A stretch of DNA of 64,000 bases from Candidatus Nanopelagicales bacterium (GTDB taxonomy: Bacteria > Actinomycetota > Actinomycetes > S36-B12), in assembly GCA_012103605.1 (NCBI GenBank), contig WLWL01000002.1, positions 1 to 64,000 of the forward strand, in the 5' to 3' direction. The translations under genes were made by a program, and so were the position numbers. This document shows positions 1 to 64,000 of the stretch, piece by piece (positions within the stretch are counted from its first letter, which is position 1; each line of letters opens with the position of its first letter). The notes under the pieces are model-generated. The model was not told where the DNA came from. It did no database searches and saw only the letters and a program-made list of their open reading frames with translations.

Positions 1-208
1 TGGGGGAGTCGGCACTGAGCGGAGCGAGAATCTGGATCCACGAATCCGAGTCGCCCACGCGCAGCATCGCCTCACGCACCCCCTGCTCAGTATTGACTTC
101 TTCGTGGTCGACGGTCATGTGGAAGGCGCGAGCGTAGAAGGCGACGGCTTCGTCGAAATCAGCGACCGCGATGCCGACATGGTCGATGCGGGTAACCAGA
201 GGATGCAT
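1..208 (-). CDS. Methylmalonyl-CoA epimerase, partial (VOC family)
   Basis: Only the N-terminal 69 codons are inside the window; the gene continues past the left edge and is not in the ORF track. My translation starts MHPLVTRIDHVGIAV and continues DFDEAVAFY, the opening beta strand and helix of a vicinal-oxygen-chelate fold, with the metal-binding His in IDHVGIAV. The family interconverts (R)- and (S)-methylmalonyl-CoA in propionate breakdown. It is divergent from a thiolase followed by meaB, a grouping that supports epimerase over other VOC enzymes. The start is the ATG read from 208 downward; the rest of the active site cannot be checked. Confidence 0.85.
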   Translation of the reverse strand, partial: MHPLVTRIDHVGIAVADFDEAVAFYARAFHMTVDHEEVNTEQGVREAMLRVGDSDSWIQILAPLSADSP

Positions 209-277
209 GGCAACTATGGTTGCACGAGCAGGGAGCCGGTGACACCTGCAGGCGTGACTGAGTATCGGGAAGGTTGA

Positions 278-1486
278 GTGGTTGAGATGAGTCTGCGCGA
301 TGGAGCGGTTGTTCTGGGCGGAGCACGAACTCCGATGGGCCGACTGCAGGGCGCTTTGTCATCGCTTTCTGCAGCTGACCTTGGAGGATTCGCGATTGCC
401 GGTGCGCTCGAGCGCTCGGGGGTTCCGCCGACCGACGTTGACTACGTGGTTCTCGGCCAGGTCCTGCAGGCTGGTGCTGGCCAGAACGCGGCCCGTCAGG
501 CAGCCATCGCCGGGGGACTCGGCATGGCGATTCCGGCTCTGACGATCAACAAGGTGTGCCTGTCGGGGATCGACGCGATCGCTCTCGCCGATCAGTTGAT
601 CCGCGCTGGAGAGTTCGACACCGTTGTCGCCGGAGGTATGGAGTCGATGTCACAGGCTCCCCACCTGCTGATTGGTTCGCGCGAGGGTAAGAAGTACGGC
701 GACTGGACCATGATCGATGCCCTGGCGTTTGACGGACTCACGTGCGCGTTCGACGAATGCGCCATGGGAGAAGCGACGGAGCGATACAACGACCGCTACG
801 CGTTGACGCGACAAGAGCAGGACGCGGTCGCCGAGGCGTCGCATCGTCGAGCCGCAGCCGCGCAATCGGCCGGAATCTTGGCCGAGGAAATCACCCCGGT
901 GCGAATTCCCCAGCGCAAGGGTGACGACATTGTCGTCGCCGACGACGAAGGTATTCGGGCCGAAACGACCGCGGAGTCTTTGGGACGTCTGCGCCCGGCC
1001 TTCGCACCCGAAGGAACGATCACCGCGGGGAACGCGTCGCAGATTTCAGACGGCGCGGCTGCCCTCGTCGTCACCTCGCGTGCAGCGGCCGAGCGACTCG
1101 AACGAACCCCGATGGCGTTCCTGGGCAGCCACGGAGTTGTCGCCGGGCCCGACCCGTCACTTCACGAACAGCCAGCGGCGGCGATCGAGGCGGCGTGCAC
1201 CAAAGAGGGAATCTCCGTTTCCGACCTCGACCTGGTGGAGATCAATGAAGCATTCGCCGCCGTTGCCGTTGCCTCCATCAAGCGTCTGGGAATCGATGAC
1301 TCGCGCCTCAACGTGAACGGTGGCGCAATCGCGCTTGGCCACCCCATCGGAATGTCCGGAGCCCGCCTCGTGTTGCACCTGATGTATGAGCTGCGTCGTC
1401 GAGGTGGCGGAATCGGGGCAGCAGCCCTGTGTGGCGGCGGTGGCCAGGGGGATGCGCTGATTATCGAAGTGCCCGCCGCGACGTAA
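278..1486 (+). CDS. Acetyl-CoA C-acyltransferase (thiolase)
   Basis: A 402-residue thiolase, the normal family length. The nucleophilic cysteine sits in [10 protein letters not shown] near residue 90, the catalytic His in [14 protein letters not shown] and the second Cys in [10 protein letters not shown] near the C-terminus. It condenses or cleaves acyl-CoAs; chain-length preference cannot be read. The GTG at 278 is preceded by GGGAAGG; ATG 287 is an alternative start three codons in. Its position between a methylmalonyl-CoA epimerase and meaB matches the common actinobacterial acyl-CoA neighbourhood and suggests acetyl-/acetoacetyl- or propionyl-level metabolism. Confidence 0.9.
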
Positions 1487-1570
1487 GCGATTCGTGTACC
1501 CGCCGAGGCGAGACCGCGAAAGGATGCCGCAGACACAGACTGCAGCCGAGCCCGAAGGAGACCGAGCAGG

Positions 1571-2620
1571 ATGACCGACGAGGTCGATCGGCTGATGGCC
1601 GGGATCGCCGAGCGCAAGGTACGGGACCTTGCGCGAGCGATCACCCTTGTCGAAAACGGGGGACCGGACGGTCTCGAACTCCTTCGGCGGCTTGCGGAAC
1701 AGGCCCGGGGTGGCGCTGAACGCCCACGTAGCCACGTCGTCGGCATCACCGGATCACCGGGGGTGGGCAAGTCCACGATGACCGCGGCACTGATTACGGC
1801 GTTCCGTGCCCGAGGTCAGTCGGTTGCTGTCGTTGCAGTGGATCCGTCGTCGCCGTTCTCCGGAGGCGCGCTGCTCGGTGATCGGATCCGCATGCAGTCG
1901 CACTCCTCAGATGAGAACGTCTTTATTCGATCGATGGCCTCACGCGGTCACCTCGGTGGACTGGCGGCCGCGGCCGGACACGTCCTGCGAGTTCTCGACG
2001 CCGCCGGATTCGACGTCGTGCTGGTGGAGACGGTGGGTGTGGGCCAATCGGAAGTCGAAGTAGCCGCAGCAGCGGACACGACCATCGTCATGCTGGCGCC
2101 GGGAATGGGCGATGGAATTCAGGCGGCGAAAGCTGGAATTTTGGAGATCGGTGACCTGTTTGTAGTGAATAAGGCCGACCGCGAAGGCGCCCAGACAACG
2201 GCCCGGGATCTGCGGCAGATGATCTCGCTCGCGACCAGCCAGCAGAACGCGACTAGCCGGCAGAACGCGACAGGTCCACAGAAAACGACGACCGAAGCAG
2301 ATGACGCAGTCGCAGAATGGACGCCGCCGGTGCTCACCGCCATCGCCAGCACTGACACCGGAATCGACGACATCGTGGCTGCGATCGCTGATCATCGTGC
2401 GTGGGCGCTCGATCACGGTGAACTCGATCGCCGACGCCTGGCCCGAGCTCGCGAGGAGGTCATAGCGACCGCTGTGGGAATGGTGCGCTCACGTATCGAG
2501 GCCGCTTCCTCGATGTCGGCCTTCGAGGATTCGGTCAGCGCGGTTGCCCACGGGGAGGCGGATGTGCACGGGGCAGCCGAGGCGTTGGTCGACGAGATGG
2601 GGTCGAGCGCAGGGTCATGA
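1571..2620 (+). CDS. meaB: Methylmalonyl-CoA mutase-associated GTPase MeaB/ArgK
   Basis: A 349-residue G3E-family P-loop GTPase that protects and reloads the B12-dependent methylmalonyl-CoA mutase. Visible motifs are the P-loop GITGSPGVGKST (about residues 58-69), VDPSSPFSGGALLGDRIRM, the switch ETVGVGQSEVEVA and the NKAD guanine-specificity motif. An insertion of three near-identical six-residue units (ATSQQN, ATSRQN, ATGPQK) follows NKAD and is encoded by an 18-bp tandem repeat; most MeaB proteins lack it. GAAGGAG lies about 12 nt before the ATG. Together with the epimerase this implies a propionyl-CoA to succinyl-CoA route needing cobalamin. Confidence 0.93.
   Translation: MTDEVDRLMAGIAERKVRDLARAITLVENGGPDGLELLRRLAEQARGGAERPRSHVVGITGSPGVGKSTMTAALITAFRARGQSVAVVAVDPSSPFSGGALLGDRIRMQSHSSDENVFIRSMASRGHLGGLAAAAGHVLRVLDAAGFDVVLVETVGVGQSEVEVAAAADTTIVMLAPGMGDGIQAAKAGILEIGDLFVVNKADREGAQTTARDLRQMISLATSQQNATSRQNATGPQKTTTEADDAVAEWTPPVLTAIASTDTGIDDIVAAIADHRAWALDHGELDRRRLARAREEVIATAVGMVRSRIEAASSMSAFEDSVSAVAHGEADVHGAAEALVDEMGSSAGS
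2231..2284 (+). repeat. In-frame 18-bp tandem repeat inside meaB (3 copies)
   Basis: Three consecutive 18-bp units start at 2231, 2249 and 2267 (gcgaccagccagcagaac and variants). The first two differ at two bases and the third is more diverged. The period is a multiple of three, so the frame is kept and an Ala-Thr-rich linker results. Confidence 0.85.
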
Positions 2621-2652
2621 GTACGTGGCGTGAATCGTGCTCGTAAGCCCGG

Positions 2653-2717
2653 GTCGTGAGTCCAGGTCGTCAGTCCGGGTCGTCAGTCCGGGTCGTCAGT
2701 CCAGGCCCAAAGCCCAG
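2653..2717. repeat. 13-bp tandem repeat (about 5 copies) between meaB and the thioredoxin-like gene
   Basis: Units of the form gtcgtcagtccgg start at 2653, 2666, 2679 and 2692, with a degenerate fifth at 2705. It lies in the 170-bp gap after the meaB stop and before the next promoter. No coding role is visible. Confidence 0.85.
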
Positions 2718-2796
2718 GTCCGAGCGGGTCGAAGACAAGCCCTGACCCAACCGGGTATCGAATCCGTGCCGTGGGCCCATGCGCCACAATGGGGTG

Positions 2797-3711
2797 GTGA
2801 GTACTCCGAACTTCGCCGGCGCCGTGGACCTCGGCGCCCTCGCGGCGCAAAAGGATCAGCAGCGTAAGACCGATGCGGCCATGGAGGGGGCTCCTGCCGG
2901 GCTGATCATCGATGCCACCGCGGCCAACTTCCAGACCGAAGTCATGGATCGATCCATGACGGTGCCGGTCATCTTGGATCTGTGGGCGACCTGGTGCGGG
3001 CCCTGCAAGCAATTGTCACCGCTATTGGAACAACTTGCTGCCGAGTACGCGGGACGGTGGATTCTTGCCAAGGTCGACGTCGATGCTGAACAACAGATTG
3101 CTGCAGCGTTCCAAGTGCAATCGATCCCATCAGTTTTTGCCGTTATCGGTGGACAAGTGGCACCGCTGTTCCAAGGGGCTCTCCCGGAGCCGCAGTTGCG
3201 TCAGGCCATCGACAAGGTTCTCGAGATAGCTGCCAGTCAGGGAATCGATGGGGCAGTGCAGGGCGAGGAAGTCTCCGATGACGTTGACGCCGAACTCGAT
3301 GCCGGTGATCCGCGATTCGATCCGGCAGTTGAGGCGATAGACGCTGGCGACTGGCCAGCTGCCCGAGCCGCCTATCAGAAGATTCTTGACGAGTCACCGG
3401 CCGACAGCGATGCGGCGGCGGGACTGGCAATGGTGGATCTCTACGAGCGGACCGAAGGCCTCGACCCGGTCGCCGCACTGCAGTCAGCCTCCAGCGGCGA
3501 CGACATCGATGCCCAACTCCTGGCCGCGGATGTCGAGGCTCTGCAGGGCAATTGGTCGGCGTGCTTCACCCGCCTCATCGACGCCGTTCGGCAATCCGCG
3601 GGTGATGATCGCGAGCGTGCCCGGACCCGGATCGTCGAACTGTTCTCGGTCGCGGGCGACGATCCAGCCGTGGCATCTGCACGAACGGCTCTGGCCAGCG
3701 CTCTTTTCTGA
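2797..3711 (+). CDS. Thioredoxin-like co-chaperone with TPR tail (YbbN/CnoX type)
   Basis: The N-terminal thioredoxin fold carries the intact redox motif WATWCGPCK (about residues 60-68), then a helical half with TPR-like repeats (DAGDWPAARAAYQKIL, ADSDAAAGLAMVDLY). This is the YbbN/CnoX arrangement, a chaperone holdase; unlike many YbbN proteins the CxxC is retained, so it may also be redox-active. The track starts at ATG 2779, but GTG 2797 is preferred because CACAAT ends six nucleotides upstream, the leaderless pattern seen elsewhere here, and residues before it look unconserved. Length from 2797 is 304 residues. Confidence 0.82.
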   Translation: MSTPNFAGAVDLGALAAQKDQQRKTDAAMEGAPAGLIIDATAANFQTEVMDRSMTVPVILDLWATWCGPCKQLSPLLEQLAAEYAGRWILAKVDVDAEQQIAAAFQVQSIPSVFAVIGGQVAPLFQGALPEPQLRQAIDKVLEIAASQGIDGAVQGEEVSDDVDAELDAGDPRFDPAVEAIDAGDWPAARAAYQKILDESPADSDAAAGLAMVDLYERTEGLDPVAALQSASSGDDIDAQLLAADVEALQGNWSACFTRLIDAVRQSAGDDRERARTRIVELFSVAGDDPAVASARTALASALF

Positions 3712-3756
3712 ACGTGCCCGGCTCTCTCGTGAGATGAGAGCGTGTGAGGAGATGGT

Positions 3757-4449
3757 GTGTGCGGCCGGTATGCGGCAAGTCGAGAAGCGAGTGAAGTCGG
3801 CGACTGGTATCGAGTTGAGGAGCTTCCGTCGACGGAACTCGCCCCGCGGTTCAACGTCGCTCCCACATCCGAGGTGTACATCGTTGTCGATGAGGACAAA
3901 ACGCGACGCCTGACCGTTGCCCGCTGGGGATTGATCCCGTCGTGGTCCTCAGATGCCTCACGTGCGAGTCGGATGATCAACGCGCGGTCGGAATCCGTGG
4001 CGACGAAGCCTTCCTTCCGGGCGGCATTTCGACGCCGCAGGTGTGTGGTTCCGGCGGATGGCTATTACGAATGGCGCCCGGCACCCGAAGTCGCCGGTTC
4101 GCGTAAGCAGCCGTTCTACATCTATCCCCGGAGCGGTGAACCGCTGGCCATGGCGGGACTGTTCGAGGACTGGCACGGGCCCCACGGGGAGATGCGCACG
4201 TGCACGATTTTGACCCAGGAGGCGGTAGGGCCCGTGGCGGATATTCACGACCGGATGCCCGTGGAGGTGCCCGAGTCCTGGTGGGAACGATGGCTGGATC
4301 CTCACCTGGAGGATGCGCAGGGCGCATTGGAGGACATCTGCGCGCAGTCTCGAGCGGGCGTGGAGTCGGGCTCGCGTGGCTTTCACCCGGTATCCACGCG
4401 CGTCAACGCCCCGGTGAATGAGGGTGCCGACCTCATCACACCGGTCTGA
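3757..4449 (+). CDS. SOS response-associated peptidase, SRAP/YedK/HMCES family
   Basis: A 230-residue SRAP protein. After the initiator the sequence reads CGRY, so the catalytic Cys2 that forms a thiazolidine crosslink with abasic sites is present. Other family motifs are APRFNVAPT, MINARSE, VVPADGYYEW (catalytic Glu) and IHDRMPV (catalytic His). Function: shields abasic sites in single-stranded DNA. GTG 3757 is the start because Cys2 must follow it; GAGGAG lies just upstream. An SRAP gene near the sigH/rshA block also occurs in Mycobacterium (Rv3226c, from memory), which fits the next genes. Confidence 0.93.
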   Translation: MCGRYAASREASEVGDWYRVEELPSTELAPRFNVAPTSEVYIVVDEDKTRRLTVARWGLIPSWSSDASRASRMINARSESVATKPSFRAAFRRRRCVVPADGYYEWRPAPEVAGSRKQPFYIYPRSGEPLAMAGLFEDWHGPHGEMRTCTILTQEAVGPVADIHDRMPVEVPESWWERWLDPHLEDAQGALEDICAQSRAGVESGSRGFHPVSTRVNAPVNEGADLITPV

Positions 4450-4478
4450 GAGCCCACCCGGTTGCCAATGAACGTGCG

Positions 4479-4484
4479 TAGGCT
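4479..4484 (+). promoter_or_regulatory. Candidate -10 element of a leaderless sigR transcript
   Basis: TAGGCT ends eight nucleotides before ATG 4493 and no Shine-Dalgarno sequence intervenes. No convincing GGAAT-N18-GTT SigR-type autoregulated promoter was found beside it. Confidence 0.5.
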
Positions 4485-4492
4485 GATGGGCG

Positions 4493-5140
4493 ATGCCTGA
4501 AGCCCCCGCCGCAATGGACCCTCACTCGAGCGACCCGAGCGACCCGAGTCGTGAGTTGTCGGACGAGGAGCTCTCGACTCTTTTCGCAACCGACGCCTTG
4601 CCCTATCTCGATCAGTTGTACGGCACTGCCCTTCGCATGACGCGCAGCCCCGCGGATGCCGAGGATCTTGTCCAGGAGACGTACGCGAAGGCCTTCGCGG
4701 CGTACCGGACGTTCCAGCAGGGGACCAACCTGAGGGCATGGCTGTTTCGCATCCTGCGAAACACGTTCATCAATGACTATCGCAAGGCTCAACGTCAACC
4801 CTTTTTCCAACCCACCGATGAGCTGGGAGACGCCCAGATGCTGGACATCGAGATACGTTCCGCCGGAGGCAGTCGCTCCGCCGAGATAGAGGCGCTGGAG
4901 TTGTTGGGTGACGATGACGTGTCGGCGGCGTTGGCCGAGATCTCCGAGGAATTCCGAACGGCGGTCGTCTTGGCCGACGTGGAGGGGTTCAGCTACCGGG
5001 AAATAGCGGACATCATGGATTCACCGGTCGGAACGGTGATGTCGCGCGTGCATCGGGGAAGAAAAGCGCTGCGGGGATTGTTGGATGAGTATGCGAAGGA
5101 TCGAGGACTCGTCGGCGCCCGGGGAGGTGAGGAATCATGA
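4493..5140 (+). CDS. sigR: ECF RNA polymerase sigma factor, SigR/SigH type
   Basis: A 215-residue group 4 sigma factor. Region 2 covers [27 protein letters not shown] with [19 protein letters not shown]; region 4 has the helix-turn-helix [28 protein letters not shown]. The family drives the thiol-oxidative stress regulon (thioredoxins, mycothiol genes). Its stop overlaps the ATG of the rsrA-like anti-sigma gene by 4 nt, so the pair is co-translated. The order SRAP, sigma, anti-sigma, biotinyl protein, PdtaS, WhiB1 parallels Rv3226c and Rv3223c-Rv3219 of M. tuberculosis, which supports SigR/SigH over other ECF groups. Confidence 0.92.
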
Positions 5141-5418
5141 GTTGCGGACGCCCGCACGAGACTCCCTGTTCGCAGGTGGTGGCTTCTTTGAGTGCCTACA
5201 TCGACGGTGAAGTCGGGGCTGAGGAGTATCGCTTGATCGCCGTCCACCTCACCGAATGCCCACCGTGCGAACACCAACGGCAGGAAGTTCGACGAGTACA
5301 AGCCCTCGTGGTTCGCGCCTCGGCGAGTATTGCGACACCCGAGGGCCTGCGTGCACGTATTCAGGCAACGGTTCTTTCCAATACCTCTCATCAGCGTCCC
5401 GGTGACGATCAGGAGTAG
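5137..5418 (+). CDS. rsrA: Zinc-containing thiol-redox anti-sigma factor, RsrA/RshA type
   Basis: A 93-residue ZAS-family protein with the HxxxCxxC motif HLTECPPC near residue 38 and an upstream Cys ([15 protein letters not shown]). The family holds SigR through a zinc site; disulfide formation between motif cysteines releases the sigma factor. There is no membrane segment, so it is cytoplasmic as expected for RsrA. It overlaps sigR by 4 nt (ATGA). Two further cysteines lie at the N-terminus ([11 protein letters not shown]); which of these forms the switch disulfide cannot be read. Confidence 0.92.
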
Positions 5419-5460
5419 GCTCCGGTCAGCCCATCATTCAACGGGCCCACATGAGGAGCC

Positions 5461-5676
5461 ATGGCACACACGATCAGCGCGGAAATGGTCGCGTCGGTGC
5501 ACAGCGTTGAGGTTTCGCCCGGGGACAGTGTGGATGCCGGCGGTCTCCTGGTTGTCCTGGAGTCGATGAAGATGGAGATTCCGGTGCTCGCGGAGCACGC
5601 GGGCCTGGTCGAGGAGATCTTCGTCGAGGTGGGAACGGTCGTCCAAGAGGGCGACGCCCTGGTGTCCTTGCGCTAG
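5461..5676 (+). CDS. Biotin/lipoyl attachment-domain carrier, TB7.3-like
   Basis: A 71-residue protein that is only a biotinyl domain. The lysine for biotinylation is in ESMKMEIPV (residue 39) and the fold-defining glycine turns (VSPGDSVDAGG, GTVVQEGDAL) flank it. Freestanding carriers of this size beside SigH-type loci, such as mycobacterial TB7.3 (Rv3221c), are biotinylated, but the partner carboxylase is unknown and none is in the window. AGGAGCC precedes the ATG. A lipoyl role is less likely because of the classical MKM motif. Confidence 0.9.
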   Translation: MAHTISAEMVASVHSVEVSPGDSVDAGGLLVVLESMKMEIPVLAEHAGLVEEIFVEVGTVVQEGDALVSLR

Positions 5677-5686
5677 GGCGGCACGG

Positions 5687-6091
5687 ATGACGGTGTTTTC
5701 GCCCCCGCAGTCGTGGATTGGGCGTCGCGGTGAGTTCGACGCCCCGGTGACGGACGCAGACACGGCTATTGCGGTGGGCAGCGGTGACGTCGCGGTGCTC
5801 GCGACACCGCGGTTGATCGCCTGGATGGAACGCGCCACGGTCCTCGCCGTCGATGCGGAGATGGCACCGGAGTGCACCAGTGTCGGGGTGTCAGTCGAGG
5901 TTGCTCATCGGAGGCCGACTCCCGTCGGAGCGCGCGTGACGATCTGGGCGACGGTCACGCACGTAGACGCAGGGCGCATCACGTTCGAGGTCGGAGCCGA
6001 TCATGTCGCGCCATCCGGTGAACGGATAGACGGAATCGGGCGGGGAACGATCGTCCGCGCTGTCGTCGAACGTGCCTCCTTCGGTAACTGA
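5687..6091 (+). CDS. Thioesterase, hotdog fold (FlK-like)
   Basis: A 134-residue protein resembling the fluoroacetyl-CoA-specific thioesterase family: TPRLIAWMERATVLAV, then VGVSVEVAHRRPTPVGARVTIWATV and ITFEVGADHVAPSGERIDGIGRGTIVR. These match the hotdog helix and strands and include Glu and His residues in family-typical places. Most such proteins have unknown acyl-CoA substrates; fluoroacetate specificity should not be assumed. It starts 11 nt after the biotinyl carrier and probably shares its transcript, and it converges on the ALS-like gene with a gap of 7 bp. Confidence 0.8.
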   Translation: MTVFSPPQSWIGRRGEFDAPVTDADTAIAVGSGDVAVLATPRLIAWMERATVLAVDAEMAPECTSVGVSVEVAHRRPTPVGARVTIWATVTHVDAGRITFEVGADHVAPSGERIDGIGRGTIVRAVVERASFGN

Positions 6092-6098
6092 CGAAACG

Positions 6099-7865
6099 TC
6101 AGATACCGGTGGTCGAGCGCGGGTAGGCGACCTCCGGGTCGGTGAGCACGTTGACGAGGTAGGGACCGTCGTAGTTGCGTGCACGATCGAGTGCCGGGCC
6201 GATGTCGGATGCTTCCGTCACCGTCTCCCCAGCACCGCCGAGCGCCGCGACCACGTCGTCGTACCGGACCGGTGGTAAGTCGGCCAACACGTCGTAGCCG
6301 TAGAGGAAACGCATGGGATGACGCTCGAGGCCCCAGCCGGAGTTGTTGCCGACAACCATGGTGACCGGGACGCGGTGCCGCACCAGTGACTCGACGTCCA
6401 TCAAGGAGAAGCCCGCCGCCCCGTCGCCCATCAGCAGCCAGGGATGGGAGTCCGGCCGGGCAACGTGCGTTCCCAGGGCGTATCCCGGTCCGGTGCCCAG
6501 GCATCCGAAGGGACCGGGATCGAGCCAGCAGCCGGGTTGCGCCGGTTCTATGAAGCGACCGGCGAAGGAGACGAAGTCGCCACCGTCGCCGATGACGACG
6601 TCCGCGTCATCGATTCGGGAATGCAGCTCCCGGTAGATCCGCGCGGGGTGGATAGGCGCGGCGTCAGAGGTGAGCATGTCGTGGTCGCCCGAGCGCGCTG
6701 ACTCGGCTACCTCGGCCAAACGTCGACACCATGCAGTGGAGTCTTTCGCGCCCGGGGCGCTCATCGATGCCGAAGGCGACCACCGGCCGGAGTCCATGCC
6801 CGCGGCACGAGCCTGGGTTAGCAGGTCCTCGAATATCTGACGGAGATCTCCGGCGATCGACAGTGCGTGCGGTGCGTGCGAAGCGATCTGCGTGGGTGAG
6901 TCGATGAGATGGATGACCGGCGTGGGTTCGGGTGAATCCTTAGGGCCGAACGTTCCGTAGCCCAAGCGGAAGTCCACCGGTGCGCCGGCGACGATCACAA
7001 CATCGGCATCGGTGAAGGCCGCGGATCGAGCGCGCGTCACCAGGAGCGGGTCCGACGGGTGCAAAATCCCTCGTCCCATGCCGTTGGCGATCGTGGGAAT
7101 CTGCGCACTGGCGACGAATTCACGTGCGGCCTCGACCGCGGCTCCGGCCCAGACGTCGGAGCCAATGACCAGGAGTGGTCGTTGGGCGCCGGCGAGAATG
7201 CTGGCCGCACGATCGAGGTCGCCGACGATCTCCTGGTCGGCGCCCTCCGAGGCACCGGTGTCCGGTGGCGTCGACGATGTCGTGGGAGTGAAGAAGACGT
7301 CCATCGGAATATCGACGAAAGTGGGGCCGCGGTGAGATGTGCGGGCGGTGTCAAAAGCCGCGTCGATGGTGGCACGGATGTCGGACGCATCGTGGACGGT
7401 CGTCGCTGATTTCGTCACCGGGGCAAGCAACGGGACGTGGTCGAGTTCCTGCAGAGCGCCCGATCCCCAGCGGTAGTCCGGGGCCCGACCCCCAACTAGG
7501 ACCAGCGGGCTGCCGTTCATCCACGCACCCGTGACTGCACTCAGCGCGTTGGTGACTCCTGGGCCTGCGGTGACGGCGGCAAACCCGGGGATTCGGCTGA
7601 GTTTCCCGACGGCTTCCGCAGCGAAGACGGCGGTTTGCTCGTGTCGAACATCCAACAGCGGCAGACGGCCCCCGCGTTCGGCCGACTGGGTCGAATCTGC
7701 CGACCGCACCGCGTCGGCACCGCCCACGGCCGCGTCGAACAGCGGAAAGATATGGGCCCCGGACAACGTGAAGAGCGCCTGCGCCCCGCACTCGATGGCC
7801 GCGTCGACGGCATGGTGCCCACCATGCACGGGTTCTCCGGCGGCGTGCTCACCCGAATCGCTCAT
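6099..7865 (-). CDS. Thiamine-diphosphate enzyme of the acetolactate synthase family
   Basis: A 588-residue protein with three ThDP-enzyme domains. The N-terminal pyrimidine-binding domain has the activating Glu in [14 protein letters not shown], the central domain is NAD/FAD-like, and the C-terminal domain carries the ThDP motif [17 protein letters not shown] ending [11 protein letters not shown]. It is similar to IlvB/IlvG and to mycobacterial IlvG-like proteins. Because it is unlinked to a regulatory subunit, other reactions such as oxalyl-CoA or glyoxylate carboligation remain possible. ATG 7865 is 24 bp from the divergent pdtaS start, so the two promoters overlap. Confidence 0.8.
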
Positions 7866-7875
7866 CGCTCCACGC

Positions 7876-7881
7876 TACTTT
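7876..7881 (+). promoter_or_regulatory. Candidate -10 element of a leaderless pdtaS transcript
   Basis: TACTTT ends seven nucleotides before GTG 7889. The ATG of the divergent ALS-like gene is only 11 bp away on the other strand, so the two transcription units share this short region. Confidence 0.5.
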
Positions 7882-7888
7882 GTTCTCT

Positions 7889-9388
7889 GTGCCGATACCT
7901 GCGCGTTTGGTCAATGAGCGCACGGACCTGTCGTCCGCCGACCTCGAGCACCTGACGGCCATCGTCGAGGACTGGTCGCTCCTGGCGGACCTTTCCCTCT
8001 CGGATCTCATCTTGTGGCTGCCGACATGGAACGACGCAGGAGCTCTCGCGGTGGCCCACGTTCGACCGACAACGGCCCCGACGAGCACACCCGAGGATGT
8101 CATCGGGACGTTTTCTCCCCGTGGTCGTCTCGCTGCCCTGGATCAAGCCCTGACGTTCGGTCGAAGTGTGACGAGGCGCGACGCCGCGAATCCTTTGGTT
8201 CCCACGGCCGTCGAGGCGTATCCCATTCACCGCCCGGTGCGAGCCGCCCGGTCGACCGACAGCGAAGGCGAGTCGGGACGAGACCGCGATGTCATCGGGG
8301 TGGTTGTCCGTCGAGCCTCGTCGGCCCCTCGGGTGGCGGGGCAATTGGAGGAGTTCTACTTGTCCACCGCGGACATCTTGTTCGCCATGTTGATCTCTGG
8401 GCAGTTCCCGGTGCCGGAAACGGTCACCGGAGCAACCGGTCGCCCGCGCATCGGAGACGGGGTGGTGCGGCTCGACTCATCGGGGACGGTGGCCTACGCC
8501 AGCCCGAACGCGGTGAGTGCTCTGCGACGCCTGGGCCTGGCGACGGACGTTGTCGGCGCTGACTTCTCGGGCATCGTGACCCGGCTGCTGCAACGTCACG
8601 GAACCGTGGACGCGGCCATCGCTGATCTGGCACGGGGTCGAGTTGCCGGGCGGGCAGACATCGAGGGTTCGAATGCGACGGTTCTGGTGCGGTCGATACC
8701 TCTGCGACGTTCGGGCCCGATCGACGGTGCGGTGTTGCTGTTAAGGGATACCACCGATATTCGTCGGCGTGAACGAGCTCTGCTTTCCAAGGACGCCACC
8801 ATCCGCGAGATCCATCATCGGGTGAAGAACAATCTTCAGACGGTGGCGGCTCTCTTGAGGCTTCAAAGCAGACGCTCGTCCGATGAGGCGATCTCCGCTG
8901 CGCTGGGTGATGCGCAGGTGCGCGTAGCGGCGATTGCGGTGGTGCATGAAGCGCTTTCTTCCGATTCCAGCAATGAGGCAGATCTGGGTGAATCGGTGGA
9001 GTTCGACCGCATCGTGCGTGCGCTGTTCTCCATCGTTGTCGAGGATCCCCAGTCTCCACTGACGTTGGAGTTGTCGGGGGAGGCGGGACGGCTGTCGGCG
9101 GAGCGAGCCACGCCGCTGGCGATGTGTGTCTCTGAGTTGGTGCACAACGCTGTTCAACACGCTCAGGGAACGTTCGTCACGGTGGAGGCCATCCGTGCGC
9201 CGGACTCCTTGACGATCGCCGTTGTGGACGATGGCGTCGGCGTGGATCCCGATCAGTTAGATGCGGCTGGTCTTGGACTCAACATCGTGCAATCGTTGGC
9301 GACGACAGAGCTCGGTGGCACCTTTGAATTCGCTGATCAGGAATATGGAACGCGTGCCGTTGTGCATGTACCGCTGAGCGGGGGATAA
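7889..9388 (+). CDS. pdtaS: Two-component sensor histidine kinase, PdtaS-like
   Basis: A 499-residue soluble kinase. An N-terminal GAF domain (about 1-160) and a PAS-like domain (about 180-290) precede a HisKA_2 dimerisation helix with the phosphoacceptor motif [21 protein letters not shown], then an HATPase_c domain with the N box [12 protein letters not shown] and G boxes [13 protein letters not shown] and GLGLNIV. No membrane segment is visible. PdtaS kinases signal to antitermination regulators (PdtaR), which is not in this window. GTG 7889 is chosen over the track TTG 7880 because of the leaderless -10. Adjacency to whiB1 repeats the mycobacterial order. Confidence 0.9.
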
Positions 9389-9440
9389 GTGACGATGTCC
9401 GCCGACGCCGGACCGTTGGATCGCCCTTAGGTGTTCGGGA

Positions 9441-9695
9441 CTAGACGTTCGTGCGGGCTCGCATGCGGGCGTTGCGGCGCTTGAGGGCGCGACGCTCGTC
9501 CTCGCTCAGGCCGCCCCACACACCGGCGTCTTGACCGCTTTCGAGAGCCCAGAGCAGGCATTCGTCGACCACCGGGCATCGGCGACAGACAGCCTTGGCC
9601 TCATCGATTTGAATGAGTGCTGGCCCGGTGTTTCCAATGGGAAAGAACAACTCCGGATCTTCGTCACGGCAGGCCGCGTCGTGGCGCCAGTCCAC
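9441..9695 (-). CDS. whiB1: WhiB1-type iron-sulfur transcriptional regulator
   Basis: An 84-residue Wbl protein with the four cluster-binding cysteines at 9, 37, 40 and 46 (HDAACRDEDPE, AVCRRCPVVDECL), the G[VI]WGG turn (DAGVWGGLSEDERRAL) and a basic tail KRRNARMRARTNV. The N-terminus MDWRHDAACRDEDPELFFPIG is characteristic of WhiB1/WblE, which in mycobacteria holds an NO-sensitive [4Fe-4S] cluster and binds the primary sigma factor. The start is GTG with GGAG about 9 nt upstream. A CRP-like palindrome sits about 43 bp upstream. Confidence 0.95.
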   Translation of the reverse strand: MDWRHDAACRDEDPELFFPIGNTGPALIQIDEAKAVCRRCPVVDECLLWALESGQDAGVWGGLSEDERRALKRRNARMRARTNV

Positions 9696-9737
9696 GCGTC
9701 ATCACTCCAAAAAACTGCGCACCGGGGTTGCCGGCAC

Positions 9738-9755
9738 TCGTGAAAGTCTTCACGA
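9738..9755. promoter_or_regulatory. CRP-like palindrome upstream of whiB1
   Basis: TCGTGAAAGTCTTCACGA has perfect 7-bp arms and matches the GTGA-N6-TCAC core recognised by actinobacterial CRP/GlxR regulators. It lies about 43 bp before the whiB1 start. CRP control of whiB1 is known in M. tuberculosis. Confidence 0.6.
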
Positions 9756-9942
9756 CCGGGCTCGACTGGGAGGGGGGCGGGGGGTCTCCCCGGCTACCCT
9801 CGGAGGAAGGCGACCCGAACGTTAGGACTTAGGGCACCCCAAGCGTTGCAGAGGCGGGCCCCCGACACAAGCCCAAAGGGCCACTATTCGGACTTCCGCG
9901 TCATTTCTTCACACCGTTAAATACTAAATGTCCGATTTTTGG

Positions 9943-10878
9943 CTATGGACCCATGACCAGTAGGGCCGACGGGTGGGAGGTGAATGTGGCGTCCTGCGTG
10001 GTTCCCAGGCCCTCGCCGTCGATCTGGATCGGCACCGGCTGTTCGGAGCGAAAGGAGAAGCCGGCCTGGTCGTGCCACCGCACGATGCTCGATCGGGTGG
10101 ACGCCCCGTCGGTGCGGGTCAGCATGCGCGCCGCGGCCCGGACGGTGGTCAAGGGGCCCAGATTGCGCAGGGCAAACAGGTCGAGTCCGGTCTCGAAGGA
10201 TGCGTGGGGGCAGGGGTCGATCGGGAGAGCGCCGAAATAGGTCCACGGGGAAGCGTTCTGCACGATTCCGAGGACGACGCCCGCGGTCGGAGCAGATCCC
10301 GGTCGAGTGACCGTCATCTCGGGGCCATCCCGCTCCGCGAAGTACTCCCGCACCGTCGTCATGAAGTACCGCAAGGGCGTCGCGCGATGGCCACGCGTGC
10401 GCTGCTGTTCCATGGACGCAATGATCTGGGCGTCCATGCCTAGGCCAGCGTTAACCGCGAACCAGCGCGTGAACTCCGGTGTCGTCACGTGCCCGAGGCC
10501 GATGCGGCGAAATACTCCGTCGCGTGTGGCGCGCAGGATGACCCCGGTCGCTTCGACCGGATCGGTCGGAATCTGCAGGGCACGGGAGAAGACATTGGCG
10601 CTGCCGCCAGGAATCACGCCGAGCGCCGGCACGTCACGTCCGGGGCCGTCGCGCAGAATCCCGTTGAGAACTTCGTTGACAACACCGTCTCCACCGAGTG
10701 TGATGACAGCGTCGAGGCCGTTGTCGATGGCCCAGTGCCCGAGATCTACCCCGTGGCCACGATGAGTAGTGAAGGTAATTTCCAGATTCAATTCATGGGA
10801 CAGCGCCTGCACGATCACATCGGTGGTTCGGGTCGAAGTGGTGGTGGCGCGTGGGTTGACGACCAGCAGCGCCCGCAT
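9943..10878 (-). CDS. Diacylglycerol kinase-family lipid kinase
   Basis: A 311-residue protein with the DAGK catalytic domain: MRALLVVNPRA, then ITLGGDGVVNEVLNGIL (the usual GGDGT with Val replacing Thr) and VIPGGSANVFSRAL. The C-terminal half has IVQNASPWTYFGALPIDPCPHASFETGLDL and ends with the lipid-kinase strand PVPIQIDGEGLG. It probably phosphorylates diacylglycerol or a related lipid at the membrane. The track starts 14 codons earlier; ATG 10878 is used because TAGGCT ends seven nucleotides upstream and the conserved region starts there. The GGDGT to GGDGV change deserves note but both Gly-Gly-Asp residues remain. Confidence 0.85.
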   Translation of the reverse strand: MRALLVVNPRATTTSTRTTDVIVQALSHELNLEITFTTHRGHGVDLGHWAIDNGLDAVITLGGDGVVNEVLNGILRDGPGRDVPALGVIPGGSANVFSRALQIPTDPVEATGVILRATRDGVFRRIGLGHVTTPEFTRWFAVNAGLGMDAQIIASMEQQRTRGHRATPLRYFMTTVREYFAERDGPEMTVTRPGSAPTAGVVLGIVQNASPWTYFGALPIDPCPHASFETGLDLFALRNLGPLTTVRAAARMLTRTDGASTRSSIVRWHDQAGFSFRSEQPVPIQIDGEGLGTTQDATFTSHPSALLVMGP

Positions 10879-10885
10879 GGCGAGG

Positions 10886-10895
10886 AGCCTATGCT
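10886..10895. promoter_or_regulatory. Back-to-back overlapping -10 elements for two divergent leaderless genes
   Basis: AGCCTATGCT contains TATGCT on the plus strand (10890-10895, seven nucleotides before GTG 10903) and TAGGCT on the minus strand (10891-10886, seven nucleotides before ATG 10878). The two hexamers share the dinucleotide TA, so polymerase could occupy only one at a time. Confidence 0.6.
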
Positions 10896-10902
10896 CGCCG
10901 AC

Positions 10903-11319
10903 GTGCCGAAACCGACGCAACCCTTGCTCATCGTGCTGGCGGCAATCGCTGCTGCAGAGGGGATTGTGCTCGTCGGTTACGCGATCTACGACGTCATTGA
11001 GGGAATCCGGGTCGGTCTGACCGGACCACCGGAAGTCTCTAACCTGCCGGCCCTGGTATTACAGGTCGTCATCTTCGCTGCTTTTGGAGTCGGTCTGATT
11101 GCCATCGCCCGTGGGTGGTGGCTGTCGAAGTATGGAGCGCGTGCGCCCTTCATCCTCGCTCAGATTCTCGGCCTCGTGGTGGGTGTTCCACTCACCGCTG
11201 CTCCCGATGCGGGAACTCGCGTTGTGGGGGCAGCATTGGTGGTGGCCGCAGTCATCGGTATCGCGGTGTCACTGCTGCCGCCGGTGACACGGGCGATTGT
11301 CGATACCGACGGGGGCTAG
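10903..11319 (+). CDS. Small four-helix integral membrane protein, unknown function
   Basis: A 138-residue protein with about four hydrophobic segments: LLIVLAAIAAAEGIVLVGYAI, LVLQVVIFAAFGVGLIAIARGWW, FILAQILGLVVGVPLTAA and GAALVVAAVIGIAVSLL. No catalytic motif is visible. The track ORF begins at 10489, antisense to the lipid kinase, but nothing upstream of 10891 looks coding. GTG 10903 is preferred over ATG 10891 because TATGCT lies seven nucleotides before it. Proteins of this kind are common in actinomycetes as uncharacterised membrane proteins. Confidence 0.7.
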   Translation: MPKPTQPLLIVLAAIAAAEGIVLVGYAIYDVIEGIRVGLTGPPEVSNLPALVLQVVIFAAFGVGLIAIARGWWLSKYGARAPFILAQILGLVVGVPLTAAPDAGTRVVGAALVVAAVIGIAVSLLPPVTRAIVDTDGG

Positions 11320-12206
11320 TTGCCCGATGGTGTGCGCGGGTCGGAGGCGTTTGCCAAGTCGTCATGCGGCGCGAAGCCGACCACGTGATCGAAGGCCGCT
11401 CGGCGGCTGGCCCGTCGTAGAGCGATGAGAACACCCCTGCCCGCGATCATGATCAACCCGGCGGCGAGGAGGGCTCGGGGAATGTCGAATCCGAGCGAGG
11501 TGACGACGCTGAAGCGCAGCCAGGCCGCGACGTTCTCCATTGCGGGGGCACCGGGTTGGAATGCGATGGCCGGCGCGAGGTCGATCGTGAACGGCCAGAA
11601 CCACAAATTGAGAGCGAAGCCGTAGGCGACAGCGGCGAGAAGGGCGTACCCGGCAACGACGAGCACCTCGCGCCAGGGGTGGTTCGAGGTGAACCGCTGG
11701 ATGACGGGAATTCTCGCGAGGAGACCCGCGCCCATGCCGATCCACGCGGCAGCCATCATTTGAAAGGGGAGCCAGGGACCGATACCGCCGGTGATGAGTG
11801 CAGATGCGAATAACGACACCGAGCCCAAGACGAAACCGAATCCGGGCCCCAACGCGAAGCCACCGAGGATGAGGACCGCCCAAATGGGTTCTATCCCTGC
11901 TACCCCGGCCCCGAGCGGCCGCAATGCCGCGATGACCGCGGAGAGAACGCCGAGCAGAGCAATGGACTTGGCGTCCATGGCACCGTCGGCGAATTGCGCG
12001 AGAACAACCACCAACACAAGTGGCACCAGCAGTGCGAAAAAGAAGGGCGCATCGGTGGCGTGAGCGACAACAGCCGACTCGGGGGCGGCGAGGAACGGCC
12101 ACAAGAAGGCGATCAAGCCGATAACGGAGGCTAAAGACACGGCGAGGATCGACCGCGTGCCCAGAGGAATGGCTTTCGCGGTGCGGGTGATGGTCCTGGT
12201 GCTCAT
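11316..12206 (-). CDS. ECF transporter S component, probable cobalamin-type
   Basis: A 296-residue membrane protein with about six to eight hydrophobic segments, for example SILAVSLASVIGLIAFLWPFL, FFALLVPLVLVVVLAQF, FGFVLGSVSLFASALITGG and VLVVAGYALLAAVAYGFAL. It is the substrate-binding subunit of an energy-coupling factor transporter. Its start overlaps the ATPase stop by 4 nt (ATGA), which fixes ATG 12206 over the longer track start. Substrate assignment rests on the cobalamin riboswitch at the operon head. The stop overlaps the convergent small membrane protein gene by 4 bp. Confidence 0.82.
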   Translation of the reverse strand: MSTRTITRTAKAIPLGTRSILAVSLASVIGLIAFLWPFLAAPESAVVAHATDAPFFFALLVPLVLVVVLAQFADGAMDAKSIALLGVLSAVIAALRPLGAGVAGIEPIWAVLILGGFALGPGFGFVLGSVSLFASALITGGIGPWLPFQMMAAAWIGMGAGLLARIPVIQRFTSNHPWREVLVVAGYALLAAVAYGFALNLWFWPFTIDLAPAIAFQPGAPAMENVAAWLRFSVVTSLGFDIPRALLAAGLIMIAGRGVLIALRRASRRAAFDHVVGFAPHDDLANASDPRTPSGN

Positions 12207-13816
12207 GCCGAGTCCTGCGCGAGTGCCCGACGGACTTGCTCGACGGTCAGCCACGGTTGCGGAGCCAGGATCTTGGCGACCTGTGGTGCGAACATCGGCG
12301 AGGAGGTGATGACGTCTGCGGTGGATCCGTCGGCAACGATTTCGCCGTCGGCGAGGATGATCACGCGAGACGCCACGTCGGCAGCGAGTTCGACGTCGTG
12401 TGTTGCGACGATGACGGTGTGCCCGGCCGAGGACAGGTCGGAGATGACACCGGCGAGGCGTTCCTTGGTTGAGTAGTCCAGCCCGCGGGTGGGCTCGTCG
12501 AGGCAGATCACGCCGGGCCGAGCCGCCAGGACGAGACTCAACACCAACAGCAGTCGCTGACCCTCGCTGAGGTCGCGAGGGTGTGTCGAATCAACGATCT
12601 CGGGTGCGAGAAGCGCCAGCAGTGCGCGGGTTGTTCCGGGGTCGCACCCAGCATCCTTGTCGGACGCCGCGCATTCCTCTGCGACCGTCGCCGCCTCGAG
12701 AAGGTCGGCCGGCTCTTGAGGAACGAGGCCGACTCTGCGGATGAGGTCAGGGCCGTCGACGTCACTCGGTTGAACCCCCGCGATGTCGACCGATCCACCC
12801 GTGGGCTTAGTCATGCCAACGAGTGAGTGGAGCATCGTCGACTTCCCCGCGCCGTTGCGACCCATCAACGCGATGACTTCTCCACGGTGCAGCGTGGTCG
12901 ATACCGAGCGCAAAGCTCGCATGGTCCCGTAACGGATGTCGAGGTTATTCGTCGTTGCCGCCACGGTGGATTCTTCGACCACGCGCACGGGGGGTACGTG
13001 ACCGACGAGTAGGTGCCGCAGCGTGGAAGCGTGGCGGCGTGCGTCGCGCACGGTGATCGGGGTCGGGCTCCAGCCCGCGACGCGTCCGAGGTGGACGACG
13101 GGTGGCGCGATGGGTGCCGTCGACATGATGTCTTCGGGGCTGCCGATAGTGATCGGACCCCCGGGGGAACTCAAAGCGATGATCCGGTCGGCGTATTGCA
13201 ACACCCGCTCGAGGCGGTGTTCGGCGAGAACGACGGTGACGCCGAGATCGTGAACGAGTCGATGCAACGCGGCGAGAACTTCCTCCGCCGCCCCGGGGTC
13301 GAGCGCGGAGGTGGGCTCATCGAGGACGAGTACCCGCGGATGCGCGGTGAGCACCGCGCCGATGGCCGCGCGCTGTCGCTGGCCTCCACTGAGGGTCCGC
13401 AATGGTCGGTGGCGCAGTTCTTGCAGACCCAGAAGGTCGAGAGTCTCCTCCACCCGGCGACGCATCACCGCGGGCGCGATCCCGAGGCACTCCATGGTGT
13501 ACGCGAGCTCTTCCTCGACAGTGTCAGTGACGAAGCTGGCCATCGGGTCCTGGGGGACCACGCCCACCAGGTCGGCTAGGTCGCGCGGTCGGTTGGTCGA
13601 GGTGCTCCGTCCGTCGATGCGCACATCGCCGGTCAGCACCCCACCGGTGAAATGGGGCACTAGCCCGTTGATCGCCCCGAGTAAGGTGCTCTTTCCCGCG
13701 CCCGTCCCGCCGACGACGAGGATGAATTCACCCTCGGCAACGGTCAGGTTGACGTTGTCCACCACACAGGGTGCGTCCGGGCTGTACCGAATGGAGACGT
13801 TGTCGAACTCGATCAT
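12203..13816 (-). CDS. ECF transporter fused double ATPase (A-A' component)
   Basis: A 537-residue protein made of two ABC ATPase domains. Domain 1 (about 1-240) has Walker A GGTGAGKST, signature LSGGQRQRAA and Walker B VLVLDEPTSALD. Domain 2 (about 270-510) has GRNGAGKST, the variant signature LSEGQRLLLVL and VICLDEPTRGLD. It powers vitamin import with the T and S subunits. Fused A-A' proteins are usual in actinobacterial ECF systems. Both junctions are 4-nt overlaps, so T, A and S are probably made in a fixed ratio. Confidence 0.92.
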   Translation of the reverse strand: MIEFDNVSIRYSPDAPCVVDNVNLTVAEGEFILVVGGTGAGKSTLLGAINGLVPHFTGGVLTGDVRIDGRSTSTNRPRDLADLVGVVPQDPMASFVTDTVEEELAYTMECLGIAPAVMRRRVEETLDLLGLQELRHRPLRTLSGGQRQRAAIGAVLTAHPRVLVLDEPTSALDPGAAEEVLAALHRLVHDLGVTVVLAEHRLERVLQYADRIIALSSPGGPITIGSPEDIMSTAPIAPPVVHLGRVAGWSPTPITVRDARRHASTLRHLLVGHVPPVRVVEESTVAATTNNLDIRYGTMRALRSVSTTLHRGEVIALMGRNGAGKSTMLHSLVGMTKPTGGSVDIAGVQPSDVDGPDLIRRVGLVPQEPADLLEAATVAEECAASDKDAGCDPGTTRALLALLAPEIVDSTHPRDLSEGQRLLLVLSLVLAARPGVICLDEPTRGLDYSTKERLAGVISDLSSAGHTVIVATHDVELAADVASRVIILADGEIVADGSTADVITSSPMFAPQVAKILAPQPWLTVEQVRRALAQDSA

Positions 13817-15000
13817 GACTCAGCCCGCCCTGGCGGGTCGATTCTGGCCGAGTCGAGATCGGTCGCGGGCCCGACCGATGGCGGTGGGGGAGTCAGGTAT
13901 GCCGGAGCCAGTGCCGCCACCAGGCCGATGAGGGCAAGGACCGGAAGCGTCGGCCACAGCGGCGGTGACGTCGAGGGGTTCATGCCTACGGGGTCCCGAA
14001 CGGACGCGATCACGAACGTCGCAGCGACGACACCGCCGGCGAGCGCGGTGAGGACGTCCGGCCGGTGCCACGCATTGGGGCGGTAGCGCGTGCGAAGACT
14101 CCGGCGACCAGCGAGCGAAACACCCACGACCACACACACCACCCCCGCGATCAAGATTCCCGCCCCCCAGGTGGCCACTGATCCGGTTCCGAGCACTCCG
14201 TACGTGCCGATCGCGATGGCCGCGAGGCCGACGATGAATACGGTCGTCGTCAGTCGAGACCGCGCACGGCTGACAGCCGCTGATCGGCCGTACCCGCGAG
14301 AATCCATAGCCGCCGCGAGTGCGATCGATCGATCCATGGCTCCGTGCAGGACGGGCATGACGGTTCCACTTACTCCTCGCAGACCGGAATCCGCGCGTCC
14401 GCGCAGACGTCGGTTGGCACGGATGCGAGCCACATCACTGGCGAGTTGAGGAAGAAAAGTCGTAGCGACCACAACGCTGACACCGACCTCATACACCGCT
14501 GCGGGTATCGACTTCAGCAATCGATGGGGTGAGGCGAGTGAGCTGGCGGCTCCCACCGCGACGATGATCGCGGCAAGGCGAAGGCCCTCGTAGAGGGCAT
14601 GGAGTGCGGGTTCGAGCATGAGCGTGCCGCCGAGGCGGATGCCCGCGAGCCACGAAGGAAGCGTGATCCCTGGCAGCTCGAGGAGCACCGTGGTTCCCAT
14701 CGGGGCGACGAAGAGAATTTGTGCGACGAGTCGAAACGCGACGACGATGATCGCGAGCCGAAGGAAGAATCCGAATGATCGCGCCCAGGGGGCATCGGAG
14801 CGGCGACGGTCGACCACAACGGCTGTGCAGGTAATCAGTCCGAGCAGCAGCAGCGGGTTCGTGGTCATGCTGGCCGCGGCCGCGACACCCAGAGCCCACG
14901 CCCACCACGCCAGCGGGTGCAGCCATCGGGCCCGGTCGTCTCGTGCGAGGTTGGGCACGGTGGCGTGGCTCGTGCCCGTCGTCGCTGTCGGTGCCGTCAT
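13813..15000 (-). CDS. ECF transporter T component (transmembrane coupling protein)
   Basis: A 395-residue membrane protein of the CbiQ/EcfT type. Hydrophobic segments include WWAWALGVAAAASMTTNPLLLLGLITCTAVV, and the cytoplasmic coupling region holds LPQLASDVARIRANRRLRGRA, corresponding to the family's Ala-Arg-Gly coupling helices that bind the ATPases, followed by MDSRGYGR. An extra set of C-terminal helices makes it longer than minimal EcfT proteins. ATG 15000 overlaps the stop of the preceding gene by 4 nt and is preferred over the track start at 15030. Confidence 0.88.
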   Translation of the reverse strand: MTAPTATTGTSHATVPNLARDDRARWLHPLAWWAWALGVAAAASMTTNPLLLLGLITCTAVVVDRRRSDAPWARSFGFFLRLAIIVVAFRLVAQILFVAPMGTTVLLELPGITLPSWLAGIRLGGTLMLEPALHALYEGLRLAAIIVAVGAASSLASPHRLLKSIPAAVYEVGVSVVVATTFLPQLASDVARIRANRRLRGRADSGLRGVSGTVMPVLHGAMDRSIALAAAMDSRGYGRSAAVSRARSRLTTTVFIVGLAAIAIGTYGVLGTGSVATWGAGILIAGVVCVVVGVSLAGRRSLRTRYRPNAWHRPDVLTALAGGVVAATFVIASVRDPVGMNPSTSPPLWPTLPVLALIGLVAALAPAYLTPPPPSVGPATDLDSARIDPPGRAES

Positions 15001-15746
15001 CGCGTTGCCGCCTGTCGAGAGCGGCGCCACAGCGCGAAGCCGACCACCGCGATAACCGACACCGTGAGCGCCGCGGCGAGCGGTGTTCCGGGGGATGCCT
15101 GTTGTGTGGGTGGCTCGTCGGGGGAGTCGCTAAGTCCGGATGCAGCATCGATTTGCTCAACGTTGTCGACCTCCTCGGTTTCCGTCGGCGATGCGTCATC
15201 CACGCGGGAACTAGTGGGGACCTCGACCAAGGGTGCGCATTCGCTCGCCGGATAACCGTTGATTCCACATACGAAACCGGACTCCACTCGCATGTCGGCG
15301 ACGGTTTGCGCGACAGCGAGTCCGGTCATGGATTCATCGACGACGACGCAGGTGGCCACGAGTGCGCCGGGTTGTTCGCCGTCGGGCGACTCGTCGAGGG
15401 TTCCGGGGTCGATCACGATCCCGACGCGCTTGGTGTCGTCTTGACGCTCGGTTCCCGCGCAGATGGACTCGAAGTCGGGATCGACAGACGGTTTGATGTC
15501 GGACACCTGACCGGCCAACCCGAAGCGCCACCCTTCGACCGAGCCGTCGGCGGGGACGCGAGTCCCGGCCCCTTCCGATGCGTAGCCCCACTCAGGTGAC
15601 GTTCCGGCGTCGACGATCCAGTAGGACCAGTAACGGTAGGTGGTGGTTGCGACCGCGGACGGAGTAGCGACGCCGACCATCAGCACCGTGATCAATACCG
15701 CAGCACTGATCGACCGATGAGTCGGCGTCGCTCCCCGAGTGGTCAC
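14997..15746 (-). CDS. SCO2322-like exported protein with C-terminal membrane anchor
   Basis: A 249-residue protein: a signal peptide (about 1-33, ending TPSAVA), an extracellular domain starting TTTYRYWSYWIVDAG with EWGYASEGAGTRVPADGSVEGWRFGLAG, four Cys, an acidic Pro/Ser linker (SDSPDEPPTQQ) and a terminal membrane helix LAAALTVSVIAVVGFALW followed by RRSRQ. The YRYWS and PADGSVEGWRF motifs recall the SCO2322 family, encoded beside ECF genes in Streptomyces. No enzyme motif is seen. It overlaps both neighbours by 4 nt (GTG start). Inferred role: surface-held accessory in vitamin capture. Confidence 0.75.
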   Translation of the reverse strand: MTTRGATPTHRSISAAVLITVLMVGVATPSAVATTTYRYWSYWIVDAGTSPEWGYASEGAGTRVPADGSVEGWRFGLAGQVSDIKPSVDPDFESICAGTERQDDTKRVGIVIDPGTLDESPDGEQPGALVATCVVVDESMTGLAVAQTVADMRVESGFVCGINGYPASECAPLVEVPTSSRVDDASPTETEEVDNVEQIDAASGLSDSPDEPPTQQASPGTPLAAALTVSVIAVVGFALWRRSRQAATR

Positions 15747-16783
15747 TGCAGGCTGCGGCTCAGTGCGCGAACGAGGTTGACGCCCCCGAAGTCGCGCGGA
15801 TCGCTATCGGTCGCCTCGGCCACGAGGAGCAGGAGTCCCACCGCACCCGGAACTACCTCGTTCTCGGCGTAGGCGTAGGAGCGCACGTTGTCCTGCAAGG
15901 TCGCCAGAGCTGTCGGAACCGCGGACGAACCGGTGCCGAAGGCCGTGAGGCCCAGCAGGGCCCAGCCCGTGGAGGTGTAGTCGGCACCGGAGCCGAAGTC
16001 GGACGTCAAGGCACCGTCGTCGTCGATGGCCGTAGCCACGAATGCACCGACATTGGCGTTGGTGTTTCGCTTGCGGCAGGTGGGATCGGCTGCGAGGTCG
16101 TCTTGTGCGGATACCGGAAGGGCTCCGGCCAGACCCATCAGCCCCTGAGCTGACGCGAGCCCATTTGCCTTACTGCCCTTCTGATACGCGAGCCCACCAC
16201 CGCTGGCGCACTTCAGTTTCAGTGTGCCGAGCCACTCCTGTGCGTTCGGAACGCGTCCGCTTCGATCCTGTGGTTGCACGGTTTGCAGCGCCATGACCGA
16301 CAAGGCGGTGGAGTTGGCATCGGATGCGCCACCGGAGTGGAAGGGGAAGCCCCAATCGTCGTTCTGCACGTCGTTCAGCCACACGATGGCGTCGCGTGCC
16401 GGTGCGGTTCGACCAGCCAAGTACAACGCGATGGCTGCCATGGCTGTGCTGTTGGTGTCCGGACCGGAGAAGTTCTTCGGATCGGACGGGGAGCAGGCGG
16501 TCGATGTGTTCGACCGGAAGGCTTCGAACGATCCGTCGGCACACTGCTGGTCTGCCAGCCAGTCGACCGCGGCAGCGGGAATGCGCGCATCGGCGGCAGC
16601 CAGCCCTGCGATCGCCAGCGATTGACGGTAGACGCCGTCGTACGTTGCGTCTTGAGTTCCAAACAGTCCGGTATCGGCTGCGTGTGCCGGGGCTGCGAGC
16701 ACAGCGGCGGAAAGTGAGACGGCGCCTAGTGCCACAAGGACACTTCTGCCGACCCTGGTGGCGAACGAGACTCGAGTAGTCAC
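15743..16783 (-). CDS. Secreted prenyltransferase/squalene-cyclase-repeat protein, possible cobalamin-capture protein
   Basis: A 346-residue protein with a signal peptide (about 1-36, VALGAVSLSAAVLAAPAHAAD) and an alpha/alpha-barrel of squalene-cyclase-like repeats: WLADQQCADGSFEAF, WLNDVQNDDWGFPF, WLGTLKLKCASGGGLAY, STGWALLGLTAFG. The cyclase catalytic DxDD motif was not seen, so a binding role is likelier. Vertebrate intrinsic factor and transcobalamin use the same barrel to hold B12. GTG 16783 (VTTRVSF) is the start; the track ATG at 16864 lies inside the terminator hairpin. First gene behind the cobalamin riboswitch. The proposed B12-binding function is inference. Confidence 0.72.
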   Translation of the reverse strand: MTTRVSFATRVGRSVLVALGAVSLSAAVLAAPAHAADTGLFGTQDATYDGVYRQSLAIAGLAAADARIPAAAVDWLADQQCADGSFEAFRSNTSTACSPSDPKNFSGPDTNSTAMAAIALYLAGRTAPARDAIVWLNDVQNDDWGFPFHSGGASDANSTALSVMALQTVQPQDRSGRVPNAQEWLGTLKLKCASGGGLAYQKGSKANGLASAQGLMGLAGALPVSAQDDLAADPTCRKRNTNANVGAFVATAIDDDGALTSDFGSGADYTSTGWALLGLTAFGTGSSAVPTALATLQDNVRSYAYAENEVVPGAVGLLLLVAEATDSDPRDFGGVNLVRALSRSLQ

Positions 16784-16838
16784 GGGTATCTCTTTTCTGT
16801 TGAGCGGTCCGGAGCGCTGTCCTGGTCGACCGCCCGAC

Positions 16839-16867
16839 AAAAAAAATCCCTCATGCTTTGGCATGAG
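16839..16867 (-). terminator. Intrinsic terminator at the end of the cobalamin riboswitch
   Basis: On the minus strand CTCATGC-CAAA-GCATGAG forms a perfect 7-bp stem followed by GGA and a run of eight T. It lies between the riboswitch core and the first gene, so it can act as the regulated transcription terminator. Confidence 0.85.
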
Positions 16868-17075
16868 AGACGCGTCAGGGTGATCCCGTGGACTCGTCCC
16901 GTTACCTCGACGGATGGAGCCGCTCGCGCTCGCCAGGTGCTCCGACTCGCTCGATTCGAGACCCTTGCCTCGATGAACTCACGGTTGCGGGACAGCGTCG
17001 GATTTGCACCGACTTCCCCTGGACGTCGAACGCGTGCATTCAGTTGTAGGCGAATCCGACCACGGCACCGGTGCT
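16868..17075 (-). promoter_or_regulatory. Cobalamin riboswitch controlling the ECF operon
   Basis: The minus strand holds the conserved core GGGGAAGTCGGTGCAAATCC followed by GACGCTGTCCCGCAAC (complement of 16984-17019). A B12-box-like GAGTCGGAGCACCTGGC (complement of about 16932-16948) follows, and GGTGCC lies at the 5' side. Family knowledge: binding of a cobalamin normally turns expression off. The intrinsic terminator directly downstream indicates transcriptional attenuation. The exact 5' end is estimated. This is the main evidence that the operon imports a corrinoid. Confidence 0.92.
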
Positions 17076-17118
17076 CGTGTCAAAGGATGACGTGTATCCG
17101 GCGTGGTTGAAAGGTGGA

Positions 17119-17322
17119 CTACCCCGGGTGCAGGCCCATCTCGTACGTCACCGACCCGTCTTCTCGCAGCGTGACAGTGTCGACTCCCTCATTCAGCAGC
17201 GTTCGAAAGTTCTCACCGAGCCAGGACTCGGCGTCGGCTTGACTGGCGAACGCTTCATCCGTGCCCGAGGCCGGGGACACGGCGGTGCCTGATTTGTTCG
17301 CGTAGGTCCAGGTCCATCCCAT
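17119..17322 (-). CDS. Small conserved hypothetical protein (MGWTW family)
   Basis: A 67-residue protein, MGWTWTYANKSG..., with QADAESWLGENFRTLL and VDTVTLREDGSVTYEMGLHPG. I recognise it as a small soluble protein widespread in actinomycetes but know no function. GGGAGGAAG precedes the ATG by a suitable spacing. It is transcribed toward the riboswitch and separated from it by about 45 bp. No membrane segment, no cysteine and no catalytic motif is visible. Confidence 0.75.
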   Translation of the reverse strand: MGWTWTYANKSGTAVSPASGTDEAFASQADAESWLGENFRTLLNEGVDTVTLREDGSVTYEMGLHPG

Positions 17323-17363
17323 GGCTTCCTCCCGATTGGTGTTCGTGCGCTCGCGTCGTCGGA

Positions 17364-18362
17364 CTACGGGCGTGGGTTCGGCGACTTCGTCAGGCTCGGA
17401 TCGCTCATGACGAGATCCCCGAGGGCGTAATCGATCGCACTCATGACGTCGTCGGGCAGAGTGATGCCTGCGGCCTTGACGTTTTCGTCGATTTGCTCGG
17501 GCCGAGAGGCGCCGATGATCGCCGCGGCCACGTTGGGGTTCGTGAGCACCCAGGCGATAGCCAACTGCGACAAGGTGAGATCCATGTCGCGGGCGATGGG
17601 GGCGAGTCGCTGAACCGCATGAAGGACGTCATCCCGCATCCAACGTTCGATCATCGATGCACCTTCACCCCCGGACGCGCGCGACCCCGCTGGCGGTTGC
17701 TGCCCCGGTTCGTACTTTCCGGTGAGAACCCCCTGCGCCATCGGCGACCACACGATTTGCCCGATGCCCAGTTCCTCGCATGCTGGAACCACCTCCGCTT
17801 CGATCACTCGGTAGAGCATTGAGTATTGCGGCTGGTTGCTGATGATCCGGTCGAAGCCCATGTCTGCGGCGATCCGCGTGGCTTCGCGAATCTCATCCGC
17901 TGTCCACTCCGACACCCCAACGTAGAGCACCTTGCCCTGACGAACGAGATCATCGAAGGCACGCAAGGTCTCCTCGAGCGGAGTGCTGTAGTCGTACCGG
18001 TGTGCTTGGTAGAGGTCGACGTAGTCGGTCTGCAGCCGTCGAAGCGAGGCCTCGCAGGACTCCATGATGTGTTTGCGAGACAGGCCACGATCGTTCACAC
18101 CCGCTCCGGTGGGCCAGTAGACCTTCGTGAAGATCTCCACTCCTTCGCGTCGTTGGCCGCGAAGTGCTGCACCCATGACCTCTTCGGCACGGGTGCCGGC
18201 ATAGACGTCCGCGGTGTCGAACGTCGTGATTCCTGCATCGAGAGCCGCATGAATCGTCGCGTGCGCGGTGGTGTCGTCCACCTGCGAGCCGTGCGTAATC
18301 CAGTTGCCGTATGTCAGGGCGCTGATCTTCAGCCCACTGCGCCCGAGGTGCCGAAATTCCAT
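17364..18362 (-). CDS. Aldo/keto reductase, Shaker beta-subunit-like group
   Basis: A 332-residue NADPH-dependent TIM-barrel reductase. The catalytic tetrad is visible as Asp and Tyr in FDTADVYAG, Lys in IFTKVYWPTG and His in YQAHRYD. The C-terminal cofactor motif is GASRPEQIDENV. The sequence RHLGRSGLKISALTYGNWITHG is typical of the YghZ/Kv-beta branch. Substrate unknown, often aldehydes. ATG 18362 is chosen because TAGGGT ends eight nucleotides upstream. It is divergent from the enoyl-CoA hydratase gene. Confidence 0.9.
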   Translation of the reverse strand: MEFRHLGRSGLKISALTYGNWITHGSQVDDTTAHATIHAALDAGITTFDTADVYAGTRAEEVMGAALRGQRREGVEIFTKVYWPTGAGVNDRGLSRKHIMESCEASLRRLQTDYVDLYQAHRYDYSTPLEETLRAFDDLVRQGKVLYVGVSEWTADEIREATRIAADMGFDRIISNQPQYSMLYRVIEAEVVPACEELGIGQIVWSPMAQGVLTGKYEPGQQPPAGSRASGGEGASMIERWMRDDVLHAVQRLAPIARDMDLTLSQLAIAWVLTNPNVAAAIIGASRPEQIDENVKAAGITLPDDVMSAIDYALGDLVMSDPSLTKSPNPRP

Positions 18363-18523
18363 GACCACAAACCCTAGTGCGCACGGGTTCTCACCCGAAC
18401 GGCTGCGACGGGAGATGACGAGGGATGACGAGAGAGTCGGTGAATCCGACCGAGGGCTACGCTCACAGTCCGAACGTCCGGTTCGATCAAGCGGTACGTC
18501 ACGTCGTAAGTGAGGGGTGTCCG

Positions 18524-19315
18524 ATGGCAGATGTCGATGGTGAGTTCGTGAGCGTGAGCGTTGAGTCGGACGTCGCGACGATCACGCTGCAGCGTCCACC
18601 CATGAATGCACTAGATGCCACCGTGCAAGAAGAGATCCGGCAGGCGGCTGAGGTGGTGTCCGAGGACGGGTCGATCGGCGCCGTCATCGTGTATGGCGGC
18701 CCGAAAGTCTTCGCCGCGGGAGCAGATATCGCCGAGATGTCGACGATGGGCTACGTCGACATGGTGCACCGCTCGCGTGGTCTTCGCAGCGCCTTTTCGA
18801 CTGTCGCCCAGATCCCTCAGCCGACCATCGCGGCGATCACCGGGTACGCCCTCGGAGGTGGCCTGGAGTTGGCTATGTGTTGCGACTTTCGGGTCGCTGG
18901 CGACAACGCGAAAGTCGGCCAACCCGAGATCGCCCTTGGCATCATTCCGGGCGCAGGTGGAACCCAGCGCCTGCCGCGCCTCATCGGACCCGCCCGTGCC
19001 AAGGATCTCGTCTTCAGTGGTCGATTCGTGGGGGCGGACGAAGCGCTCGCGATCGGTCTTGTCGACCGGGTGTGTGCCCCGGATGACGTTTACTCCGAAG
19101 CGTTGACCTGGGCGAAGGCTCTCGCGAAGGGGCCGCGAATTGCCTTGCAGGCAGCGAAGGCGGCTATCGATGCGGGACTCGACGTGGATTTGGATACGGG
19201 ACTGCAGATCGAACGAGTGCAGTTCGCGGCACTGTTCGCCACCGACGACCAGAGAATCGGCATGGAGTCTTTCCTGGAGAACGGACCCGGCAAAGCAGAG
19301 TTCACCGGTCGCTAA
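18524..19315 (+). CDS. Enoyl-CoA hydratase/isomerase
   Basis: A 263-residue crotonase-fold protein. The oxyanion-hole segment is FAAGADIAEM; both catalytic glutamates are present, in ALGGGLELAM and GQPEIALGIIPGAGGTQRLPRL. It hydrates trans-2-enoyl-CoA in fatty-acid breakdown. The track ORF opens 33 codons earlier, but ATG 18524 follows GAGGGG and starts the conserved sequence. Its place before a methyltransferase resembles echA17 (Rv3039c) next to Rv3038c in M. tuberculosis, part of the synteny with the MGLP region. Confidence 0.9.
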   Translation: MADVDGEFVSVSVESDVATITLQRPPMNALDATVQEEIRQAAEVVSEDGSIGAVIVYGGPKVFAAGADIAEMSTMGYVDMVHRSRGLRSAFSTVAQIPQPTIAAITGYALGGGLELAMCCDFRVAGDNAKVGQPEIALGIIPGAGGTQRLPRLIGPARAKDLVFSGRFVGADEALAIGLVDRVCAPDDVYSEALTWAKALAKGPRIALQAAKAAIDAGLDVDLDTGLQIERVQFAALFATDDQRIGMESFLENGPGKAEFTGR

Positions 19316-19332
19316 GGACGGCGGCCGACGAG

Positions 19333-20313
19333 ATGACGAATGACATGGGCGACGCCGTGAGTGACGCTGTTAGCGATGCGGCGCCGTCGGTGGACGCTCT
19401 GGACGCTGCCTGGAGTGATCCGAAGTTGGCCAATGTCGTCTACCACGACTGGGAAGCGGCAACCTATGACGACAAGTGGAGCATTTCGTACGACGAACGG
19501 TGTATCGAGTACGCGCGAGATATCTTCGATCGCCTCGTCGGCGATCAGATGCACCTGCCCGCGGAGACCGCACTCGAGATCGGCGGCGGTACCGGATTCT
19601 TTCTGCTGAACCTGATGCAATCCGGTGTGGCGACGTCGGGGACCGTGACCGACATTTCCCAGGGAATGGTTGATCAGGCGGTACGTAACGCGGAGCAGTT
19701 GGGTCTGCAGGTCTCAGGACAGGTCGCTGATGTGGAAGAACTGCCTTTCGATGATTCGTCTTTCGACCTCGTCGTCGGTCACGCCTTTCTCCATCACATC
19801 CCCGACGTCGATCAGGCGCTGCGGGAGATCATGCGTGTGCTACGCCCGGGCGGGCGTTTCGTTGTGTGCGGCGAGCCGACCCGCAAGGGGGACTTTGTTG
19901 CCCGTCGTTTGTCCCGGCTCACGTGGCGGTCTGCACGTTTCGCTGCTGCCCTGCCGCTGATCCCGAACAACTGGGCGAAGTCGTCCGAGGAACTCGAACT
20001 ATCGTCACGCGAAGAGGCGTTGGAGGCGATCGTGGACCTGCATACGTTCGATCCGGAGCGTCTTGCAGCGGCCTGCATGACTGCGGGGGCGGTGGATGTT
20101 CGTACCTGCATGGAGGAGTTGACGGCCGCGTGGTTCGGGTGGCCGGTGCGCACCTTCGAGGCAGCGGTGAAGCCGGGTGTGCTCGGTTGGTCGTGGGCGA
20201 ACTTCGCCTACCGAGGATGGCAGCGATTGAACGCTCTCGACCGTCACGTCCTCGCCGCCGTCGTCCCTGACGGGTTCTTCTACAACGTAGGTGTGACCGG
20301 GGTGAAGCCGTAG
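19333..20313 (+). CDS. SAM-dependent methyltransferase (class I)
   Basis: A 326-residue Rossmann methyltransferase. Motif I is TALEIGGGTGFFLLNL, motif II TVTDISQGMVDQA, the acidic DVEELPFDDSSFDLVVGHAFLHHI follows, and MRVLRPGGRFVVCGEP is the post-motif. A long C-terminal region (about residues 210-326) includes KSSEELELSSREEALEAI. Substrate unknown. It overlaps the following GT4 gene by 1 nt, so co-transcription is likely, and it occupies a position comparable to Rv3037c/Rv3038c. A sugar or lipid acceptor is therefore plausible but not shown. The N-terminus has a DAVSDAVSDA repeat. Confidence 0.82.
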   Translation: MTNDMGDAVSDAVSDAAPSVDALDAAWSDPKLANVVYHDWEAATYDDKWSISYDERCIEYARDIFDRLVGDQMHLPAETALEIGGGTGFFLLNLMQSGVATSGTVTDISQGMVDQAVRNAEQLGLQVSGQVADVEELPFDDSSFDLVVGHAFLHHIPDVDQALREIMRVLRPGGRFVVCGEPTRKGDFVARRLSRLTWRSARFAAALPLIPNNWAKSSEELELSSREEALEAIVDLHTFDPERLAAACMTAGAVDVRTCMEELTAAWFGWPVRTFEAAVKPGVLGWSWANFAYRGWQRLNALDRHVLAAVVPDGFFYNVGVTGVKP

Positions 20314-21590
20314 TGCGTATTTGTCATCTGTCGTGGGAGTTCCCCCCTGTTGTGTACGGGGGCCTAGGGCGTCACGTCCATGCCGTGGCAACCCAGCAGG
20401 CGAGGGATGGCCACGACGTAACGGTGATCTCGCACGTCGGGTTGACCGCAGACGATGCCACCGCCGAGGAAATCGACGAGGTGGTGGAGGGGGTGAGGGT
20501 CATTCGTGTTGCTCGAGATGCCCCGTTCGTTCCCTTCGATGCGGAGACGCTCATGGGTTGGGTCTCGGGACTGGAATCAGCGATGACCCGACGGGCTTTG
20601 CACCTGGATCGAACCTGGAAGCCAGACGTTGTGCACGCTCATGACTGGCTCACCGCTCGCGCCGCCGCCACGGTGACCGAAGAGATCGGTGTTCCGTGGG
20701 TGCACACCATTCATGCGACCGAGGCCGGTCGCCATCAAGGGTGGTTGCCCAACGGCCTGTCTCGCACCATTCATAGCGTCGAACAATGGTCGGTGGATCA
20801 CGCAGATCGGATCTTGGTGTGCAGCAGGCACATGAAGTGGGAAGTGGAGCGCCTGTTCGGCATGTCGGATGTGGCGGTGATCCCGAACGGCATCGATTCG
20901 CCGCCCCCTCTCGTCGATACGACTGCTGCCGCATCCATCGTCACGCAGCAGGGGCGCCCGCTCATCGTCCACACGGGACGCTTGGAGTGGGAGAAGGGTG
21001 CACACACGGTGATCGAAGCGATGCCGTTCATCCGCCGCGCCTTTCCTGAGGCTCACCTCGTGGTTGCGGGGCGCGGATCCCAGCAGGAGGCTCTGAAAGA
21101 ACTGGCCCACGACAAAGACGTTGCATCGCGAGTGGATTTCACCGGCTGGCTGCCGGATGCCCAACTACGGGCGCTGGTGCGAGACGCTGACGTCGCCGTC
21201 GTTCCATCCATCTACGAACCGTTCGGCATCGTTGCGCTCGAAGCCGCCGTTCTGGGAACGCCAGTCGTCACGTCGAGGGCGGGTGGCCTCGCGGAATTTG
21301 TGGATAACGATCGGCACGGTTGGTCCTTCGACGCAGGCAACGCACGCGAACTCGGCGATGCGGTTATCTCGTGTGTCAACGACGCTGCAGAATCACGTGC
21401 GCGAGCGGATCGAGCCCAAAGTCATGTGCTCGCCGAGCACGGATGGGCGTCCATCACCGAGCGCATCGTGGACGAGTACCGGGCCACTCAGGCGAAGGTC
21501 AATACCCGGGGCAGCGGTGCGCGAAAAGCGGTCGGGGCGTGGGCGGACGATGTCGAAATCAACGGAAACCTGTTATTCGATGTCCAGTGA
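20313..21590 (+). CDS. GT4 glycosyltransferase, Rv3032-like alpha-1,4-glucosyltransferase
   Basis: A 425-residue GT-B enzyme. The N-terminus MRICHLSWEFPPVVYGGLGRH and the stretches VVHAHDWL and TIHATEAGRH are very like M. tuberculosis Rv3032, as I remember it, which elongates methylglucose lipopolysaccharide. The C-terminal domain has GRLEWEKG and the donor-binding EPFGIVALEAAVLGTPVV, whose Glu residues are the E-x7-E motif of GT4 enzymes. Starts with GTG overlapping the methyltransferase stop. With GH57 and two methyltransferases nearby, a role in a methylated alpha-glucan is likely. Confidence 0.86.
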   Translation: MRICHLSWEFPPVVYGGLGRHVHAVATQQARDGHDVTVISHVGLTADDATAEEIDEVVEGVRVIRVARDAPFVPFDAETLMGWVSGLESAMTRRALHLDRTWKPDVVHAHDWLTARAAATVTEEIGVPWVHTIHATEAGRHQGWLPNGLSRTIHSVEQWSVDHADRILVCSRHMKWEVERLFGMSDVAVIPNGIDSPPPLVDTTAAASIVTQQGRPLIVHTGRLEWEKGAHTVIEAMPFIRRAFPEAHLVVAGRGSQQEALKELAHDKDVASRVDFTGWLPDAQLRALVRDADVAVVPSIYEPFGIVALEAAVLGTPVVTSRAGGLAEFVDNDRHGWSFDAGNARELGDAVISCVNDAAESRARADRAQSHVLAEHGWASITERIVDEYRATQAKVNTRGSGARKAVGAWADDVEINGNLLFDVQ

Positions 21591-22383
21591 GATGGCGAAC
21601 GACGTGCCCGACAACGACGTACCCGACAACGACGCATCCGGCCCCACGGCCGAGCCGGTGCGGGAAGACCTAGCCGCGGTCGAGCCGTGGCGATGGTGGG
21701 GATGGGCGACACTGCGATGGATCATCGACAAGCGAGCTGTCAGTCCCTGGTATCTCATCCGGTACGTGAGGTTCCTGCGGGTGGTGGTGTTTACCCGCGG
21801 GGTGACATTCACCGGCCCCGTTTTTCTCGGCCGAGGTGCGCGTTTCGAAGTTCGACACCGCGTCGGTCGGGTCATTCTCGGTCGTTGGGTGCATCTAGGA
21901 AGCGGCACGGTGGTTCGGTGCCACGAGGGGACGCTGCGCATCGGTGACAAATGCGTCTTCGGTCAGAACAACACGATCAACTGTCACCTCGACGTCGAGA
22001 TCGGTGAGGAATGCATCGTTGCGGACTCGGTGTACGTCGGGGACTTCGATCACCGAATGGACGTGACCGACGCGCCCATTCGCTCGCAAGGGCTCGTGAA
22101 GAGCCCGGTCACCATCGGCCCGGACGTGTGGCTGGGTGTGAAGTCGACCATTCTTCGCGGAAGTGTCCTCGGCCGTGGGTGCGTGGTGGGAGCGCACGCG
22201 CTGGTGCGGGGCGACGTTCCCGAATTTTCCATTGTCGGTGGAGTCCCGGCTCGCGTCATCGCCGATCGTCGCGTGCGGGAGGCGCAGTCAGAACAGGTAC
22301 GCCGGGATGTGGCGGACATGGCGCGCAAGGCTCGCGAAGCAACACGCGATCGAATTCACCTACGGGACACCAATCCCGTGTGA
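21580..22383 (+). CDS. Hexapeptide-repeat acyltransferase (left-handed beta helix)
   Basis: About 267 residues. An N-terminal amphipathic region (WATLRWIIDKRAVSPWYLIRYVRFLRVVVF) precedes hexapeptide coils: ILGRWVHLGSGTVVRC, LRIGDKCVFGQNNTINCH, VEIGEECIVADSVYVGD, ending SIVGGVPARVIADRRVREA. The catalytic His is probably in VGDFDHRMD. It likely transfers an acetyl or other acyl group to a sugar; Rv3034c fills this place in the mycobacterial MGLP region. ATG 21580 overlaps the GT4 stop; ATG 21592 is an alternative start. The start region has a 15-bp repeat (DVPDN twice). The 3' end overlaps the convergent GH57 gene by 24 bp. Confidence 0.8.
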   Translation: MSSEMANDVPDNDVPDNDASGPTAEPVREDLAAVEPWRWWGWATLRWIIDKRAVSPWYLIRYVRFLRVVVFTRGVTFTGPVFLGRGARFEVRHRVGRVILGRWVHLGSGTVVRCHEGTLRIGDKCVFGQNNTINCHLDVEIGEECIVADSVYVGDFDHRMDVTDAPIRSQGLVKSPVTIGPDVWLGVKSTILRGSVLGRGCVVGAHALVRGDVPEFSIVGGVPARVIADRRVREAQSEQVRRDVADMARKAREATRDRIHLRDTNPV

Positions 22384-23886
22384 CTCGGGATGCCACGTTC
22401 GGGAGTCCAGGAACGGCAAGCGAGTGTCACGCGTGGGGATCTGCGATTGCCCGGGTTCGTGGCCGGCGCTGTGGAGGAGTTCGGCTACCCGCTGAAAATG
22501 CCCGTTGGCTCGATTGCGGGCGTAGTCGGCCGCAGAGTCTTTGGTGATCATGAATGCCCAGTCGCTGGCGAGGGCAAGAAACGTTTCGGTCGCAAGAGCG
22601 TCCCCGAAGTGATCGCGACCGGTGCGGTGTGAACGATGGTGAGATGCCAGGTAGTCACAGACCGCGTTTTGGATAGTGCGGCCGCGCATGTGGAGCTCGC
22701 CCGCTTCGCCTTCTTCCCACACACCGAAGTTCTTACCGCTTCCCCAACTTCCGCTCGGAAGTTCGATTGGTGGGCTGTCCGCGGCCCGGGAACGCTCTCG
22801 AGACAGGGTGGTGAGCTGGATCCCAGCCTCTGGCACTTTGTCCAACAGGCGCGCAAGGAACGCGGGGCCCTCGTGCCACCAATGTCCGAAGAGTTCGGTG
22901 TCGTAGGCAGCGACGATGACCGGATCAGGGGTGGGGCTGTTGAGCATGATCGTTCGAGCAGCGGAGATGAAGTCATCCACATCGCGGTCGATGCTCGCCG
23001 CGGTGGCGTGAGGTTCGTACGGATCCTTGGCATCGGATTGTTTGTCCGTCACTCGGTACGACCGCATTCCCCAGGCGTGATCGAATGAGTGGAAGTCGAG
23101 GTACCAAGGATCCCCGGGGTAGCCACTGTCGGGGGACCACACTCGATAGGTGAGCTCGAGATCGCGACCGAAAGCCACCACGTCGGTATCGCCGATTCGG
23201 TGCGCCTGGTGCAACGGTGCGCCGGCGCGTTGCAGCGTCGGCCCGTCGACCATGAAATGGCTGACTCCATGGCGTGCGTAGAACTGCTCGAGCCCCGGGC
23301 GGTATGCGCACTCCGGGGCCCACATCCCGGTGGGCCGGTGGCCCACCCGAGCGGTCGTGTCCGCGAGCCCGGCCTGCAGCGAGAGGTCGATGAGCGGATC
23401 CGACAGGTGCGGCGTGAAGGCGTGGGTGAGTGGCCCGCCGAGGAGTTCGATGACCCCCGAGTCGACCAACGGTCGAAGGGCGGCGGATCCGCCCGCGGAC
23501 CAGTGCTCGTCGAGTTCGTGTGCTGCAGTGATGGCGAGTTGGTAATTGCGCTGAGCGTCGCGGGCCGCTGACTTGTCGGCTGTCCGAGAGGCTTCGAGCG
23601 CCTTGCCACTGGCACGCGTGTGCCAGTCCGCGATCCAACGAGCCTGCTCGTGGACCGAGGTCCGGTCGTCCCATTGGGCGGCGAGAACTGGAGTCACGCC
23701 GAGGGTGAGTTGATCCGTCAAGCCGCGTTCGGCTCGCTCCCTAAGGAGCGCGAACATCGGGAGGTACGCGTGCGCCCAGGCTTGGCGAAGCCACTCCTCA
23801 CCGACAGGCCAGGTGCCGTAGCCGAGAACCCACGGCATGTGGGTGTGCAGAACTATCGCTAATCGGCCGACGGTAGGTGTGGTCAC
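22360..23886 (-). CDS. GH57 alpha-glucan branching-type glycoside hydrolase, Rv3031-like
   Basis: A 508-residue GH57 enzyme. Conserved regions are HTHMPWVLGYGTWPVGEEWL, the nucleophile Glu in GMWAPECAYRPGLE, the acid/base Asp in AYDTELFGHWWHEGP, and a C-terminal helical domain (QNAVCDYLASHHRSH, ASDWAFMITKDSAADYA). These match bacterial GH57 1,4-alpha-glucan branching enzymes including Rv3031. Role: introduces or trims alpha-1,6 branches in a glucan made by the neighbouring GT4. It is followed 9 bp after its start, on the same strand, by the upstream methyltransferase gene. Confidence 0.9.
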   Translation of the reverse strand: MTTPTVGRLAIVLHTHMPWVLGYGTWPVGEEWLRQAWAHAYLPMFALLRERAERGLTDQLTLGVTPVLAAQWDDRTSVHEQARWIADWHTRASGKALEASRTADKSAARDAQRNYQLAITAAHELDEHWSAGGSAALRPLVDSGVIELLGGPLTHAFTPHLSDPLIDLSLQAGLADTTARVGHRPTGMWAPECAYRPGLEQFYARHGVSHFMVDGPTLQRAGAPLHQAHRIGDTDVVAFGRDLELTYRVWSPDSGYPGDPWYLDFHSFDHAWGMRSYRVTDKQSDAKDPYEPHATAASIDRDVDDFISAARTIMLNSPTPDPVIVAAYDTELFGHWWHEGPAFLARLLDKVPEAGIQLTTLSRERSRAADSPPIELPSGSWGSGKNFGVWEEGEAGELHMRGRTIQNAVCDYLASHHRSHRTGRDHFGDALATETFLALASDWAFMITKDSAADYARNRANGHFQRVAELLHSAGHEPGQSQIPTRDTRLPFLDSRTWHPESHGIGVP

Positions 23887-23895
23887 CGCAGAGCC

Positions 23896-24714
23896 TCACC
23901 ACACGGCGATGAGGTCATGTGCTGACTCATCGTCGTCATCGATGGGTGTGACGGTGAAATCGTTGTGCGTCACCGAGGTCGCGTACGCCAGTGCCTCGGT
24001 GTCGAGTTCGATCAGTCGCTCCGGGAGAGAGCCGTGGACTTTCTCCCACTTTCTGAGCCGTTGCCCGTGGTGAAGGCCATACATCACGGGGCTGCGGTGT
24101 CCGGGTTGATGCTCGACTGCTTGTGCGAGCAGAGACCTCAACTCTGCGTCGTCGAATTCACGCACGTGGAAGGGGTTGACCGGAGATGCCCCGGGAGGCA
24201 GGCCCGGCGAGTGCACAGGGCGGTTGGGTGTGCTGACGATCACGGGGCCTCGAGTGCACCGATCCAGTTCGCGAAGGAATGCCAGGGGATCCCAGATGTG
24301 TTCGATCACCTGCAGCGAGATCGATGCATCAAAGGACTCATCCTGAAATGGCAGGGCAACGAGATTCCCCACGAGGGCGCTGACGTGCGGATAGGTCCCA
24401 CGCACGTGACCCATCGTCTGCACATCCAGATCGATGGCCACGACGGTGGCATCGGGGATCGTTGAACGCAGGTATTCGGAGCCGTACCCCTCGCCGGACC
24501 CGGCGTCCAGAAGGATTGATCCGCCGGATCGCATGCTGGGGGGATGGTGGCTGACCGATGAGGACACCGTCGCCGACGCCCAGTGGTAGCAGGCCTCATG
24601 CCGAGCGAACCAGTAGTTCTCAGAGGGGATTCCGGGCCAGGTGCGCTCCCCGGTGAGCACAGCTTCGGCGGCCGGATCGCCGAAATCTGGCGGGCCAGGG
24701 GGCACATCGAGCAC
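23896..24714 (-). CDS. SAM-dependent methyltransferase, Rv3030-like
   Basis: A 272-residue methyltransferase. The N-terminal signature LTGERTWPGIPSENYWFARHE resembles Rv3030 of the mycobacterial MGLP cluster. The SAM-binding motif is ILLDAGSGEGYGSEYL, with VVAIDLD and SLQVIEHIWDPLAFL following. Probably O-methylates glucose units of the alpha-glucan. It is first in a two-gene operon with GH57. The ATG lies at the left side of the etf promoter region and is divergent from it. Regiospecificity cannot be deduced. Confidence 0.82.
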   Translation of the reverse strand: MLDVPPGPPDFGDPAAEAVLTGERTWPGIPSENYWFARHEACYHWASATVSSSVSHHPPSMRSGGSILLDAGSGEGYGSEYLRSTIPDATVVAIDLDVQTMGHVRGTYPHVSALVGNLVALPFQDESFDASISLQVIEHIWDPLAFLRELDRCTRGPVIVSTPNRPVHSPGLPPGASPVNPFHVREFDDAELRSLLAQAVEHQPGHRSPVMYGLHHGQRLRKWEKVHGSLPERLIELDTEALAYATSVTHNDFTVTPIDDDDESAHDLIAVW

Positions 24715-24765
24715 GGGGCGACCCTAGTCGCGAAGGCGACTCTCAGGAGGAGTCCCTGAGGCTAA

Positions 24766-24788
24766 GTTACTCGCGAGTAACATATACT
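24766..24788 (+). promoter_or_regulatory. etfBA promoter with palindromic operator
   Basis: GTTACTCGCGAGTAAC (24766-24781) is a perfect 16-bp palindrome abutting a consensus-like -10 TATACT (24783-24788). The position would block polymerase, as expected for a TetR-family repressor of acyl-CoA metabolism. The regulator is not in the window. A leader of about 60 nt precedes etfB. Confidence 0.72.
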
Positions 24789-24855
24789 GGAGAAGTTGCG
24801 CGACCACGAGAAACAGCCATCATCGGCCGTGGAAGGACAGGGAGAGGTATCCACG

Positions 24856-25635
24856 ATGAAGATCGCCGTTTGTGTAAAGCAAGTCCCGGACACATGGGCT
24901 GAAAAGACGCTGTCCGCTGAGGACTCAACTCTGGATCGGGCGGCCGCCGATGGCGTATTGAACGAGCTCGATGAGTACGCCGTGGAAGAGGCGTTGCAGC
25001 TCGCGGAGGCGCACGGAGGCGAAGTGACGGTTGTCTCGATGGGGCCGGAGAGGGCTGCCGAGACCGTGCGCAAAGCACTGTCGATGGGTGCAGATGCCGG
25101 AATTCACGTTGTCGATGACTCTCTGCACGGGTCCGATGCCATCGCGACATCTGCGGTGCTGGCGGCGGCGCTGGAAGGTAAGGAGTTCGATCTGATCGTC
25201 TTCGGATCGGAGTCCACCGACGCTCGTATGAGTGTTATCCCGGCCATGGTCGCCGAGCGCCTGGGCATCGCCCAGCTCACCTTCGCCCAACGGGTGTCGG
25301 TTTCCGGGTCGGACGTGACCATCGAGCGGGTCACCGACTACGGGTTCGACACCGTCACAGGTTCGACCCCCGCCGTCATCAGTGTCGTCGAGAAGATCAA
25401 CGAACCGCGGTATCCGTCGTTCAAGGGAATCATGGCCGCCAAGAAGAAGCCGGTGGAGGCCGTCACCGTTGCCGATCTCGGGCTCGAAGCAGCCACTGTT
25501 GGACAGGCCGCAGCCTGGTCCGCGGTTCAAGATTTCGCTGCTCGCCCACCGAAGCCAGCGGGAACCGTCGTGACGGACGAGGGTGACGGTGGCTCCCGTA
25601 TCGCGACTTACCTGACCGAGCAGAAGTTCATCTAG
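24856..25635 (+). CDS. etfB: Electron transfer flavoprotein beta subunit
   Basis: A 259-residue ETF-beta, starting MKIAVCVKQVPDTWAEKTLS, with NELDEYAVEEALQL and the AMP-binding region FGSESTDARMSVIPAMVAERLG; EPRYPSFKGIMAAKKKPVE is the recognition-loop sequence that docks on acyl-CoA dehydrogenases. It carries electrons from acyl-CoA dehydrogenases to ETF:quinone oxidoreductase. The track ORF begins 20 codons early; ATG 24856 follows GGGAGAGG. Controlled by the palindromic operator upstream. Order etfB-etfA-cysteine desulfurase-mnmA equals the mycobacterial Rv3029c-Rv3024c block. Confidence 0.95.
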   Translation: MKIAVCVKQVPDTWAEKTLSAEDSTLDRAAADGVLNELDEYAVEEALQLAEAHGGEVTVVSMGPERAAETVRKALSMGADAGIHVVDDSLHGSDAIATSAVLAAALEGKEFDLIVFGSESTDARMSVIPAMVAERLGIAQLTFAQRVSVSGSDVTIERVTDYGFDTVTGSTPAVISVVEKINEPRYPSFKGIMAAKKKPVEAVTVADLGLEAATVGQAAAWSAVQDFAARPPKPAGTVVTDEGDGGSRIATYLTEQKFI

Positions 25636-25648
25636 AAGGGATGCCGAC

Positions 25649-26608
25649 ATGACAACAGTTCTCGTCCTAGCAGAGCGCGACTCTTCCAACGGCACAGTGA
25701 AGAAGACGACGCTGGAGTTGTTGACCTTGGCCCGACGCCTCGGGGAACCCCAGGTGGTGTGGTTCGGCGACCAGGGATCCGAGGCCGCTTCGGTTCTCGG
25801 GGAGTACGGCGCGAGCGCCGTCCACGTCGTCGGCGGCCAAGACATGGCCGACCACCCCGTCGTTCCGATAGTGGATGTTCTCCAGGCTCTCGTCACTGAA
25901 CTCGACGCGACGGCTGTGCTCGTCCCCTCGTCGGCCGACGGGAAAGAAGCCGCGGGTCGGCTCGCTGTGCGGATCGGCAGCGGTGTCATCACCGACGCGG
26001 TGGATATCAGCGAGGCCGGTGTTGCCAGGCAGAGTGTGTTCGGTGGCAGCACGGTCGTGCATTCCACGGTGACGCACGGCATTGGCATCTACACGGTGCG
26101 CCCGAACTCGGTGGCCCCGGAATCGGCTCCCACCACCTGTTCCGTCATTGATGTCGACTCAACTGTCAGCGAAGCCGCCAAAACCGCTCGCGTGGTCGAG
26201 CGCACGGTGGCCGGCAAAGGCGGTCGTCCCGAGTTGACCGAAGCAGCTGTGGTTGTTTCCGGCGGTCGGGGTGTGGGCGGATCTGAAGGCTTTGAGGTGA
26301 TCGAGAAGCTGGCCGATTCGCTCGGAGCGGCCGTGGGTGCTTCACGGGCGGCGACGGATGCCGGTTGGTACCCGCATCAGTATCAGGTCGGCCAGACGGG
26401 CAAGACCGTCTCCCCGCAGCTCTACATCGCCAACGGAATTTCGGGCGCGATCCAGCATCGCGCCGGCATGCAGACCTCCAAGGTGGTCGTCGTGGTGAAC
26501 AAGGACGCCGAAGCACCGCTGTTTGAGCTTGCTGACTTCGGTGTGGTCGGGGACCTCTTCGAGGTTGTCCCTCAATTGACCGACGAGATCGACAGCCGCT
26601 CGAACTGA
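25649..26608 (+). CDS. etfA: Electron transfer flavoprotein alpha subunit
   Basis: A 319-residue ETF-alpha. The N-terminal domain (about 1-180) contains [22 protein letters not shown]; the C-terminal FAD domain has [41 protein letters not shown] and [17 protein letters not shown]. These are the standard FAD-binding motifs. It forms a heterodimer with EtfB. The gene starts 13 nt after etfB with AGAAGGGA as ribosome site, so both are on one transcript. Confidence 0.95.
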
Positions 26609-26638
26609 TCGGTCGCTGTTCCTGGCTACCATCGGATG

Positions 26639-27958
26639 GTGAGTAACGGTTACGACGTGGATTCGGCACGCGATGTGACGCTCGCGCAGAGTGCTGGCGG
26701 GGGCGTTGTGGGGGGAGATGCCGATCGCTCTGTCCGGCACTTCGTCGACCACGCGGCAACGACTCCGCTGCTTCCCCAGGCACGTGAGGCCTGGCTGGAC
26801 GCTTCAGACTCTGCTGGTAATCCATCGTCCCTGCATGCGTCCGGTCGTGCCGCTCGCAGGATCGTGGAACAGGCTCGGGAATCCATCGCCGACGATCTAC
26901 GCACGCGACCCTCGGCGGTTGTCTTCACCTCTGGTGGAACCGAATCCGACAACCTCGCCGTCAAGGGGCTCTTGTGGGCCCGTCGGGCGCGACTGGGTGT
27001 TGCCGATCCAATCGTGGCCGCATCGGCGATCGAGCACCACGCCGTCCTCGACCCCGTCGAATGGCTCGGCAAGCACGAGGGTGCGGACGTGCGGTGGATT
27101 CCGGTCGATGCATCCGGCCGAGTCGATGTGGATTTCATCGATCAGTTGTTGTCGTCGGCGGCCGAGCGAACGGCGCTGGTCTCGGTCATGTGGGCGAACA
27201 ACGAGGTGGGCACCGTCCAGCCCGTCCGAGAAATAGCTGCGGCGTGCCGTAGCGCGGGTGTGCCCTTCCACACCGACGCAGTGCAGGCGCTCGGCCAAGT
27301 CCCCGTGGACCTGTCCGAGGTCGAAGCGACGGCTGTGACCATCAGTGGGCACAAGGTGGGTGGCCCGTTCGGTATCGGGGCTCTGATCGTCGACCCGTAC
27401 GAGAGCCTCGTTGCCGTGTCCCATGGTGGTGGGCAAGAGCGAGATATTCGATCGGGCACCTTCGACGCGCCGGCTGCCGCCGCATTCGCCGTCGCGGTGC
27501 ATCACGCGGTCGAGGAGCAGGCCGCACACGCCGCTCACCTGCGAAGCCTGCAAATCCAACTGGCAGAAGGAATCGTTTCTGTCGTTCCGGACGCGATCAT
27601 CAACGGCCCAGTGGTCGGCGACCCCGCGACGCGCCTACCCGGAAACGTGCACGCTTCTTTTCCCGGCGCCGAGGGGGATGCTCTGCTGATGTTGCTCGAT
27701 GCCGCGGGCGTCGATTGCTCAACGGGGTCGGCCTGCACCGCAGGGGTGCCCGAGCCCAGTCACGTTCTCCTCGCGATGGGTGTCGATGAGCGAACAGCGC
27801 GATCCTCGCTTCGCTTCAGTTTCGGTCGAACGTCTACCGCTGACGATGTGGCTGCCATCATTCGCGCCCTCCCCGGCGCGGTGGAGCGGGCGCGTCGTGC
27901 AGGTTCGGTTTCAAGCGACCGCTATCGGGCGGCCCGCGAGAACGAAGTCGATCGATGA
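26639..27958 (+). CDS. Cysteine desulfurase (NifS/IscS family)
   Basis: A PLP enzyme of about 439 residues. Motifs: FVDHAATTPLLPQA, FTSGGTESDNLAVKG, AIEHHAVLDP (His stacking on PLP), HTDAVQALGQVPVDL, the PLP lysine in TISGHKVGGPFGIGAL, and the catalytic cysteine loop DCSTGSACTAGVPEPSHVL. It supplies sulfur as persulfide, probably to the adjacent MnmA for tRNA 2-thiouridine. It overlaps mnmA by 4 nt. GTG 26639 is chosen because TACCAT ends six nucleotides upstream; ATG 26636 is an alternative. The N-terminal extension (about 30 residues, Gly-rich) is unusual. Confidence 0.93.
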   Translation: MSNGYDVDSARDVTLAQSAGGGVVGGDADRSVRHFVDHAATTPLLPQAREAWLDASDSAGNPSSLHASGRAARRIVEQARESIADDLRTRPSAVVFTSGGTESDNLAVKGLLWARRARLGVADPIVAASAIEHHAVLDPVEWLGKHEGADVRWIPVDASGRVDVDFIDQLLSSAAERTALVSVMWANNEVGTVQPVREIAAACRSAGVPFHTDAVQALGQVPVDLSEVEATAVTISGHKVGGPFGIGALIVDPYESLVAVSHGGGQERDIRSGTFDAPAAAAFAVAVHHAVEEQAAHAAHLRSLQIQLAEGIVSVVPDAIINGPVVGDPATRLPGNVHASFPGAEGDALLMLLDAAGVDCSTGSACTAGVPEPSHVLLAMGVDERTARSSLRFSFGRTSTADDVAAIIRALPGAVERARRAGSVSSDRYRAARENEVDR

Positions 27959-29066
27959 GAATCATCGCTGCGCTCTCGGGCGGCGTGGATTCTTCCGTCG
28001 CTGCGGCTCGAATGGTGGATCAAGGCCATGACGTGGTGGGCGTCCATCTTGCGCTGGCCCGGTCGGAGTCCACCGGGGGAAAGTCGCGTGGCTGTTGCAC
28101 TCTCGACGATGCACGAGATGCGCGCCGAGTCGCAGACGCACTCGGCATTCCCTTTTATGTCTGGGATTTCTCTGCCGAATTCGCCGAGGAAGTAATGAAT
28201 GACTTCCTTGCTGAATACCAAGCCAATCGGACACCGAATCCATGCGTGCGGTGCAACGAGCACATCAAGTTTCGGGCTGTGCTGGACCGAGCCTTGGCGT
28301 TGGGCTTCGACGGAGTCGCCACCGGTCACTACGCCGTGCTCACGTCCGGGGCAGACGGTCCCGAACTGCATCGCGCGGCGGATGCGGACAAGGACCAGTC
28401 CTACGTTCTCGCCGTCATCGAGCAGGACCTCCTGCGGCACTGCTACTTCCCGCTCGGGGGGTCAGTGAAGAGCGATGTGCGAGCGGAGGCTGAAGCGCGG
28501 GGCCTACGCACGGCCTCGAAGCCGGACAGTCATGACATCTGCTTCATTCCTGACGGTGATACCGCGGGTTTCTTGACCAAGGCACTAGGGGAGAAACCCG
28601 GCCCCATCGTCGATGTCTCCACCGGCCGTGACGTGGGTAGTCATCAGGGCACTTTTACCGTCACCATCGGCCAGCGTCGTGGTCTGGACCTGCGTATTCC
28701 TGGCGAAGATGGGCGTCCTCGGTACGTCGTCGACATTGATGATTCGACGGACACGGTCTACGTCGGCTCTCCGGAGATGCTCGACGTCGATGGCCTGGTC
28801 GCCGACCACGTCATCTGGGCAGCCCCGGCCTTGACGGCCGAGTGGTCAAACGTCAGTGCCCAAGTGCGAGCACACCACCACCCGGTGCCGGCCCAGGCGA
28901 GGATGCTCGACGACACCATCGACGTCGTTCTGCTCGAACCCGTACGCGGACTCGCCACGGGACAAACGGTGGTGCTCTATAGCGATTCCCGGGTTCTCGG
29001 CTCAGGAAGAATCAGCCAGACACGCACGGTGAGTGGCGTGAAGCGCCCACGAGAAGCGCAGCGAGC

Positions 29067-29070
<4 letters not shown>
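27955..29070 (+). CDS. mnmA: tRNA-specific 2-thiouridylase MnmA
   Basis: A 371-residue enzyme that thiolates U34 of Lys, Glu and Gln tRNAs. The PP-loop ATP motif ALSGGVDSSVAAARM is at the N-terminus. The catalytic cysteines are in NPCVRCNEHIKF and DICFIPDGD, and YAVLTSG, KDQSYVL and GQRRGL are family blocks. Start ATG 27955 overlaps the cysteine desulfurase stop, which suggests the two proteins work as a relay. It overlaps the MetE-like gene by 4 nt at its 3' end. Confidence 0.96.
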
Positions 29071-32289
<3,219 letters not shown>

Positions 32290-32293
32290 GGCC

Positions 32294-32590
32294 ATGGCCC
32301 ACATCACCCGCGAACAGGTGCAGCACCTCGCCCACCTGGCCCGCCTGGAGCTGACAGACGAGGAAACCGCGCACTACACCGACCAACTGTCCGCGATCGT
32401 CGAAGCCGTCGAACGTGTCTCGGAAGTAGCTGCGGGCGACATCCCCCCGACCTCGCACCCGGTTCCCATGACCAACGTCTTTCGCGAAGACGTAGCCCGC
32501 CCAGGTTTGGACCGTGCGGATGTGCAGGCCGGGGCGCCCTCGTGGGAAGACGACCGCTTCCGCGTCCCACGCATTCTGGACGAGGACTGA
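32294..32590 (+). CDS. gatC: Aspartyl/glutamyl-tRNA amidotransferase subunit C
   Basis: A 98-residue Gat[25 protein letters not shown]..., with the C-terminal strand [20 protein letters not shown] and the end [10 protein letters not shown]. It stabilises GatA-GatB in the complex that converts Glu-tRNA(Gln), and Asp-tRNA(Asn) in some species, to the amide form. Starts 5 nt after ligA and ends 2 nt before gatA, so it is translated within one operon. Confidence 0.97.
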
Positions 32591-32591
32591 C

Positions 32592-34100
32592 ATGTCGGTG
32601 ACCTCTGAAGCCGATCTGGTTCGGCAAGATGCCGCCACGCTGAGCAGTGCCCTCAGCGCTGGAGACATTACGTCGGTCGAACTCACCCAGGCCTGCCTGA
32701 ATCGAATCTCGGCGGTCGATGGGACGATCCACGCGTTCTTGCACGTAGATACCGACGCCGCCCTCGCCACCGCGCAGGACGTGGATCGTCGTCGCGCCGC
32801 GGGTGAGGAACTCGGTCGCCTCGCAGGGGTTCCGCTGGCGTTGAAGGATGTGCTGACGATGCGAGGGGTCCCGACCACCTGCGGATCTCGCATCCTGGAG
32901 GGTTGGCGCCCCCCGTATGACTCAACGATCGTCGAACGGTTGCGTGCAGCCGATGTCGTCATTCTCGGCAAGACCAACATGGATGAGTTCGCCATGGGCT
33001 CCTCGACGGAGCACAGCGGATATGGACCGACCCGCAACCCGTGGGATGTTGAGCGCATTCCCGGGGGATCGGGCGGAGGATCGGCGGCCGCCCTCGCGGC
33101 GTTCGAGGCGCCCCTGGCCATCGGCACCGATACGGGTGGATCGATCCGGCAGCCGGCATCGGTAACCGGCACGGTCGGGGTGAAGCCGACCTATGGGGCG
33201 GTGTCTCGATACGGGCTCGTCGCCCTTGCGTCATCGCTGGACCAGGCGGGTCCGTGCGCCCGGAGTGTCATGGATGCGGCGCTGCTGCACGAGGTGATTG
33301 CCGGATACGACCCGCGCGACTCCACATCGATCAATGCGCCGGTCCCCGACGTGGTTGCGGGTGCGGGCAACGGTGACATCCGCGGGATGCGCATCGGGCT
33401 CGTCCGAGAGCTTTCAGGGGAGGGCTACCAGCCGGGTGTGCGAGAAAGCTTCGACAAGGCCGTCGCGATGCTGACGGATTTGGGTGCTGAGGTGGTCGAA
33501 GTCTCCTGTCCCCACTTCGACTACGCCCTCGGCGCTTACTACTTGATCTTGCCGTCGGAAGCATCGAGCAATCTCGCTCGCTTCGATGGCATGCGCTACG
33601 GACTTCGGGCCGGCGATAACGGCGAGGCGTCCGTCGAAGAGGTCATGTCCCGAACACGTGAGGTCGGCTTCGGAGCCGAAGTGAAGCGTCGAATCATGCT
33701 GGGGACCTACGCGCTGTCGAGCGGGTACTACGACGCCTACTACGGCCAAGCGCAGAAAGTTCGTACGTTGATTTCTCGAGATTTCGCCGCAGCGTTCGAA
33801 ACGGTGGATGTGCTCGTTTCGCCGACCACGCCCACCACTGCCTTCACCATCGGTGAGAAAGTCGATGATCCTTTGGCGATGTACCTGAACGACATCGCCA
33901 CCATCCCGGTCAACCTCGCCGGCAACTGTGCGATGTCCGTGCCCATCGGCCTGGCTCGCGAGGACGACCTTCCGGTAGGCCTGCAGATCATGGCCCCCGC
34001 GCAGACAGATGATCGCCTCTATCGGGTGGGTGCCGCTCTCGAACAGGCGCTCCTCGACAAGCGTGGACACGCACTGATCGAGGAGGTGCCTGCGCTATGA
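32592..34100 (+). CDS. gatA: Aspartyl/glutamyl-tRNA amidotransferase subunit A
   Basis: A 502-residue amidase-signature enzyme that releases ammonia from glutamine for transamidation. The Ser-cisSer-Lys triad is visible: Lys in [11 protein letters not shown], cis-Ser and Ser in [13 protein letters not shown] and [31 protein letters not shown] follows. The track ORF begins at 32514 inside gatC; ATG 32592 ([14 protein letters not shown]) is the real start. The stop overlaps the gatB ATG by 4 nt. Confidence 0.97.
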
Positions 34101-35617
34101 GCGCCTCAGCCATCGAACGGATGAAGTTCGACGACGCGTTGGCTGCGTTCGAGCCGGTACTGGGGCTCGAGACGCACGTGGAATTGGGGACCGCGTCCAA
34201 GATGTTTTGTTCCTGCTCGGCGGAGTTCGGAGGCGAGCCCAACACGCATGTCTGCCCGGTCTGCTTGGGTTTGCCTGGATCGATGCCAGTGGTGAACGCG
34301 TCGGCTATCGAGTCGACGATCCGAATGGGCCTATCGCTGAACTGCTCGATCGTGTCGTGGTGCCGGTTTGCGCGGAAGAACTATTTCTATCCCGATATGC
34401 CGAAGGACTATCAGGTGAGCCAATACGACGAGCCCTTGTGCGTCGATGGCTACCTGGACGTCGTCGTCGCCACAGACGATGGTCCGCGCGAATTCCGCGT
34501 GGAGATCGAACGCGTCCACATGGAAGAAGACACCGGAAAGTTGACACACGCGGGTGGTGACACCGGACGCATCCACGGCGCCGACTACTCCCTGGTCGAT
34601 TACAACCGTGCCGGGATTCCGTTGATCGAGATCGTGACGAAACCGATCGTTGGTGCCGGCGAACTCGCACCGATGGTGGCGCGGGCCTACGTCACCGAGC
34701 TGCGTGACCTCATGCGAGCACTCGGAGTCTCCGACGTTCGAATGGATCAAGGATCGTTGCGGTGCGATGTGAATGTCTCCCTGGCCCCGTCGGGGGAACC
34801 ATGGGGAACGCGATCGGAGACCAAGAACGTCAACTCGCTTCGCAGCGTGGAGCGCGCCGTCCTTTTCGAGATTGAGCGCCAGGCCGCTGTGCTCTCCAGT
34901 GGCGGTCGAGTGGTGCAGGAAACCCGGCATTTCCATGAGGACACCGGTCAGACCACGTCGGGGCGGTCGAAGGAGCACGCCGAGGACTACCGCTACTTCC
35001 CCGAACCCGATTTGGTTCCGGTGGCACCGACGGCGGACCGGGTCGAGGAACTTCGCGGAACGCTGCCCGAGGTGCCATCGGTGCGGCGCGCCCGACTGCA
35101 GGCTCGGTGGAACATCAGCGACCTCGAAATGCAGACGTTGGTCAACGCCGAGGCACTCGATCTGGTGGAGTCGACCATCGATCAGGGCGTCGATCAGGCG
35201 GCGGCCCGCAAGTGGTGGACCGGAGAGTTCACCCGGATTGCCAACGAGCAAGGAATTGCCTTGACGGACCTTCCGGTGACGGCGGCGCACATCGCCCGGG
35301 TCGAGGAGTTGATCGCCGACGGCAGCTTGACCGACAAGCTCGCGCGTCAGGTGTTCGAAGGCGTGATCGCCGGCGAAGGCGATGTCGACGCCGTTGTTCA
35401 GGCCCGAGGGCTCGTGGTGGTTGGTGATGACTCCACGTTGCTCGCGGCGATCGAGCAAGCCCTGGCCGATCAACCTGATGTTGCCGAGAAGATCCAAGGC
35501 GGCAAAGTTCAGGCTGCGGGTGCGATTGTCGGTGCGGTGATGAAAGCGACGAAAGGTCAGGCCGACGCCGCGAAGGTGCGGACTCTTCTGCTGGAGCATC
35601 TCGGAGTCGATGGCTGA
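34097..35617 (+). CDS. gatB: Aspartyl/glutamyl-tRNA amidotransferase subunit B
   Basis: A 506-residue GatB, which phosphorylates the misacylated aminoacyl group and transamidates it. Family blocks are [86 protein letters not shown] and the C-terminal YqeY-like tail domain. The zinc-binding cysteines CSC and CPVC are present. ATG 34097 overlaps gatA; an internal ATG eight codons in is possible. Its 3' end overlaps the dehydrogenase gene by 8 nt. Confidence 0.97.
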
Positions 35618-36503
35618 GCCTCTCGTCTTCGCGCCCGACTATCTCCTTCCTGTCGACACGCAGGGGGCGCTCGGGTACCGGGAAGGCCATGAACCCGATG
35701 CTGAGGTTCTCGAGCGCGTGGGGTTTTTCGTTCCTGCCTATATCGAGCACCCGAACGCGCACTGGATGGCGCGCATGCCACGACTCGATGTCGTGCAACT
35801 GCCGACGGTGGGTTTCGATGCCGTGGTGCCGCAACTGCCGACCGGCGTGACCTTGTGCAACGCGGCGGGAGTTCACGAGCAAAGCACCGCCGAACTTGCT
35901 GTCGGCTCGATCATCGCCGTATGGCGTGGACTCGATCGAGCGGCCCGAGACATGGTCGAGGGGACATGGGGTCATCGGCGGGGTCGCTCGCTGCAAGAGG
36001 CGCGCGTGGTGATCATCGGTGCCGGGGGAGTGGGAACGGCCATTGCGCGCACGCTGGAGCCGTTTCGTTGCGTCACCACCGTGCTGGCTCGTACCCGGCG
36101 CCCGGGCGTTACCCCGATCGCGGATCTTCACGACATCTTGCCCCGTACCGACATTGTGATCCTTGCGGTTCCGCTGACGGATGAGACGGCGGGAATGGTC
36201 GACAATGATTTCCTGTCGCGACTTCCTGACGGCTCGCTGGTGGTCAATGTCTCGCGCGGATCAGTGGCGGTCACCGAGGACATCCGTCGGCACGCAGGGC
36301 GCCTCGAATTCGCGCTCGATGTAACCGAGCCGGAGCCCTTACCCAAGACCCACCCGCTGTGGTCGACTCCGGGTGTCTTCATCACCCCACACATCGGTGG
36401 TGACACCGACGCGTTTCCGCGACTGGCGCAGCAGTTGATCGGCGAGCAGGTGGAACGTTGGCGTAACGATCAACCGCTGCGCAACGTGGTGGCTTCCGGC
36501 TGA
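35610..36503 (+). CDS. D-isomer-specific 2-hydroxyacid dehydrogenase
   Basis: A 297-residue NAD-dependent dehydrogenase. The nucleotide-binding motif is [17 protein letters not shown]; the catalytic Arg is in [10 protein letters not shown], Glu in [15 protein letters not shown] and His in [13 protein letters not shown]. It is shorter at the N-terminus than SerA and lacks an ACT domain, so it is not the serine-biosynthesis enzyme type with regulatory domain. The substrate is unknown; glyoxylate/hydroxypyruvate-like acids are typical. It overlaps gatB by 8 nt, and a similar dehydrogenase follows gatB in other actinomycetes. Confidence 0.88.
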
Positions 36504-36514
36504 ATTCTGCGGAC

Positions 36515-36520
36515 TAGGGT
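36515..36520 (+). promoter_or_regulatory. Candidate -10 element of leaderless ilvD (copy 1)
   Basis: TAGGGT ends six nucleotides before ATG 36527 in a 23-bp gap with no Shine-Dalgarno sequence. Confidence 0.55.
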
Positions 36521-36526
36521 TCGGTT

Positions 36527-38215
36527 ATGCCAGACATCAAACCCCGCAGTCGCCAGGTAACCGATGGGCTCGAACGGGCTGCAGCCCGTGGCATGTTGCG
36601 TGCGGTCGGTATGGGCGATGAAGACTTCGCCAAGCCGCAGGTGGCCATCGCATCGAGCTGGAATGAAATTACGCCCTGCAACCTGTCGCTGGAGCGACTG
36701 GCGACATCAGCCAAGGAGGGCGTCCACGCCGCCGGTGGCTACCCATTGGAATTCGGAACCATCTCGGTCTCCGACGGCATCTCTATGGGGCATGAGGGCA
36801 TGCATTTCTCGCTGGTCAGTCGCGAGATCATCGCGGACTCGGTCGAGGCGGTTGTCGAAGCGGAAAGGCTCGACGGCATGGTCACGTTCGCCGGCTGCGA
36901 TAAGTCGCTGCCGGGCATGCTGATGGCGTCGGCTCGGCTCGACGTGTCGTCGGTGTTCGTGTATGCCGGCTCCATCCTTCCCGGCCACGTGAAACTGAGC
37001 GACGGTACGGAGAAGGACGTCACCATCATCGACGCATTCGAAGCCGTGGGTGCGTGCGCGCGAGGCTTGATGTCTCGAGAAGACGTCGATCGAATCGAGC
37101 GAGCCATTTGTCCTGGTGAAGGTGCCTGCGGCGGCATGTACACCGCTAACACGATGGCGAGTGCCGCCGAAGCGATGGGAATGTCGCTGCCCGGGTCAGC
37201 CGCTCCGCCTGCCGTCGATCGCCGTAGAGACACGTACGCACGCAAGAGTGGTGAGGCCGTGGTCGAGTTGCTCCGCCTCGGCATCACCGCGCGCGACATC
37301 ATCACGCGGCAATCTCTGGAGAACGCCATCGCGGTGATCATGGCCTTCGGTGGCTCGACCAATGCGGTTCTGCATCTGTTGGCGATCGCCCATGAAGCCA
37401 AGGTCGACCTGCACATCGAAGACTTCCACCGCATCGGCTCGAAGGTGCCGCTGCTCGCGGACGTCAAGCCCTTCGGTCGGTACGTGATGAGCGATGTGGA
37501 TCGTGTGGGCGGCGTTCCGGTGGTGATGCGCGGCCTGCTCGATGCGGGTCTGCTGCACGGCGACTGCCTCACCGTCACGGGCAAGACGGTTGCCGAGAAT
37601 CTGGCAGACATTGATCCGCCGGATCCGGACGGAACGATTCTGAAAGCGTCGAACGATGCGATCGCTCCGACAGGCGGCATCACGATCCTGTCGGGCTCGC
37701 TGGCTCCCGAGGGTGCGGTCGTGAAGAACGCGGGGGTAGCGGTGGAGGTGTTCGAGGGAACCGCGAGGGTATTCGAGCGTGAGCAGGCAGCCATGGATGC
37801 GCTCGAGGACGGCACCATTCAGGCTGGTGACGTCGTCGTTATTCGATACGAAGGCCCCAAGGGTGGTCCAGGTATGCGCGAGATGCTGATGATCACTGGA
37901 GCCATCAAGGGTGCGGGCTTGGGTAAGGACGTGCTATTGATCACCGATGGGCGCTTCTCTGGTGGCACGACGGGTTTGTGTGTCGGTCACGTCTCCCCAG
38001 AGGCTGTCGACGGTGGCCCCATCGGGCTGCTGCGTGACGGTGATCGCATCATGATCGATATCCCGAACAGGAAGCTCGACGTTCTCGTTGATCCGGCAGA
38101 GTTTGACGCCCGGCGCGAAGCATTCACTCCCCTCCCGCCTCGGTACGAGCGCGGAGTTCTCGCCAAATACGCCAAGCTGGTGGCCAGTGCGTCGAACGGT
38201 GCGGTGACCGGATAG
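36527..38215 (+). CDS. ilvD: Dihydroxy-acid dehydratase (copy 1, probable biosynthetic IlvD)
   Basis: A 562-residue iron-sulfur dehydratase making the 2-keto acids of valine, leucine and isoleucine. The sequence [28 protein letters not shown] and [17 protein letters not shown] is nearly that of mycobacterial IlvD. Cluster cysteines lie in [14 protein letters not shown] and [16 protein letters not shown] assign copy 1 as the biosynthetic enzyme because it matches canonical actinobacterial IlvD best. Its 3' third is almost identical at DNA level to copy 2 at 43684, while the N-terminal two thirds differ, which points to gene conversion. An FAH hydrolase gene follows 59 bp downstream. Confidence 0.93.
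37683..38100 (+). repeat. Near-identical direct repeat, copy A (within ilvD copy 1)
   Basis: From about ggctcgctggctcccgaggg onward this stretch matches 44850-45267 of the second ilvD. By eye the last 310 bp differ at about 18 sites, nearly all synonymous. The two lie in direct orientation about 7.2 kb apart. Confidence 0.75.
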
Positions 38216-38274
38216 TTCCTGCACGATCGGGAAGGTCGACGTCCATCCACCGCACAACCACAGAAGGAATCGGA

Positions 38275-39117
38275 ATGAAGCTTGCGAGAATCGGGGCGCG
38301 GGGTAGCGAAGTACCGGCGGTCCTCGGTCGGGACGGGGTTTATCGAGACGTGTCGAGTGTGGTGTCTGATTTCACGCCCGAATTCTTCGCCGGTGACGGC
38401 ATCGAGCGCTTGCGATCGAGTGATCTATCCGGGCTCTCGGCGGTGAAGGGCCGGATCGGTGCGCCGATCGCCAAGCCGAGCCTGATCTTGTGTGTCGGCC
38501 TGAACTACGTCGATCACGCGAACGAGTCGAGCATGAAGGTCCCTGAGGAACCGATTCTGTTTACCAAGGCACCCAACTGCCTGGTCGGGCCGTATGACGA
38601 TGTTCTAACTCCCCGTGGAGCCACCACGGTCGACTACGAAGTGGAATTGGCGGTGGTGATCGGACGCCGATGTCGATACCTCGACTCGCCTGAGCAGGCA
38701 ATGGACCACCTCGCTGGTTTCACTATCGCGAACGACGTGTCCGAACGAACGTTCCAGCTCGAGCGCGGTGGCGGTCAGTGGATCAAGGGCAAGTCCTGCG
38801 AGACCTTCAACCCGTGCGGCCCGTATCTGGCGACCACCGACGAGGTCGATCTCGACGGTGGACTCGACCTGTGGCTCGACGTGAACGGGGAACGGCGCCA
38901 GACAGGATCGACTCACGACATGATCTTCGACATCGCGACGGTCATCCATCACGTCAGTCAGTTCATGGTGCTCGAACCGGGCGATGTGGTGAACACGGGG
39001 ACTCCACCCGGGGTTGCGATGGGAATGGCCGAACCGGGCTATCTGTCTCCCGGAGACGTGATGACGCTGGGAATCACCGGCCTGGGTGAACAGCGTCAGG
39101 AAGTTGCGTCGGCGTAG
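38275..39117 (+). CDS. Fumarylacetoacetase-family hydrolase, 2,4-diketo-acid hydrolase type
   Basis: A 280-residue FAH-fold protein. LILCVGLNYVDHANES, TTVDYEVELAVVIGRRC (metal-binding Glu pair), ANDVSERTFQLERGGGQWIKGKSCETFNPCGPYL and GDVVNTGTPPGVAMGM are close to 2,4-diketo-3-deoxy-L-fuconate hydrolases of sugar-acid degradation, which split acylpyruvates into pyruvate and an acid. GAAGGAATCGG precedes the ATG. It lies beside ilvD and the divergent sugar operon, and overlaps the convergent SDR gene by 22 bp. A ureidoglycolate-lyase label would be less specific. Proposed here as the last step of an apionate or related pathway. Confidence 0.83.
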   Translation: MKLARIGARGSEVPAVLGRDGVYRDVSSVVSDFTPEFFAGDGIERLRSSDLSGLSAVKGRIGAPIAKPSLILCVGLNYVDHANESSMKVPEEPILFTKAPNCLVGPYDDVLTPRGATTVDYEVELAVVIGRRCRYLDSPEQAMDHLAGFTIANDVSERTFQLERGGGQWIKGKSCETFNPCGPYLATTDEVDLDGGLDLWLDVNGERRQTGSTHDMIFDIATVIHHVSQFMVLEPGDVVNTGTPPGVAMGMAEPGYLSPGDVMTLGITGLGEQRQEVASA

Positions 39118-39917
39118 GAGTCCCAATCACCACCGGAGAGGATTCCGCCCTCGACCACGATGGATTGACCGGTGATGTAGCTCGATGCGGGTGTTGCCAG
39201 GAAGACGACCGCACCGACCAATTCATCTGCCTGAGCCAGCCGCCCTATCGGCGTGGTGTCGGCGAACCACCGGGCACGGTGCTCTTCTCCCCATAGCGGT
39301 TTGGTGAACTCGGTTTGCACGACAGCCGGCTCGATGCAGTTCACGCGAATTCCGTCGGCTACCCACTCGCGAGCAAAGCTGCGTGTCATGCCCGACACGG
39401 CGGCCTTGGTCGCGGCATAGACCGAGATGGTGTTGAAGCTGTAGCGCGCGCTGAGGGAGGAAAGATTGACGATCGCTCCGTGGGGAGATGCGGCGAGATG
39501 CGGGTGTGCGGCTTGGCTCAGCAGGTAGACCGCCCGCATATTGACCGCGGTAATCGCATCGAAGTCGTCGACCGTCACCTCGACGATGGGCTTACGGCGA
39601 TTGATCCCGGCCCCGTTGACGAGAACGTCCAGGCCTCCCATGGCAGCCGCGGCCGCCTCAATGAGCCCCGCGCATTGATCCGGCTCGGCAATGTCCGCGG
39701 CGAACGTTAACGCCGAGCCACCACCGTCGTTGATCTCGGCGGCCAAGGCAGCGACCTTGGTTTCAGAGATGTCGTGCAACGCCACGGTGGCCCCGAGATC
39801 GGCGAAGGCCCGTGCGAGCACCGTTCCGATGGCGCCACCGGCCCCGGTCAACAGAATGCGCATGCCGTCCATGCGGAAGAGGTCGGCGGTGGCAGGAAGG
39901 GAGGGCGCGGGCTTCAT
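39096..39917 (-). CDS. SDR family NAD(P)-dependent oxidoreductase, sugar (acid) dehydrogenase
   Basis: A 273-residue classical short-chain dehydrogenase. Cofactor motif LTGAGGAIGTVLARAF, NGAGINRRKPI, catalytic Ser in NLSSLSARYS, YAATKAAVSG (Tyr and Lys), and C-terminal TGQSIVVEGG. Asp after the second strand (LHDISETK) suggests NAD preference. Such enzymes oxidise sugar acids such as gluconate or 2-keto-3-deoxy acids. It is last in the minus-strand operon, 10 bp after the lactonase-like gene. Exact substrate not readable. Confidence 0.86.
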   Translation of the reverse strand: MKPAPSLPATADLFRMDGMRILLTGAGGAIGTVLARAFADLGATVALHDISETKVAALAAEINDGGGSALTFAADIAEPDQCAGLIEAAAAAMGGLDVLVNGAGINRRKPIVEVTVDDFDAITAVNMRAVYLLSQAAHPHLAASPHGAIVNLSSLSARYSFNTISVYAATKAAVSGMTRSFAREWVADGIRVNCIEPAVVQTEFTKPLWGEEHRARWFADTTPIGRLAQADELVGAVVFLATPASSYITGQSIVVEGGILSGGDWDSYADATS

Positions 39918-39927
39918 CGTGGGCCTT

Positions 39928-41736
39928 TCAGTTGGTGTGTGGGAGATCGAGGATCACCATCGCGGTCGGGGGAATCGTGGTGGGTGGATTGTCGTCGATG
40001 CGAACCACGCGGGGTTCTTCGCTCCAATTGACGACGAGCGCTCGCTCGTTGGCCCCGTCATCCACGATCAGTGCGTCCGCTTCCTCGGGTGCGGAGGATT
40101 GGGCGGTGTGTGCGCGCGTCATCCCGGCAAGGCCGGCGAAGACATCCCACACCGGGAACCGCTGACCGGGAGTGGAGGGAAAGTTCACCGGATCCGATGA
40201 ACCCGCGGCACTTTCGATGATTCCCTTCCACCCAACGGCTTCGAAGTACGTGGCGTGGTTGATGGATCCAGCCTGAGCGAGGTACTTGATGCTCATTGCG
40301 GTCCAGTGTGCCGCGACGTAGGTCATCTGACGGGCGTCGACATTGCTCGGCAGGGGCGTGTTGCTCACGTCGAGAGCGGGTTCGGTGGCATTCGGGTTGA
40401 ACCGGGGGCGCAGCGAAATGGGTGACACCGACACGGGTGTCGCTCGGGTAAGTCGGTGTGCGTTGGCGGCGACGACGGACTGGGTCATGGCGTTCTGGAT
40501 GAGCGTGCGGGTGTCGAATGCATGGACCTGCGGATTCATCGAGAAGTTAAGAACGCTGACCATCGACGGATCGGGGGGCTCGCGGTTGAGTTCGGTGAAA
40601 TACAGATCCGTCCCGCCACCGAGGGCCACGTCGGAGTACCGCTCGCCGAGGGCTTGTCGTGCGCGCGGGGCCCAGTCGTCGGGTGTGACTTTGTCCTGCT
40701 CACTGAAGACGTACCAGCAATCGATGGCGCCGATCACGTCAACGGGGAGTTCTGCGAAGGCGGCCAGTTCCTCGGGTGCACGGCTGACCGAGGCGATGCG
40801 CAGTCGTGCACCGATGCGGTCTGCGATTGATGCAGCCTCGACAAGGTGCGCCGTCCCCGCGCTTTCCAGTCCCGCGCTATCCGGCCCCGTGCTATCTGGC
40901 ACGGAAACGGCAACGCGCAGGTGGTCGAGCCGCAATGACGCGAGGGCCGCGATGTCGGCGTCGGTGATCGGTGGGGAGTCCGGCGCCCATGACAATCCCA
41001 GGCGCGGAAGGTCCGTGACCTCGCCGGTTCGTCGGATCTCGATGACGTCATCGGCGATGGGGGTAACAGGGGCCGATGGTTGTGGACCGGCGTCGAAGTC
41101 GACCACGATTTCCTGGTCGATGTCATGACCGGGAACGACCTCGACGGGGAAGGGCAGTGAAATCGGTGTGCAGTAGGTCTTGAAAGACGCATCGGTCCAA
41201 TTGCGGTGATCTTCCATCTCGAAGACCTCACCATCGAAGCGAACACGCGCGTGGCCTCCACCGGGGAGCTCGTGGGTGATGGATCGCATGTCCACGAAGG
41301 GTTGGTGCGCGGAGATTTCTGTGGGTAGGTGCGCCTTTGTCGTCGTTCCATCCGTGTGTTCGACAACGACGGCGGAGCCTGCCGCGAGCATCGGGTGTAG
41401 GACACACATGCCCAGTCGATTTCGCCAGAAGGGCGCCCGTGTGTGGGCGTGGAATCGATAAGAGACTGCCCGATCGGCGATTCGTGCCACCACGGTCCAT
41501 TCGAGGGGTTCGGCGTCGAACGAGCCGGTGCCGTGGGCGGTGAACTCAATTGCGCCGTCGATCTCGGTGAGCTCGATGTCACCGATGGTGAAGAGTCGAT
41601 TCGTCCAGTTGCGGTCCTGGAAGACCGGATAGATACGCCGGATCGCTTCGTGGCCGTGCCAACGAATGTCGCGCAGATCCGCCCCGTCGATGGTGACGGT
41701 GACGTCGCCGACTCGAACGGTCTGCGTTGGTGTCAC
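39928..41736 (-). CDS. D-apionate lactonase-like protein (ApnL family)
   Basis: A 602-residue protein. The stretch FEMEDHRNWTDASFKTYC with VEHTDG, ISAHQPFVDMRSITHEL and the N-terminal DLRDIRWHGHEAIRRIY resemble, from memory, the D-apionate lactonase ApnL, which opens apionolactone to D-apionate. The C-terminal half (about 260-550) looks like a barrel (LDHLRVAVS, IGAIDCWYVF, TYVAAHWTAMSIKYLAQAG) ending in a beta domain. A 15-bp in-frame repeat encodes PDSTG PDSAG LESAG near residue 283. Overlaps the Gfo/Idh gene by 4 nt. Without this match it would be labelled hypothetical; apionate activity is inferred. Confidence 0.7.
   Translation of the reverse strand: MTPTQTVRVGDVTVTIDGADLRDIRWHGHEAIRRIYPVFQDRNWTNRLFTIGDIELTEIDGAIEFTAHGTGSFDAEPLEWTVVARIADRAVSYRFHAHTRAPFWRNRLGMCVLHPMLAAGSAVVVEHTDGTTTKAHLPTEISAHQPFVDMRSITHELPGGGHARVRFDGEVFEMEDHRNWTDASFKTYCTPISLPFPVEVVPGHDIDQEIVVDFDAGPQPSAPVTPIADDVIEIRRTGEVTDLPRLGLSWAPDSPPITDADIAALASLRLDHLRVAVSVPDSTGPDSAGLESAGTAHLVEAASIADRIGARLRIASVSRAPEELAAFAELPVDVIGAIDCWYVFSEQDKVTPDDWAPRARQALGERYSDVALGGGTDLYFTELNREPPDPSMVSVLNFSMNPQVHAFDTRTLIQNAMTQSVVAANAHRLTRATPVSVSPISLRPRFNPNATEPALDVSNTPLPSNVDARQMTYVAAHWTAMSIKYLAQAGSINHATYFEAVGWKGIIESAAGSSDPVNFPSTPGQRFPVWDVFAGLAGMTRAHTAQSSAPEEADALIVDDGANERALVVNWSEEPRVVRIDDNPPTTIPPTAMVILDLPHTN
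40856..40900 (-). repeat. In-frame 15-bp tandem repeat in the lactonase-like gene (3 copies)
   Basis: Three 15-bp units begin at 40856, 40871 and 40886 (cccgcgctatccggc and variants on the plus strand). They encode a five-residue Asp-Ser-Gly-rich unit in a likely interdomain linker. Confidence 0.8.
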
Positions 41737-42761
41737 AGCATGCTTCCGACCCGGTACGGCTCCCCGGAGTCGAGGGACTGGTAGGCGCCGAGGGTGAGGT
41801 CGAGAACCCGAAGGGTGTCGGCACCGCTGGTTTCCGGGGTCTGGCCGGTTTCAAGGCAGTGGATCCAGTGGTGCTGAACGTTCACCACGCTGTCTTGAAT
41901 GCAGTTCCACGGCTCAGATGCCCACGAATGCTCGGGGATGACGAGCTGTTCTTCGTGGACTCCAGCGGGGGAGACCACCTGCAGGTGGTAGTCCGGACCC
42001 AAGGTGACGGTCCCGTCGGTACCTTCGATGGTCACGAACGTTTGCGGGTACGTGCTGTGATCAGAGGAGGATTCGTAACTCGTATCAACGATGCACGTGG
42101 CGCCAGGAAGGCCGAGAACGATGGTGGCCACGTCCTCGCCCTTGATCTTCGGGTTGACCCTGATGGCTTCGCTGAACAGGCGGTCGGGCTCGCCGAGGAA
42201 GAAGCGAGTGAGGTCGAACTGATGAACCGACACATCCGCGATGATCATGCGTTCGGCATCCATGCACCATGGCTGCGCGGAGTAGACATCGTGGGCGGTG
42301 CGAAAACTGATGCGGCCGAAGAATGGTCGACCGATGCCCCCGCTATCGAGGACCTCTTTGACCTTGCGCATCGGATATTGGAATCGAAAATTCTCGTGGA
42401 CCATGAACGGGAGATCCGCATCGGCCATGGCGCGAACCATCGCCTGGGCATCATCCATGTCCCAGGCGAGTGGCTTTTGGCAAATGGCGGCCACTCGGTG
42501 CTGTGCGGCGAGTTCGACCATCATGCGGTGCGTCGGCGGGGTGGTGGCGATGTCGACGAAGTCGAGTTCTTCCTTGGCGAATAGTTCAGCGGCGTCGGTG
42601 TACGGGGTCCCGCCGAACGTTTCGGCCGCGGCCGCGGCGCTGTCGGGATTAATGTCGCAGGTGGCGACGAGTTCGACGTCGGGCATCTCGGCCCACGCCT
42701 GCAGGTGGTTTTGAGCGAAGAAGCCACAGCCGATCAGAGCGAAACGATAGGGACGGCTCAC
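41733..42761 (-). CDS. Gfo/Idh/MocA oxidoreductase, D-apiose dehydrogenase-like
   Basis: A 342-residue NAD(P)-dependent sugar dehydrogenase. Rossmann motif ALIGCGFFAQNHLQAWAEM, then VDIATTPPTHRMMVELA, AICQKPLAWD (the family's catalytic EKP-type lysine), MVHENFRFQYPMRKVKEVL, RPFFGRISFR and C-terminal ETSGADTLRVLDLTLGAYQS. These closely resemble the D-apiose 1-dehydrogenase ApsD as I remember it, and the next gene is an apionate-lactonase-like protein, which strengthens the assignment. Product would be apionolactone. Both junctions overlap by 4 nt. Other aldose or inositol substrates cannot be excluded. Confidence 0.78.
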   Translation of the reverse strand: MSRPYRFALIGCGFFAQNHLQAWAEMPDVELVATCDINPDSAAAAAETFGGTPYTDAAELFAKEELDFVDIATTPPTHRMMVELAAQHRVAAICQKPLAWDMDDAQAMVRAMADADLPFMVHENFRFQYPMRKVKEVLDSGGIGRPFFGRISFRTAHDVYSAQPWCMDAERMIIADVSVHQFDLTRFFLGEPDRLFSEAIRVNPKIKGEDVATIVLGLPGATCIVDTSYESSSDHSTYPQTFVTIEGTDGTVTLGPDYHLQVVSPAGVHEEQLVIPEHSWASEPWNCIQDSVVNVQHHWIHCLETGQTPETSGADTLRVLDLTLGAYQSLDSGEPYRVGSML

Positions 42762-43615
42762 AACTCCACCTCACGGCCCGGGTCGACGATCCATTCACTC
42801 CACGATCCGACGTACATGCGGGCTCCCGGCAATCCCGCGTGCTCCATGGCGAGGACGTTTTGAGCGGCCGTGACCCCGGAACCGCAGTAGAAGATGATGT
42901 CGTCTGCGTCCTGACCGTTGCGGAGGGCGTCGTAGTGAACTCGCAGATCCTCAGGGCTCCGGAAAGTGCCGTCGTCGTCGAGTGTCTCGGCTCGATCGGC
43001 CAGGCCCGCTCCCTTGATATGCCCGCGGACGGGGTCGTAGTACTTGCCTTGCCCGTGGTAGCCCTCCGGTCCTCGAGAGTCGAAGACGCGTGTGGGCGTA
43101 TCGACGCGAACGCGGTCGACTTCGTCGACCTCGGCCAGCAGATGAGGACGCACCGACGCGACAAAGGTCTGCTCCGGCGCGGGGGGTGAGGTCGCCTCAG
43201 ACGTCATCGAGTAGCCGGCACCTTCCCAGGCCGGCAGGCCGCCATCGAGAACAGCCACCGCGTCGTGACCGATCCAACGCATCATCAGCCACACACGAGA
43301 TGCCGCCATCAACCCGCGATCGGCGTCGTAGACGACTACCTGAGTGGACGGTCCGATGCCCCAGGATCGAACAGTGCGCTCGAAGTCTGCGGACGCGGGA
43401 AAGGGCCGACGGCCGGTAACGCCCTCGATGATCGGACCGCTCAGGTCGGTCGCCAGGCTGGCTCGCTGAGCTCCGGGAATATGTGACTCGGCGAACGCCC
43501 GATCCCCCCAGTCTTCGTCGTCGAGATGGAAGCGGGCATCGAGGATGACCACGTCGGTCTCGGCGCGACACAGGTGATCAAGTTCGGATGCGGTGATTAA
43601 CGTCTGGAATGACAC
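42758..43615 (-). CDS. Sulfurtransferase, 3-mercaptopyruvate/thiosulfate type (tandem rhodanese)
   Basis: A 285-residue protein with two rhodanese domains. The N-terminal inactive domain holds VVILDARFHLDDEDWGDRAFAESHIPGAQRASL; the C-terminal domain has VFDSRGPEGYHGQ and the active-site loop FYCGSGVTAAQNVLAM with catalytic Cys. CGSGVTA loops favour 3-mercaptopyruvate or thiosulfate. It is first in the minus-strand sugar operon and overlaps the Gfo/Idh gene by 4 nt; why a sulfurtransferase leads this operon is unclear. Its start is 68 bp from the divergent second ilvD. Confidence 0.88.
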   Translation of the reverse strand: MSFQTLITASELDHLCRAETDVVILDARFHLDDEDWGDRAFAESHIPGAQRASLATDLSGPIIEGVTGRRPFPASADFERTVRSWGIGPSTQVVVYDADRGLMAASRVWLMMRWIGHDAVAVLDGGLPAWEGAGYSMTSEATSPPAPEQTFVASVRPHLLAEVDEVDRVRVDTPTRVFDSRGPEGYHGQGKYYDPVRGHIKGAGLADRAETLDDDGTFRSPEDLRVHYDALRNGQDADDIIFYCGSGVTAAQNVLAMEHAGLPGARMYVGSWSEWIVDPGREVEL

Positions 43616-43671
43616 GTGGACGTTCCTACCCTTTCCTCGCTGATGGCAGTGCCCCCGATGATGTCCCTTCC

Positions 43672-43677
43672 TAGACT
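43672..43677 (+). promoter_or_regulatory. Candidate -10 element of leaderless ilvD copy 2
   Basis: TAGACT ends six nucleotides before ATG 43684, inside the 68-bp divergent intergenic region shared with the sulfurtransferase-led operon. A regulator acting here could control both units. Confidence 0.5.
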
Positions 43678-43683
43678 ACGAGC

Positions 43684-45381
43684 ATGACCTCTCCCGTGCG
43701 TATGAAACCCCGCAGCTTTCTGGTGACCGACGGACCCGACCGAGCACCGAACCGGGGAATGCTACGTGCTCTGGGCATGGACGACGACGACTTCACCAAG
43801 CCTCAGATCGGAATCGCCAACAGCTATAACCGCATCACACCCTGCAATATGTCGTTGCGCGATGTTGCCGTGTCGGTTGCGCAAGGTGTCGAAGCCGGGG
43901 GTGGCTTCCCGATGGAGTTCGGGACGATCACGGTGTCGGACGTGATCTCGATGGGCCATGAGGGGATGCACTTCTCGCTTGTGAGTCGAGAGGTGATCGC
44001 AGATTCGGTAGAAACCGTCGTCCAGGCCGAACGTCTCGATGGGATGGTCACGCTGGCGGGATGCGATAAGTCCATTCCGGCCATGATGATGGCGGCCGGC
44101 CGACTCGATATCGCATCCGTGCTCTTATACGCGGGCTCGCTACTTCCCGGATACGTGCGTCTGACCGACGGCACCGAAGAGACCGTCAACATCGTGACAG
44201 CTTTCGAGGCTGTCGGTGCTCGCGCGCGCGGCTTGATGAACGATGAAGACGTCGATCGAATCGAGCGAGCGGTATGTCCGAGCGCGGGCACGTGCGGTGG
44301 CATGTACACCGCCAACACGATGGCAAGTGCGGCCGAAGCGATGGGCCTGGCACTTCCTGGTTCATCCTCACCCCCCGCGGTCGATTCGCGACGGGACACC
44401 TTGGCGCGGCGCAGCGGTGAAGCGGTTATCGAGATGTTGCGACAAGACATCACGGCACGAGACATCATCACCAAGCAGTCCCTGGAGAACGCGATAGCCA
44501 TCGTGATGGCACTCGGTGGTTCGACGAATGCTGTCCTGCACCTTCCAGCGATCGCGCACGAAGTCGGGGTTGATTTGGGAATGGACGATTTCCACCGGAT
44601 CGGAGCCCGCGTGCCGCACGTTGCGGATCTCAAGCCCTTCGGTGAGTACCTGATGTTCGACCTCGACAAGGTCGGGGGTGTTCCCGTTGTGCTGAAGGCT
44701 CTCTTGGAAGTGGGCTTGCTGCACGGTGATTGTCTGACGGTGACCGGCCGGACGATGGCCGAGAACCTCGCGGACATTGAGATCCCCGAACCTGACGGCA
44801 CCGTCGTTCGACCGATCTCGTCACCGCTCGGGTCTACCGGGGGGATCACCATTCTCGGCGGCTCGCTGGCTCCCGAGGGTGCGGTCGTGAAGAACGCGGG
44901 TGTTCCCGTGGAGGTTTTTGAGGGGGTGGCGCGTGTGTTCGATCGTGAGCAGGCAGCCATGGATGCGCTCGAGGACGGCACCATCCAGGCTGGTGACGTT
45001 GTCGTCATTCGATATGAAGGCCCCAAGGGTGGTCCGGGTATGCGCGAGATGTTGATGATCACTGGAGCTATCAAGGGTGCGGGCTTGGGTAAGGACGTGC
45101 TGTTGATCACCGATGGGCGCTTCTCCGGTGGCACGACGGGTTTGTGTGTCGGTCACGTCTCCCCGGAGGCCGTCGACGGTGGCCCCATCGGGCTGCTGCG
45201 TGATGGTGACCGCATCATGATCGATATCCCCAACAGGACGCTCGATGTGCTCGTCGATCCGGCAGAGATGAGCGAACGCCACGCGTCGTTCGAACCGTTA
45301 CCTCCGCGCTATAACCGAGGCGTGCTCGCGAAGTACGCCAAGTTGGTGGGTAGCGCCTCGAAGGGAGCCATCACGGGGTAA
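43684..45381 (+). CDS. IlvD/Edd-family dehydratase (copy 2, diverged; candidate sugar-acid dehydratase)
   Basis: A 565-residue paralogue of the ilvD at 36527. Cluster cysteines are kept ([29 protein letters not shown]). The N-terminal two thirds differ at sites conserved in copy 1: [10 protein letters not shown] becomes [18 protein letters not shown] becomes DKSIPAMM, and [12 protein letters not shown] becomes [12 protein letters not shown]. The C-terminal third is nearly identical. It is divergent from the apiose-like operon and shares its control region. D-apionate has the 2,3-dihydroxy-3-branched skeleton of dihydroxyisovalerate, so I infer that copy 2 may dehydrate apionate. A second biosynthetic IlvD remains possible. 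Confidence 0.82.
44850..45267 (+). repeat. Near-identical direct repeat, copy B (within ilvD copy 2)
   Basis: Partner of 37683-38100. Includes the long shared run gagcaggcagccatggatgc and the following 300 bp at about 94 percent identity by eye, against visibly lower identity in the upstream halves of the two genes. Confidence 0.75.
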
Positions 45382-45412
45382 GCACCGAGAGTGCTGACCG
45401 GCCGTTGAATCC

Positions 45413-45718
45413 TCAGGGTGCGGCGTCAACTATCGCGTCGATCCGCTCGGCGAGGGCAATATCGAGTCCGGTGACTCCATGTGCTGAATGTGTCGATAGG
45501 CGGAAGGTGAGGTTCCTCCATCGGATGTCGATATCCGGATGGTGGTCTATCTCCTCGGCTACATGGGCGATGGCGGTGACGTCGTCAATGCCGTGGAGGA
45601 AGGTCGAAGCCTCCACCTGGGCCACGAGGGCAGTGCCGTCGTAGCTCCAGCGGGGGTGCAGGCGGCAGAAGTCGTCGATGTGGTCATCGTCCAACAGGTC
45701 GGCAGATGGTTCGGGCAC
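45413..45718 (-). CDS. 4a-hydroxytetrahydrobiopterin dehydratase (PCD/DCoH)
   Basis: A 101-residue pterin-4a-carbinolamine dehydratase. The signature EEIDHHPDIDIRWRNLTFRLSTH contains the paired active-site His (HH), with the third His and Asp in STHSAHGVTGLDIALAERID. In bacteria it recycles pterins for aromatic amino-acid hydroxylases or acts in molybdopterin metabolism; no hydroxylase is in the window. It converges on ilvD copy 2 across a 31-bp gap. Its start is ATG 45718. Confidence 0.93.
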   Translation of the reverse strand: MPEPSADLLDDDHIDDFCRLHPRWSYDGTALVAQVEASTFLHGIDDVTAIAHVAEEIDHHPDIDIRWRNLTFRLSTHSAHGVTGLDIALAERIDAIVDAAP

Positions 45719-45865
45719 GAAACGAGCCTCCTCGACGGGCGGTTCCTCAGTTTGTACCCGAGCCTGCCGGATCGCCCTGGCGGCCGCACGTGTTCGGGCT
45801 GACCGGGCTGACCGGGCGCCAGGGGTTGACGGGTGTCAGAGGTGGGGGCTACGGTCGTGTCTGGT

Positions 45866-45881
45866 TCGAACAGGTGTTCGA
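45866..45881. promoter_or_regulatory. LexA binding site (SOS box)
   Basis: TCGAACAGGTGTTCGA matches the actinobacterial SOS box TCGAAC-N4-GTTCGA exactly, and arms extend one more base on each side. It is upstream of the HEPN, dnaE2-type and dinB genes, which predicts DNA-damage induction. Confidence 0.88.
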
Positions 45882-46060
45882 ATACCTGGTAGGTCGGTTT
45901 GCTCGACACGAGGGTTATTCGGGCACATGCCTCATCGGACCAAGCACCTCGGATTCGCGGCCGAGGTGGGAGTTCTGTGGAACTCAACGAAACGGGCCCG
46001 TAGGCCGCTGAGGTTGCCTCGACCCCAGCCCCAGCGGCCGGGGTCCGTTTTGGAGCAGTG

Positions 46061-46099
46061 CACGTGGGTCGAGCACGTGGGTCGAGCACGTGGGTCGAG
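46061..46099. repeat. Perfect 13-bp tandem repeat (3 copies)
   Basis: cacgtgggtcgag occurs three times at 46061, 46074 and 46087, in the leader just before the HEPN gene. CACGTG within each unit is itself palindromic, so binding by a dimeric regulator is possible. Confidence 0.9.
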
Positions 46100-46134
46100 A
46101 AAACCAGCACACGCATAGAGAAGGGATCTTCGCG

Positions 46135-46644
46135 ATGAACTCGACCCGCCCTGGGACCCGCCCTGGGACCCATTCTGGTGATGCGCTCCCCGCATCGAAT
46201 CTCCGTGAGTTGACTATGACGCCGGTTGCCGCGGACGACTTGATCCACAGTGCTCAGCGCAGTTTGGCTCGTGCCGCGCTAGCGGGCACCCCGCACGAGC
46301 GATACGCCGCCGCACACCTTGCGGCCTTACGAGCTGCTGCCGCGGTTATCGCTGTTGTTGCCTCCCGGTCTTCTCAGGTGCGCGCCAACCGACCGGTGCG
46401 TCAGCAAGTGCGGAGCGCGTGGGTGGTGCTACGTGAGGTGTGTCCGCCGCTGTCGGAGTGGGCGGATTTCTTTGCCGCTGGCGCCCAGACCCGTGCCGCT
46501 GCCGAAGCCGGAATCCCGTGCGTCGGTGCGCGGGCAGCAGACGATCTCGTTCGCGATGCGCAGACGTTCCTGGCTCGAGTCTGTGACGTACTGGAGTTGG
46601 CCCATCAGCCAGCGCTCGATCTACGGCTGCGTGCCGTCGGTTAG
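46135..46644 (+). CDS. SAV_6107-type HEPN-domain protein
   Basis: A 169-residue helical protein. The core LIHSAQRSLARAALAGTPHERYAAAHLAALRAAAAVIAVVASR and QVRSAWVVLREVCPPLSEWADFFA fit the SAV_6107-family HEPN domain that accompanies dnaE2/dinB in Streptomyces and relatives. The canonical RNase motif R-x4-H was not found, so nuclease activity is doubtful. The start is ATG 46135 (GAAGGG upstream), not the track GTG 46090. An N-terminal 12-bp repeat encodes RPGTRPGT. First gene behind the LexA box; 2 bp separate it from the polymerase gene. Confidence 0.78.
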   Translation: MNSTRPGTRPGTHSGDALPASNLRELTMTPVAADDLIHSAQRSLARAALAGTPHERYAAAHLAALRAAAAVIAVVASRSSQVRANRPVRQQVRSAWVVLREVCPPLSEWADFFAAGAQTRAAAEAGIPCVGARAADDLVRDAQTFLARVCDVLELAHQPALDLRLRAVG

Positions 46645-46646
46645 GC

Positions 46647-49600
46647 GTGGGAGTCGTTTCACCACCGTTCGCCCATTTGCACGTAGCTTCCAGCCACTCA
46701 CTTCGGTATGGCGCCACCTTGCCGGAGTTACTCGTGCAACGCAGTGCCGAACTTGGTCAGTCAATCGTCGCTCTTACCGACCGAGACGGCTTGTACGCGG
46801 CGGTCCGGTGGGTACGTGAGTGTTCCCGGCTGGGCATACAACCGGTACTCGGAGTGGATATCGCGGTCGAGGCAACCCAGGTGGCGCGGGTGCATCCGGA
46901 CGTGCAGGCACGGACACCGGCGCGCGGGGGTCGGTGGATTGATGAGACACGTCCGCGAGTCCTTTTGCTCGCGACGGGTTCGCGAGGGTGGGCATCACTA
47001 TGTCGCCTTGTGAGCGCTGCACACATCGGCGATCACACCGCGCGCGGTGAACCGTGGGTGCCGTGGTCGGCGTTGCGCGAACACAGCGAGGGGATAGTCG
47101 TCATTCTCGGTGCGGACTCCGAGGTTGGTCGGTATCTCGCAGATGAGCGAGCGACTCTCGCTGAGGCGGCGACGCGGCCGTGGCGTGCGGTATTCGATCG
47201 GTATCTCGCTATCGGTGTCACGTCCCATCGGCAGCCGGGTTTTCCGCTGCGTCGTCGACATCGGTACTCAACAGCGACAGCAGCGCGCATGCTGGGATGG
47301 GCGCGCGAGCAACGGTTGCCTGCTGTTGTGACCAACGCGGTGCGATACGCCCATCCCGATCAAGCCGGTATCGCCGAGGTGCTAGACGCCTCTCGATTGC
47401 TTGTGCCGTTGAGTTCGCCACGGCTCGAGCGCCAGCAGGGAGCTCACGCGTACGTGAAATCAGGGCAAGAAATGGCGGAGATCGCAGCGGAGATCGCCCA
47501 CGCGTCAGGGGGACAAGACGAGCGCGGCGGGCAACGCCTATTAGAAGACACGTGGCATCTCGCGCAGTACTGCGCACTCGACTCCGGGCGAGATCTGGGC
47601 CTGGGGGAGGTTTTCGTTCCCGAACTCGACGTGCTTCTGGGAAGGGAGATTCCCGACCCGGTTGCAGAGGCTGCGACTTTATTGCGCCACCGATGTGCCG
47701 CAGCGATACCCGACCGCTACTCGAAAGACGAAAGAAGCCAAGCCGAGCATCGACTCGACGCCGAACTGAGAACCATCACGAGTCTCGGTTTCTCCGGGTA
47801 TTTCCTCACCGTCGCCGAGGTGGTCGACATGGTTCGAGATAGAGGAATACGGGTGGCTGCGCGTGGCTCCGGCGCTGGAAGTCTCGTTACCCATCTCTTG
47901 GGGATCAGTGGCGTTGATCCCATTCGGCACGGATTGTTGATGGAGCGGTTCTTGTCACCGCTTCGGCGAGTGCTCCCGGATATCGATATCGACGTCGAAT
48001 CAGCCCGACGATTGGAGGTCTACGACCTCATTCGCGATCGATTCGGTGACGGGCGGGTCGCAAGCGTCTCGATGATGGAGACCTATCGCGTGCGGCATGC
48101 CGTTCGAGATGTTGGTGCCGCACTCGGTATGGACGTGGGGGAAGTCGATGCATTCGCAAAGGCGTTTCCGCATGTTCGTGCTCGACAAGCCCGCAGTGCG
48201 CTGAGCGATCTTCCTGAGTTGCGAAACTCTCATATAGGACAACTCGCGAATGATGGACAGCTCGATCATTTCCTCGACCTCGTCGAAGGCCTCGATGGGT
48301 TACCCCGAGATATCGCCATGCACCCGTGTGGTGTGGTCCTCTCCGATGCCACGCTGCTCGATCGAACCCCCGTGGAGAGCAGTGCCGCGGGCTATCACAT
48401 GAGTCATTTCGATAAACACGATGTCGAGCACATGGGTCTACTCAAACTCGATGTTCTTGGGGTTCGAATGCAGTCGGCGATCGCGCACGCAATCACCGAG
48501 GCCGAGAACAACACGGGGGAGAGCATCGAACTCGATGATCGTCAGCTCGATGATCCGAAAACATTTGAGCTCATCCGATCGACCAAGACCTTGGGGTGCT
48601 TCCAAATTGAGTCACCGGGTCAACGTGAACTTCTTGGCAAGTTCGCACCCGATCGTTTCTCTGATCTGATCATCGACATATCACTGTTTCGCCCAGGACC
48701 GGTCAAATCAGACATGGTGACGCCATTCCTTATGGCTCGGCAGGGGTGGTGTGCTCCGGAGTACCCGCACTCCGATCTTGAATCGATATTGCATGAGACC
48801 TATGGAGTGGTGGTATTCCACGAACAAGTGCTGCGCATCATCGCAACGATGACGGGATGTTCTCTCGCTGAAGCCGATGAATGCCGACGCAGTATGGGGT
48901 CACCGGACGGGCAAGACGATGTCCGGGCGTGGTTCTACCCGACCGCCATCAACCACGGTTACGACGTCCCGACTGTCGAGCGAGTGTGGGAGATTCTTCG
49001 GGCATTCGCGTCCTTCGGCTTCTGCAAGGCGCACGCAGCAGCCTTCGCGCTCCCCACGTATCAATCTGCATGGCTCAAGGCGCATTATCCAGCAGCCTTC
49101 TATTGCGGAATATTGACGCACGATCCGGGTATGTATCCCAAAAGGCTCTTACTCGACGACGCACGAGTGCATGGAATCCGAGTGCTAGGTATCGACGTCA
49201 ATATTTCGGGTGACGCCTATCGAGTGGAGGGAGCGGACGCACAAGCTATTCGGGTTCCCCTGACCGAAGTAGCGGGTATTAGTGAGCATGAAGTCCAAAG
49301 GCTGATCGATCGGCGCCCTTTCTCCTCGCTCTCCGACGCGATAGGGCGAGCAGAGTTGTCACGACCCGTGGCGGAAAACCTGGTGGTGACAGGGGCATTC
49401 GACGCATTGCATCCCGCCCCCGTTACTCGACGGGATCTGTTGCTGCAGGTTGCCGATATCGACAGGCACACACGGTCGACGGGTATCGATACGCAGTTGT
49501 CATTCGATCTCCTCGGATCAACAGCTGAATTCGTTCCGATTACGGGGCTACCGGAAATGAAAGCAAGTGACCGAGTTCGATCGGAGATGTCGGTCCTGGG

Positions 49601-50174
49601 TTTGGACGTCAGCGCCCATGTGGTGGATTTCTACAAGGATCTATTGAGCGAGATGCGCGCCACTGCTGCCTGCGATCTACTGAAGCAAAGATCCGGTAGC
49701 GACGTATGGGTCGCCGGTGTCAAAGTCGCAATTCAAAGTCCCCCCGTGCGTAGTGGGCGGCGAGTGATCTTCGTAACCCTTGATGACTCCACGGGCCCCA
49801 TCGATGCGGCCTTCTTCGATGATGTTCAAGAGAACTACGCATCGACGTTGTTCAATTCCTGGTTGCTCATCATTCGTGGGCGCCTTCGGCGATCCGGGCC
49901 GCGAGGAGTGTCGATGCGCGCCACTGGTTGCTGGGATCTGGGGGATGTGCGGCGACTGTGGAAAGACGAAGGAATGGATGCTGTTCGCTCGTTACTGACC
50001 TATGACCCTGCTTCAGAGCAGGCCCCAGATGTTCACGCAGGACCACGGAAGGTGCTGGTGCATGCAAGTGGTTTCCAGCAATCGCCTTACGCCGACATCA
50101 CTCCCGCCGGAGCTTCCGTGAATCGTCCGCCGGGGAAGTTTTGGCATTCCAGTCCTGGTGTCTCCGGCTGGTAG
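46647..50174 (+). CDS. dnaE2: Error-prone DNA polymerase III alpha subunit, DnaE2 type
   Basis: A 1175-residue C-family polymerase. Domains: PHP (about 1-290), polymerase palm with the catalytic acidic motif LPDIDIDVE (about 445) and neighbouring RGSGAGSLVTHLLGI, fingers SLFRPGPVKSDMV and HETYGVVVFHEQV, HhH (about 860-920) and an OB fold (about 1030-1110). The PHP opening reads HLHVASSHSL where active ones have HLHVH, so a metal ligand is missing. It performs translesion synthesis in the SOS response with DinB/ImuB partners. GTG start 2 nt after the HEPN gene. It resembles Streptomyces DnaE2 more than replicative DnaE. Confidence 0.88.
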   Translation: MGVVSPPFAHLHVASSHSLRYGATLPELLVQRSAELGQSIVALTDRDGLYAAVRWVRECSRLGIQPVLGVDIAVEATQVARVHPDVQARTPARGGRWIDETRPRVLLLATGSRGWASLCRLVSAAHIGDHTARGEPWVPWSALREHSEGIVVILGADSEVGRYLADERATLAEAATRPWRAVFDRYLAIGVTSHRQPGFPLRRRHRYSTATAARMLGWAREQRLPAVVTNAVRYAHPDQAGIAEVLDASRLLVPLSSPRLERQQGAHAYVKSGQEMAEIAAEIAHASGGQDERGGQRLLEDTWHLAQYCALDSGRDLGLGEVFVPELDVLLGREIPDPVAEAATLLRHRCAAAIPDRYSKDERSQAEHRLDAELRTITSLGFSGYFLTVAEVVDMVRDRGIRVAARGSGAGSLVTHLLGISGVDPIRHGLLMERFLSPLRRVLPDIDIDVESARRLEVYDLIRDRFGDGRVASVSMMETYRVRHAVRDVGAALGMDVGEVDAFAKAFPHVRARQARSALSDLPELRNSHIGQLANDGQLDHFLDLVEGLDGLPRDIAMHPCGVVLSDATLLDRTPVESSAAGYHMSHFDKHDVEHMGLLKLDVLGVRMQSAIAHAITEAENNTGESIELDDRQLDDPKTFELIRSTKTLGCFQIESPGQRELLGKFAPDRFSDLIIDISLFRPGPVKSDMVTPFLMARQGWCAPEYPHSDLESILHETYGVVVFHEQVLRIIATMTGCSLAEADECRRSMGSPDGQDDVRAWFYPTAINHGYDVPTVERVWEILRAFASFGFCKAHAAAFALPTYQSAWLKAHYPAAFYCGILTHDPGMYPKRLLLDDARVHGIRVLGIDVNISGDAYRVEGADAQAIRVPLTEVAGISEHEVQRLIDRRPFSSLSDAIGRAELSRPVAENLVVTGAFDALHPAPVTRRDLLLQVADIDRHTRSTGIDTQLSFDLLGSTAEFVPITGLPEMKASDRVRSEMSVLGLDVSAHVVDFYKDLLSEMRATAACDLLKQRSGSDVWVAGVKVAIQSPPVRSGRRVIFVTLDDSTGPIDAAFFDDVQENYASTLFNSWLLIIRGRLRRSGPRGVSMRATGCWDLGDVRRLWKDEGMDAVRSLLTYDPASEQAPDVHAGPRKVLVHASGFQQSPYADITPAGASVNRPPGKFWHSSPGVSGW

Positions 50175-50200
50175 AAGCGACAGGAAGGGATGATGCGGGT

Positions 50201-51418
50201 ATGAGCCGTAGCCAGGTTCGCCGGCCTCAAGGGTTGGGCAACTTCGGTGATGACGACACCGGAACGACGATCCTGCACGTGGATATGGATGCTTTCTACG
50301 CGTCCGTCGAATTACTTAATCATCCGGAACTTGCGGGTACGCCCGTCGTCGTGGGGGCCAGCACCGGAAATCGAGGAGTCGTTCTTTCCGCCACCTATGA
50401 GGCCCGAGCACTGGGAATTCACTCCGCGATGCCTATTTCTCGAGCACGACGTCTGGCACCGCAGGCAACATTTATCCCTCCGCACCACGATCAATACGCG
50501 CAGGCGTCGCGAGAAGTGATGGACATCTTCGGATCCATCACCCCGATCGTTGAGCCACTGTCTCTTGACGAAGCCTTTCTCGATGTCGCCGGGGCAATTC
50601 GTCGCCTGGGGCGACCCGTTGCCATCGCCACGCTCATTCGGAATCGAGTCCGTGACGAGGTCGGCATCACGTGCTCGGTCGGGGTGGCGTCAAGCAAGTT
50701 CGTCGCCAAGCTCGCCTCCACGCACAGCAAGCCGGACGGACTGCTCCTCATTCCGCATGCCAAGGTCATCGAATTCCTTCACCCACTCCCCGTCGGTGCC
50801 TTATGGGGCGTGGGAGAGCGAACCGAAGAGCAATTGGTGCGCCTCGGACTGGAAACCGTGGGCGACATCGCCGAGACACCCGTGGCCACCTTGGAGCGAG
50901 CCCTCGGCGCGGCACAGGGTCGTCATCTTCACGATCTCTCCTGGGGCACAGATCCTCGGGCCGTCATTCCCAATGAGCCGGAGAAAAGCATCGGGAACGA
51001 GGAGACATTCGATTCGGACACCGATGATCACGAGTGGGTTCGCTCGCGGATCGCCGGACTCTCCGACCAGGTAGCGCGTCGCCTGCGGGCTTCCCAATCG
51101 GTTGCTCGGACCGTAGGTCTGAAAGTGCGTTTCGCAGATTTCACCACCATCACCCGGTCTCGGACCCTCGATGTGTCCACTGATGTTGGTGCCGATATCT
51201 ATGCCACAGCCTGGTCACTGTTCGGCGCACTGGGTCTTCAGCGAGCGAGAATCCGACTGGTTGGGGTGCGAGTGGAGGGCCTGACGCCCACCGATGAGAC
51301 CCCCACTCAACTTGCCCTGGACACCCCCGACCGTGGTCATCGCGACGCCGAGGTAGCCATGGATCGACTGCGGCAGCGCTACGGCCCCGGAGCGGTTCGT
51401 CCAGGTCGGGTCCACTGA
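50201..51418 (+). CDS. dinB: DNA polymerase IV (DinB, Y family)
   Basis: A 405-residue Y-family polymerase. Catalytic residues are in ILHVDMDAFYASVELL and EPLSLDEAFLDVAG; the fingers follow (VVLSATYEARALGIHSAMP), with HhH WGVGERTEEQLVRLG and the little-finger domain (KSIGNEETF, GLKVRFADFTTITRSRTL). A beta-clamp motif QLALD lies near the C-terminus. The track start at 50141 is inside dnaE2; ATG 50201 is preferred, preceded by AGGAAGGG. Intact catalytic DE residues make this an active DinB rather than the inactive ImuB. In one operon with dnaE2. Confidence 0.93.
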   Translation: MSRSQVRRPQGLGNFGDDDTGTTILHVDMDAFYASVELLNHPELAGTPVVVGASTGNRGVVLSATYEARALGIHSAMPISRARRLAPQATFIPPHHDQYAQASREVMDIFGSITPIVEPLSLDEAFLDVAGAIRRLGRPVAIATLIRNRVRDEVGITCSVGVASSKFVAKLASTHSKPDGLLLIPHAKVIEFLHPLPVGALWGVGERTEEQLVRLGLETVGDIAETPVATLERALGAAQGRHLHDLSWGTDPRAVIPNEPEKSIGNEETFDSDTDDHEWVRSRIAGLSDQVARRLRASQSVARTVGLKVRFADFTTITRSRTLDVSTDVGADIYATAWSLFGALGLQRARIRLVGVRVEGLTPTDETPTQLALDTPDRGHRDAEVAMDRLRQRYGPGAVRPGRVH

Positions 51419-51558
51419 TGGCCGTCTCTACCGGGGTGCGGGTTTCCCTCGAAGTCGATTGCCACTTATCCTGAGAGTGACGGCCAAGAAGCGTGGTCGG
51501 GGACCGTGGGGCACAATGACCCAAGACATGACCACGAGACGTCGAAAGGGGGCCCGCC

Positions 51559-51975
51559 ATGCCGCTGTCAGAGCATGAGCAACGTCTGCTTGAGCAGATG
51601 GAAAAAGCCCTCTACGCCGAAGACCCGAAGTTCGCGACGAGTCTGCAGTCTCGTGGCGGGGCCGCCAGTCGGTCCCGAGCAGCGCTGGGCGTTCTCGCGA
51701 TTCTCGGTGGTCTCGGCATTGTGCTCGCCGGGATGGCCATTCCCCTCGCGATCCTCGGCGTGGTGGGCTTCGCGGTCATGCTGGCCGGGGCCGTACTCAT
51801 TTACTTCGCCTTCACCCGGCGGTCATCGACCGCCGCCGAGGACGGCGACGCAGGCACCGACGACGCCTCCGCTGCGGCCCCGCCCGCCGCTGACGGCAAG
51901 CAAGGTGGACGCTCAACCGGTTTCATGGATCGGATGGAAGAGCGCTGGCGCAAGCGCGCCGACGGCGATCGCTGA
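51559..51975 (+). CDS. DUF3040 membrane protein
   Basis: A 138-residue protein. MPLSEHEQRLLEQMEKALYAEDPKFATSL is the hallmark DUF3040 opening, followed by two adjacent membrane helices (GVLAILGGLGIVLAGMAIP, GVVGFAVMLAGAVLIYFAF) and a Pro/Ala/Asp-rich cytoplasmic tail. Function unknown; members lie near division or SOS genes in many actinomycetes. A CACAAT hexamer about 40 bp upstream and GAAAGGGGG before ATG suggest a leadered transcript separate from dinB. Confidence 0.88.
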   Translation: MPLSEHEQRLLEQMEKALYAEDPKFATSLQSRGGAASRSRAALGVLAILGGLGIVLAGMAIPLAILGVVGFAVMLAGAVLIYFAFTRRSSTAAEDGDAGTDDASAAAPPAADGKQGGRSTGFMDRMEERWRKRADGDR

Positions 51976-51987
51976 CATGATGGGGCG

Positions 51988-52515
51988 ATGAGCAACATCG
52001 TTCCCGCCCAACTCGGCCGCTTCTTCGAAGACTTCGAGGTCGGTACCACGTACCAGCACCCCTTCGGTCGGACCATCTCCGAAGCGGACTCCACGTGGTT
52101 CACCCTGCTGACCTGCAACACGAATCAGAACCACTTCAACGCCGATCTCGCCCAGAGCAACCCCATCACCGAAGGGCGGATCATCGTGAACTCGGGGCTT
52201 ACCGTGGCCCTGGTTCTCGGCTTGTCGGTGATCGACATGAGTCAAAACGCCGTGGCCAACCTGGGTTGGACCGACATCAAGCTCACCCACCCTGTCTATA
52301 TCGGGGACACGATCTACGCCGAGAGCCTGTGCTTGGAGGCACGCGAGTCGTCGTCGCGACCTGAGATGGGCATCATCCGCATGAAGACTCGGGGTTTGAA
52401 TCAGGACGGAGACGAGGTTGTTTCGTGGTTCCGCTCCGTCATGGTTCCCAAGCGGGCCAGTGGCATCGGACAGGATTACTTCCCCGAAGCCACGAACGGC
52501 CCTTTGACGGAGTAA
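51988..52515 (+). CDS. MaoC-family hydratase
   Basis: A 175-residue hotdog-fold protein. GRFFEDFEVGTTYQHPFGRTISEADSTWF is the typical MaoC opening, and the catalytic Asp/His pair is in NQNHFNADLAQ. MKTRGLNQDGDEVVSWFRSVMVPKR follows the mesaconyl-CoA hydratase-like branch. It hydrates an enoyl-CoA, perhaps a branched C4-C5 dicarboxylate, as in ethylmalonyl-CoA or citramalyl routes; the exact substrate is unproved. CATGAT six nucleotides before ATG 51988 suggests leaderless initiation. Confidence 0.85.
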   Translation: MSNIVPAQLGRFFEDFEVGTTYQHPFGRTISEADSTWFTLLTCNTNQNHFNADLAQSNPITEGRIIVNSGLTVALVLGLSVIDMSQNAVANLGWTDIKLTHPVYIGDTIYAESLCLEARESSSRPEMGIIRMKTRGLNQDGDEVVSWFRSVMVPKRASGIGQDYFPEATNGPLTE

Positions 52516-52527
52516 CGAGCCTGGATC

Positions 52528-53157
52528 ATGGTGGCTATGTCCGATCGCGAAGTGGTCGTTGTTTCCCGACCCTACGAGCCCGAGGGCGATTCGCTGTCGC
52601 TTGCTCGTGATTTGGCGGCAAGCACCTTCGGCCTCGTGGTCTACAGCACCCAGACCGCTGTTGCCTTGACTGAGGCAACCATGCGTTCCGTCGTCGGATC
52701 GGTTCTCGACAAAACCGTTCCTGCCATCGCCGACGCCATCATCTCAAGGATTGATCTCACCGACATTGTCGTGCGGCAAGTGGATCTGCAATCGATCATT
52801 CTTCGCGCTCTAGACGAGATCGACATAACCCAAATCGTGATCGACCGAGTGGATGTCGACGAGATCGTCGGAAAGACCGACCTTGACGCCGTGATCGATC
52901 GGATTCCGATGCTGCAGATCGCGGACTACATCATCGAGGAGGTCGACCTTCCACAGATCATCCGCGAGAGCACGGGCGGCGTCGCCCTCGACGCCTTCAC
53001 CACTACCCGTGTTTCGGCTATCCGGGCAGACGAGATCATCTCGACGATGGTGGACACCGTCCTGTTGCGACGGTTGCGTCAACGTGAACGCAAACTCACG
53101 GTCTCCGATCCTGAGCCCGATCCGCAAGAAGAAACAACCGAAGAGCCTGGGCGATGA
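52528..53157 (+). CDS. Decapeptide-repeat protein of unknown function, paired with RDD protein
   Basis: A 209-residue protein. The middle (about 70-150) is a chain of ten-residue units such as IDLTDIVVRQ, VDLQSIILRA, IDITQIVIDR, VDVDEIVGKT, VDLPQIIRES, with hydrophobic and Asp positions kept. Similar Val-Asp-Leu-Asp repeats precede RDD genes in other actinomycetes, but I know no function. The segment FGLVVYSTQTAVALTEATM before the repeats may be peripheral to membranes. It overlaps the RDD gene by 4 nt, so the products probably act together. Start ATG 52528 or 52537. Confidence 0.72.
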   Translation: MVAMSDREVVVVSRPYEPEGDSLSLARDLAASTFGLVVYSTQTAVALTEATMRSVVGSVLDKTVPAIADAIISRIDLTDIVVRQVDLQSIILRALDEIDITQIVIDRVDVDEIVGKTDLDAVIDRIPMLQIADYIIEEVDLPQIIRESTGGVALDAFTTTRVSAIRADEIISTMVDTVLLRRLRQRERKLTVSDPEPDPQEETTEEPGR

Positions 53158-53765
53158 CGTCTTTTCAGCAATACCGCGATCATCACGATGCGCAGGGACC
53201 GGTCGTCCTGGAAACCGTCCCTGCTGCCGGACGTCGCTATCAAGGTGATCGTGCCGGATTCGTCATCAGGGCGATCGCCGCTGTCTTGGACGTCGTTTTT
53301 GTCGGCATCATCGTTGTGCTCTTGTGGATTGGGGTGTGGTTATTCCTTCTGATCTTCAACCCCCTCATCGACCCCGATCTCACAGTAGAAGTCACTCCAC
53401 CGTCGGGCTACTTCCTGCTCGCTGGATACCTCCTCATGTGGTTGTACTGGACATGGATGTGGGCGACGAACGGCCGAAGCTTGGGTCAGTACCTGATGGG
53501 GTTGCGGGTGGTCGGACGTCAAGGCCGTCGTTTCGGGTGGAAGCTGGCGATGCTGCGGTCTGGATTCTGCGCGGTCTTTCCGCCGGGGTTGGTGTGGGCG
53601 ATCATCAGTCCACGCAATAGGTCCGTCCAAGACGTCATGCTCCGCACCAGCGTGATTCACGACTGGTCATCTTCATCATCGGCGTCGACGCCTGAGTCGA
53701 CGCCTGAGTCATCACCCACGCCAACATCCGCTCCGACTACATCACCGTCGGACGCCGGTGAATAG
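53154..53765 (+). CDS. RDD-family membrane protein
   Basis: A 203-residue protein. Three membrane segments can be seen: AIAAVLDVVFVGIIVVLLWIGVWLFLLIF, YFLLAGYLLMWLYWTWMWAT, and the weaker LRSGFCAVFPPGLVWAII. The RDD motif residues are in FVIRAIAAVLD and TNGRSLGQYLMGLRVVG, and SPRNRSVQDVMLRTSVI closes the domain. The tail is a Ser/Thr/Pro-rich stretch with a 12-bp repeat (STPESTPES). Function of RDD proteins is mostly unknown; some are ion antiporters. It overlaps both neighbours. Confidence 0.88.
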   Translation: MTSFQQYRDHHDAQGPVVLETVPAAGRRYQGDRAGFVIRAIAAVLDVVFVGIIVVLLWIGVWLFLLIFNPLIDPDLTVEVTPPSGYFLLAGYLLMWLYWTWMWATNGRSLGQYLMGLRVVGRQGRRFGWKLAMLRSGFCAVFPPGLVWAIISPRNRSVQDVMLRTSVIHDWSSSSSASTPESTPESSPTPTSAPTTSPSDAGE

Positions 53766-54504
53766 AACGCGCCGTCATCGCACGGCGACTGCGGCCGTGG
53801 CGTGTATCGCTGCGTGTGTGTGCGTCTTGTTCGGCGTGCCCGCTCACGCGGACATCGTCCAAAGCCCCGTCGGATCCACGGCGTCGGTGCAGGTGTCGGT
53901 GACACTGGACAACGATTGGCAGTTCGCCAACGCCGAGTGTCTTTTCATTCCGTTGCTGGTGACGTACGGCCGCGCTGATGACACGTCGATCTTGGGAGAG
54001 ACGACAGTGACCAAAGTCGGTAGCGAGAGTGTTCGTAACGAAGGCACCTTTCTGGTGCTGCCGGGAGACGCTGTCTCGGGGCAGCTGTTGGACGAGATAT
54101 TCGTCTGCCCCGCCGACGGCACGGGGGAGTATCGACTCTCGACGGTTATTCGCGCGATCGGGCCGGCAAGCGAGGACAGCGTCGAATTGAAGCCCTTGAC
54201 CTTCTGGGTGCGTCCGGCGTCGTCCCAGATCAGCCGCGTGACAGCCGTTTCCGTCCACGAGGGAACGCGCGTTCGTGGTCGCGCGACGGCGGGCGATTCG
54301 ATCGATAAGACGGCGGCCACCGGGGTGGTGGAAATTCGGTTCGCCAAGAACCGTCGCTGGGGTGCTCCGTACTACGCAACCGTCACCGACGGGCGTTTCG
54401 ACCAGGTGGTCCCACAGTCGATCGCCCGGGGAACGCGCGTGAAGGTGACGCTCACCCGATGCTCGTGGTGCTCACGGGCATCGCGAACGGCCCGGGTGCG
54501 GTAA
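53758..54504 (+). CDS. Exported protein of unknown function
   Basis: A 248-residue protein with a signal peptide (about 1-31, AVACIAACVCVLFGVPAHAD). The mature part has beta-strand-rich sequence (ASVQVSVTLDNDWQFANAECLFIPLLVTYG, EYRLSTVIRAIG) and a tail VVEIRFAKNRRWGAPYYATVTDGRFDQ, with Cys pairs (AECLF, FVCPA, CSWCS). No family recognised; the fold may be immunoglobulin-like. The start GTG 53758 overlaps the RDD gene by 8 nt. A 14-bp tandem repeat runs over its stop codon. Confidence 0.65.
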   Translation: MNRTRRHRTATAAVACIAACVCVLFGVPAHADIVQSPVGSTASVQVSVTLDNDWQFANAECLFIPLLVTYGRADDTSILGETTVTKVGSESVRNEGTFLVLPGDAVSGQLLDEIFVCPADGTGEYRLSTVIRAIGPASEDSVELKPLTFWVRPASSQISRVTAVSVHEGTRVRGRATAGDSIDKTAATGVVEIRFAKNRRWGAPYYATVTDGRFDQVVPQSIARGTRVKVTLTRCSWCSRASRTARVR

Positions 54505-54565
54505 GGCGAGCGCGACGGGACGAGCGCGATAGGACGAGCGCGGTAGGACGGATGCGGTAGCGGCA
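54496..54565. repeat. 14-bp degenerate tandem repeat (5 units) across the stop codon
   Basis: Units at 54496, 54510, 54524, 54538 and 54552 share the pattern gcgcgataggacga. The first unit contains the stop codon of the exported-protein gene; the last approaches the promoter of the next gene. Confidence 0.8.
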
Positions 54566-54577
54566 TGTGACGGCACG

Positions 54578-54583
54578 TACAGT
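54578..54583 (+). promoter_or_regulatory. Candidate -10 element of the second exported-protein gene
   Basis: TACAGT ends six nucleotides before GTG 54590, suggesting a leaderless mRNA and supporting GTG 54590 rather than GTG 54587. Confidence 0.5.
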
Positions 54584-54589
54584 GCTGTG

Positions 54590-55240
54590 GTGTTCTCTCC
54601 GGGCTCGCAGGCGCCGCTGATGATGGCGCGTCGCTGCGTGCGGATGTTGTCCGCGGCGTGTGTGCTGCTACTGGTTGCCGTGGGCGCCTCACCCGCCTTC
54701 GCCGCGGATGTCGTCGCTGGTGCACGGACGTATCAACGAGCCGCCACCGTTCTGGGAAGCGATGTCGCGGTATGGCGTCCGACCTACACCGCAGGCTTGC
54801 CACGGCGCGGACCGATCGACGTGATCGCGTATGGCAAGTCGTCCAATCGAGCGACCTTCGCTGGCGCTACCTACGGCAAGAGGATGCCGAGCTTCACGAT
54901 CGCCCAGAAGGGCGCCGCCGATCGCTGGGCGGCGCGACCTGTCGACCGTGCGGAGCAGGGTCTGGTGGAGACGGTCGCGGTGCGGATAGGGGCCCCGGGG
55001 AGCAAGCGGGTTGTTCGGGCACGGGTCTTCGCGGACTGTCGGGGTCAAGACCCGTCCAACAGCGATCAACGCCGTTGTGATCGCCGAGACGTGGTGCGCT
55101 TCGGGGGGAGCGTGGAATTGCTTGCTCGCACGATGAGTTCTGGTGAACCGCTCGCTTCCAGTATCCGCATCGATAGTCAAGGGTTGACGTACGCCCAATT
55201 GGTCCGGGTCGCGTCCGGATTAGTGCCCGTCACCAAGTGA
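54590..55240 (+). CDS. Exported protein of unknown function
   Basis: A 216-residue protein with a signal peptide (MARRCVRMLSAACVLLLVAVGASPAFAAD). The mature part includes ATYGKRMPSFTIAQKGAADRWAARP and RARVFADCRGQDPSNSDQRRCDRRDVVRFGGSVELLARTM with a Cys pair that could form a disulfide. I recognise no family. It follows the other exported protein and may share its role, but the repeat and the -10 element point to a separate transcript. Confidence 0.65.
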   Translation: MFSPGSQAPLMMARRCVRMLSAACVLLLVAVGASPAFAADVVAGARTYQRAATVLGSDVAVWRPTYTAGLPRRGPIDVIAYGKSSNRATFAGATYGKRMPSFTIAQKGAADRWAARPVDRAEQGLVETVAVRIGAPGSKRVVRARVFADCRGQDPSNSDQRRCDRRDVVRFGGSVELLARTMSSGEPLASSIRIDSQGLTYAQLVRVASGLVPVTK

Positions 55241-55288
55241 AATGTCAGTCAGTCTCGCTAACCTGACCACACCGATGCGGAAGGGGCG

Positions 55289-56473
55289 ATGGTGACGGAT
55301 ATAGGCCTGGGTGTTGTGGTGGCGGTAGGAGTTCTTCTGGGGCTTGTCGTCGGCATGGTCGTGGGCTGGATCGCCTCCCGGCGGATGGGTCGCAAGGATT
55401 TTGCACTTCAATCCGAGGCTATTCGTGCCGAGTCTGAGTCCGCAGTTGCCCGCTTGAATGCCGAACTCATCGAGGCGCAGGGGCAAATTCGGGTGTTGGA
55501 GACCGATCGTGCCTCGTTGCAGGGGGAGAAGTCCTCGGCGAAATCACTGGAGGACCGCCTGGAGCCGGTGCGCGAGGCACTCGAAGGACTTCGACGTACG
55601 ACCCAGCAGGCCGAGGTCGAACGAGCGAAATCCGCCGCGGAGTTGCGCACGCAGATCGACGGCGTTCAGCGCAATTACACGTCATTGGAGTCAGCAACAA
55701 AGCAACTCGTCGCTGCAATGAGCTCAGGTCAATCCCGTGGTCAGTGGGGAGAGATGCAACTCGAGCAACTGCTCGAGCATTCGGGTCTTGTCGAGGGAGT
55801 TCACTTTCGACGTCAGGACTCGCGCATGACCGAGGCCGGCGGTGCCCGCCCGGACGTTGTGGTCGATCTGCCGGGAGGCGGCGAGATTCTCATTGACGCG
55901 AAGTTTCCCTTCGACGCCTATTGGCGGGCGATCAAAGCGGACAACGAAGTGGAAATTGACGCTCACCTGCACAAACATGCGGAGGACGTCCTGGCTCGAG
56001 CCAAGGAACTGTCGTCCAAGCGTTACTGGGAATCCAACATCAGCCCAGACTTCGTTGTCATGTTTCTTCCGCTGGAGTCGTTGCTCTCGAGTGCTCTGGA
56101 GACCAACGGCTTGCTACTGGAGGAGGTCTTTGCCCGAAACGTTGTCTTGGCGACGCCAACGACCATTCTCGGGATGTTGCGAACAATTCAATTCGGCTAC
56201 CAACGCAAGTTGATGGCGGACAACGCTGAGGAGATCCGGGCCGCGGGTGCGGAGATGTTGACCAGGCTTGAGAAAGCCGTCGATCACCTCGGAACCTTGC
56301 GGAAAGGCTTGATGAGCGCCGTGAAGGGCTACAACGAGTTCATCGGGTCGATGGACAGCAGGGTGATGGTTCAGGCCCGCAGAATGAAGGAACTCGGCGT
56401 CGCGTCCTCGACGGACTTGGAACTACCGTCCGATGTGACGGAGACTCTGCGAGAGTCGAGGTCGTCGGAGTAG
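55289..56473 (+). CDS. rmuC: DNA recombination protein RmuC
   Basis: A 394-residue protein: an N-terminal membrane helix (GVVVAVGVLLGLVVGMVVGWIA), a coiled coil (about 35-140), and the RmuC nuclease-fold domain with SRGQWGEMQLEQLLEHSGLVEGVHF, RPDVVVDLPGGGEILIDAKFPFDAYWRAI and SPDFVVMFLPLESLLSSALE. The IDAKFP Asp/Lys motif is that of restriction-like folds. Known role: limits inversions at short inverted repeats. AAGGGG lies close to ATG 55289; GTG 55292 would have better spacing. Confidence 0.93.
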   Translation: MVTDIGLGVVVAVGVLLGLVVGMVVGWIASRRMGRKDFALQSEAIRAESESAVARLNAELIEAQGQIRVLETDRASLQGEKSSAKSLEDRLEPVREALEGLRRTTQQAEVERAKSAAELRTQIDGVQRNYTSLESATKQLVAAMSSGQSRGQWGEMQLEQLLEHSGLVEGVHFRRQDSRMTEAGGARPDVVVDLPGGGEILIDAKFPFDAYWRAIKADNEVEIDAHLHKHAEDVLARAKELSSKRYWESNISPDFVVMFLPLESLLSSALETNGLLLEEVFARNVVLATPTTILGMLRTIQFGYQRKLMADNAEEIRAAGAEMLTRLEKAVDHLGTLRKGLMSAVKGYNEFIGSMDSRVMVQARRMKELGVASSTDLELPSDVTETLRESRSSE

Positions 56474-56507
56474 AAGATCGATGATCCAGGTGTCGTTGTG
56501 CGTTGCC

Positions 56508-56563
56508 GGTTCGCCTATCGCGGTCCACCTATCGCGGTTCACCCATGACGGTCCGCCGATCAC
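56508..56563. repeat. 14-bp degenerate tandem repeat (4 units) between rmuC and helD
   Basis: ggttcgcctatcgc and variants at 56508, 56522, 56536 and 56550. The fourth reaches the helD stop codon at 56560. It lies in the 86-bp convergent gap after rmuC. Confidence 0.82.
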
Positions 56564-58656
56564 AGCACGCGAAGGACGTGAAGATCCTTCGTAGCCCGGG
56601 TGGCCGCTACGTAGATGTCTGCCCCTCGTGGGTGTTGAGAGCTCAGGGCATCGGGATCCACCACGATGACGCAATCGAACTCGAGTCCCTTGGCCTGTTG
56701 GGCTGAGAGCACGGCGATGGGGGCATCGAGCGCTGCGCTGCCGAAACCGAAGCGCGGCTCGGGCAGCAGCTCGCGCAAATGGGGCAGCAGTGCGTCGGGT
56801 GCGATTACGGCGCTGCGTCCGTCCTCGGAAGCAACTGATTGCGCGTATTGCGGCAACTCGGATAGCGGCAGAGATGCCTCGACTACCTCCGATCCGTCGC
56901 GGATGGGGGTCAGTACGGGTGGATCACCCCCCGCTTCCAGCAGCAGACGCGTGGCTACTTCCGCGATCTGACGGGTGATTCGGTAGGTCACCGTCAGCGT
57001 GTGCAGAGCCGTCTTGCTGCGAGCCCAGGGAAGTGCCTCCTCCCAGGTGCGTGGACCGGCAGGGTGAGACGACTGTTGGAGATCGCCCACCACGGTCATC
57101 GATCGGCGGGACGCTCGCCGGCGGATAGCGCGCCAGGCCATTGCGCTCAACTCTTGAGCTTCATCAACGATCACGTGCCCGTAGATCCATTCCCGGTCGT
57201 CAATGGCTCGCTCGGCCAAGGACCCCGCATTGCCGCCGGAGTGTGACGGTCGAATGCGGTAGGCATCGGAGGCCTGCAACTCTCGGTAGTCCGGGACATC
57301 AGGGGGTGCAGCCGAGGGCGGCTCCCATGGCCCCAATGCGTTTGCTGCTTCGTCCAGTAGCGGCAGATCATCGGTTGTCCAGGGAGCGTCCGGTGAGCGC
57401 ACCAGTGCTGCTCGCTCGTCGGCCGTGAGGATGCCTGTCGCGGCTTCATTGAGGATCGATGCATCGGTGAGCAGATCGCCGATGATGCGCTCGGCGGTTG
57501 TCGGAAGCCACATCAAGTTGAATTCCCGGCGGACTGTCGAGTCCTCGACCATCGACGCAATCAGATCGTCGCAGTACTCCTGGTCTTCGGGATCGTGACC
57601 GGTGTCGCGCGCGACATTGCGTGCTGCTTGCTGGAGCACGCGCCGCAGGAATGGATCGCGACCGTCGTGGAAACGTCGACTGCGGGAGATACCTTTGCTC
57701 GCCTGCTCGATTTCCTCTGAGGACAGTCGTACCCGCATGCCCGTGTGTGTCGTCAGCGTCACTCCTGTGCGAGGAATGCGTACGCGAGCGGTGACGGCCC
57801 GCGCTATCACCCGTGCCATGCGATCCGAGCCTTTGATGCGTGCCACGTCATGAGCATCGTCTGCGGTCGGTCGCACGTCCGGATACAACTGTCGAGGTGT
57901 CAGAAGAACAACATCTGTTTCACCCAAACTAGGAAGAACTTGATCGATGTAGTGAAGAAAAACGTTGCTGGGTCCAACGATCAGCACCCCGTCGCGTGCG
58001 AGTTGTTCGCGATGCGTATAAAGCAACCATGCGGCTCGGTGAAGTGCGACGACGGTCTTGCCAGTCCCGGGGCCTCCTTGCACGATGGTGACCTGGTCAA
58101 GATCGCTGCGAATAATGGCGTCTTGATCCGATGCGATGGTGGCAAGAATGTCTGCCATCCGTCCCGAGCGCGGCGCTTCCATTGCCGACAGACTCGGGTC
58201 AACGGCTTCGTGGATTCCATCGAAGGTTTCGTCATCCACGTGAGTAACGTGCGGCCCTCGCGGTGAGGGACGTGTGGCGATGCGCCGCCGCAGCACGACA
58301 TCCATCGGATTCTTGTTTGTGGCCTGATAAAACGGCGCGGCTTGGGGGGCTCGCCAGTCGATCAGAAGAATGTCGCCGGCCTCATCGCGCATGCCGATTC
58401 GCCCGATGTGGTGATCGTCACCTCCGTCGAATCGCAGTCGCCCGAAGCACATTCGAGGGCGCGCCGCCTCGGCGGCGTGTAGTTGAAGGCGCAGATTGTC
58501 CAGGAGTGCTTCGCGTTCGAGTTCATCTTGGCCGGTGCCCGTACTCGGAGCACTCGTAGTGTTGCTGATGCGTGACCGGAGGTGGTCGATGTGCTGGTCG
58601 AGGTGCGAGTGAGCATGGTCGATGAATGTTTGCTCATCCTCGATGCTGCTGGGCAC
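56560..58656 (-). CDS. HelD-like RNA polymerase-associated ATPase (SF1, UvrD-like)
   Basis: A 698-residue protein. An N-terminal helical hairpin (EDEQTFIDHAHSHLDQHIDHLRSRI) and a small beta domain (RMCFGRLRFDGGDDHHIGRIG, ILLIDWRAP) precede Walker A VQGGPGTGKTVVALHRAAWLLY; Walker B is HVIVDEAQELSAMAW, then VTYRITRQIAEVA, VLSAQQAKGLEFDCVIVVDP and YVAATRATKDLHVLRVL. This matches actinobacterial HelD/HelR, which removes stalled or rifamycin-bound RNA polymerase. GTG start behind AGGAGGAG. No separate nuclease domain. A generic DNA-helicase role is less likely given the N-terminal hairpin. Confidence 0.86.
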   Translation of the reverse strand: MPSSIEDEQTFIDHAHSHLDQHIDHLRSRISNTTSAPSTGTGQDELEREALLDNLRLQLHAAEAARPRMCFGRLRFDGGDDHHIGRIGMRDEAGDILLIDWRAPQAAPFYQATNKNPMDVVLRRRIATRPSPRGPHVTHVDDETFDGIHEAVDPSLSAMEAPRSGRMADILATIASDQDAIIRSDLDQVTIVQGGPGTGKTVVALHRAAWLLYTHREQLARDGVLIVGPSNVFLHYIDQVLPSLGETDVVLLTPRQLYPDVRPTADDAHDVARIKGSDRMARVIARAVTARVRIPRTGVTLTTHTGMRVRLSSEEIEQASKGISRSRRFHDGRDPFLRRVLQQAARNVARDTGHDPEDQEYCDDLIASMVEDSTVRREFNLMWLPTTAERIIGDLLTDASILNEAATGILTADERAALVRSPDAPWTTDDLPLLDEAANALGPWEPPSAAPPDVPDYRELQASDAYRIRPSHSGGNAGSLAERAIDDREWIYGHVIVDEAQELSAMAWRAIRRRASRRSMTVVGDLQQSSHPAGPRTWEEALPWARSKTALHTLTVTYRITRQIAEVATRLLLEAGGDPPVLTPIRDGSEVVEASLPLSELPQYAQSVASEDGRSAVIAPDALLPHLRELLPEPRFGFGSAALDAPIAVLSAQQAKGLEFDCVIVVDPDALSSQHPRGADIYVAATRATKDLHVLRVL

Positions 58657-58749
58657 AGGCTCCTCCTGCTTTCTTCCCAGATTGGGCAGTAGAGAAGTCT
58701 TTCATGCAACTGTCTGTCGCGCACTACCGGAACGCGTAATACTGCGCCG

Positions 58750-59424
58750 ATGGTGGTGCCGTCGCAGTGGCCGTGCCCGATCGACGACATCGTGATCTGG
58801 TCGTTTGCCTTTGACGATGGCGAGGACGTCGTCGAGGGCGCCCACGAGGCCTTGATTGACGGAGGCCTTGCGGACGGAGTCACCGAAGACTGGCAGCAGT
58901 TGTCCGAGAGTGGCGATGTGCCGCCAACGGGCAGCCCGCGGTGGGCTGAATGGGCTTTGGGGAGAGGCGCCGTGCGTCAGGCGGCGACTGCTGTCGGGCT
59001 CACGGACGTTCGATTGGAGCGATCACCTGAGGGTGCTCCCTTTATCGCGGACTCGGCATGGGGCGTGTCTATCGCGCATACCTCGGGGTTGGTCCTCGGC
59101 GCGGTAGGGCCGGGCCGTATTGGTGTGGATGTCGAGAGAGCCGATCGGGACGTCACGCGACTTGTGCGCGCACTCTTGCCCAGTGAGCGCGAACTCACTG
59201 TCTCATTGAGCGCGATCTCCATCATGGTGGCGAAAGAGGCGGCTGCGAAGGCGACAGGGCAGGGGCTCGGGGGCTCTTTGGCGCGCTGGCCAGTGGTTGA
59301 TGTTGAACTGTCCGGAATCGCGCCTTGTGTCGGCGTCGCCAGCGCCGCGGCTCGGGTCATTGATGTCCGAATCTACGAGCATTCTGGATACGTCACCGGG
59401 GTTGCGAGTTATCCCGACGACTGA
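58750..59424 (+). CDS. 4'-phosphopantetheinyl transferase superfamily protein
   Basis: A 224-residue Sfp-type protein. The Mg/CoA-binding signature is visible as IGVDVERADRD (Asp and Glu ligands) followed by MVAKEAAAKATGQGLGGSL (Lys-Glu motif), and SIAHTSGLVLGAVG is the upstream block. It transfers the phosphopantetheine arm to carrier proteins; the target is unknown, and no polyketide or NRPS gene is in the window. AATACT six nucleotides before the ATG suggests leaderless initiation. Confidence 0.86.
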   Translation: MVVPSQWPCPIDDIVIWSFAFDDGEDVVEGAHEALIDGGLADGVTEDWQQLSESGDVPPTGSPRWAEWALGRGAVRQAATAVGLTDVRLERSPEGAPFIADSAWGVSIAHTSGLVLGAVGPGRIGVDVERADRDVTRLVRALLPSERELTVSLSAISIMVAKEAAAKATGQGLGGSLARWPVVDVELSGIAPCVGVASAAARVIDVRIYEHSGYVTGVASYPDD

Positions 59425-59498
59425 CGCTCCGTGAAAGTTGTCCACGACGACCGGCGTCCCGACGTGTCGATGGATAGCGACGCTGGCATCATGAAACG

Positions 59499-59912
59499 GT
59501 GAGCGACCCCGACGCACTGTTCGCCGTGTATGAGGAGGCGCTGGTGACGGCGCAAGACCCATCGAGCGGGGAGTGGGTGGACCCGTCTTTCGAATGTCTT
59601 GCACGGACAGACGTCGCTGCAGTTCTTACGGCCTATAACCCGGGATCGGAACGACGGAGTTGGGCGCAGAACGAGGCAGCGAATGCCCAACTGCGCGATG
59701 TATTGCAGGCGGCCTACACCGACGTGTGGCGCGCCGATGGCTTCTCGCCGGATGGCACCTGGCGAGAGCCGGGGTGGTTGGTGTGGGGGATGCCCGTGGA
59801 CGTCGCAGTTGCGATTGCTGCCGACTTTCACCAAATTGCCATCTACCACTACGACACCCACGGTGTTCGGTCCGTTGTTCCCTGCTCACCGGGTGATGGC
59901 TCGTCGGCTTAG
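59499..59912 (+). CDS. DUF3293-type protein
   Basis: A 137-residue soluble protein. VAAVLTAYNPGSERRSWAQNEAANAQLRDVL is the DUF3293 core (T-A-x-N-P-x-S), followed by WREPGWLVWGMPVDVAVAIAADFHQIAIYHYD. Function unknown. It begins with GTG after CATCAT-N6. It converges on the lipoprotein gene with an 11-bp gap and shows no sign of co-transcription with its upstream neighbour. Confidence 0.8.
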   Translation: MSDPDALFAVYEEALVTAQDPSSGEWVDPSFECLARTDVAAVLTAYNPGSERRSWAQNEAANAQLRDVLQAAYTDVWRADGFSPDGTWREPGWLVWGMPVDVAVAIAADFHQIAIYHYDTHGVRSVVPCSPGDGSSA

Positions 59913-59923
59913 TTCGAGCTCGC

Positions 59924-61093
59924 TTACTCCGATTCCGCTGGGTCTGACGCTGATTCCTGAGACGTGTCGAGGTCTTTCGGTGACGGCGGGGTGGGGAAGA
60001 GCGTGGCGGCGGCGTTGCGATTGGCGAGAACGATCCACTGCTGTCCGGGCTTGAACGCCAAGACCTGCCCCTGACCGTCGGTAAAGGTGGTACCGGATTC
60101 GGCGTCCGGGCGCGACCACTTCGCCTGATACATGAGCCCGTCGCGCAGCACAAGGGCATCGCCCTTGCCGATGGTGATCGCGTGGGGAGTGTTGCCGCCG
60201 CCCTTGTCGAAGAAGCGTGAGGGTTCCTGCTTCACGTACTGGATCACGACCGTTGCTGCACGTTGACCGTCGGGGGTTTCCTCCGCTTCAGCGGTTCGGC
60301 CATTGAGTGACACGCGGTAGAGACGGCTGGCCTGGTCGTAGGTGAATTCAGCCGACGAGGCAGACCATTCGTAACGTGCTGACAAGCCGACCGATCCGTT
60401 CGGGGGAGGAGTGGAGCTGAAGCTCAGTCCGATGTCGCGGGCTTGCGATGCGTCCGGCGCAGCCGTGAGGCCCTCGGGACCGTCAAGGAAATAGTTGTAC
60501 GGGGCCCGACGACTGAAGTCTCGTTGGTAGGCGAATGCAGCCTTGTTGGGCGAGATGTCGATCAACGATGAGTTAGCGATCACCGGCCACATCTTGCGCT
60601 GGGCGCCGGAGAAGCTGAAGGCGGGAGATCCGTACTGAGCCAGAAGATCGATGTCGGTGATCCGGGCCGAACGCACCGGCCCGATCCGCTCGGGAACATC
60701 GGAGGAGAAAACGGCGGCGAGGCGGGTGATGCCGTACTCGACTTCCTCGATATAGACGATGTCGGCCCGGTCCAGCCCCGCGTGCGGTTGAGCAAACCGG
60801 GTGTTGTCGAGTTTCACGACGAGAACGGGTGACGGTTCGCCCTGATCGGGCTGGGGCAGGCCGTTCAGTGGAAATGTCGGCGTGGGTGTCGGCGTGGGTG
60901 TCGGCGTGGGTGTCGGCGTGGGTGTCGGTGTCGGTGTCGGCGTCGGTGTCGGCGTCGGCGTGGCCTGGGGAGACGGGCGTGCGCTGGCTTCCGCCGATGG
61001 GGTGCCGGCGGCGTTGGGAGATGGGGTGGAGCAGCCGGCCACAGCACAGGCGGCGGCAATCGCCAGAGCCGCGAGGGCCCGAGGGGTGGTCAC
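59924..61093 (-). CDS. DUF3048 (YerB-like) lipoprotein
   Basis: A 389-residue lipoprotein. The signal peptide ends at lipobox AVAGC, followed by a long Pro-Thr repeat linker and the DUF3048 domain: VLVVKLDNTRFAQPHAGLDRADIVYIEEVEYGITRLAAVF, DVPERIGPVRSARITDIDLLAQYGSPAFSFSGAQ, and C-terminal TFTDGQGQVLAFKPGQQWIVL. The track start (61222) is too early; GTG 61093 has TACAGT six nucleotides upstream. The function of this cell-surface family is unknown. Divergent from mraZ. Confidence 0.88.
   Translation of the reverse strand: MTTPRALAALAIAAACAVAGCSTPSPNAAGTPSAEASARPSPQATPTPTPTPTPTPTPTPTPTPTPTPTPTPTFPLNGLPQPDQGEPSPVLVVKLDNTRFAQPHAGLDRADIVYIEEVEYGITRLAAVFSSDVPERIGPVRSARITDIDLLAQYGSPAFSFSGAQRKMWPVIANSSLIDISPNKAAFAYQRDFSRRAPYNYFLDGPEGLTAAPDASQARDIGLSFSSTPPPNGSVGLSARYEWSASSAEFTYDQASRLYRVSLNGRTAEAEETPDGQRAATVVIQYVKQEPSRFFDKGGGNTPHAITIGKGDALVLRDGLMYQAKWSRPDAESGTTFTDGQGQVLAFKPGQQWIVLANRNAAATLFPTPPSPKDLDTSQESASDPAESE
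60876..60963 (-). repeat. 12-bp and 6-bp in-frame repeats encoding a Pro-Thr linker
   Basis: Four perfect 12-bp units (gtcggcgtgggt) begin at 60876, then a 6-bp period continues to about 60963. On the coding strand this yields (Pro-Thr)n between the lipobox and the DUF3048 domain, presumably spanning the cell wall. Confidence 0.9.
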
Positions 61094-61186
61094 GAGGGAA
61101 CTGTAGGCAAGCGGTGGAGGCCCAGGGGGGTTCGGCTCGCGGGGGAGCCGCCGTGGAATCAAAGGGAAATTCTTGGTGAAAGGGGG

Positions 61187-61228
61187 TTGACGGTGGAGTA
61201 GAATGGAGTACATTGGAGGCACTTGGGG
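61187..61228 (+). promoter_or_regulatory. mraZ promoter with four MraZ-type boxes
   Basis: TGGAG, TGGAG, TGGAG and TGGGG begin at 61194, 61204, 61214 and 61224, exactly 10 bp apart, as in the TGGGN direct repeats bound by MraZ in E. coli. A -35-like TTGACG (61187) and TACATT (61209) with 16-bp spacing overlap the boxes, predicting autoregulation of the dcw cluster. Confidence 0.78.
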
Positions 61229-61280
61229 TTATCACAGTGGCTAATGGGGCCAGAGTGGTGTGAGAGGGAAAGGGCAGCCA

Positions 61281-61712
61281 ATGTTTCTGGGCACCCACGC
61301 TCCTCGATTGGACGACAAGGGCCGCCTCGTTCTCCCGGCGAAATTTCGTGAGCAATTGGCCGCCGGCCTAGTTCTGACCAAGGGTCAAGACCGATCGATC
61401 GTCGTGTGGCCGGCCGCGGAGTTCTCCGCCTACTCCGAGCGCCTGAATGAGGCGTCGCGGTCCGACGCTCGTGTCCGGGCCTACCTCAGGGTGCTTTTTT
61501 CTGGTGCCTCGGATGAAATTCCCGACCGTCAGGGGCGGATCACGATGCCGACGTCCCTTCGCGAGTACGCGGGTCTGGATCGCGACGTGATCGTGGTGGG
61601 CAACGGAACCACCGCCGAGATTTGGGATTCCTCGACCTGGGAGTCCTACCTGGGCAGCCAGGAGGACGACTTCTCCGGAATAGACGAGGAGGTGATTCCG
61701 GGCGTGATGTGA
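61281..61712 (+). CDS. mraZ: Transcriptional regulator MraZ
   Basis: A 143-residue protein with two SpoVT/AbrB-like DNA-binding repeats: MFLGTHAPRLDDKGRLVLPAKFREQL and ASDEIPDRQGRITMPTSLREYAGL. MraZ oligomers bind TGGGN repeats and repress the dcw cluster; matching boxes lie upstream. The track opens seven codons early; ATG 61281 starts the conserved sequence. It heads mraZ-(small ORF)-rsmH-ftsL-ftsI. Confidence 0.95.
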   Translation: MFLGTHAPRLDDKGRLVLPAKFREQLAAGLVLTKGQDRSIVVWPAAEFSAYSERLNEASRSDARVRAYLRVLFSGASDEIPDRQGRITMPTSLREYAGLDRDVIVVGNGTTAEIWDSSTWESYLGSQEDDFSGIDEEVIPGVM

Positions 61713-61889
61713 CACAGGCGGTGAGGCCTCCTCCCGCTGGGCACCCCCTGGCACCCCTTCCCCGGTGGCAGGAAGTGCAAAGCGGGCGGGGACCTGACCG
61801 ACCTGGTCCCTTTCAACACCACACCGAGCAAGCAGAACCAACCAACATCCGAATCAACGTTCATCTCAACCGCGAACAAGGAGAAGGAC
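61713..61889 (+). ncRNA. Structured mraZ-rsmH intergenic RNA, mraW-motif candidate
   Basis: An untranslated 177-bp stretch with pairing potential: CCTGGCACC...GGTGGCAGG (about 61748-61773, one mismatch) and GGGACC...GGTCCC (61789-61810). A conserved mraW RNA motif upstream of rsmH is known in Actinobacteria. I cannot confirm its consensus by eye. It ends with AAGGAG before a small ORF. Confidence 0.4.
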
Positions 61890-62027
61890 ATGGCAGCAAT
61901 CGATGAAATTCCCGACGTAACATCGACGTTCCACCCCGTCCGCACGGGTGTGGCCGTCATGGTTGCCGGTGTCGCCACCGGAACAGTCCTCTATGTGGTT
62001 TCCGTAGTCGTGGCGGGTTGGGCCTAG
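61890..62027 (+). CDS. Untracked 45-residue single-pass membrane protein in the dcw cluster
   Basis: Too short for the ORF track. AAGGAGAAGGAC precedes ATG 61890. The product starts MAAIDEIPDVTSTFHPVRTG and has one hydrophobic helix (VAVMVAGVATGTVLYVVSVV) ending AGWA. It lies between mraZ and rsmH in the same direction, 45 bp before the rsmH start. A strong ribosome site and coherent membrane topology argue for expression. I know no family. Possible division-associated microprotein. Confidence 0.6.
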   Translation: MAAIDEIPDVTSTFHPVRTGVAVMVAGVATGTVLYVVSVVVAGWA

Positions 62028-62072
62028 ACCCCCGCTCGGGACACACGTCCCGGTCGATGGGGAAGTCGACTC

Positions 62073-63026
62073 GTGACATCACCACTCGTTCACCACACGC
62101 CCGTTGCAAGCGAGCGCGTCCTCGCTTTGCTGGCACCTGCCCTGACCGAGCCAGGTGCCGTCCTCGTTGATGCAACGGTTGGGCTCGGTGGTCACTTGCG
62201 GATGGCCCTCGATCGATTCCCCGCTATTCGCGTCATCGGCATCGATCGAGACCCCGAGGCTCTCGAGATCGCCGCAGAGCGACTATCCGCGAGTCGGGAG
62301 CGAGTGCACCTGGTGCATGCCGTGTTTGACGAGATCCCGTCCATCCTTGCCGATCAGGGCATCGCGTGCGCTGATGGCGTGCTGTTCGACCTGGGGGTCT
62401 CCTCCATGCAATTGGACGAGGTGCGGCGGGGATTTTCGTACGCGCAGGATTCTGAGCTGGACATGCGGATGAACCCCGGGGACGCCCTGACGGCGGCGGA
62501 TGTCGTGAACGACTACGCCGAAGAAGATCTTGTTCGCATCCTTCGGCAATTCGGCGAGGAGAAGTTCGCACCCCGCATCGCACGCGGAATCGTTCGCGCC
62601 CGGGAAGGCCACCGAGTGTCCCGATCGTCGGAGTTGGCGTCGATCGTCAAGGAGGCCATCCCCGCTGCAGCGAGGCGCCGAGGGGGAAATCCAGCCAAGC
62701 GCACCTTCCAGGCCTTGCGTATTGAGGTCAACGCAGAACTGACGGTGCTGCGCAGAGCCCTTCCCCGAGCGCTTGATGTCCTCAGCGTGGGCGGCCGCAT
62801 CGTCGTGATGTCCTACCAGTCGCTCGAAGACCGAATCGTCAAGTCAGAGTTCGTGGCGCGCACATCCATCGATGCTCCACCGGACCTTCCTGTTGTTCCT
62901 CAGGACATGCAGCCGTCCTTCAGGTTGGTCACGCGGGGGGCCGAAATGGCGTCGGACGCGGAAGTGGAAGCCAACTCGCGGGCAGCCTCGGTTCGATTGC
63001 GCGCCGTCGAACGGGTGGCGGCATGA
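62073..63026 (+). CDS. rsmH: 16S rRNA (cytosine1402-N4)-methyltransferase RsmH
   Basis: A 317-residue SAM-dependent methyltransferase (formerly MraW). Blocks: VLVDATVGLGGHLRMAL (SAM motif), VIGIDRDPEALEIA, GVLFDLGVSSMQLDEVRRGFSYAQDSELDMRMNP, and NPAKRTFQALRIEVNAEL. It modifies the ribosomal P site. Starts with GTG; overlaps ftsL by 4 nt. Its position after mraZ is universal. Confidence 0.96.
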   Translation: MTSPLVHHTPVASERVLALLAPALTEPGAVLVDATVGLGGHLRMALDRFPAIRVIGIDRDPEALEIAAERLSASRERVHLVHAVFDEIPSILADQGIACADGVLFDLGVSSMQLDEVRRGFSYAQDSELDMRMNPGDALTAADVVNDYAEEDLVRILRQFGEEKFAPRIARGIVRAREGHRVSRSSELASIVKEAIPAAARRRGGNPAKRTFQALRIEVNAELTVLRRALPRALDVLSVGGRIVVMSYQSLEDRIVKSEFVARTSIDAPPDLPVVPQDMQPSFRLVTRGAEMASDAEVEANSRAASVRLRAVERVAA

Positions 63027-63781
63027 GCGTTACGTCGTCCGCTGCCGAATCGCCTCTGGCGGACCCATCCGCGCTTTCGCTGCCGTCGGAAAGCACCGAG
63101 TTCGCCACCCAGGGGGCCGGACGCCGACTGCGAAGCGATCGCCCCCACTTGCGATTGGTCGCTCCGCTGCGACCGGAACGGGCGAGTCGAGGGCTCTTCG
63201 CGGTAGTGGTCACCATCGGGTTGGCGTTGGGGCTCATCGTCATGTTGCTGATCAATACGTCCGTCGCGCAGACAGCTTTCGTCGTGAGTGAGTTGCAGTC
63301 GAAGCAACGTGAGCTCGCGCGGACCGAAGCTTCGTTGACTCAAGCGATCGCTGCTGTGGCGGCTCCGCCGGAACTTGAATCGAAGGCTCGTGCGTTGGGC
63401 ATGGTTCCGGCCACGCGCCCGGTATTCCTCACCGTTCCTAGCGGCAAGGTTCGGGGAAAAGCCAAACCTGCTCCCGGTGATCGCAGTCGGACGTTAAATC
63501 TCGCAGGCTCCTTGACGGCGACGCTCATCGATCCTCTTCCCGTCAACGGGCGCGGAGAAAAATTGCCTCCCGCGCAGCGACGGCAGGTCGGGGATGGCGC
63601 GGTTCTTGTCGATGCTGCTGCTCAGCCCACCGGCGACGCGGCGACGCAGCAGGCGCGTCGGAATGAAGAACGTCAGGCCTTGCGTCAAACGGCGACGACC
63701 GACGGGGCTGTTCTGGTGGGCCCTGACGCGCCGCGCGCGGGAGAAGTCGATGGCGCTGAGCTGGGACAGGCGGGGCAGTGA
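63023..63781 (+). CDS. ftsL: FtsL-like cell-division protein with long C-terminal tail
   Basis: A 252-residue bitopic protein: cytoplasmic N-terminus (about 1-60), membrane helix GLFAVVVTIGLALGLIVMLLI, coiled coil AFVVSELQSKQRELARTEASLTQAIAAV and ARALGMVPATRPVFLTVPSG. This is FtsL topology, linking FtsQ/FtsB with FtsI/FtsW. The roughly 110-residue Gln/Ala-rich tail is longer than in E. coli FtsL. The stop shares its last base with the ATG of ftsI. Confidence 0.85.
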   Translation: MSVTSSAAESPLADPSALSLPSESTEFATQGAGRRLRSDRPHLRLVAPLRPERASRGLFAVVVTIGLALGLIVMLLINTSVAQTAFVVSELQSKQRELARTEASLTQAIAAVAAPPELESKARALGMVPATRPVFLTVPSGKVRGKAKPAPGDRSRTLNLAGSLTATLIDPLPVNGRGEKLPPAQRRQVGDGAVLVDAAAQPTGDAATQQARRNEERQALRQTATTDGAVLVGPDAPRAGEVDGAELGQAGQ

Positions 63782-64000
63782 TGGCTACCGGCTACCCAAC
63801 GAAGCAGGCCCAGAGTCGACGACCACGCCGAGCGACGTCTGGTGGACGTGGCTCCGGGGGAGACCATCACACACCGGGTGATTTCCGTCGAGGGAACGCT
63901 CGGCGCCGAGGCACCGCGCTAGTCCTGGCCACGGCCGTCGTCGCTTCTGTTTTCGCAGCGCGTCTAGTGGACCTCCAGGCGGTACGAGGCGAGGCTCTTG
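63781..64000 (+). CDS. ftsI: Penicillin-binding protein FtsI, N-terminal part
   Basis: Only the first 73 codons are in the window and the track does not list this frame. My translation has a long basic start (QAQSRRPRRATSGGRGSGGD), a membrane helix (TALVLATAVVASVFAARLV) and DLQAVRGEAL, the usual beginning of the periplasmic PBP dimerisation domain. The position directly after ftsL identifies it as the septal class B transpeptidase. The catalytic region is beyond the edge. Confidence 0.85.
   Translation, partial: MATGYPTKQAQSRRPRRATSGGRGSGGDHHTPGDFRRGNARRRGTALVLATAVVASVFAARLVDLQAVRGEAL

What the first reader, a model, noticed from the sequence alone, without database searches (positions are those of the whole stretch)
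36527..45381. Candidate D-apiose/apionate pathway using a duplicated dihydroxyacid dehydratase
A minus-strand operon encodes an ApsD-like Gfo/Idh dehydrogenase (41733-42761), an ApnL-like lactonase (39928-41736) and an SDR (39096-39917), with an FAH-type diketo-acid hydrolase converging on it and a diverged IlvD paralogue divergent from it. Known apionate routes use oxidoisomerase and decarboxylase steps, and none of those genes is here. D-apionate is 2,3-dihydroxyisovalerate with hydroxyls on both methyls, so an IlvD-type enzyme is a chemically natural apionate dehydratase. Proposed order: apiose to apionolactone to apionate, dehydration to a 2-keto acid, SDR oxidation to a 2,4-dioxo acid, FAH hydrolysis. 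This would be a new branch of apiose catabolism, which occurs in plant cell walls and duckweeds.
Basis: partly seen in the sequence, partly recalled or inferred. Interest (0 to 1): 0.86.

Follow-up and report, generated by a model that had tools for sequence, protein, structure and literature searches.

The report
Likely apiose-degradation cassette with recruited IlvD
Freshwater and brackish actinobacteria of the order Nanopelagicales, including the abundant acI group, carry a conserved gene cassette that looks like an alternative way to break down the plant sugar apiose, in which a spare copy of the amino-acid-biosynthesis enzyme IlvD appears to have taken over a sugar-acid step.

Summary
The genes are real and at the stated coordinates. 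The 602-aa protein is a full-length but diverged homologue of D-apionate lactonase ApnL (244 bits; curated cut-off 750). Its relatives in Acidobacteria, Chloroflexi, Armatimonadota and Bacteroidota sit beside apiosidase, ApsD-like, presumed ApnO-like, OiaC, or OiaK/OiaX genes, so the apiose assignment is well supported by context. The conserved unit is RHOD-ApsD-ApnL-SDR with a divergent second IlvD (DHAD2). It occurs across one Nanopelagicales family, inserted between ilvD and ilvBNC, and in streamlined acI genomes away from the ilv operon. DHAD2 is one clade (99/100), distinct from the housekeeping ilvD, keeps all Fe-S/Mg ligands, and has fixed changes around the substrate channel. No ApnO-type gene or curated OiaX occurs in nine family genomes. 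An IlvD-type dehydration of apionate is therefore the best reading, but it is inferred. The FAH step is weaker: FAH is absent from acI cassettes, missing or truncated in several family cassettes, and its homologues often sit in a separate sugar-acid locus. DHAD2 was also lost in two genomes that keep the rest. Verdict: reader partly supported; new variant of a known kind, biochemistry untested.

The parts
36527..38215 (+). DHAD1, housekeeping ilvD; flanks the cassette, not a part of the pathway
   Evidence: Same type is the only IlvD in many cassette-less relatives and lies directly upstream of ilvB there; passes the ilvD equivalog cut-off
38275..39117 (+). FAH-family 2,4-dioxo-acid hydrolase; optional neighbour, co-directional with DHAD1, 3' end overlaps the SDR gene
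   Evidence: NF053535 2,4-didehydro-3-deoxy-L-rhamnonate hydrolase 332 bits, cut-off 500; absent from acI cassettes and several family cassettes, truncated in G055
39096..39917 (-). SDR dehydrogenase, last gene of the core operon
   Evidence: adh_short_C2 204 bits; present in every cassette whose contig reaches it
39928..41736 (-). ApnL-like D-apionolactone lactonase candidate
   Evidence: NF049900 244 bits, E 2.5e-72, below the cut-off 750; apiose-gene neighbourhoods of relatives; confident model, beta-sandwich plus TIM barrel
41733..42761 (-). ApsD-like Gfo/Idh/MocA dehydrogenase candidate
   Evidence: GFO_IDH_MocA; 48% identical to the Gfo/Idh next to OiaX/OiaK-like genes in L145
42758..43615 (-). 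Rhodanese/3-mercaptopyruvate-sulfurtransferase-like protein, first gene of the operon, CGSGVTA loop
   Evidence: Rhodanese 84 bits; PRK11493 99 bits, cut-off 250; kept in all family and acI cassettes whose contig reaches it
43616..43683 (.). Compact divergent intergenic region between the operon and DHAD2
   Evidence: Divergent layout kept in all compared cassettes that have DHAD2; about 40-164 nt in the 23 listed
43684..45381 (+). DHAD2, cassette-specific IlvD paralogue; proposed D-apionate dehydratase
   Evidence: One clade of 23 RHOD-adjacent DHADs, support 99/100; Fe-S and Mg ligands kept, 22 group-specific sites

Best explanation
The core RHOD-ApsD-ApnL-SDR operon plus divergent DHAD2 is a dehydrative variant of oxidative D-apiose catabolism. 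Steps: (1) D-apiose to D-apionolactone by the ApsD-like Gfo/Idh (supported by context). (2) Lactone to D-apionate by the ApnL-like protein (supported by homology and context). (3) D-apionate, which is 2,3-dihydroxyisovalerate with both methyls hydroxylated, to 4-hydroxy-3-(hydroxymethyl)-2-oxobutanoate by DHAD2 (inferred). (4) Oxidation of a hydroxymethyl group by the SDR (inferred). (5) C-C cleavage towards C1 units and pyruvate by an enzyme not yet identified: FAH where present, possibly the rhodanese, or a trans-encoded aldolase (speculative). DHAD2 arose by duplication of ilvD and moves with the cassette; the neighbouring housekeeping ilvD still serves branched-chain amino-acid synthesis.
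For: ApnL homology over the full length. Relatives of the lactonase sit with apiosidase PF13204, PGDH_C/KARI-type oxidoreductase (presumed ApnO), OiaC-like TIM barrel, OiaK and OiaX homologues, and such loci bracket the Nanopelagicales/acI clade in the tree. DHAD2 is in 31 of 34 lactonase-bearing family genomes and 1 of 51 others; that one, G070, has RHOD next to it, so its lactonase is probably missing from the assembly (Fisher 1e-18, uncorrected for phylogeny). DHAD2 is one clade including acI. acI genomes of 1.2-1.5 Mb keep it beside the operon although ilvD-ilvBNC is intact elsewhere. In G075 and G078 the ilvD slot holds an unrelated E. coli-type IlvD (typed in G075: PRK12448, 1153 bits; 42% identity in both) while G075 retains DHAD2 at its place and G078 holds one on another contig. 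Fixed DHAD1-to-DHAD2 changes lie at mapped channel positions (G84V, I168V, D169T, A200T; enrichment P 0.008), and gene conversion touches only the C-terminal part. No PGDH_C (ApnO type) and no OiaX over cut-off in nine family genomes.
Against: No activity data. The ApnL score is a third of its curated cut-off. DHAD2 still passes the ilvD equivalog cut-off and its pocket changes are not clearly polar. DHAD2 is absent in G051 and G106, which keep the other four genes. No apiosidase over cut-off in any of 18 family/acI genomes. Four of five acI genomes tested also carry a separate ApnO/OiaC-type gene or cluster; in the two read in full it includes a second, more distant ApnL homologue, so the cassette could serve another sugar. 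The rhodanese is unexplained.
Confidence: 0.5

Rival explanations
1. The cassette degrades a different, related sugar or lactone (another branched aldose or its lactone). ApsD-like and ApnL-like enzymes make its acid and DHAD2 dehydrates that acid.
For: LAC is far below the ApnL equivalog cut-off. acI genomes carry a second ApnO/OiaC/SDR/ApnL-like cluster followed by a sugar ABC transporter. No apiosidase in the genomes. An amino-acid-type ABC transporter follows the SDR in four acI cassettes.
Against: The cassette LAC is much closer to ApnL (244-263 bits) than the second acI copy (78 bits), and apiose-type contexts bracket its clade.
Confidence: 0.22
2. DHAD2 is merely a second biosynthetic dihydroxyacid dehydratase that became linked to the operon; apionate is processed by the SDR, the rhodanese and unlinked genes.
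For: Passes the ilvD equivalog cut-off. In most family genomes it lies directly upstream of ilvB. Gene conversion with DHAD1 in the C-terminal domain. Lost in G051 and G106 with the operon retained.
Against: In acI it lies with the operon and not with ilvBNC, and streamlined genomes keep both copies. G075 keeps DHAD2 although another biosynthetic IlvD replaced DHAD1. Group-specific fixed changes near the channel.
Confidence: 0.2
3. It is an ordinary Route III pathway for a linear pentose or deoxyhexose: dehydrogenase, lactonase, IlvD/EDD dehydratase, SDR 4-dehydrogenase, FAH hydrolase giving pyruvate plus a hydroxy acid.
For: FAH is closest to 2,4-didehydro-3-deoxy-L-rhamnonate hydrolase; SDR plus FAH is the published Route III pair (PMC6336799).
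Against: DHAD2 is of the ilvD type and not the EDD/sugar-acid type. FAH homologues often sit near an EDD-type dehydratase at another locus and FAH is absent from acI cassettes. The lactonase family is ApnL.
Confidence: 0.08

Closest known systems
Oxidative D-apiose pathways (ApsD, ApnL, ApnO, then OiaK/OiaX or OiaC; Carter et al. 2018, known to me via PMC6302742, PMC11747546 and my own knowledge)
   Same: ApsD-like and ApnL-like first two steps; relatives of both genes sit in apiosidase/Oia clusters
   Different: No ApnO-type gene and no OiaX over cut-off in the family genomes; instead an IlvD paralogue, an SDR and a rhodanese
Non-phosphorylative Route III pentose/deoxyhexose pathways (PMC6336799)
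   Same: Logic: lactonase, dehydratase, SDR, with an FAH hydrolase next door in part of the family
   Different: Dehydratase is an ilvD paralogue and not an EDD-type or enolase-type sugar-acid dehydratase; FAH is not in the core
Dihydroxyacid dehydratase IlvD (6ovt, 5ze4)
   Same: [2Fe-2S] ligands, Mg ligands and active-site Lys kept; catalytic Ser motif kept in the window copy
   Different: Cassette-bound clade with 22 group-specific substitutions, several near the substrate channel
3-mercaptopyruvate sulfurtransferase SseA
   Same: Rhodanese domain, CGSGVTA loop
   Different: 99 bits against a cut-off of 250; role in a sugar operon unknown

Membership tests
ApnL, D-apionate lactonase (NF049900) | Score over the curated equivalog cut-off of 750 | tested here: not met
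   244 bits; apiose-cluster relatives elsewhere also score only 253-338
ApnL, D-apionate lactonase (NF049900) | Full-length homology and apiose-gene context in relatives | tested here: met
   acI orthologue aligns 16-593 of 595; contexts; tree
ApnL, D-apionate lactonase (NF049900) | Hydrolysis of D-apionolactone | not testable with these tools
   needs an enzyme assay
Canonical oxidative apiose pathway | ApnO oxidoisomerase (taken as PGDH_C domain, from context) | tested here: not met
   0 of 9 family genomes; 4 of 5 acI genomes have one, in a separate cluster where read
Canonical oxidative apiose pathway | OiaX decarboxylase over the curated cut-off | tested here: not met
   best 80 bits against 700 in 14 genomes; the window genome's hit is an RLP beside mtnA (L221)
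Canonical oxidative apiose pathway | OiaK kinase or OiaC decarboxylase in the window genome | not tested
   genome-wide searches for these two were not run; only neighbourhoods were read
IlvD dihydroxyacid dehydratase (TIGR00110) | Score over cut-off, Fe-S cysteines and Mg ligands | tested here: met
   729 bits against 618; C54, C127, C204, D86, D128, K129 in 23 of 23
IlvD dihydroxyacid dehydratase (TIGR00110) | Acts on 2,3-dihydroxyisovalerate | not testable with these tools
   needs an assay
Route III sugar-acid pathway | EDD/sugar-acid-type or enolase-type dehydratase | tested here: not met
   DHAD2 below cut-off for PRK13016, PRK06131 and edd
Route III sugar-acid pathway | Obligate FAH hydrolase in the unit | tested here: not met
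   absent from acI cassettes and several family cassettes, truncated in G055

The most novel reading that the evidence does not exclude
A further branch of apiose catabolism in which a neofunctionalised IlvD dehydrates D-apionate, carried as a five-gene cassette by Nanopelagicales including acI; possibly with the rhodanese, whose relatives release a 2-oxo-acid enolate, acting in the C-C or C1 step.
Probability: 0.42. Interest if true: 0.75.

Novelty: new variant of a known kind. Interest (0 to 1): 0.62.

Why it matters
acI and related Nanopelagicales are among the commonest freshwater bacteria and have very small genomes, so a kept five-gene cassette points to a regularly met carbon source. 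Apiose is found in plant cell walls and in apiogalacturonan of aquatic monocots such as duckweeds. If true, it would link these bacteria to aquatic-plant carbon, give a clear case of a duplicated amino-acid-biosynthesis enzyme recruited to catabolism through substrate likeness, and correct automatic 'second ilvD' annotations. A lineage with a complete genome (Ca. Planktophila lacus) carries the cassette, so it could be tested.

Tried and rejected
Copy 1 as the pathway dehydratase (it is co-directional with FAH): rejected because it is the sole IlvD in many cassette-less genomes and directly precedes ilvB there. FAH as a core member: rejected on distribution. D-2-hydroxyacid dehydrogenase 35610-36503 as a member: rejected, it is found at gatB-ilvD in cassette-less genomes too. 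mtnA/aldolase-SDR/RLP downstream in acI as members: set aside, because the same trio stands apart from the cassette in the window genome (L221). RLP as OiaX: rejected on score. No solved structure by sequence for LAC; Foldseek gives only distant glycoside-hydrolase-like folds, TM at most about 0.5. No paper in the held library joins apiose and an IlvD route; Carter et al. 2018 itself is not held. The amino-acid ABC transporter in acI is not constant.
Full report
Observation. The listed genes are present at the stated coordinates and belong to the stated families. The minus-strand operon has four genes and not three: a rhodanese/MPST-like gene (42758-43615) precedes Gfo/Idh, lactonase-like and SDR, with 4-nt overlaps at two junctions. 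The two IlvDs are 77% identical in protein and are the only PF00920 genes in the genome.

What the lactonase is. The 602-aa protein has no Pfam match but matches NCBIfam ApnL at E 2.5e-72, 244 bits against a curated cut-off of 750; its acI orthologue aligns over nearly the whole model. So it is a homologue, not a certified member. AlphaFold gives a confident model (pLDDT 88), a beta-sandwich followed by a TIM barrel, with only distant glycoside-hydrolase-like folds in the PDB.

Context of relatives. A scan of one genome per species found the family in Nanopelagicales, acI (Ca. Planktophila lacus), Acidobacteria, Chloroflexi, Armatimonadota and Bacteroidota. Outside Nanopelagicales a substantial minority of relatives sit in recognisable apiose clusters: L180 reads apiosidase, LAC, Gfo/Idh, PGDH_C oxidoreductase, OiaC-like TIM barrel; L145 reads LAC, Gfo/Idh (48% identical to the window's), OiaX-like, OiaK-like, PGDH_C; apiosidase or Oia genes also occur in L157, L161, L171, L176, L178 and L183, and Oia/PGDH_C genes in L181 and L185. 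Many Acidobacterial relatives show none of these. In the tree the Nanopelagicales/acI sequences form one fully supported clade bracketed by apiose-cluster members (quick method, SH-aLRT only). The PGDH_C protein is taken as ApnO from its position; no ApnO model was matched.

The cassette. RHOD-GFO-LAC-SDR occurs in the 34 genomes of the window's family that have the lactonase, as far as their contigs reach (36 of 166 in the order have any LAC match). In cassette-less relatives and in acI the ancestral locus is gatB-ilvD-ilvB-ilvN-ilvC; in cassette-bearing family genomes the cassette lies between ilvD and ilvB. In acI the same five genes lie elsewhere while ilvD-ilvBNC stays intact.

DHAD2. Every RHOD-adjacent DHAD falls in one clade (23 rows, 99/100), with the acI copies nested inside and the housekeeping copies outside. 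DHAD2 is in 31 of 34 lactonase-bearing family genomes and in 1 of 51 others (G070, where RHOD is next to it). In G075 and G078 the housekeeping slot has been taken by an unrelated IlvD (PRK12448 type in G075, the one typed), while G075 keeps DHAD2 in place and G078 holds a DHAD2-type gene on another contig. All Fe-S and Mg ligands checked are kept in 23 of 23. Of 22 positions fixed differently between DHAD1 and DHAD2, seven lie within two residues of positions lining the Arabidopsis DHAD channel or cluster (P 0.008; mapping and PMC11528067). They include G84 to V87 in the 99-102 loop, I168 to V171 at the narrowest point and A200 to T203 next to a cluster cysteine. These changes are not plainly polar, so they show divergence around the channel but not a preference for apionate. 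All 22 sites lie in the N-terminal 325 residues, whereas gene conversion between the two copies (about 95% nucleotide identity against about 70%) is limited to the C-terminal part and happened separately in at least two lineages.

Missing canonical steps. No PGDH_C gene was found in nine family genomes, and no OiaX over the cut-off in fourteen genomes. OiaK and OiaC were not searched genome-wide. Four of five acI genomes do have a PGDH_C gene; where read in full (L219, L220) it lies with an OiaC-like gene, an SDR, a second and more distant ApnL homologue (78 bits in L219) and a sugar ABC transporter. This leaves open that the cassette serves a related sugar.

FAH. The hydrolase is closest to 2,4-didehydro-3-deoxy-L-rhamnonate hydrolase and keeps the His/Glu pair (PMC6336799). 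But it is absent from acI cassettes and from several family cassettes, and only a truncated copy remains in G055 although the cassette is intact. Homologues at 46-60% identity often lie on the same contig as an EDD-type dehydratase elsewhere. It is best seen as optional.

Mechanism. From established chemistry (my own knowledge): D-apionate is (2R)-2,3,4-trihydroxy-3-(hydroxymethyl)butanoate, with the same C2 configuration as natural (2R)-2,3-dihydroxyisovalerate. An IlvD reaction would give 4-hydroxy-3-(hydroxymethyl)-2-oxobutanoate. The SDR could oxidise one hydroxymethyl, and deformylation or retro-aldol steps would lead to pyruvate and C1 units. Steps 1-2 rest on homology and context, step 3 on linkage and divergence, steps 4-5 on inference. 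Mutants of a DHAD can be made to accept D-gluconate better (PMC9314677), so the scaffold tolerates hydroxylated substrates.

Weak points. Loss of DHAD2 in G051 and G106 with the rest retained means either that the housekeeping IlvD can do the step there or that the step is not obligatory. The rhodanese is constant and unexplained. No apiosidase over cut-off was found in these genomes, so free apiose would have to come from others.

Noticed in passing
window 36527-38215 and 43684-45381: Recent gene conversion between the two ilvD copies, limited to about 90 C-terminal codons; a different tract is converted in G068.
   Followed up: partly
L221 (G000:C225:1905-6021) and L128:12583-16692: A trio mtnA, class II aldolase/SDR fusion and RuBisCO-like protein in the window genome and in acI, directly after the cassette in Planktophila lacus.
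   Followed up: partly
L219:5947-10103 and L220:5798-9954: Second ApnO/OiaC/SDR/ApnL-like cluster in acI next to sugar-kinase and aldolase genes (AraB/AraD-like by eye), followed by a sugar ABC transporter.
   Followed up: partly
L128:1960-6363: Sulfolactate-type genes (SAF/UxaA-like pair, LDH2-family dehydrogenase, YeiH-type exporter) beside the cassette in Planktophila lacus.
   Followed up: no
L131, L132, L133, L125 after the SDR: Amino-acid-type ABC transporter follows the cassette in four acI genomes but not in L128 or L149.
   Followed up: partly
L035:4049-5881, L036:2-1792: Housekeeping ilvD replaced in place by an E. coli-type IlvD (xenologous replacement at the same locus); typed by profile in L035 only.
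   Followed up: partly
L056:7504-7929: FAH gene reduced to fragments in G055 while the cassette is intact.
   Followed up: no
L039:11762-12433, L058:3115-3780, L061:2884-3561: A DUF2510 membrane-protein-like gene lies between ilvD (or FAH) and the SDR in some family genomes.
   Followed up: no
window 46090-50174: A DnaE-type DNA polymerase gene and a 184-aa ORF without NCBIfam match follow DHAD2, where most relatives have ilvBNC; the ilv operon is displaced in this subclade.
   Followed up: no
L040:4675-6314: In G077 the DHAD2 copy is read as two pieces (residues 8-206 and 231-563), so it may be broken or misassembled there.
   Followed up: no
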